From a virus, in IMG/VR virus record IMGVR_UViG_3300036652_000071, positions 1 through 25,549 of that record: 25,549 nucleotides of DNA; one strand, given 5' to 3'. This document shows positions 1 to 25,549 of this stretch, piece after piece. A program made the translations under genes and the position numbers. Within the stretch, counting starts at the first letter, position 1, and each line of letters starts with the position of its first letter. Under the pieces are notes generated by a model. The model saw only the letters and a list, made by a program, of their open reading frames with translations, had not been told where the DNA came from and did no database searches.

Positions 1-856
1 GGACGTAGCTGGCGGGTGTTCCGGTCCCGGTGAACGTGCCGGTGCCAGTGAACCCGGCAGCGCCGGATATGCCGGGGCCGCCCGTCCCGCTCAGGCTGCC
101 GGAGCCACTGAGCGTTATGGTGCCTGCTACGGCCAGGGCATCATCCAGCCAGTCCAGCGAACCGGACCCGGAGAAGCCGGTACCGCCGGAACCGCCAGTG
201 CCGGAAGTCGAAAGCGTGCCGGAACCGGTGAGGCCAGCGGAACCTGGTGAGGCTGGTGCTCCGCCCGCAGCCAGTGCGCCAGCCCCGGAGAGCACCAGCG
301 ACCCGGACGCGGTGACGGTTCCGGGCGTGGTCGAGAGCGTGCCGCTGCCAGAATAGGCAGCCGTCCCACTGGACGCCGGTGTCCCGGCGGTGGACAGGGT
401 GCCAGTACCGTTGAGGTTCACCGTCCCGGCGCTGCCGCTGACCGCCGTGCCGGAGGCCGTTAGTGTTCCGGCCCCAGACAGGGCCAGTGCGCCGGACGCC
501 GCCGGAGACCCGGCGAACCCGAGACTCCCGGTACCGGATAGTGCGATGGTGCCCGGTTCGCCAGGGCTGCCTTGGGCGGCCAATGTTCCGGCTCCGGCGA
601 GGACCAGTGTTCCGGTTATCGCGGCGGTCCCGCTCGGGCTGAGCGTCCCCGTACCGCTCAGGCCAGCGGAGCCAGCGGCCGCCATGCCCGTGCTGCTGGT
701 AGCCAGTGTGCCGGAACCCGATAGTGCTGTGGAACCGGATACGGCAATGCCGGACCCTGCCGTGCTGAGCGTTCCGGCCCCGCTTAGGCCAGTGGAACCC
801 GCGGCCTTTGCTGTCCCCGACATTGCCAGCGTTCCAGCACCGGAGAGGGTAACCGA
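1..856 (-). repeat. Tandem 60-66 bp coding repeats
   Basis: About 14 imperfect in-frame repeats, 60 to 66 bases each, encode units such as LSGAGTL, LSGSGTL and LSGTGTL followed by a variable Gly/Ala/Ser/Pro stretch. The period changes only in whole codons, so frame is kept. One unit carries an odd insert, DWLDDALAV, at about 130-150. The array continues past the left edge, so the copy number here is a minimum. Confidence 0.85.
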
Positions 857-1522
857 TCCGCTGAAGCTTGAGCCGCCAGACGCGGCCTGGATCTCGATTC
901 CAGTGAGGACAGACTTCTGGCCTGTCGGCGCCGTCAGCCCAAAGCTTTTAGATCCGGCGGAAGCGGCCTGCTGGTAGGCGCGTTCCACCGTGTAGTAGCC
1001 CGAGACGTAAACGTAGTCGGTCTCGGTTGGTGTTGCGGAACTCGTTAGGTAGGTCCGGGACGCCCCGGATACCGCATTCCAGTCTGCATTAGCCCATGAC
1101 ACGGCGGAGCCAGCCGCGGCGGTGGTCAGCGAGGTCTGCGCGGTTGTGTTTAGGGTGAGCACACTGACGGGTGAAGCGGCAAGCTTGCAGGTTGCGCCTG
1201 ACCAGCGCTCAACGATCATGGAATGGTGGACGCCGCCGCCGCCATTAGTGGGCAGGGATACGGTCATTGCCGAACCACCTGCTGTTACCGCGCCGGTCCA
1301 CAGTGCGGCGTAGCAGTTACTGCCGGTGTTGTTTTCCTGCCGTTTCGTCCAAGTGATCGTATTGGCCGAGTTTGTGGGCGTCCCCATGGGAGACCCGGCA
1401 TCCTCAGTTGCCGTATGGAGCACCAGAATATCGCCGGTAGCGGGTGTGAAGGACGGCGTGGTCAGGGTTGCGCCGCTGGTTACTGAGGCGACCGGGTATG
1501 TTGCAGTTGGTGTCAGCGTCAC
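1..1522 (-). CDS. Repeat-rich minor tail / fibre-like protein (3' end cut by window)
   Basis: The reading frame is open from a GTG start at 1522 to the left edge, at least 507 codons, with no stop. An in-frame TAG lies just upstream and an AGGGG ribosome binding site sits 6 bases before the GTG, which fixes the start. Residues 1-222 look like one beta-rich domain with many Thr, Ser, Trp and Tyr. From residue 223 onward the protein is about 14 tandem 20-22 residue repeats of the form LSGxGTL-x3-G-x5-G. No enzyme motif is seen. The composition (Gly/Ser/Thr/Ala, almost no charge) and the position after the tail and lysis genes suggest a fibrous virion appendage, perhaps for host binding. That function is inferred; a secreted or adhesin-like protein would look similar. 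I verified the frame by translating the whole stretch. Confidence 0.8.
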   Translation of the reverse strand, partial: MTLTPTATYPVASVTSGATLTTPSFTPATGDILVLHTATEDAGSPMGTPTNSANTITWTKRQENNTGSNCYAALWTGAVTAGGSAMTVSLPTNGGGGVHHSMIVERWSGATCKLAASPVSVLTLNTTAQTSLTTAAAGSAVSWANADWNAVSGASRTYLTSSATPTETDYVYVSGYYTVERAYQQAASAGSKSFGLTAPTGQKSVLTGIEIQAASGGSSFSGSVTLSGAGTLAMSGTAKAAGSTGLSGAGTLSTAGSGIAVSGSTALSGSGTLATSSTGMAAAGSAGLSGTGTLSPSGTAAITGTLVLAGAGTLAAQGSPGEPGTIALSGTGSLGFAGSPAASGALALSGAGTLTASGTAVSGSAGTVNLNGTGTLSTAGTPASSGTAAYSGSGTLSTTPGTVTASGSLVLSGAGALAAGGAPASPGSAGLTGSGTLSTSGTGGSGGTGFSGSGSLDWLDDALAVAGTITLSGSGSLSGTGGPGISGAAGFTGTGTFTGTGTPASYV

Positions 1523-1541
1523 CGGTCGCCCCTAACCAGGC

Positions 1542-1829
1542 TTAGTTGATGCCCATTAGACGGGATGTGTTCGTGCGAAAGTCGTACGCCGTCGGCTGTG
1601 CGGCCAGTCCCAATGCCACCTGCTGGATCTGGAACAGGTCCGCCATGGCCGCCCGGAGCAGGGTCACGTCCGTCGTGGTGTAGCCCAGCGAGGTGAGGTC
1701 CGAATCCGCCATGGAATCCAACTTGGCCTTCAGTGGGCCAACCTCCATGATGAGATCCCGCAGCTGCAGTGACAGGCCGCCCAGCTTGTTGTCGATATCC
1801 GCCTTACCGACGGGAAGCCCGACGCTCAT
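1542..1829 (-). CDS. Small conserved phage protein of unknown function
   Basis: This 95-residue soluble protein starts at an ATG that overlaps the stop of the gene before it (ATGA), so the two are probably translationally coupled. The text GKADID near the N-terminus, a helical stretch with LSLQLRDLI, then LTSLGYTTTDVTLLRAAMADL and a C-terminal TNTSRLMGI look like a small protein often encoded next to tail-fibre genes in actinobacteriophages; this is recollection of the pattern, not a search. It is predicted to be mostly helical. The role is unknown; a fibre-associated or structural part is plausible because it sits directly before the repeat-rich fibre gene. Confidence 0.8.
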   Translation of the reverse strand: MSVGLPVGKADIDNKLGGLSLQLRDLIMEVGPLKAKLDSMADSDLTSLGYTTTDVTLLRAAMADLFQIQQVALGLAAQPTAYDFRTNTSRLMGIN

Positions 1830-2194
1830 GTCTGCGAATAAGTGGCGGTCAGCGTGTACGTCCCCTGGCTTGCGAACGCCTGAGAAGTCACGGTGGAGGT
1901 GTCCCGGATGTCAGCTGTCCCGGCCGTGGCTGAGACCGCAGTCCCGGCATGGTCCACCGTGGAACCGGAGGCAACGTTGAAAGCGGCCGCCGTGGACGTG
2001 ATGACCGACGGGGCAGCAGCGGTTGCCGCTCCCCAACTGAGGGCCACCCGGGCGTAGGCTGGAGATCCGCCGGTCAGTTCGTTGGTGGATGCGCCTGTGC
2101 TGGCCGGGACGCCGTTGAACAGCACACCGTAGGGCGCCGCCGTCCCGTAGGCGTTTGCCACAGCCTGGCGCTGGGCGGTGATGGCGATGGACAT
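1826..2194 (-). CDS. Small beta-rich tail-fibre-like protein
   Basis: This 122-residue protein is rich in Ala, Ser and Thr. It begins with a short helix (AVANAYG) followed by NELTGGSPAYARVALSWG. That layout, an N-terminal helix then NE(V/L)TGG-x-YAR-x3-WG and beta strands ending in a Tyr/Thr-rich strand, resembles the compact beta-sandwich minor fibre proteins of many phages. A ribosome binding site (GGAGGC) overlaps the end of the preceding gene, 8 to 9 bases before the ATG, and the 3' end overlaps the next gene by ATGA. Function is inferred as a virion surface or fibre component; no catalytic motif is visible. Confidence 0.75.
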   Translation of the reverse strand: MSIAITAQRQAVANAYGTAAPYGVLFNGVPASTGASTNELTGGSPAYARVALSWGAATAAAPSVITSTAAAFNVASGSTVDHAGTAVSATAGTADIRDTSTVTSQAFASQGTYTLTATYSQT

Positions 2195-2198
2195 TTGC

Positions 2199-2420
2199 CT
2201 AGCCTCCGATCATGTGCGGGTGGATTGTGTAATCGCCGTCGTCGCCGCCGGGGCCGGGGTCATGTTCATCCCCGTGGGTGACGGACTGCCAGCGGGTGCG
2301 GGCGTCGGCTTCGTAGGCGTCCAGGTGCTCCAATGCGACGTGGTCGGTGGCCTTATGCATGCCAACGCCGCCGTCGGGCAGGGCGAAGTAGCTGGTCATA
2401 GTGACCTTGCGCTTTTCCAT
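2199..2420 (-). CDS. Small hypothetical protein, His/Asp-rich C-terminus
   Basis: I do not recognise this 73-residue protein. It has a central segment (YFALPDGGVGMHKATDHVAL) and an acidic, glycine- and histidine-rich tail with DEHDPGPGGDDGD then IHPHM. The ATG at 2420 follows the holin-like gene by 2 bases with a GGGAG site upstream; a second ATG seven codons in (MTSYFAL) also has an AAGG nearby, so the start is uncertain by seven residues. Tight spacing to both neighbours argues that it is translated. Histidine and aspartate clustering could bind metal, but that is a guess. Confidence 0.65.
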   Translation of the reverse strand: MEKRKVTMTSYFALPDGGVGMHKATDHVALEHLDAYEADARTRWQSVTHGDEHDPGPGGDDGDYTIHPHMIGG

Positions 2421-2422
2421 GG

Positions 2423-2806
2423 TCAGACTCCCGTGGTGGGTGCGGCCGGGGGCACGGGTGCCACCGGCGGGATGGGCTTCGGTTCCGAGATGGGCGCCTG
2501 GTTGAAGATATTCGTCACGGGTGCCTGTGCGGGTGCAGGGTCAACGGCTGCGGCCGCGTTGTCAATCAGCGGGGCGATCTTGGCCACCACGGTGGCGGGC
2601 AGTACCCGGCCCAGCAGGGCCAGTACATCCTCCGCGAGAACCTTGTTCGGGATGGCATAGATGCCATACGTTCCAAGGATGGCAACAACACCGGTCAGGA
2701 TGTTGAACCATATGTCGGTGTGGGGCAGGAAGCCCAGTGCGGTGGTCGCGGCAAGTGCCACGCCTCCGGCGATGGCCTTGGCCATCTTTGCGATCTTGGT
2801 TGCCAT
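2423..2806 (-). CDS. Holin candidate (two-TM membrane protein)
   Basis: This 127-residue protein starts at the MATKIAK methionine, which follows an AAAGGA site. Residues about 10-26 (AIAGGVALAATTALGFL) and 32-52 (IWFNILTGVVAILGTYGIYAI) are two hydrophobic segments separated by a short polar turn, preceded by a lysine-rich N-terminus. The second half is soluble, Pro/Ala rich, with a VTNIFNQAP stretch. Small size, two TM segments and position two genes after the muramidase fit a holin that opens the inner membrane for the endolysin. Holins have no diagnostic motif, so the call rests on topology and context. The 149-residue TM protein just before the endolysin is a rival candidate. Confidence 0.65.
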   Translation of the reverse strand: MATKIAKMAKAIAGGVALAATTALGFLPHTDIWFNILTGVVAILGTYGIYAIPNKVLAEDVLALLGRVLPATVVAKIAPLIDNAAAAVDPAPAQAPVTNIFNQAPISEPKPIPPVAPVPPAAPTTGV

Positions 2807-2834
2807 GGTGGATGGTTTCCTTTCGGGTGGGGGA

Positions 2835-3206
2835 TTACTTGTTGAACTGGGCCTTGACGGCCGCAACGGATGCCGCGGCCGCGGCGTTGGCGATGGCTGC
2901 GACGTCCACCGTTGCGGCCGCCGGGTGGGCTGCTACGGCCGTCGTCACCGCTGAGGTGACCGCGGCGGAGATCCCGGCCGGGTCAACCTTGGCACTGAGG
3001 GCGTCCACGCTGGCCTGCAGCGTGATGAGCTTGTTTAGGACGCCAATGATGTCGAGCACGTCGGCGCTGCGGATGGCCATAGCGCCGGGCGTGCCAGCCG
3101 GTACTTCCTTGAGCTTGAGCACGTCGGTGCCGATAGCCCAGCGTTGGATGTCACGGCCCATGATTCGGGCGTCAATTTCGTCCAGCTTTTCCTGGTTTGT
3201 TGCCAT
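2835..3206 (-). CDS. Small Ala-rich hypothetical protein in the lysis region
   Basis: This 123-residue protein lies between the endolysin and the holin candidate. The start is the MATNQEK methionine, because an AAAGGA site that overlaps the endolysin stop precedes it by about 10 bases; an open frame extends upstream inside the endolysin gene but is only its shadow. Residues about 50-75 (IIGVLNKLITLQASVDALSA) look like an amphipathic or coiled-coil helix, and the C-terminal half is Ala/Val rich (TAVAAHPAAATVDVAAIANA). No TM segment or enzyme motif stands out. It may be an oligomeric helical accessory protein of lysis or tail, but the function is unknown. Confidence 0.75.
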   Translation of the reverse strand: MATNQEKLDEIDARIMGRDIQRWAIGTDVLKLKEVPAGTPGAMAIRSADVLDIIGVLNKLITLQASVDALSAKVDPAGISAAVTSAVTTAVAAHPAAATVDVAAIANAAAAASVAAVKAQFNK

Positions 3207-3220
3207 GGGAGGTGCGTCCT

Positions 3221-3889
3221 TTACTGTGCGCCGAACAGGTCCATGAGGAACTGCTGGTCCGGGGTGAGATTGGGGATAGGCGTGATGCCGCCGCCTTGTG
3301 CGGTGACCTGTCCGGGGGTTCCGTAGGCGATCAGTGCGGCCCGGTCGCCAAAGAAAATGTCCGAGTCGCCGCCCGTCTGGTTGGTGTCCGCGTTCTGCCA
3401 CATGGCGACGTTCGCCCACGGCGCGGAACTGGACGGGCCGACAGGGTTGTACTCCGGGTCGATTAGCCCGCCGCCCAAGGCGGCCAGCGGGGTCCAGTCC
3501 CACCCGGCGCGCACGTTGGGTCCGGCGTAGTCCATGCACCAGATGCTCAGCTGCCTGGCCACCTCCTGCTCGAACGCAACACACCACTGGACCGGGTTAG
3601 CAGGCCACGGGGTGACCGGGCTGTTCTCGATGTCCAGCACCATGAACTCGCCGGACTGCCAGCCGGAGCCGATCAGGAACGCCTGCGCCTCCTGCGCCGG
3701 ATCTCCCCATGCCGGGAAGTGGTAGTGGCCTACGATCAGGCCGTCGGCGCGTCCCTCAGCCACCTGAGCGTCATGGTTCATGTTGACCTTGTAAATGCCC
3801 TGCGTGGACTTGACGTACACAAAGTCCAGCCCGGCAAGGTTCACGCTGCCCGGCTGCCAGCCGGAGATGTCTGCTCCGCGGATGCTCAT
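3221..3889 (-). CDS. Endolysin, GH25 N-acetylmuramidase
   Basis: This 222-residue protein has the glycoside hydrolase family 25 layout. The N-terminal D7-I-S-G-W strand, VYVKSTQG at about 24-31, GHYHF at 54-58, and the acidic pair in LDIEN (D86, E88) match the family's catalytic barrel; WQ at 164-165 and the DSD at 175-177 follow in the expected order. The enzyme cleaves the beta-1,4 bond between N-acetylmuramic acid and N-acetylglucosamine in peptidoglycan to release progeny. There is no signal peptide and only a short tail after about residue 190, so no large cell-wall binding domain is present. It overlaps the upstream membrane-protein gene by ATGA and precedes the holin candidate, forming the lysis block. 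Confidence 0.93.
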   Translation of the reverse strand: MSIRGADISGWQPGSVNLAGLDFVYVKSTQGIYKVNMNHDAQVAEGRADGLIVGHYHFPAWGDPAQEAQAFLIGSGWQSGEFMVLDIENSPVTPWPANPVQWCVAFEQEVARQLSIWCMDYAGPNVRAGWDWTPLAALGGGLIDPEYNPVGPSSSAPWANVAMWQNADTNQTGGDSDIFFGDRAALIAYGTPGQVTAQGGGITPIPNLTPDQQFLMDLFGAQ

Positions 3890-4335
3890 TCTGTGACGCC
3901 CTCCGATGTGTGGATGTTGACCGTGGTTGAGGGCGTGGCGGCGGCGCTGTCCAGCCGGTCCACCCGCTCGGTCAGGCGTTGGACGTTATGGACCAGCTGG
4001 ACGACGCTCTCGTGGGTCACCCGGACATGGTCTTTGATGGACTCCCCGTGGTCGGGCTCCAGTTCCTTGAGCCGGACCGTGTGGTCGTCAAGGATCTCCA
4101 ACGCCTGCCCCAGCTGTGCCTCCGTGGTGGCCTGGCGTTCCATGAGCCCGGGGCGGGCCGGGACGCCCGGACGGGCTGGTTGCCCGGACAGGTCACCGAG
4201 TAGGGTCATGATCCAGCCGTACGGTTTCGCCGCCTTGAACAGGGCAAAGATGATTAGCACCAGGATGGCGAGGACGGAAAGGACGATGGTCAGGCTGCCG
4301 CCCTGAGACATGACGAAAGTGAGTATGCTGCCCAT
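3886..4335 (-). CDS. Single-TM / coiled-coil membrane protein next to endolysin
   Basis: The 149-residue protein starts at the ATG that overlaps the stop of the upstream tail gene (TAATG), so translation is coupled. Residues about 14-33 (SLTIVLSVLAILVLIIFALF) form one strong membrane helix, with a short Pro/Arg-rich linker at 51-63 and then a long, highly charged helical region with heptad-like spacing (VVQLVHNVQRLTERVDRLDS near 111-130). The end is Thr/Ser rich. The topology suggests a membrane-anchored protein with a coiled coil facing the cytoplasm or outside. Its direct ATGA overlap with the muramidase suggests a lysis role, such as a holin or holin regulator, but a tail-associated membrane protein is also possible. 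Confidence 0.75.
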   Translation of the reverse strand: MGSILTFVMSQGGSLTIVLSVLAILVLIIFALFKAAKPYGWIMTLLGDLSGQPARPGVPARPGLMERQATTEAQLGQALEILDDHTVRLKELEPDHGESIKDHVRVTHESVVQLVHNVQRLTERVDRLDSAAATPSTTVNIHTSEGVTE

Positions 4336-5300
4336 TAGAACTGCGCCCCCAAGTCCTCGATTGTGAAGTAGTTCGGGTTTGTCGGCGCCGCCGTGAAGAT
4401 ACAGTTCGAGCTTGCCGAGTTGGCCACCCACTTGATCTGCAGGGTGGTGTCCGACGTTGGCTCAACGTAGGCGTACAGCTGGTTTTCCGCGTTCTGGGAG
4501 GCCACCGGTGTGGTGACCACACGGCCGTTCAGCTGAGTGAGGTCAGTTGTCTGGGTTGGGGTGTCCGTGGTCGGGCACGTCGCTATCAGCACGTTGACTG
4601 GGGCGTTCGCGGCGGCAGTCTGGAAAGCGAAGTCCCAGCCGATCCGGTACTTCCTCCCAGCGCGGAACGTGTATGAGGCCACGTTGCTGACGACGACGAA
4701 AGAGGAACCGATGGTGCCCGAGTTTGACGTTGTCGATGTCCGTGAGAGCAGCCCCAGTGCATGGCATCCCACCCCGATAGGCGCCGTGATAAGGCTCGTG
4801 ATGTAGGACGTGAGGATGCTGGTGGCATTCGCCGGGACGTTGATCCATGCCAGCGGGACGGCATTGTTTGGCAGGGTTTGCGCGTTGGCCGGGTATGTCG
4901 CGCCCGCGGCCGGGACGCCGGTGGCCACGGCGATGACCGCCTGATTGTTGGACCCGGCGTAGACCGCGTCCTGCACCGCCACGTAGATGACGTCGATGCG
5001 CGGGTTGGTGTTGTCCGCGGTAGCGATTGACACGGGGTAGGCCGCGTCGTTGAGGACGAAATACTTGCCCTGCTTCCCGTATGTCTGACCGGTCAGGTGA
5101 GCGGAATCCGTTCCCTCGATCCATGCCCGGCCAACACCCACAGACACGCCCATGGACGGGGTGCCGGTCTGGGTGGTTGGGAAGTCACCAACCTGGACAA
5201 CACCATTAGCCCAGTTGGGCAGCATGGACGCGACGGCTTGGCGGATGATGTCCGCGTTCGCTGGCACGTTCTGCAATACGAACGTGGCTGAGATGGCCAT
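4335..5300 (-). CDS. Minor tail protein, receptor-binding/baseplate candidate
   Basis: This 321-residue protein has a recognisable N-terminal half: MGVSVGVGRAWIEG at about 49-62, then a hydrophobic strand pattern with PRIDVIYVAV near 100-109. That pattern occurs in phage baseplate or appendage proteins that attach fibres to the tail tip. The C-terminal part (about 190-321) is Thr/Ser/Asn rich and beta-strand like, with an RAGRKYRIGWDF segment, consistent with a receptor-binding beta-sandwich. A TAGGAG site overlapping the preceding stop lies 5 bases before the ATG. Its place between the S74 fibre and the lysis genes supports a tail-tip role. The exact function is inferred. Confidence 0.7.
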   Translation of the reverse strand: MAISATFVLQNVPANADIIRQAVASMLPNWANGVVQVGDFPTTQTGTPSMGVSVGVGRAWIEGTDSAHLTGQTYGKQGKYFVLNDAAYPVSIATADNTNPRIDVIYVAVQDAVYAGSNNQAVIAVATGVPAAGATYPANAQTLPNNAVPLAWINVPANATSILTSYITSLITAPIGVGCHALGLLSRTSTTSNSGTIGSSFVVVSNVASYTFRAGRKYRIGWDFAFQTAAANAPVNVLIATCPTTDTPTQTTDLTQLNGRVVTTPVASQNAENQLYAYVEPTSDTTLQIKWVANSASSNCIFTAAPTNPNYFTIEDLGAQF

Positions 5301-5308
5301 GAGGGCTC

Positions 5309-6220
5309 CTACGGCTGGGGCTGGATGGTGTACGGGTGCGGTTCGGGAGGCTCAGGTGGGGCGTTGTTCGCTTCCCGGGCAGCGGGATGGTAGGTGGGCA
5401 CGGCCGGTGCTTCCCGGCCCTCCAGCGCCCGCAGGCGCCGCTCCTGGTCCTTGACGACGGCGAGCAGCGCCACGGAGAGCAGGTCGTAGCGGACGTTGTC
5501 TATGTGCCCGTGGAACCACTGGGCCAGTTCGGGCACATGCTCGGCCACCTGCTCAGCGATGAGCCCGTACTCCGTTACATCCCCGTTATGTTTGCGCTCA
5601 TACAGGACCGGCTCCAAGGCGAGCACCCGGGCCGGGTCGATCCGGTGCTGGCGGATGTTGTCCTTATACCGGGCCGATGAGGTGTTCTTTCCCAGCAGGT
5701 TGTCCGAGCCCACCCATACGGCGTAGAAACTCGTGCCGCCCACGTTGTAGTTGAATGCGTGGGCCGAGCCGTCGGCATCGTGAGCGCTGGCCACCTGCGA
5801 GGTGATATCCGTCCCGGCGTGGGTGTGCGCTGACGGCGGGAACGTGGACGGCTTGCCGCCCACGCTGGCCCACGTCACCGTCCCTGCGCCCACCTGCGCC
5901 CAGGAGCCACCGATGAGCACTTCCACCCCGTAGTTGCCGGGGTTGGAGTTGGTGAGCGGACCGAACCGGGCCACCGGGTTGCCGGACGTATCGTAGGCGG
6001 TGACCGAACCGTCGTCGGTCCGCATGCCCGTGATCTCTTGGTCCGATGAGTTGAAAACGTGGACTCCCGCGGCGTCAATCTTGATGCCGGGCTGGCCGAT
6101 GCCGGAGCCGGTGGAAGCGTTCACCAGCCACGGCGTGGTCATCAGGTTGTCCAGCCGCTTCTCAATGTTGGCGAGCCGGACGGGGATGTTGTACTGCGGC
6201 CCAAGGTTGGGATTGACCAC
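5309..6220 (-). CDS. Tail fibre/spike with C-terminal S74 intramolecular chaperone
   Basis: This 303-residue protein has an N-terminal tail-attachment region with a short coiled coil (RLANIEKRLDNL), beta-rich repeats at about 45-120, and an HTH metal-binding-type motif at 132-134, typical of trimeric fibres. Residues about 181-268 match a peptidase S74 chaperone: SSARYKDNI carries the Ser182/Lys186 pair expected for self-cleavage, followed by LEPVLYER, GLIAEQV and a C-terminal helix with LLAVVKDQERRLRALE. In this family the chaperone trimerises the fibre and then cuts itself off. After it there is an unusual 35-residue Pro-rich tail. The GTG start has a TAGGAG site 4 bases upstream. Confidence 0.88.
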   Translation of the reverse strand: MVNPNLGPQYNIPVRLANIEKRLDNLMTTPWLVNASTGSGIGQPGIKIDAAGVHVFNSSDQEITGMRTDDGSVTAYDTSGNPVARFGPLTNSNPGNYGVEVLIGGSWAQVGAGTVTWASVGGKPSTFPPSAHTHAGTDITSQVASAHDADGSAHAFNYNVGGTSFYAVWVGSDNLLGKNTSSARYKDNIRQHRIDPARVLALEPVLYERKHNGDVTEYGLIAEQVAEHVPELAQWFHGHIDNVRYDLLSVALLAVVKDQERRLRALEGREAPAVPTYHPAAREANNAPPEPPEPHPYTIQPQP

Positions 6221-6230
6221 GGGACTCCTA

Positions 6231-7349
6231 TCAGAAAACGGGCGGCCGGTTCAGGGTGAACTTCACCGTGGCCACGCCCTGGTCGGGCACAACCACCTCG
6301 TAGGCGACAATCCGCCACCACTGGCGGAGCCCCACAGGGAACCACATGGACGGGCCGGACCACAGGAGAATGTCGTCCCCGATCTGGAACTCACCCAGCG
6401 CGCACGGCGCGTAGTCCACCGGAATGGTTACCGTCGGCGTGGCAATGGGTTTGCCGTACTGCTGGACGGACCCGTTAGCGATGACCTGCAGCTGGGTTGC
6501 GTCGGTGATGTGGGAATACTGGAGGACTTCCTGCAGCAGCGGCATCTGCCCGAGCCCGCCGCGTGGGGCGGTGTCGTCAGCGGTTGCCACCGGCTGGGCG
6601 CCGCCGGTGCCGCCGCCCACCACGATGATGTGGTTGCCGGAACCGGTGGCCTCAGTGGGCCAGGTCCAGTCCGTGGCCTGCATCAGGTTGATGGACAGGC
6701 CGGACGTGTTCTGGTTGTTGCCACAGCGCGGGCTGGCGATCATCATCTTGTGCTGCGGCACGCCGTTCAGGAACGTGTCGGTCATGTAGTAGTCCACGCC
6801 GCCGGTGCCCGGGGTTACAGCCGCCGTCATATCTGCCAGGACTTGAGCCACGGTGGTGTATTGGGACTTGTTGTAGGACGGCTTCACGGCGGGCGGCTGG
6901 CTGGAGCCAACAATCATGGGGACAATGCCGCGGTTCGATCCGGGACCGGCTGACTGTGCATCGTTGACGACTGTCTTTATCAGGGTCGCCGGGCCAATCA
7001 GAGTTGTGTAGGAACTGGCGATGACCGTTGACATGAAGTAGGACGTCAGCGCCTTGCCGCCGATGGTGAGGATGCTCTTGGACGGCTGGCGGTTAGACTG
7101 CCACGCGATCCCGGAGTACAGGATGGACGTATCAGCGTTAGCCGTGATGAGCGTCTTGAACGGGTTCCCTCCCAGCCCCATAATGACCTGCCCGGTTGCC
7201 CGGGCCACAGGGTCCGATAGGTCAAGGTCGAAACTGAACTCCCCGGCATCGTTCATGCGGACGGCGAACTTGAGATTGGCCGCGGTGGGCAGGTCGGTGA
7301 TCTTGGTGTTTACGTTGATGTCCCACGCTGATACCCCGAACATGCCCAT
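6231..7349 (-). CDS. Minor tail protein, Gp37-like (tail-associated)
   Basis: The 372-residue protein starts at MGMFGVSAWD: an AGGGGG site 5 bases before this ATG fixes it, while an open frame extending upstream is only a shadow of the previous gene. ITDLPTAANLKFAVRMNDAG near 17-36 and FSFDLDLSDP next to it fit the Siphovirus Gp37-like (ReqiPepy6-type) tail family, which forms the tail-tip hub around the distal tail protein in Gram-positive phages. Later strands (PVDYAPCALGEFQIGDDILL) and the C-terminal KFTLNRPP are consistent with that family. The place after the distal tail protein and before fibres fits a hub or Tal-like role. Whether it carries any hydrolase activity cannot be seen. Confidence 0.75.
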   Translation of the reverse strand: MGMFGVSAWDINVNTKITDLPTAANLKFAVRMNDAGEFSFDLDLSDPVARATGQVIMGLGGNPFKTLITANADTSILYSGIAWQSNRQPSKSILTIGGKALTSYFMSTVIASSYTTLIGPATLIKTVVNDAQSAGPGSNRGIVPMIVGSSQPPAVKPSYNKSQYTTVAQVLADMTAAVTPGTGGVDYYMTDTFLNGVPQHKMMIASPRCGNNQNTSGLSINLMQATDWTWPTEATGSGNHIIVVGGGTGGAQPVATADDTAPRGGLGQMPLLQEVLQYSHITDATQLQVIANGSVQQYGKPIATPTVTIPVDYAPCALGEFQIGDDILLWSGPSMWFPVGLRQWWRIVAYEVVVPDQGVATVKFTLNRPPVF

Positions 7350-7360
7350 GCGGACCCCCT

Positions 7361-8287
7361 TTACGCGGCTGAGTAGGTTGGGAAGATGGAGGCCGTCAGC
7401 GTGCCGGTGACAGCCACGGAATCCCCGGAGGCGAACCCGATGGTCGTTGCGCCGGGTGCGCAGGCGAAGAATGAGGAACCCACCAGCACGGTGTTGTTCC
7501 GGTTTGAGTTGCTGTTGAGGGTGACCACGCCCGCCTGGTGGTCGATGACCACGACGTCGGAGGCGCCCAGCACGATGTTCAGCTTGATGAACTGGCCGGT
7601 GTTCTGGTTGCTGATCGTCGGGTAGCTCAGCGGTCCCTGCAGGATAAAGACCGGCCGTGCCGCGTACGCGCCCGTGTTGTTCAGGGTGATCGACCCGCCA
7701 GTGGAGGCGCCGAACGTCCACGGGAACGGGGCAGGCCATGCCAGCCCCGTGGAAGGCGTTGGCAGTCCGACGGTGCCGGTCACCACTGTGCCGTCGTAGA
7801 TCGTCCCGTCGGATGAGGTCCACTCGGACACCGGGTGGACCTGCCCGAACTGGTAGTTCAGGTCAATCGGGACTGTGTGCTTGGTGGGTCGCCCGAACAG
7901 GAAGAACGGGGCCGCCCGGCCCGGCAGTTTGACCTGCAGCATGGACACCGGTTTGATGGCGCCCACGCCCGCCTGCTGGCGGAGATAGTCACCGGCGGTC
8001 ATACATACGGTGGACGGGTCAGGGACGTTCTGGAACCCGGCGGCGAGGATCTGCAATGCGTTCTCCACGCCGCCGGGCGCCAATGTCAGTTCCCACTTGA
8101 TCGTTACCGGACGTTCCCCGAGCAGGTTCAGGCCCGGGTAAACACCGTCGGACTGGGCGCGCGGGATGTCGCCGGACCGGAGCCCGGTCAGGTCACGCAG
8201 GCCGTCCACTCCCATGATGTTCACCGCGGTCCCGGCGCCCACGGTTACCCCGGTGGGCAGGACAATCTGCCAGTCCTGAACGCTCAC
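7361..8287 (-). CDS. Distal tail / siphovirus minor tail protein
   Basis: This 308-residue protein directly follows the tape measure gene, where the distal tail (Dit) protein is encoded in siphoviruses. The N-terminal half has the expected pattern: a DGLRDLTGLRSGDIPRAQSD segment, a strand with TIKWELTLA, then a helical LQILAAGF, and FFLFGRPTKHTVPIDL, which resembles the conserved core of Dit proteins. The C-terminal half is beta-rich with GPLSYPTISNQ. The start is GTG with an AAAGGCGG site upstream; the gene is separated from the tape measure by 30 bases. Dit forms a ring linking tube to tip. The family assignment is by pattern and position. Confidence 0.82.
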   Translation of the reverse strand: MSVQDWQIVLPTGVTVGAGTAVNIMGVDGLRDLTGLRSGDIPRAQSDGVYPGLNLLGERPVTIKWELTLAPGGVENALQILAAGFQNVPDPSTVCMTAGDYLRQQAGVGAIKPVSMLQVKLPGRAAPFFLFGRPTKHTVPIDLNYQFGQVHPVSEWTSSDGTIYDGTVVTGTVGLPTPSTGLAWPAPFPWTFGASTGGSITLNNTGAYAARPVFILQGPLSYPTISNQNTGQFIKLNIVLGASDVVVIDHQAGVVTLNSNSNRNNTVLVGSSFFACAPGATTIGFASGDSVAVTGTLTASIFPTYSAA

Positions 8288-8317
8288 GCCCGGGCCGCCT
8301 TTCGTATGTGGTTTTGG

Positions 8318-10945
8318 TCAGCCCTGCAGGAGCATCTGGTAGCCCAGTTCGTGGGCTATCTTCAGCGGGTCCGCGTTGGTGGTCACTGGCACGGTGATGT
8401 TGTTCGTCGTGTTGTGCGTGATGTGCTGGCCACCCTGTCCGCCGCTCGCCTGAGCGGATGAGCCGTAGCTTGGACCGCCGCCGTAAGAGCCGAACCGGGT
8501 AGCGTCCAGCGTGGGCGGGGCGGTGAACCCATTGAGGGCCACAGCGAACTGTGGACCCATGCTGGTCACACCGTCGATGACGCCCTGGCCGATCATCACA
8601 CCGACTTCATCGTGGAACCGGCGCGACGGCGACTTGATGCCCAGGAACGACTTCACGCCGTCCAGCATTTGGCCGCCGATGTTGGCCACCGCGCCCACCG
8701 CTTGGGTGACCATGCCGGACACGCCATTGATGAGGCCCTGTATGATCTGCTGGCCCACGCCCACCAGCCACGTTCCCGCGTTCCCCAGCGCGCCGATGAT
8801 CTGGCCCGGCAGGGAAGTGAAGTAGGTGACGATGTTGCCGATGACGCTTTGGACGTTGGAACCGAAGTTCTCAAAGAACGAGATCCCGCCCGAGATGGCC
8901 GAGCCGATCATGTTCATGGCGGACTGGAATCCGCCCACCACGGTGCCCATGAACCACTGGACTACGGCGCTGACCACGGCCTGGATCAGCTGGAAGTACG
9001 CAGTGAAAATGGTATGCAACACCTGTATGCCAGCCGTGATGGAGTTCCATGTTTGGGTGAACCACTGGACCACCGAGCCCACGAACCACTGGACCACGGC
9101 ACCGACGACCGTCTGAATCAGCTTGAAGGCCCCATTGATGAAATCCTTGAACCAGCCCACCTTGTTGTAGGCCAGCACGAAGCCGCCCACAAGGGCCACC
9201 AGTGCGATAACAACCAGCCCGATAGGGTTTGCCGCCAGCGCGGCATCCAGAAGCCACTGGGCGCCCGTCATGACCGCGTCAGCGGCGGCCACGGCAAGCT
9301 CCCCAACCTTCAGGGCACCCGCGGCTACCGTCTGTGCGACCATCTTGGCCGTCGTCAGTACGAACCCGCCAGCCAGTTTCGCGTTGGTGGCAACCCAGGC
9401 CGCCGCCGTGGTGGTAGCAGCGGCTACAGCCTTGGCACCGTTGACCACCATTTCCTTACCGAACGAACCGGCCGCCGAAATGGCCCCGCCGAACTTACCG
9501 CCCAGTCCGGCGATCTGCCCGCCGAAGGCGCCCATCTTGCCGTAGGCGCCCTCCAGCCCGCCCATGGCGTCACCCATGCCCTTGGCCATGTCACCGAACC
9601 CGGTGACCACGGTCGTCACACCCTTGGCCATGGAGCCAACCATTTTGCCGAAGTCCTTGATGGAATCGACCATGCCAACAGCCATCTTGGCGAAAAACGC
9701 CATCATGGCCACGGACAGTATCGAACCCACCACGGAGGCCAGCGCAATCAGGATGCCCTGATGGCTGGACAGGAAATTGAACATGTTCATGAAGTTGGTG
9801 GTGGCGTCCGTGAGCATGGGGATCAGGGCCGTGCCTAGCCGGATACCCAGCGCCTCGAACGTGGCACCGATCCCGGCCAGCTTGTTGTTCAAGTCCTGGC
9901 TGGTCTCCCCGAACCCCTTCACCGAACCGTCAGCCTCAGCGGTTGTCCCGCCGATGTTCTTGATGTTGTCGTTGTAGGTTTTGGCGTTGCCGCCGGTCAG
10001 GGCAAGCGCCGCGGCCATACCGCGCGTGCCGCCCACAATGTCAGCCAGTGCCGCGTTGTACTGGGCGGACCCGGCCGGGAACTTCTTACCGATAGCGTCG
10101 GTGATCTCCGCCAGCGTCCCGGACATGCCCTTGGACTTGAGGTCCGTTGCCACCTGAGTGGAGGACAACCCTACTTCCTTGAGCGCCTTGGCGCCCTTGG
10201 GGGTTTCGTTGGCCAGTGCCATCATGGAGAATTTCAGGTACGTGGCGGCCTGGTCGGCTTGGATACCGTTGCCGGTCATCGTGGCCATGGCTCCCAGCGT
10301 GTCCTTCAGGGAAACGCCCAGCCCGGATGAGAACGGCAGGATGGAGGCCATGGACCCCGCGAGATCCTGCATGTGCGTCTTACCGCTGGCCACCGTGGCA
10401 ACCAGCTGTGAGGTCACATCCGCGGCCTGCGACGTCGGGATGTGGTAGTCCTTCATGACCGTGGTCAGCGCGTCGGCCGTGGTGCCAAGATCCGCGTTAC
10501 CGGTCTTAGCGCCCTCCGCTGCCGCCTGCAGCACACCGAGCCCTTGGGCTCCGTGGAATCCGGCGGACTCGATCATATACATGCCGTCGGCCAGCTGGCT
10601 GGTGGAGGTCTGCACCTTTGGTGCCATATCCAGGATGCCGTTGGCAACGCCTGAAACCTGGTCCTTGGACTCACCGGCGCCGGTGACCAGCAGCGTCATC
10701 TTCTCTTGGAAGTCTGCGGCCATGTGCGCTGACTCACCAACGACGGTGCCGATGGAACCGACGACGGCACCGAATGCCACCTGCCCGACACGGCCCAGCT
10801 TGTCGAACGCGCCGCCGGTAGCGGCAGAGTCGCCGGTGGTTTTCTTGGCCAGTTCGTCGGAAGCCTTCATGGCTTCCCCGAACTTTGCGTGGACGTCGGA
10901 CGCCTGTACCCGGAGTTCCGCTACAAGTGGTGGAAGCTGAGGCAC
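8318..10945 (-). CDS. Tail tape measure protein
   Basis: At 875 residues this is the longest tail gene and sits between the chaperone genes and the distal tail gene, as expected. The N-terminal part contains a TP901-type core (about 60-370) rich in helices with QTSTSQLADGMYMIESAGF and LPFSSGLGVSLKDTLGAMAT. Strong hydrophobic segments lie near 395-430 (ILIALASVVGSILSVAMMAF) and 575-595 (GLVVIALVALVGGFVLAY), fitting the membrane-active part used in DNA injection. The C-terminal third has Phe/Trp/Gln repeats (AVVQWF occurs three times) and ends with a region likely bound by the chaperone or tip proteins. GTG start with GGGAG upstream. Length sets tail length; about 130 nm if 0.15 nm per residue applies. 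Confidence 0.93.
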   Translation of the reverse strand: MPQLPPLVAELRVQASDVHAKFGEAMKASDELAKKTTGDSAATGGAFDKLGRVGQVAFGAVVGSIGTVVGESAHMAADFQEKMTLLVTGAGESKDQVSGVANGILDMAPKVQTSTSQLADGMYMIESAGFHGAQGLGVLQAAAEGAKTGNADLGTTADALTTVMKDYHIPTSQAADVTSQLVATVASGKTHMQDLAGSMASILPFSSGLGVSLKDTLGAMATMTGNGIQADQAATYLKFSMMALANETPKGAKALKEVGLSSTQVATDLKSKGMSGTLAEITDAIGKKFPAGSAQYNAALADIVGGTRGMAAALALTGGNAKTYNDNIKNIGGTTAEADGSVKGFGETSQDLNNKLAGIGATFEALGIRLGTALIPMLTDATTNFMNMFNFLSSHQGILIALASVVGSILSVAMMAFFAKMAVGMVDSIKDFGKMVGSMAKGVTTVVTGFGDMAKGMGDAMGGLEGAYGKMGAFGGQIAGLGGKFGGAISAAGSFGKEMVVNGAKAVAAATTTAAAWVATNAKLAGGFVLTTAKMVAQTVAAGALKVGELAVAAADAVMTGAQWLLDAALAANPIGLVVIALVALVGGFVLAYNKVGWFKDFINGAFKLIQTVVGAVVQWFVGSVVQWFTQTWNSITAGIQVLHTIFTAYFQLIQAVVSAVVQWFMGTVVGGFQSAMNMIGSAISGGISFFENFGSNVQSVIGNIVTYFTSLPGQIIGALGNAGTWLVGVGQQIIQGLINGVSGMVTQAVGAVANIGGQMLDGVKSFLGIKSPSRRFHDEVGVMIGQGVIDGVTSMGPQFAVALNGFTAPPTLDATRFGSYGGGPSYGSSAQASGGQGGQHITHNTTNNITVPVTTNADPLKIAHELGYQMLLQG

Positions 10946-10957
10946 GGCGGACTCCCT

Positions 10958-11386
10958 CTAGACGTACTTTGCCCAGGCGGCAAACATGATGGCGTCGGCG
11001 CGGTTGCGGACGATTCGGATAGCCGGACCGAAGAACGGGTAAGCCCCGTTGTGTCCCTGGCGCCCCAGTTCCACGGCGCGCGAGTAGATGGCGGACGGGT
11101 AGATCGTCGTTTTCCAGCTGGCGATCCCGCAGGGCTGAGCCCCGGTCTGGGTGATCGAGCGGCGCAGGTTGCCTGTGACCACGTTCGGCCGGACTCCACC
11201 GACGTGGGGCATACCCCTACGGTGGGAGCCGACGAAGTTGGCCTTAGCTTCCCGCTCAGCCATGGCACCCAGTGTCACGATGGCCGCGCGGTTGGCTTTG
11301 TTGATTCCGTCCTCCGCGGTCCGTAGTGCCGCGTTCCATTCGGTGAGGCCGTGCCAGTGGATGGTGGTAGTTGGCACGGCCGTCAC
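10958..11386 (-). CDS. HK97 gp10-like minor head-tail / tail component protein
   Basis: This 142-residue protein has the hallmarks of the HK97 gp10-like family: a helical N-terminus (EWNAALRTAEDGINKANRA), TGNLRRSITQ around 72-81, an IYSRAVELGRQG segment near 100-111, and the C-terminal AYPFFGPAIR followed by a helix. In the family it helps close and join the tail to the head. The GTG start comes immediately after the TAG of the chaperone T frame (TAGGTG), so translation is coupled. In many siphoviruses this gene sits before the major tail protein; here it lies after the chaperones and before the tape measure, which is unusual but not unique as far as I know. Confidence 0.82.
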   Translation of the reverse strand: MTAVPTTTIHWHGLTEWNAALRTAEDGINKANRAAIVTLGAMAEREAKANFVGSHRRGMPHVGGVRPNVVTGNLRRSITQTGAQPCGIASWKTTIYPSAIYSRAVELGRQGHNGAYPFFGPAIRIVRNRADAIMFAAWAKYV

Positions 11387-11611
11387 CTACTTCTTAGCGT
11401 TGCGGGCGTTCTCCGCGTCCACATGGGTTTTATGGATGCGCAGCAGCCACTCGATTTCCTCCAGCGGCGTGTCCATGAACTGCTCATGGGTGACGTTGAA
11501 CAACTTCCGGTACTGGTACTCCAGATTCCACCGGCTGGTTTCAGCCGGGAGTGGTGTCTTGGATGGCCTACCGCTCTCCAGGGCGTTCCCTAGTCGGCGG
11601 AGGCCCCAGTA
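11387..11611 (-). CDS. Tail assembly chaperone, T part (made by -1 frameshift from G)
   Basis: The 74-codon frame, in -1 relation to the G gene, is open from just after an in-frame TGA at 11624-11626 to a TAG at 11387-11389. It has no plausible start of its own with a ribosome binding site. Its protein has NLEYQYRKLFNV, QFMDTPLEEIEWLLRI and HVDAENARN, a helical, coding-like sequence that suits the short C-terminal extension of a GT chaperone. The frame overlaps the G stop by about 20 bases, the usual set-up for a G-T fusion. That a ribosome shifts here is inferred; the full product would start at 12045. It ends directly at the start of the gp10-like gene. Confidence 0.75.
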   Translation of the reverse strand, partial: YWGLRRLGNALESGRPSKTPLPAETSRWNLEYQYRKLFNVTHEQFMDTPLEEIEWLLRIHKTHVDAENARNAKK

Positions 11612-12045
11612 GGGGAGTCGGTGTCATGCGCGGTGGCGTCTCCAAGCTCGAACTTGTCGGCCGCCGGGGTTGCCTGCAGCTTTGCCGCTTCCTTGCTCAG
11701 CGCGTCATAGACGTCCGATGGCAGGTCGAGCAGGTCATCCGCGGTTGCCGGGAGCGGTTCGGACAGTGACCAGGACTTCAGCCACATGAAGGTGACCAGG
11801 TCGGAGAACGTCGCCAGCAGTTTCGCCTGCCGGGCGTCGATCTCCACGTCCGGGCCGGTCAGCCCGAGCGCGGCCCCGTCGGTGGCCTCAGCGGCGCCGG
11901 AGATGTTGCGTGCCTCAGCGAGCCGCCCGAGCAGGTTGCCCAGCTGGAGGGCAAGCTCCTGCACCGGGCGCATGCGGCGTGGTGTCAGTTCCCCGGCGTC
12001 ATACATTTCTGCCGTGCCGCCGGGGATCTCAATGGTGTGTGACAT
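11590..12045 (-). CDS. Tail assembly chaperone, G part
   Basis: This 151-residue acidic, helical protein follows the major tail protein and precedes the tape measure, the standard place of the G chaperone. It opens with SHTIEIPGGTAEMYDAGEL, then a helix (VQELALQLGNLLGRL) and a region with DLVTFMWLKSWSLSEPLP and DDLLDLPSDVYDAL, patterns seen in chaperone G-type proteins that bind the tape measure and recruit tube subunits. An AAAGGA site precedes the ATG. The C-terminus is Asp/Thr/Ala rich and low in structure. A -1 shift near its end would add the T part. Confidence in the chaperone role is from position and partner frame. Confidence 0.82.
   Translation of the reverse strand: MSHTIEIPGGTAEMYDAGELTPRRMRPVQELALQLGNLLGRLAEARNISGAAEATDGAALGLTGPDVEIDARQAKLLATFSDLVTFMWLKSWSLSEPLPATADDLLDLPSDVYDALSKEAAKLQATPAADKFELGDATAHDTDSPTGASAD
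11609..11615 (-). promoter_or_regulatory. Putative -1 frameshift site (CCCCTAC)
   Basis: The -1 frame is open only between an upstream TGA at 11624-11626 and the G stop at 11590-11592, so any slip must happen in this about 30-base window. The zero-frame codons there include TCC CCT ACT. A proline tRNA on CCT could re-pair one base back on CCC, entering the T frame at TAC. No classical X XXY YYZ heptamer such as GGGAAAG is present. The site is the best fit rather than a proven one. Confidence 0.45.
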
Positions 12046-12063
12046 GTGGGGATAGTCCTTTGC

Positions 12064-13053
12064 TTAGAAGGGTGTGATCGAGGTATTCAGGAAGATGGCT
12101 TGGATGGGTGATTCCTTGCCGTCCAAAGCGTCCGTGGCGTTACCCATGGCGTTGTAGTTCGACTGGATAGTCATCCACGAGTTGTTCGACGGCTGCGGGT
12201 CCGCGGTCTGGTAGGCCACCTTGGACATCTGCAGGGTGAACGGGTGCGTGGTGTCTCCCGCGGCGAGCGTGGCCACCGTGATGGGCGGCTGGGTGTTCGT
12301 CATCAGGTTGGTCAGGTTCACGTCCCCGGTGCCCTGGAAGATGGCCGTCAGTGAGCCGGAGACGGTCAGGCCGCCGCCGTAGATGCCCAGCGGCTTGTTG
12401 GAGCCGGTGAGCGCCGGGATCGGCTTGGTGTCCCGCTTCATCTCAATGACGATGTCCGAGAGGTCGGACAGGGCCACCCCGCCAATGTTGATGGATACAC
12501 CGGTGGGCGGTTCGGGTGCCAGTGCGGTGGGCGTGTTCGTCGGCGCGTTGATGAACACGGCGGGCATGCCGTCCCAGGTGGCGTCGATGGTGGACCAGTC
12601 GTTGGCCTTGTACTCGTACTTCAGGTCGGCCATCTTGGCCCCGGCGATCTGGGCGACCTTGCCGTTCATCTCGTACAGGAACAGCGTGTAGGACGGCGGC
12701 TGCGCATTGTCCGTGCCGTTGCCGTTGTAGAGGCTGGTCTTGTGCGTGTACGGGTCAGCTGAGCCGGTGACCGTGTCCGTGCCGCCCAGCATGGCGATCA
12801 GGTGGGCGTAGAGGGAGTCCGGGTACAGGTAGGTCTTGTACTGGACTTCCTCGTAGGCCATGCCCTGTACGGTCTGGTGCTGCATGGCCATGGTGCCGCG
12901 CAGTGCAGTGTCCACCAGCTGAGTGACCTTGGGGCTGCGCTTGGGCGAGTCCACCGGAATCCAGATGGTTGGTGAAGCCATGGGGGTGCCGGGCGTTGTT
13001 TCCTTGGCGATCCCGAACCACTGAAGGTTACCCGGGTAGAAGGTGGTCGTCAT
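12064..13053 (-). CDS. Major tail protein (tail tube)
   Basis: This 329-residue protein has the tube-protein layout. The N-terminus reads FGIAKETTPGTPMAS, then WIPVDSPKRSPKVTQL, a loop-strand pattern common in siphovirus tube proteins. Later strands include GVSINIGGVALSDLSDIVIE and GIYGGGLTVSGSLTAIF, and it ends with SPIQAIFLNTSI. It lies between the tail terminator region and the chaperone genes, as expected. The ATG overlaps the stop of the preceding small gene (ATGA). The protein stacks in hexameric rings to make the tail tube. No extra C-terminal Ig-like domain is obvious. Confidence 0.88.
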   Translation of the reverse strand: MTTTFYPGNLQWFGIAKETTPGTPMASPTIWIPVDSPKRSPKVTQLVDTALRGTMAMQHQTVQGMAYEEVQYKTYLYPDSLYAHLIAMLGGTDTVTGSADPYTHKTSLYNGNGTDNAQPPSYTLFLYEMNGKVAQIAGAKMADLKYEYKANDWSTIDATWDGMPAVFINAPTNTPTALAPEPPTGVSINIGGVALSDLSDIVIEMKRDTKPIPALTGSNKPLGIYGGGLTVSGSLTAIFQGTGDVNLTNLMTNTQPPITVATLAAGDTTHPFTLQMSKVAYQTADPQPSNNSWMTIQSNYNAMGNATDALDGKESPIQAIFLNTSITPF

Positions 13054-13289
13054 TTCTGGGCTCCCTTAGAGCTAGTGGTGGGCTTGGTTTTGGGCTCTTC
13101 CACGGCGGACAGTTCCGGGTGGGCGTATTCCTTGTCGGTCCGTACCGAGTCGCCCTGCTCCACGACGATGGTCTGGCCGTCGGCAAGGGTGGACGGATCT
13201 CCACTGGCTGGCTGGTGCCAGGCGTTGACGCCCTGGCTCAGGCCGAACAGCAGGCGCGGGTAGACGCCGGTGAATGTGTATTCGGCCAT
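13050..13289 (-). CDS. Small conserved protein before the tail tube gene
   Basis: The 79-residue protein begins at MAEYTFTGVYPRLLFGLSQG; an AGGAG site 8 bases before this ATG decides the start, although a further ATG (13322) overlapping the stop of the basic-protein gene is in frame. It has a beta-rich N-terminal half (VNAWH, TIVVEQGDSV) and a disordered, charged C-terminal tail with lysines and threonines. Small proteins of this kind occur before the tube gene in several actinophages as I recall, with unknown function. It may be a structural accessory of the tail or a stopper-like part. It overlaps the tube gene by ATGA. Confidence 0.75.
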   Translation of the reverse strand: MAEYTFTGVYPRLLFGLSQGVNAWHQPASGDPSTLADGQTIVVEQGDSVRTDKEYAHPELSAVEEPKTKPTTSSKGAQK

Positions 13290-13318
13290 GGCCGGATCTC
13301 CTAACATTGGAAGGCTGG

Positions 13319-13792
13319 TCATCCGTACATGGATATGTAGGCGGACGATGAGATGGGTGCCGCGCCGGACGTGGACAGAGCCTTGGACCGGCGGACCTTT
13401 TTGGTCGAGTGGCGTTTGAGCGGGCGGCGCTTGAGCAGCCGGTGGGTGGCAGTGCGTTTCCGCTTGGCCATCCGGTGCCGTAGAGCCCGGCGGTGTGTGG
13501 CCTTACGGACCGGCCGCCGCCGCACGGTCCGTTTACGGACGGCGCGCTTGCGGAGCGTCTTACGGCGCAAGGTCTTACGGAGTGCGGCGTGGCGTTTGGC
13601 CCGCTTGCGGTGCGCCGCCTTGGTGGTGGCCCGCTTCCGCATGGAGGCTTTGCGTACCGTCCGCTTACGGACCGCCGCGCCGGAGCGGTTGGCTATGCCC
13701 GCGTAGCGGCGGTGAGTATGATGCCTGACCTTGTTGCGGAGCAGCTTTTGCTTGCGGACCGCCCGCTTCTTACGGACGAAGCGGGACTTCAT
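13319..13792 (-). CDS. Extremely basic, acid-free Arg/Lys-rich protein
   Basis: The 157-residue protein contains 64 Lys+Arg (about 41%), about nine His, and no Asp or Glu. The basic part (residues 1-136) is built of short repeats such as RKRTVRK, RKRAVRK and RRKTLRK, alternating basic clusters with single Thr, Ala or Val, then a non-basic tail (STSGAAPISSSAYISMYG). Its ATG overlaps the upstream stop (TGATG), so it is translated with the tail terminator-like gene. It resembles protamine or histone H1 tails in composition only. It could bind packaged DNA, RNA or acidic surfaces. No known phage family came to mind. A net charge this high in the middle of the tail connector block is the oddest protein in the window. 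It is not likely a random frame because both gene junctions are tight. Confidence 0.8.
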   Translation of the reverse strand: MKSRFVRKKRAVRKQKLLRNKVRHHTHRRYAGIANRSGAAVRKRTVRKASMRKRATTKAAHRKRAKRHAALRKTLRRKTLRKRAVRKRTVRRRPVRKATHRRALRHRMAKRKRTATHRLLKRRPLKRHSTKKVRRSKALSTSGAAPISSSAYISMYG

Positions 13793-14289
13793 CAGCCGGT
13801 CCCGGCCACTATCTCGGTGACCTTGAACATCACATAGTTGATGGACCAGATTTTGCCGCCCTTGTCCCGGACGGGCAGGTCACGCTGTAGGACGATGTCC
13901 ATATCCTTGATGCCCGCCTGCCATACGGGGCCGTTGCCGCCACAGCCCAGTGTCGGGTCCGCGCGGAGCATCTTCACGACGTCGTCCAGCACGGCATCCA
14001 AGCCGTCCACCCAGCCGTCCATGCCGGTGCTGGTTGCCGGTATCCGGTACTGGTATTGGATGACCAGTGCCACGTCGTATTCCACGACGCGCTGGCCCAG
14101 GGCACCCCCAACGGTTGCCCAGGACTCGGCCTGATGGTCAATGTGGACGAAAGCGGCCGTGCCGGGGATGCCATTGTTGATCCACGCCTGGCCAGGTGTG
14201 AAGTACGGTTCATCCTTGGCCACGGAGGACAGCCCGGGGGCGTTGGTGAAGTATTTGACGATGGCTGAGCGGATCTGTGCGGATGGCAT
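13792..14289 (-). CDS. Tail terminator-like (tail completion) protein
   Basis: This 165-residue protein follows the head-tail adaptor and precedes the tail genes. Its N-terminal helix (AQIRSAIVKYF), the GQRVVEYDVALVIQYQY strand near 65-81, a helix (GWVDGLDAVLDDVVKML) and a C-terminal INYVMFKVTEIV strand match the alpha-beta plan of tail terminators that cap the tube and join it to the head. The ATG shares one base with the adaptor stop (TGATG), and its own stop likewise overlaps the next gene. The function is from fold pattern and position; a head-tail stopper is an alternative. Confidence 0.72.
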   Translation of the reverse strand: MPSAQIRSAIVKYFTNAPGLSSVAKDEPYFTPGQAWINNGIPGTAAFVHIDHQAESWATVGGALGQRVVEYDVALVIQYQYRIPATSTGMDGWVDGLDAVLDDVVKMLRADPTLGCGGNGPVWQAGIKDMDIVLQRDLPVRDKGGKIWSINYVMFKVTEIVAGTG

Positions 14290-15185
14290 CAGGTCACCCG
14301 CTTGAACTCTTGGAGCAGGTCCACGGCGGCCTCCCAGTCGTCGGCGGCCCCTGACTCCATCTTTTCGGTCTCCGCTGGCTCGCCGTGTATGGACGGCATG
14401 GAGATGGACTCGGCGCCGCGCGTCTTGATGAGCACACTGGTCAGGGCGATCACGGCCTGTTTGATCTGCTGCGGCATGGCCGTGAGCGTGTCCCCCACGG
14501 CGTAGGCGCCCACAACCGGTGAGGCGAGCGGGACGGTGCCCGGCCCGGACGTTACTGATGGGATGAACGTCGCGTCCACGGTCACGGTCTCCCCGTTAGT
14601 CGCGCCGTACAGGTAAATGGACTGGCCCGGGTTCAAGCCCAGAGTCGAGCCAACAGACAGTGACGTCGCCCCGGCCGCGGCGGAGGCGGTCAGCTGCGTG
14701 TCAGCCCAGCCGTTGACGTACTGGACGGTGCAGTAGATGTCATCCGGGAGGTGCTGGTAGTAGGACGGGTAGATCACCGAGTTACCGGTGCTGATGACCG
14801 GGATGGTGACGATGTTCGTATCATCCGGCCACACATCCACCTGAGGGGTCAGCGGGGCCATGGTGGACGGTGTCCAGCCAACGGAGATAGCGGAGATGCC
14901 TACGACCGGGTTGAACTTCAGCGGCACCCGGATGGTGCCATCGTTGCGCACCCTCCAGCGGCCTGAGCGGGTGTCCACGGTGGCGGCGAGCTTCTGGTTG
15001 CACAGCGAGTCAGCCCAGCCGGACGCCCGCCGGATCAGGTTGGCAAGCGTCTGCGAGTTGTTCAGTGATCCACCGGAGGGGAGCAGCTGGCTGGCGTCCA
15101 CCCCGGTGGGTGCGTCCAGGAACTCGGCCACCGTAATGTACGGGCTCTGCGTGGCATAGGTGGCGACGTTCGGGGGGATTATCAT
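14289..15185 (-). CDS. Head-to-tail adaptor with inserted domain
   Basis: The 298-residue protein has the helix-rich adaptor core: SPYITVAEFLDAPTGVD near 14-30, LANLIRRASGWADSLCNQKL near 47-66 and a C-terminal helical part PQQIKQAVIALTSVLIKTRG near 238-257. These fit phage gp6/gp15-type connectors that sit under the portal. Between about 163 and 236 there is a beta-rich insert (TSLSVGSTLGLNPGQSIYL, then VTSGPGTVPLASPVVGAYAV) that typical short adaptors lack. The start ATG follows a GAAAGGCGG site. The insert resembles a small carbohydrate-binding or Ig-type decoration, but that is a guess. Confidence 0.8.
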   Translation of the reverse strand: MIIPPNVATYATQSPYITVAEFLDAPTGVDASQLLPSGGSLNNSQTLANLIRRASGWADSLCNQKLAATVDTRSGRWRVRNDGTIRVPLKFNPVVGISAISVGWTPSTMAPLTPQVDVWPDDTNIVTIPVISTGNSVIYPSYYQHLPDDIYCTVQYVNGWADTQLTASAAAGATSLSVGSTLGLNPGQSIYLYGATNGETVTVDATFIPSVTSGPGTVPLASPVVGAYAVGDTLTAMPQQIKQAVIALTSVLIKTRGAESISMPSIHGEPAETEKMESGAADDWEAAVDLLQEFKRVT

Positions 15186-15197
15186 TGCCGCCGCCTT

Positions 15198-15728
15198 TCA
15201 GTGGACGTTGAGCGGGAAAGACTTGAAGTAGTCGAGCGAGTACCAGCCGCGGTTGATGAACTCCTGCTCGTATGAGCCCGGGAAAACGTCCCCGATCATC
15301 CGCCCGTCGTGGAAAACGTTCACCCCGGCGGCGGCCAGCGCGGCGTCACACAGCTGGGCGCACTGGAACTGACCGTCATTCTGGAACCGCTGGCGGACCC
15401 AGTCCGGGAACCGGAACCGGAAGATGCGCTCCACCGCGATCAGGGCGTCATCCAGGTAGGCGTAGGGCTTTCCCACCTGTGCACGCGCGTAGGCGGCCAC
15501 GGCGGCCTGCTGCGGGCCGGAGAGGTTGAACTTGGACCAGACCGCGGTCGGCCAGTCGGACAGCGGGTGCAGTGCCACGCCCTCACCGTCGGCGCTGGCG
15601 CATTCGTTCTCGCCGGTGCAGACGATCATGTGGTAGCAGTGGGAGGCGGTGACCTTACAGATGGCCCAGGAGATCCAAGAGTGTGATCCGGGGATCACAG
15701 CCACCTGCCCTATAGGTGAATCGCTCAC
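15198..15728 (-). CDS. YiiX/NlpC-P60-like permuted papain-fold hydrolase
   Basis: This 176-residue protein has the order of a permuted NlpC/P60 (YiiX-type) domain. H33 in HMIV lies in the first strand, followed by a long insert, ARAQVGKPYAYLDDALI near 81-97, the nucleophile candidate C123 in FQCAQLCDAALAAAGV, and DGRMIGDVFPGSY near 141-153. That order (His before Cys) and the GDxxPG loop are typical of actinophage members I know. Members cleave amide or lipid bonds; the substrate here is unknown. The start is GTG, overlapping the stop of the membrane-protein gene (GTGA). The enzyme is not preceded by a signal peptide. It lies in the head operon, not in the lysis block. Confidence 0.82.
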   Translation of the reverse strand: MSDSPIGQVAVIPGSHSWISWAICKVTASHCYHMIVCTGENECASADGEGVALHPLSDWPTAVWSKFNLSGPQQAAVAAYARAQVGKPYAYLDDALIAVERIFRFRFPDWVRQRFQNDGQFQCAQLCDAALAAAGVNVFHDGRMIGDVFPGSYEQEFINRGWYSLDYFKSFPLNVH

Positions 15729-16072
15729 TTCTCCCCCTCATCGTCGGCAACTTCCAGGTGGATGGCTACGGCAATGGCCCGGATCTCGGCGGCGATGGAG
15801 CGGATGTCAGCAAGCTCCTCAAGCACCGCGTCATGGGTCTCCCGGATCAGGCGCTCCGTGGATTCCGACTGGAGCCGCTGGCCCACCATGATGACCGAGA
15901 GCAGGACCAGCTGCAGGAACGCCTGAGCCGTCCATGTGGCCACGGCCGTGACCGGGGCAGGCATGAGCCCAGGAGTGGCCACCACGGCGATCCCGGCAAA
16001 GATCAGGGCGCAGTACATGGTGCCGACGGCGCCGGTGATGCGCAGTGCCACAGCGTCCAGCCACTTACTCAT
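15725..16072 (-). CDS. Two-TM small membrane protein
   Basis: The 115-residue protein has two hydrophobic helices: about residues 13-32 (GAVGTMYCALIFAGIAVVAT) and 45-63 (ATWTAQAFLQLVLLSVIMV). The second ends in GQRLQSESTE and is followed by a charged helix with heptad-like spacing (LIRETHDAVLEELADIRSIA) and an acidic end. Similar short two-TM proteins with an LQLVLL-x-VIMVGQ helix occur in actinobacteria and their phages, function unknown to me. Its ATG lies inside the last bases of the PLD-like gene (8-base overlap), and its stop overlaps the YiiX-like gene start. The three genes therefore appear to be one translational unit. Confidence 0.8.
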   Translation of the reverse strand: MSKWLDAVALRITGAVGTMYCALIFAGIAVVATPGLMPAPVTAVATWTAQAFLQLVLLSVIMVGQRLQSESTERLIRETHDAVLEELADIRSIAAEIRAIAVAIHLEVADDEGEK

Positions 16073-16619
16073 GGGGAGCGGCTTTCGCTGCCATGTCCTT
16101 CAGTGCCTTGGTGTGGGAGAGGTCCAGAATGTGCCGGGCCTCAGCGCAGGCAACCGCGTTGTTGGTTACGGTCAGTTCGTTGTCCTGCAACCGCTCGCCT
16201 GAGTCGGACCAGTTGGTGGACCCGGTGACCAGCCAGATGCCATTGACGATCATCATTTTGCGGTGGATGATCTGGCCCTTCTCGGACCGGCCGATGGCCA
16301 CCGAGTTGCCGGTGAACTCGTTGTGATACTTGGCCAGCAGCGCCCGCTCATGCACCCCGCCTGCCTGGCTGGAATCCAGCGTCAACTGAGCGTAGACGTC
16401 CGGGTTCTTCAGGAACCCGTCGATCAGGGCCGCGGCGTCGTCATCGTCAAAGCCGTACATGGAGAGCACGAAACTGGTTCGCACCTCACCGAGAACGGCA
16501 ACGATGACGCTGTGCACGTCATCCCACGGCGAGTAGAACCGGCGCGTGTCGGACTGGTAGTTAGGGTCTACCGGACGGGTGGCCTTGAACTGGTCGAGAT
16601 CCGTTATGGTCAGGGCCAC
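16065..16619 (-). CDS. Single-HKD phospholipase D-like protein (Nuc family type)
   Basis: A 184-residue protein; the GTG start at 16619 has an AAGGAAG site 7 bases upstream, whereas the frame extends further only as a shadow of the gene before. The N-terminus RRFYSPWDDVHSVIVAVLGE and MYGFDDDDAAALIDGFLK follow the usual first half of Nuc-type PLD nucleases. H119-R-K121 and G133-S-T-N136 are the catalytic and phosphate-binding parts, but the D that normally follows HxK by five is N126. N147 and E148 are in place. Such single-HKD proteins dimerise to make one active site and hydrolyse DNA or phospholipid phosphodiesters. Whether the D to N change abolishes activity is unknown. It lies between the major capsid gene and the adaptor, not a usual place for a PLD. 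Confidence 0.87.
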   Translation of the reverse strand: MALTITDLDQFKATRPVDPNYQSDTRRFYSPWDDVHSVIVAVLGEVRTSFVLSMYGFDDDDAAALIDGFLKNPDVYAQLTLDSSQAGGVHERALLAKYHNEFTGNSVAIGRSEKGQIIHRKMMIVNGIWLVTGSTNWSDSGERLQDNELTVTNNAVACAEARHILDLSHTKALKDMAAKAAPHE

Positions 16620-16632
16620 GGCAGCACTTCCT

Positions 16633-16827
16633 TTACTTCTTGGCGACGGGCTTTCGCTTGGGGGTTTCGCTGGGCTCAGCGGGCGGTTCGGCTTCTTCCC
16701 AGTCGTGGACCCGGAGCAGCCACTCGGCCACCTCAGGGGGCACCTCGAAGCGGCCCTCATCGTCGGGCTGGTAGCGCTCACCCGCTGCGGACAGTTCAGT
16801 AACGCCGGACTTAGTGACAAAAGCCAT
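16633..16827 (-). CDS. Small hypothetical protein after the capsid gene
   Basis: This 64-residue protein starts at MAFVTKSGV; an AAGGAG site 6 to 7 bases before this ATG decides the start against an upstream in-frame ATG. It reads GERYQPDDEGRFEVPPEVAEWL and then a helix, with a Glu/Pro-rich linker and a basic KRKPVAKK end. Small proteins with a short VPPEVAEWLL motif are common beside phage capsid genes, where some act as decoration or connector parts; no function can be claimed. It sits directly after the tRNA and ahead of the PLD-like gene. Confidence 0.7.
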   Translation of the reverse strand: MAFVTKSGVTELSAAGERYQPDDEGRFEVPPEVAEWLLRVHDWEEAEPPAEPSETPKRKPVAKK

Positions 16828-16915
16828 GGGATTCTCCTTGGTCTGTGTTGTGGGGATTTGGTGGTGGGTCACCGCCCTGTTGGGATGTTTATTGCCGTCG
16901 CCGGATTAGATGACG

Positions 16916-16988
16916 TGGCAGCAGCAGGAATCGAACCTGCCGTGGACTGATTTACGGTCAGCCCTGGCACCTTGCCTCTTCTACTGCC
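16916..16988 (-). tRNA. tRNA-Tyr (anticodon GTA), atypical
   Basis: A 73-base cloverleaf can be folded. The seven acceptor pairs all form (one T-G), the T arm is GCAGG/CCTGC with loop TTCGATT, and the anticodon stem GCTGA/TCAGT closes a 7-base loop CCGTAAA, giving anticodon GTA. No CCA is encoded; the discriminator base is A. Oddities: position 33 is C, not the near-universal T; position 8 is G instead of T; the D arm is irregular, only GGC/GCC with loop AAGGT; and the variable region is five bases rather than the long arm usual for bacterial Tyr tRNA. It lies 3 bases after a strong hairpin and behind the capsid gene. It may be functional, degenerate or a processing element. Confidence 0.72.
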
Positions 16989-16991
16989 GGG

Positions 16992-17026
16992 GGGACGGCG
17001 CGCGTATCCCCGACGCGCGCCGTCCC
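16992..17026 (-). other. Perfect 13-bp inverted repeat, capsid 3' UTR hairpin
   Basis: Arms 16992-17004 and 17014-17026 are exact reverse complements (GGGACGGCGCGCG), with a 9-base loop. It is almost all G/C and starts 21 bases after the capsid gene stop and ends 3 bases before the tRNA. No T run follows, so it is not a classical intrinsic terminator. It could protect the capsid mRNA 3' end from exonuclease, slow polymerase, or assist tRNA processing. Confidence 0.85.
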
Positions 17027-17047
17027 GGTCTAGCTCACGACTGCTGG

Positions 17048-18511
17048 TTAGCCAGCCGCGATGTTGTTGATGACCGCGCAGGTGACAGGCGCCTTGTTGG
17101 TCAGGGTCTCCAGCGAGGAAACGTCCCATTCCTCACGCGGGCCGCCATTGGCGCCCGGGCTCAGAGAAACGCCGTAGTCGAACTCGGCCACGTCGCGCAG
17201 GGTGCGCACGCTGAAGGTGTTGGCGATGCCCGAGTTCGGGTACGGAACCCGCTCGGTCAGGGCCAGAATGGTGCCCGGAGGGATGTGAGGATCGACCACG
17301 ATCATGATCTCCTCACCGCCCGCGGAACCGTTCAGGTAGCGCGCCACGGAACCACCAGCGGTGGCACCGGCACGGCCGTTGCCCTGCGGCTCCAGGTAGG
17401 TCACAGCGTTGCCGCCGCCGAACACCTTGCCCTTGATGTCCTTGGCCTGCTGGGAGTTCATCAGGTACACGGACGGGGAGAGGTTGGTCGCCTCGAACAC
17501 CAGTTCGTTGAGGTTGTCCAGTTCGGTGATGCCCTGAGCGGAGCCCGTGAGGGTCGCACCGTCCAGGGACATGAACGTGGCGCCGGACGTGGTGCCGGAA
17601 CCTGCCTGCACCAGACCGTTGGTGCCGTAGTCACCGGACAGCGTGGCCAGGATGCCGTTGTAGGCGTTGGTGCTGTAGGAGGTGTCCACGGCCGGGACAG
17701 CGGTCGGCTGGATGTTGGACAGGGACGGGAACCCGGCAACCGGGACCGGCGCGTTCGCGGCAGGCATGGACGTCAGCGTGAACTTGTTGGTGGTGGTGGT
17801 GCCCACGTAGTAGGCAGTGCCGCCGCCGTTCGCTGCGAACCAGTCGTAAGCCACAGCACCGCGCACAGCCGGGACGGAAGCCGCCACGGAGTTGGTGGTG
17901 CCCGCGGAGACGGTGACCGAGTTGTCAACCGACGCCGCGCCCGAGCCGCCGTAGTAGTAGTTGTACGCGGAACGGGCAGCGGCCCGGATGTGCACAACGA
18001 TGGAGGCGCCGATGGTGCCGCCGGTAGCGGACGCCGTCAACGTGGTAGCGCCGATGGCCGGGAGCGGGAAGTTCTGCCCGCCGATGATGGCCTTGTTGGC
18101 CGCGATCCGCCACTGCATGAGCGTGCCGGTGACCGCGATTGCCTTGGCATCCGCGTAGTTCTTGGCCAGCGCGATGGCGTCCTGCGTGACCTTGCCGGAC
18201 AGACGGAGCGGCTGGTACTGAGCCAGCACGTCCAGTTCGGAGAAGTTCACAAAGGAACCGCCGCCGTCAATCCCGGTGAAGGGGTTGGGCTGGGTGTTGT
18301 TGATGTTCAGCATTGCGCGCCAGTGCGCGGCCTGCGAACCGTCGCCCTGCTCGCGCTTGATGCGCTCGAACGTGGGGGTCACGACCGGGACCAGCGAAAC
18401 AACGCCGGACAGGTCATAGCCATACAGGCCGGTGGTGCCTACAACACCAGCGGTCTGGGCTTTGCGGACGGCATCCAGAGTTTCCTCCGTGATGCCATTG
18501 ATGTCAGTCAT
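17048..18511 (-). CDS. Major capsid protein with inserted beta-domain
   Basis: This 487-residue protein follows the protease/scaffold genes and has an HK97-fold feel: N-terminal arm, TPTFERIKREQGDGSQAAHW near 45-64, a helical LAKNYADAKAIAVTGTLMQWRIAANKAI region near 115-142, and a C-terminal half with ELDNLNELVFEA, SPSVYLMNSQQAKDIKGKVF and GGEEIMIVVDPHIPPGTILAL near 398-418. Between about 145 and 255 there is a Ser/Thr/Gly-rich segment with SVTVSAGTT-like strands and AVRGAVAYDWF, a fibronectin III/Ig-type layout that interrupts the fold; it may project from the capsid surface. A GAAAGGG site precedes the ATG. It is the most likely capsid subunit because of length, place and neighbours. Confidence 0.88.
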   Translation of the reverse strand: MTDINGITEETLDAVRKAQTAGVVGTTGLYGYDLSGVVSLVPVVTPTFERIKREQGDGSQAAHWRAMLNINNTQPNPFTGIDGGGSFVNFSELDVLAQYQPLRLSGKVTQDAIALAKNYADAKAIAVTGTLMQWRIAANKAIIGGQNFPLPAIGATTLTASATGGTIGASIVVHIRAAARSAYNYYYGGSGAASVDNSVTVSAGTTNSVAASVPAVRGAVAYDWFAANGGGTAYYVGTTTTNKFTLTSMPAANAPVPVAGFPSLSNIQPTAVPAVDTSYSTNAYNGILATLSGDYGTNGLVQAGSGTTSGATFMSLDGATLTGSAQGITELDNLNELVFEATNLSPSVYLMNSQQAKDIKGKVFGGGNAVTYLEPQGNGRAGATAGGSVARYLNGSAGGEEIMIVVDPHIPPGTILALTERVPYPNSGIANTFSVRTLRDVAEFDYGVSLSPGANGGPREEWDVSSLETLTNKAPVTCAVINNIAAG

Positions 18512-18540
18512 TGGACTGCCCTTTCAGAAGTTGGGTGCAC

Positions 18541-18568
18541 AAAAAAACCGGCGCCGTCGGCGTCGGTT
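18541..18568 (-). terminator. Intrinsic terminator between scaffold-like and capsid genes
   Basis: On the minus strand AACCGACGCC, loop GAC and GGCGCCGGTT form a ten-pair stem with one A-C mismatch, followed by a run of seven T (two in the stem). This is a good rho-independent terminator. It lies 25 bases after the scaffold-like gene and about 30 bases before the capsid ATG. With so little space left, a full promoter after it is unlikely, so it is probably leaky or an attenuator. Confidence 0.8.
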
Positions 18569-18593
18569 CTCGGAACGGGTGGAACGGTTCGGG

Positions 18594-19739
18594 CTACCGC
18601 TGGGACCAGCCGTTGCGGATGATGTCAGCGACACCAAGGACGCGCTTGGCCGGGTCGGTTTCCGCTTCGAGCGACTTGCGCACGTCAGCGAACTCCTCAG
18701 CGGTGTGCCCACGGAGCGCCGGGCCAGGCAGGTTCGGCCGGTGGCCGGACAGCATGGGACCGCTATCGCGCGGGGTGTGCTCGAACTTGTCGAGCCGTTC
18801 CGTCAGTTCGGTGTTGCTCTTGACCAGGGGCTCTACAGCGGTAGCAACTGCGGCCTCAAGGGCCTTTGCTACAGCTTCAGCCACACGGTCGTCCAACGAC
18901 TTGGTGACGGTTTCGTCGTCCGCTGCGGCAGGCGCAGGGGCGGCGGGATCTGGGGCCGGGGCTGCGGCGGGCGCAGGATCGGCGGCGGCGGCCACGGGGG
19001 CAGCTGCAGGGTCGGGGGCGGGTGCCGGGTCGTCCGCGGCGGGCGCGTCACCTTCGGTGGCGGCGTCCGAACCGGAGTCCGGGGCGGTTGCCAGCGGGGT
19101 CAGGTCGTCGGAATTGACCGAGCCCAGCAGGTTGCCGCTCTGGTCATAGACGGCCACCTGAGTGTCGTCGGCTTTGGCCACCTGCGTGGCGGGGGTCGGG
19201 TCAGTCACGGCTTCCTCCGTAGTGTGCCGGGTAAGGGCTTTGATGAGTCCGAGCGCGCGGGCGTCGGCTTCGGCGTCACGCTGGCCGCTGTCGGCCTCGT
19301 TCTGCTCGTCAACGGCGAACTTCGCCAGGGTGGCCAGTGCAAAGTCAAGGGCGCACGCGGCGTCCTCCAGGTTCCACTGGTTGTTCCAGGCGTCCTCGTC
19401 GCCCTCGGCGCCCTCACGGGCCGCCAGTTCCTTCAGCTGGTCACGGACCTGCACCAGTGCGCTGGTCGCGGTCCGGGCTTTCGCTGCGTCCACGGCCTCC
19501 CATGCGGGTGCGCCCGGGTTGGCGTCGGCGGCGGCGTCGTCATCCACGGAGTCACCGTCGATGTTCGCGCCGTCCTGCACGTCCGTGCCCTCAATGTCAT
19601 CCACCTGTTCCTCGACCCCGTCCTTGACGACGGGGGCCGGGACGTTCTGGGACTTCAGGAGCAGGAACGGCATGCCGGTTGCTGGACCGTCCACCGCGTC
19701 TACGCGCGGGATGGCCGGGTTGATAATTTCGGTGGTCAT
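18594..19739 (-). CDS. Scaffold-like capsid assembly protein
   Basis: This 381-residue acidic protein begins by ATGA overlap at the end of the protease gene. It contains a helical block with GAPAWEAVDAAKARTATSAL and WNLEDAACALDFALATLAKF near 76-141, seen as I recall downstream of XkdF protease domains in actinophages, then a long Pro/Ala/Asp linker at about 235-275, and a coiled-coil-like helix (ETVTKSLDDRVAEAVAKALE) near 276-295. The end has SGHRPNLPGPALRG and a helix. Such scaffolds direct capsid assembly and are removed by the protease. Evidence is composition, domain order and position between protease and capsid. Confidence 0.75.
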   Translation of the reverse strand: MTTEIINPAIPRVDAVDGPATGMPFLLLKSQNVPAPVVKDGVEEQVDDIEGTDVQDGANIDGDSVDDDAAADANPGAPAWEAVDAAKARTATSALVQVRDQLKELAAREGAEGDEDAWNNQWNLEDAACALDFALATLAKFAVDEQNEADSGQRDAEADARALGLIKALTRHTTEEAVTDPTPATQVAKADDTQVAVYDQSGNLLGSVNSDDLTPLATAPDSGSDAATEGDAPAADDPAPAPDPAAAPVAAAADPAPAAAPAPDPAAPAPAAADDETVTKSLDDRVAEAVAKALEAAVATAVEPLVKSNTELTERLDKFEHTPRDSGPMLSGHRPNLPGPALRGHTAEEFADVRKSLEAETDPAKRVLGVADIIRNGWSQR

Positions 19740-20140
19740 GACAGTGGAGCCTCACTTTCTCGTCGGGCACCCATGCCTTGGATGGACCACCCGTTGAACT
19801 CACCGCGACGGATGCGCGGCCATGTTTCGGCGTCAAACTCGACGCCTAGTACCCAGTCGCCGGATTTGACGATCTGGGTTGAACCGTCGGCCGCGGTGGT
19901 CACCCAGTCGGGTGCACCCTCAGGCCACTGGTAGCAGGCACGGACTTTGCCGTGGCCCACAGTGCCGTCCACATGGTGGAGGCCGATCTGCTGGCCGATG
20001 GACTGGTCCATGAACGTCCACATGGATTTACGGACGTTGTCCTTGGTCATGAACTCGCCGTGACCGTCCACCCGGTTGGCTGGGTAGGCCACGCCCTCGA
20101 CGTAGTGCGTGTCCCCCGGGTATCCGCATTCGTCGCACAT
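19736..20140 (-). CDS. XkdF-like capsid maturation protease
   Basis: The 134-residue protein resembles the protease domain of XkdF (S78-2). VEGVAYPANRVDGHGEFMTK near 14-33 starts the domain, H55/H56 in IGLHHVDG is the likely catalytic His, and S119 in EFNGWSIQGMG is the likely Ser. The order strand, H, then GDWVLGVEFDAETWPRI and NGWSIQG is the family order. It starts with M-C-D-E-C, a CxxC that is unusual for the family. It is shorter than typical XkdF proteins, because the scaffold-like part is a separate ORF here. It probably processes scaffold and capsid proteins. Start ATG two bases after the preceding stop. Confidence 0.78.
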   Translation of the reverse strand: MCDECGYPGDTHYVEGVAYPANRVDGHGEFMTKDNVRKSMWTFMDQSIGQQIGLHHVDGTVGHGKVRACYQWPEGAPDWVTTAADGSTQIVKSGDWVLGVEFDAETWPRIRRGEFNGWSIQGMGARRESEAPLS

Positions 20141-20142
20141 GG

Positions 20143-20493
20143 TCAGGCGCTCGTGTTGTCAATGATCGGGACACCGGCCTGAACCAGTGCCGCGATCAGG
20201 GACGCCAGTGCTGCGTTGCCGCCCTTCGCCCCGGTCACCGAGACGGCGGCGCCGCCGATTACCGGGGTCAGGGTGGACACTGTGCCGTTGCCTGCCCGGT
20301 AGTACAGCGGGCTGACGGTGGAGGTGAACTGCGGCCAGTCACCGTTTTCCCACCGGTCCAGCTTTGAGCCGGGCAGCGGGGCGCCGGTGGTGTTGAACAC
20401 CGGCGCCGGGCTGCGGAGCAGCTTGTCGGAGCAGAGCGTGATGCCGGACGGGTCACCATGGAGCGCCGGTTTCTGGAACGTGTAGACGGTCAT
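20143..20493 (-). CDS. Small head-fibre / decoration-like protein
   Basis: This 116-residue protein starts at the ATG at 20493, with AAAGGCGG upstream. The final third, AAVSVTGAKGGNAALASLIA plus ALVQAGVPIIDNT, follows a GG-x-ALASL-x-AL-x-x-x-G pattern seen at the C-terminus of many small phage head-fibre or spike proteins, where it is thought to trimerise. The N-terminal part has PSGITLCSDKLLRS and a DRWENGDWPQF segment. Being between the portal and protease genes it may decorate the capsid or the neck. The role is inferred from the pattern alone. Confidence 0.65.
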   Translation of the reverse strand: MTVYTFQKPALHGDPSGITLCSDKLLRSPAPVFNTTGAPLPGSKLDRWENGDWPQFTSTVSPLYYRAGNGTVSTLTPVIGGAAVSVTGAKGGNAALASLIAALVQAGVPIIDNTSA

Positions 20494-20508
20494 TCCGTCC
20501 GCCTTTCG

Positions 20509-23500
20509 CTATGGAGTCGTCTCGGCGTCGGTCTTAGCCTCAGCCAGAGGGTTGGGTAGCGCCTTCCCCGTGATCGGGTCCAGCGGTGTGTGTGCCAATG
20601 TCAGCCCGTGGTTGTCAGCGTCCCCGGCGTTGAGCCGACGGTTCTGTGCGTACCACTCGCCTATGCCACGGAAGTGGGTTTTGTCACCCATGGACTTCGC
20701 CACCTTTTCGTCCACATACGGCGGCCAGTAACCATTGCCGTCAGCAAAGTTGTAGGCGCCGCCGATGTTGTGCGTGTAGGCGCCGATGGCCTCGGACTGT
20801 TGCTTGGTGTCCACCACAACCACCGGGTCAATGTCGATCCGTTTCAGGTCGTCATCGTGGAACGTGCCCAGGTAGTGGGACTGGCTGGCCAGCGTGTCAC
20901 CGAACCGGGCCATGGCTGTGTCCATGGCCTGGCTCCATTCCTCCGCCGTCGGGTTCTCACCCACCGACACTGACTCCAGCCCCGCGGGTTTGACCGTGAC
21001 GGCGTACTTGTCGGCGTCGGATGCGAGAGCCTGCCCTGTGTGGGAGTCAATCGTGGTGCCGCCCCAGGACTTTTGGACTTCCTCATACGTGGACGCCTTG
21101 ATGGCGTCCAGGTTGTCCGTGAGCCCGGTCGGCGGGGTTGCGGTGGCGCGCAGACCGTCAAGGATCGACTTGCCTTCCCCGGCCACCAGTGCAAACTCAT
21201 TGCGGCTGACGGGCCGCGCGTTGCCGCGCTTATCCTCAGCCCCGATGACGTCGATGGTTTCGCCGTCCACGATGACCTTGTTGGGATCATCCGAGAGCAT
21301 GGTCAGCTTGGCGTCCTCCGTGGGGGCGACCGCGCACCTGCACCGCGGGTGCACTGGAACCGGGACGTCCCCGTAGGTTGGCCACGGGTTGGAATCGGCG
21401 TACTCCAGGCACTCATCACAGGCGCCGTCCGAGACGATGATGTCGCACTCGAACAGGCCGTTTTCCCGGTAGGTGTTCACGGACGCGGTGGAGAGCATGC
21501 GGGCCGATTCGGTCTGTGCGATCATGTCCGCCCGCTTGGGATCGGAAATGTAGTCGCTCAGCTGAGCGGCCAGCTGGTCCACGCTGAGCCCGTCGGCCAC
21601 GCCCTTGTCGATGGCGTTGCCGATACCGTCCAGTGTTGTGTCGGTCATGCCCTTGATGGACAGGCCGCTGGACGCCATCACGGACCGCCAGCCCAGGTCA
21701 GTGGACGACGGCGCCGGTGCGGACCCGGGAGCCCAGTTGGTGAAGTCGTCGCCCGGGCCGTGGATCGACACGTTGGCGGCGATGGTTCCCGAACCGTAGG
21801 CGTCAGCCCACATGCTGGCCATGGTCTCGCTCAGGTCACCGGTATCCATGACCCGTGCCGTGGCGGCCCGCTCAAACAGCGAACCGATCCCGGCACGCGC
21901 CCCGTCAATTGCCCGGTTGGCGATCTTCTCGATGTGCTCGGAATCAATCAGACCACCCAGCGCCTTCTCGACGCGGGGCGCCCAATACTCCACCAGTCGC
22001 TTGTCCATGGTCTGTTGCGGCGCGGCCTCATCCAACTCGGTGCGCAGTTTGCGCTCCGGGGCTGCCACCTCAGTGGTGGACGTAGCGGCCGGTGCCGTGG
22101 CCACCAGTACCGCGCCAGCCGCCGCCGGACCAACCTCAGTCGGCAGCAGCGTGTCCTCCTCAACGGACGCATTAGAATCCCCCGGGTTGGCATCGTCAGT
22201 CGTGTCGCCTATCTCGGCGTCGAACTGAGAGTCAAGCGCGGCCTGCTGGTCGGAAGTATCTCCGAAAGCGGCCGCATCACCTTTTGGGTCGAGTGGGTTC
22301 CATTTCGTTTGGGCGGGCGGCGCCGTGGCCTTGCGGATCTGGTTGAACACAGCGTCAGCCTGTTCCTTGGTCCGCGCGTGCTGGAGTTGCTTCCAGACGG
22401 CGGCCACCAGGTCCGGGTCCATCACCTCAGGCTCGAACGGGCGCGGGGATTGTCCCCGGCCCAGACGGGTCATGGTGTTGGTCCGCCAGCGTGCCAGTTC
22501 CTTGACCAGTTTCGGGTCGTCGGGAACCTCAGGCACAACCGGTGCGGCAGGTGCCGGAGCAGGTGCGGCCGGTGCGGCGGGCGGGGTGCCCACCAGACCG
22601 GAGCCCGGCACGGGTGTCTCAGCGGCAGGGTCGCGCGGCTCATCCGGGTCCGTTGGAGCCCGTGCGAACTGCGGCGCACCCGGCGCCTTGTCGGGCAGGA
22701 TACCCGGGGTGCCGTTGAACGGTTCGAGATCCAGCGGAACCTCGCTGGACGGGGCCGCGGTCTGCGGGTCCACCGGTCCGGCAACATCCAGCAGCGAACG
22801 CAACGGGATCGGCCCCTGACGGGCACTGAAGATGAACCGTGGCGTGGGACGTTCAGCGTCCGTGGCCAGACCGTACTCCCGCTCGCGCACCTCATCCACA
22901 GAGATGACGCCGTTCTGGATGTAAATCTGGTCCGCCTGAGCGGTAGCCACCCGGTCCTCGGTTTCCTGTCCGGTGTCGAACTCGAACACCACAGCCAGTC
23001 CCAGGTCGTCCTGCAGGTAAGAGGTCAGGATGTCCTCAATGTGCCGGATCAGGGGTAGGGTGCCGATACGGAACTGCACATCCACCTGAGTGTCACCGGT
23101 GGCCCTGTTCACATCCTCCGTGAACCCAAGATCGTTGGGGGTCACATGGAACGCGGCGCACACGATGCGCATCAGGTACAGCGGGAACTGCGGGTCGAAC
23201 TGCTTCTCCGTGGGGAACTCCAAGGTGGTGCCGTGCGGCATCATCTTGAGCTTGTGCTTTACCCGGGTGTCATTGTTCATGGCATCCCAGTAGGCTTCCC
23301 ACTGCTCCAGCTGGTCGGGCGTGGTGATGCCCTCCGGCGCGGTGGCGAACCCTTCGGGGATGTTGCCCTCGGTGAACCAGTCCAGGTAGTGCTTCTGGAA
23401 CCGCATGTGCGTGTTGGCGGTCAGCAGCACAGCCTCCAGCGGCGCCATGCCGTAGGGGCTGTCAGGCTGCGGGCGGAACGGCACATAGATCAGGTCATCC

Positions 23501-24180
23501 GCGGTCAGCCATTCCCACGGCTGGCCGTTGACGTACTGCACGAACGCGGGGGCGGGTGCCTGCGGGCGGCGGCCGTAGTAGTCCAGTACCGGGGCAATGG
23601 TCATGCCCGAGACGACTTCCAGGGCGCAGGCACGGCCCAGCATGTCGCGGCGCTTATACAGGGCTCCCGCGTCGTAGCGGAGCACGTCCTGCAGGAACAT
23701 GGCCACCCAGGACCGGAACGGGGTCCGGCCGTCGGGACGCTTGAGCGCCTTCCTTGCCGCGGCGATGTCCGCCGGGTTGTCCGTCTCCACCCAGTCAGCT
23801 GAGCGGACGGACCAGTTCAGTGAGCGCACGTCATCAATACGGTGATTGATGCACATGTTGGCCACGTCGTAGGTGTCCGTCAGCGCCTTCAGCAGGGTGA
23901 AGTCGATCCGGCCGTCACGGTCCGCCCGGGACTTGATGTTGTAGCCGGTCGGGAAGTTCCATGCACGGGGCATACCCGAGATGCCGTCGTACGGGGTCAG
24001 CGGGATGCCGGGGGCGAACGGCCCGGACAGGGTCTCGCCCTGCTGCTGGGCGGAGGCCATGGCCGTATCCAGCATGACCTGGTCCACAGCCTTGACCACC
24101 TCAGCGGAGTTCGTGGAATCCGATGGGACGTTCGGAGCGGACAGGTCGGTTACCGGGGCCGACGCGCGACGTGATGGCAT
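20509..24180 (-). CDS. Portal-MuF fusion protein with extra C-terminal domain
   Basis: At 1223 residues this is a fusion. Residues about 1-470 are a phage portal (SPP1 gp6/HK97-like): YDVANMCINHRIDDVRSLNW near 104-123, then GMAPLEAVL, LKMMPHGTTLEF and FHVTPNDLGF near 344-353. A Pro/Ala-rich linker follows at 470-720. Residues about 720-955 are a MuF minor capsid domain: TESARMLSTASVNTYRENG, the C921-x-x-C924 pair and HPRCRC at 944-949. After that, about 1035-1165, lies another alpha-beta domain (YLGTFHDDDLKRIDIDPVV, then IGGAYNFADGNG) like those in phage polyvalent proteins. The start has a strong GGGAGGA site 4 bases upstream, though it overlaps the terminase gene by 80 bases. Confidence 0.9.
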   Translation of the reverse strand: MPSRRASAPVTDLSAPNVPSDSTNSAEVVKAVDQVMLDTAMASAQQQGETLSGPFAPGIPLTPYDGISGMPRAWNFPTGYNIKSRADRDGRIDFTLLKALTDTYDVANMCINHRIDDVRSLNWSVRSADWVETDNPADIAAARKALKRPDGRTPFRSWVAMFLQDVLRYDAGALYKRRDMLGRACALEVVSGMTIAPVLDYYGRRPQAPAPAFVQYVNGQPWEWLTADDLIYVPFRPQPDSPYGMAPLEAVLLTANTHMRFQKHYLDWFTEGNIPEGFATAPEGITTPDQLEQWEAYWDAMNNDTRVKHKLKMMPHGTTLEFPTEKQFDPQFPLYLMRIVCAAFHVTPNDLGFTEDVNRATGDTQVDVQFRIGTLPLIRHIEDILTSYLQDDLGLAVVFEFDTGQETEDRVATAQADQIYIQNGVISVDEVREREYGLATDAERPTPRFIFSARQGPIPLRSLLDVAGPVDPQTAAPSSEVPLDLEPFNGTPGILPDKAPGAPQFARAPTDPDEPRDPAAETPVPGSGLVGTPPAAPAAPAPAPAAPVVPEVPDDPKLVKELARWRTNTMTRLGRGQSPRPFEPEVMDPDLVAAVWKQLQHARTKEQADAVFNQIRKATAPPAQTKWNPLDPKGDAAAFGDTSDQQAALDSQFDAEIGDTTDDANPGDSNASVEEDTLLPTEVGPAAAGAVLVATAPAATSTTEVAAPERKLRTELDEAAPQQTMDKRLVEYWAPRVEKALGGLIDSEHIEKIANRAIDGARAGIGSLFERAATARVMDTGDLSETMASMWADAYGSGTIAANVSIHGPGDDFTNWAPGSAPAPSSTDLGWRSVMASSGLSIKGMTDTTLDGIGNAIDKGVADGLSVDQLAAQLSDYISDPKRADMIAQTESARMLSTASVNTYRENGLFECDIIVSDGACDECLEYADSNPWPTYGDVPVPVHPRCRCAVAPTEDAKLTMLSDDPNKVIVDGETIDVIGAEDKRGNARPVSRNEFALVAGEGKSILDGLRATATPPTGLTDNLDAIKASTYEEVQKSWGGTTIDSHTGQALASDADKYAVTVKPAGLESVSVGENPTAEEWSQAMDTAMARFGDTLASQSHYLGTFHDDDLKRIDIDPVVVVDTKQQSEAIGAYTHNIGGAYNFADGNGYWPPYVDEKVAKSMGDKTHFRGIGEWYAQNRRLNAGDADNHGLTLAHTPLDPITGKALPNPLAEAKTDAETTP

Positions 24181-25549
24181 TCTGTCCTCCCGGTTCGGTG
24201 GTGGGTGTCTCTAGGGCTTTGCGTCTCATGTACTCCAGCCATGCGGCGCCGTCACCGCCGTTGACCATGAGCCGGTTCAGGGCTTGGGTGAGGGCGTCAA
24301 CCTGGTCGTCGTGCTTCCCGGTGGGGAACGCGGCGGCTTCCTCCACAAGGTCGTCCACCCATGCGGCGAGACCCGGGGCGGGCAGGTAGACGTTGTGCGC
24401 CTCCACAGCCCACGCCACGGCTGACGCGCGGGCTTCCTTGGATTCCTTGGGGGTGATCGGCGTCAGGCCCGGCATGCGGGCACGCAGGACGTCCAGCACG
24501 GCGGTGCCGTTGGCTTTGTCCTCAATCAGTTTGGTGTTGGTCTGCGGCCACTTGGCCGTCATGGCTTCCACGGCTTTGACGGATTCGGTGAACGTCATCC
24601 GGCGGCGTACCTGATCGAGCAGGTAGGCGTTGGGTCCACGCTTGAGCCAGACCTGGCCCACCACGTAGTCGCTGGCCTGAGTGGACTTGAACGTCATGTC
24701 CCAGGACTGGATCAGCACGTCACCGTCGCCGGTGCACACGCATGCCCCGGTATCGTCCGTGGTCCACAGCGGGGCCTCGTAATACTGCCAGTGCTGGCGG
24801 TGCAGGATGTTGCCGGAAGCGGCCGACGGGCGGCCCTGATACATGGCGTTCCAGTTCCGTGCGCTCTGCCGGAGCTTCGTGGCTTCCCACTGCTCAGTTG
24901 AGCGGAGCCGGGCCGATGCCATGAACTCGCCGGGCTCCCGGCCCAGAAGGTCCGTCTCGCCCTTGTCCGGGTTATGGTCGGCCTGTGCGGGAATGTTGAT
25001 GTACTTCCAGACTTTCCCGTCCTCAGCACCCATGAACCGGCCAGCGAGGTCATCCTCATGCCAGCGGGTCAGGATCATGACCACCGACGCGCCCGGCCCG
25101 AGACGGGCCGACGCGGTGGACAGCCACCACTCCCACACATCCTCGCGCTGGTTGGCCGATTCGGCTTCCTTCGCACCCTTGTGCGGGTCGTCAATGATGA
25201 TGAGGTCCGCGGGTTCACCGGTCAGTGAACCGCCGATGGATACCGCGTACATGCCTCCGCGCTCCCGGTGCAGTTTCCACTGTGTGGCTGAGCGGGAGTC
25301 ACGGGCCAGTGACAGGCCCATCTTCGGACCGTCGGTGACGATGAAGTTCCGTACGTTTTTGGAGTTCTTACGGACCAGCCGGTCCGAGTAGGACGTAAGG
25401 ACCACAGCCTTGGACTTGTCCTGCGCCAGCACCCAGAGAGGGAACATGACACCCACACGAGTGGACTTGCCCTCCTGCGGGGGCATGGAGATGATGAGCC
25501 GGGAATCCGGGGTGTTGTATGCCTCCACCAGTGCCGCGTCGATCAGGTC
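24101..25549 (-). CDS. Large terminase subunit (5' end cut by window)
   Basis: The frame is open to the right edge, so the start lies outside; an internal GTG at 25528 is not the real start. MPPQEGKST near 25460-25486 is the Walker A motif, LIIIDDPHKG is Walker B, and QSWDMTF, LIEDKANG and HDDQVDAL near the C-terminus provide the acidic residues of the nuclease. It is therefore an ATPase-nuclease packaging motor that cuts and pumps DNA into the portal. The stop lies inside the portal gene, 80 bases past its ATG. Nothing suggests frameshift or an intein. Confidence 0.95.
   Translation of the reverse strand, partial: DLIDAALVEAYNTPDSRLIISMPPQEGKSTRVGVMFPLWVLAQDKSKAVVLTSYSDRLVRKNSKNVRNFIVTDGPKMGLSLARDSRSATQWKLHRERGGMYAVSIGGSLTGEPADLIIIDDPHKGAKEAESANQREDVWEWWLSTASARLGPGASVVMILTRWHEDDLAGRFMGAEDGKVWKYINIPAQADHNPDKGETDLLGREPGEFMASARLRSTEQWEATKLRQSARNWNAMYQGRPSAASGNILHRQHWQYYEAPLWTTDDTGACVCTGDGDVLIQSWDMTFKSTQASDYVVGQVWLKRGPNAYLLDQVRRRMTFTESVKAVEAMTAKWPQTNTKLIEDKANGTAVLDVLRARMPGLTPITPKESKEARASAVAWAVEAHNVYLPAPGLAAWVDDLVEEAAAFPTGKHDDQVDALTQALNRLMVNGGDGAAWLEYMRRKALETPTTEPGGQNAITSRVGPGNRPVRSERPIGFHELR

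Follow-up and report, generated by a model that had tools for sequence, protein, structure and literature searches.

A mobile PLD, two-TM and YiiX-like gene set between the capsid and adaptor genes of a virus contig, with a possible role in late envelope breakdown

Why would a virus encode a PLD-like protein, a membrane protein and a YiiX-like enzyme side by side among its head genes? The window, by which we mean the whole stretch of DNA analysed here, is a 25.5 kb virus contig (25,549 nt, IMGVR_UViG_3300036652_000071, positions 1 to 25,549). It is probably a fragment, and it belongs to a soil virus whose hosts are probably actinobacterial. An earlier note on this DNA had proposed that the three genes form a membrane-directed module carried as a moron, serving superinfection exclusion, envelope remodelling during entry or anti-defence. 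We examined the gene anatomy, the predicted folds, the same locus in relatives and the distribution of the genes in other phages.

The three genes are co-directional, all on the minus strand. They encode a single-HKD PLD protein of 184 aa with a NucT/Nuc-like predicted fold (16065..16619, GTG start), a two-TM membrane protein of 115 aa that is remotely DUF1003-like (15725..16072, ATG start) and a YiiX-like, permuted papain-fold putative hydrolase or acyltransferase of 176 aa (15198..15728, GTG start). Reading the junction sequences confirmed the overlaps reported in the earlier note, 8 bases between the PLD and two-TM genes (16065-16072) and 4 bases between the two-TM and YiiX-like genes (15725-15728). 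The downstream neighbour (14289..15185, minus strand) is a head-tail adaptor-like gene (PHROG 442 head-tail adaptor, E=8e-5). The upstream neighbour (17048..18511, minus strand) matches PHROG 13692 (E=4e-44), a family that carries no named function, and from its position and conservation we infer that it is the major capsid protein gene. With this qualification on the capsid side, the proposed location between capsid and adaptor genes holds. The same strand carries, between the capsid gene and the PLD gene, a strong hairpin (16991..17028; stem of 14 pairs, -34 kcal/mol), a tRNA-Tyr-like element (GTA; 16915..16991) whose D-arm is reduced, and a small gene of 64-79 aa whose start is uncertain (16633..16872). 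The tRNA-like element folds as a cloverleaf, and ARAGORN reports it only at a lowered threshold. No consensus promoter or terminator was found on the coding strand of the cassette in a scan for the sigma-70 consensus; the hairpin precedes the cassette. We regard the cassette ORFs as genes and not chance ORFs because four relatives conserve PLD and YiiX in this position, two of the four also having a two-TM gene in the middle slot. Elsewhere in the head operon, a protein of 157 aa (13319-13792, minus strand) is very rich in Arg and Lys and repetitive in composition.

The PLD protein matches Pfam PLDc_2 above the gathering score (E=7e-9). A profile built from 50 PLD sequences and compared with PDB retrieved Nuc first (E=4e-9) and NucT next (E=6e-8), and the AlphaFold model (pLDDT 85) contains a whole-domain PLD fold that aligns with NucT (Z 18.1 over 148 residues) and Nuc (Z 17.8), followed by FAM83B, Zucchini and a phospholipase D. 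Residues H119, K121, S134, N136 and E142 are invariant across the 50 sequences. The family carries the HxK(x)4D(x)6GSxN motif, with D at position 126 in 46/50 sequences and N in the remaining four, which are the window and three close relatives; in the window this N variant (N126) leaves HxK..GSxN intact. The protein is thus similar to NucT of Helicobacter pylori (6ehi) and Nuc of plasmid pKM101 (1byr) in length, in its single HxK..GSxN motif and in its predicted fold over ~148 residues. It differs from them in its low identity (only about 16-18%), in the replacement of D by N in the HKD motif of those four sequences, in the family's own invariant DDD and DxxQAxG motifs, in the absence of a visible signal peptide (hydropathy only) and in being acidic across the family (pI 4.7-6.2). 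Since Nuc and NucT are described with a positive groove (PMC5714352), this acidity fits a nucleic-acid groove badly. Orthology with NucT was rejected, the NCBIfam model NF010492 giving 25.8 bits against a cut-off of 297, so that the two are related only. PADLOC matched the PLD protein weakly to the defence PLDs DrmC and DpdK; across the cassette and its flanks, the two cassette neighbours had zero matches and the flanking genes were head-like. Because PADLOC and NCBIfam gave PLD matches at superfamily level only, we did not assign the gene to a defence system (DISARM for DrmC, Dpd for DpdK). A BFVD fold search retrieved remote viral PLDs, including one from Arthrobacter phage Galaxy that is NucT-like.

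In the middle protein, residues 14-32 and 44-62 form two hydrophobic segments. Its match to DUF1003 (PF06210) is sub-threshold (E=0.006, 17.2 bits vs gathering 27.4), and profile-profile comparison with the DUF1003 proteins of relatives gave a probability of 56% (E=1e-4). It shares with DUF1003 the two TMs and a similar C-terminal region but is only remotely similar to it. In two relatives (L003 and L008) the middle gene is a DUF1003 gene that reaches the gathering score (E 1e-24). The window protein had no tblastn match among GenBank phages at the limits used, and our literature search found no paper joining phage and DUF1003.

The third protein matches PHROG 1128 (E=6e-17). It has no match to Pfam PF05708 (Peptidase_C92, YaeF/YiiX) at the gathering score, and its counterpart in the relative L009 has a match below it (E=0.008, 16.6 bits vs gathering 27). 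The AlphaFold model (pLDDT 89) has E. coli YiiX (2if6) as its top fold match (Z 12.8, rmsd 2.8 over 136 residues), then B. cereus 3kw0 (Z 12.1). H33 and C123 are invariant in 17 sequences and stand in the permuted order, His before Cys, that is common to the YiiX/YaeF fold. In contrast to YiiX/YaeF, the protein lies under the Pfam threshold, is encoded by a phage and lacks a visible export signal (hydropathy only). The LRAT/PLAAT (HRASLS) lipid acyltransferases and phospholipases and the Salmonella T6SS effector Tox-Act1 fall in the same permuted NlpC/P60 class; the PLAAT structures align with a Z of about 7, a value that common arrangements also reach, and for Tox-Act1 the likeness is one of class. 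Published work describes YiiX-related permuted NlpC/P60 enzymes as active on lipids, with Tox-Act1 cleaving PG and PE (PMC12994826). The names given to the three products in the earlier note are thus borne out by the PLDc_2 match, the hydrophobic segments, and PHROG 1128 together with the YiiX fold. Its suggestion of a membrane-directed module acting on lipids or phosphodiester-like bonds fares less evenly. It is plausible for the middle protein, as a membrane protein, and for the YiiX-like protein, through its lipid-active relatives, but for the PLD protein a lipid target is not clear, since the solved structures nearest to it are those of the nucleases NucT and Nuc.

Searches of IMG/VR with the MCP, PLD and YiiX proteins yielded four further members of a clade that comprises five with the window, and PLD and YiiX lie between the capsid and adaptor genes in all five. 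Through the adaptor (41-47% identical) we also found four more distant collinear contigs (L123, L124, L125 and L126), in which the capsid stop is followed by the hairpin and then directly by the adaptor, the inserted genes being absent. These contigs keep the order capsid, adaptor and following tail genes, with portal and protease upstream where the locus extends so far, and by eye a hairpin can be made out in them too at the end of the capsid gene. Compared with their empty site, the filled site adds the tRNA-Tyr-like element, the 64-79 aa gene, and the PLD, two-TM and YiiX-like genes. The small gene is missing from the empty sites and has homologues at the same place in L003 and L008 and same-cluster (c28) ORFs in L010 and L030. 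As four collinear contigs have nothing between hairpin and adaptor, the block from about 15186 to 16990 (minus strand) is most simply read, from comparison of the loci, as having been inserted in the clade of the window, although its loss from the other contigs is formally possible. This agrees with the view of the cassette as a moron, since it separates two genes that are adjacent in relatives, and it rules out a virion part conserved in all relatives. Some of the four empty-site contigs are fragments; at other places in them PLD was not detected, and YiiX is present in two.

Further tRNA genes or tRNA-like elements were seen around these loci. A tRNA-Trp lies upstream of the cassette in L017 (279-352) and L018 (7678-7752), at the same place as the window's element, and reading the sequence of L030 indicates a Tyr (GTA) tRNA-like element with a short D-arm at about 7660-7733. 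No tRNA or tRNA-like element was seen upstream of the cassette in L010.

The membership of the set varies within the clade. The middle slot holds DUF1003 in two members (L003 and L008), the window type in one, and no gene in the other two (L009 and L010). L009 and L010 are sisters by their capsid (88% identical), YiiX (79%) and adaptor (77%) proteins, but their PLD proteins are only 57% identical, that of L010 being 82% identical to the window's. This conflict indicates that PLD was exchanged alone, independently of its flanks. A fixed three-gene unit, present or absent as a whole, is therefore ruled out among the relatives checked by the swap or absence of the middle gene and the separate exchange of PLD; in many contigs, too, PLD and YiiX are found apart.

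Beyond this clade, the PLD subfamily was not found with two tblastn queries among 50,697 GenBank phages at the limits used, yet our profile search detected it in at least 130 uncultured viral contigs, of which 80 were retrieved, and in seven genome contigs. By title, five of the latter are actinobacterial (Micrococcales, Streptosporangiaceae, Streptomyces (L105), an Actinomycetes MAG and Nocardia), one is from Dormibacteraeota and one from Proteobacteria. The L105 copy would belong to a putative prophage of Streptomyces sp. SDr-06. We located PLD, YiiX, DUF1003, Amidase_2 and GH25 in a sample of 50 PLD-bearing viral contigs, of which L018 and L030 belong to the window's clade. Among the 21 contigs with YiiX, 13 have it no more than 1.5 kb from PLD (expected 1.4). 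DUF1003 is found within 1 kb of PLD in 7 of the 8 contigs that encode it (expected 0.4), and 12 of the 18 contigs with an endolysin domain (Amidase_2 or GH25) have one no further than 3 kb from PLD (expected 2.3). When contigs that share tblastx coverage are merged into groups, each represented by its worst member, proximity persists for YiiX (7/15, P = 5e-5), DUF1003 (6/7, P = 7e-7) and endolysin (6/11, P = 0.001), under a chance model of uniform placement along the contig, with which a hot spot is therefore compatible. PLD, YiiX and DUF1003-type genes thus cluster beyond chance in other phages too. The gene order is GH25 endolysin, DUF1003, PLD and YiiX in L041, and amidase endolysin, PLD, YiiX and a small TM protein in L038 and L042.

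Other arrangements were also observed. In L005 (4782-7733; the same contig as L019), genes for PLD, an NlpC/P60 protein, DUF1003, a papain-C1-like protein and YiiX are consecutive, and the other phage genes are different; this DUF1003 is 78% identical to those of L003 and L008. A small membrane protein directly follows PLD in L055, L072, L075 and L045, with a match to VIT1 (tested on L072). YiiX without PLD lies upstream of terminase in L100 and in Streptomyces phage Ibantik, at most a few genes away (L100 7983-8531; Ibantik gene 61, L109 4893-5399). In L100, where no PLD partner was found in the contig, a tRNA-Tyr (7879-7955) directly precedes the YiiX gene.

What, then, could these proteins do? 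The position between capsid and adaptor genes, the presence of PLD and YiiX in all five clade members, and the occurrence of two-TM and PLD genes near MCP-like genes in L048 and L086 as well would suit proteins that are made with the head, delivered with the DNA and active on envelope or nucleic acid at entry. We consider this very unlikely: the genes are dispensable, given the four collinear relatives without them at the site and without a detected PLD in those contigs, most other carriers have PLD away from head genes, and the strong hairpin separates the cassette from the capsid gene. Morons often serve superinfection exclusion or inter-phage competition. Applied to this locus, such a role would have the two-TM and YiiX proteins alter the membrane and the NucT-like PLD degrade incoming DNA, for which the nuclease relatives of PLD, its weak superfamily-level matches to DrmC and DpdK and its exchange between phages independently of the flanks may speak; the late-operon position adjoining endolysin genes, instead of an early or lysogenic region, does not fit it well, and we regard it as possible but on the unlikely side. 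It is also unlikely, in our view, that PLD, YiiX and two-TM are independent accessory genes, each of its own small benefit, co-located at a few permissive late sites. The varying order and membership, the many contigs with PLD and YiiX apart, the exchange of PLD without YiiX, and the different tRNA kinds at the same insertion site would follow from such hot spots. Such sites account less well for the clustering that persists under the uniform-placement model after related contigs are collapsed, for the few-base gaps and overlapping frames, and for the fact that the window, L018, L019 and L041 all bring PLD, two-TM and YiiX genes together, though not in one order.

Our preferred explanation, to which we assign a probability of roughly 0.4, is that the cassette is a mobile late-operon moron of one phage clade whose proteins help to dismantle the host cell late in infection, beside the holin-endolysin cassette. 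Lysis or late envelope breakdown is favoured over exclusion, entry remodelling and anti-defence because the PLD family is located beside endolysin genes. Acyl groups of membrane lipids, or of envelope components linked to lipid, would be cleaved or transferred by the YiiX-like enzyme. The DUF1003-like two-TM protein would work within the membrane or at its surface, in a holin-like way or as an anchor, and a NucT/Nuc-like PLD dimer would cut nucleic acid in the dying cell or, less likely, phospholipid. The locus comparisons are best read as the relocation of a module to the head operon within the window's clade, while many uncultured relatives keep such genes beside lysis genes.

Several observations count against this lysis reading, among them the acidity of PLD, the lack of a visible export signal, and the occurrence of YiiX without PLD upstream of terminase. 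A holin and an endolysin adjoin the cassette in several other carriers but not in the window, whose own holin-like gene (3886-4335) and GH25 endolysin gene (3221-3889) lie about 11-12 kb away; as the phage has these separate genes, it does not need the cassette for lysis. Accessory genes also tend to gather in the lysis region, so the proximity of PLD to endolysins may reflect a permissive site.

Multi-gene lysis cassettes of actinobacteriophages, for example in Gordonia phages, are mosaic sets of an endolysin and several small TM genes (PMC9671378). Similar regions house PLD and YiiX in many relatives, whereas in the window the head operon holds the set and the lysis genes are elsewhere. The string 'phospholip' does not occur in the text of that paper, and the papers found to mention both YiiX and phage describe no such cassette in their titles or the openings of their abstracts. 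We therefore raise, as a speculative proposal, a hitherto undescribed three-activity envelope-breakdown module of uncultured actinophages that is mobile between lysis region and head operon and supplements the holin-endolysin pathway. Its parts would be a putative NucT-like PLD nuclease or lipase, a putative DUF1003-class membrane protein and a putative permuted NlpC/P60 lipid hydrolase. Because collinear genomes offer both empty and filled sites, and the middle slot two interchangeable kinds of two-TM gene, its function would be testable by gene removal in a cultured carrier. If the proposal is true, some phages would extend the holin-endolysin pathway by the breakdown of lipids and nucleic acids.
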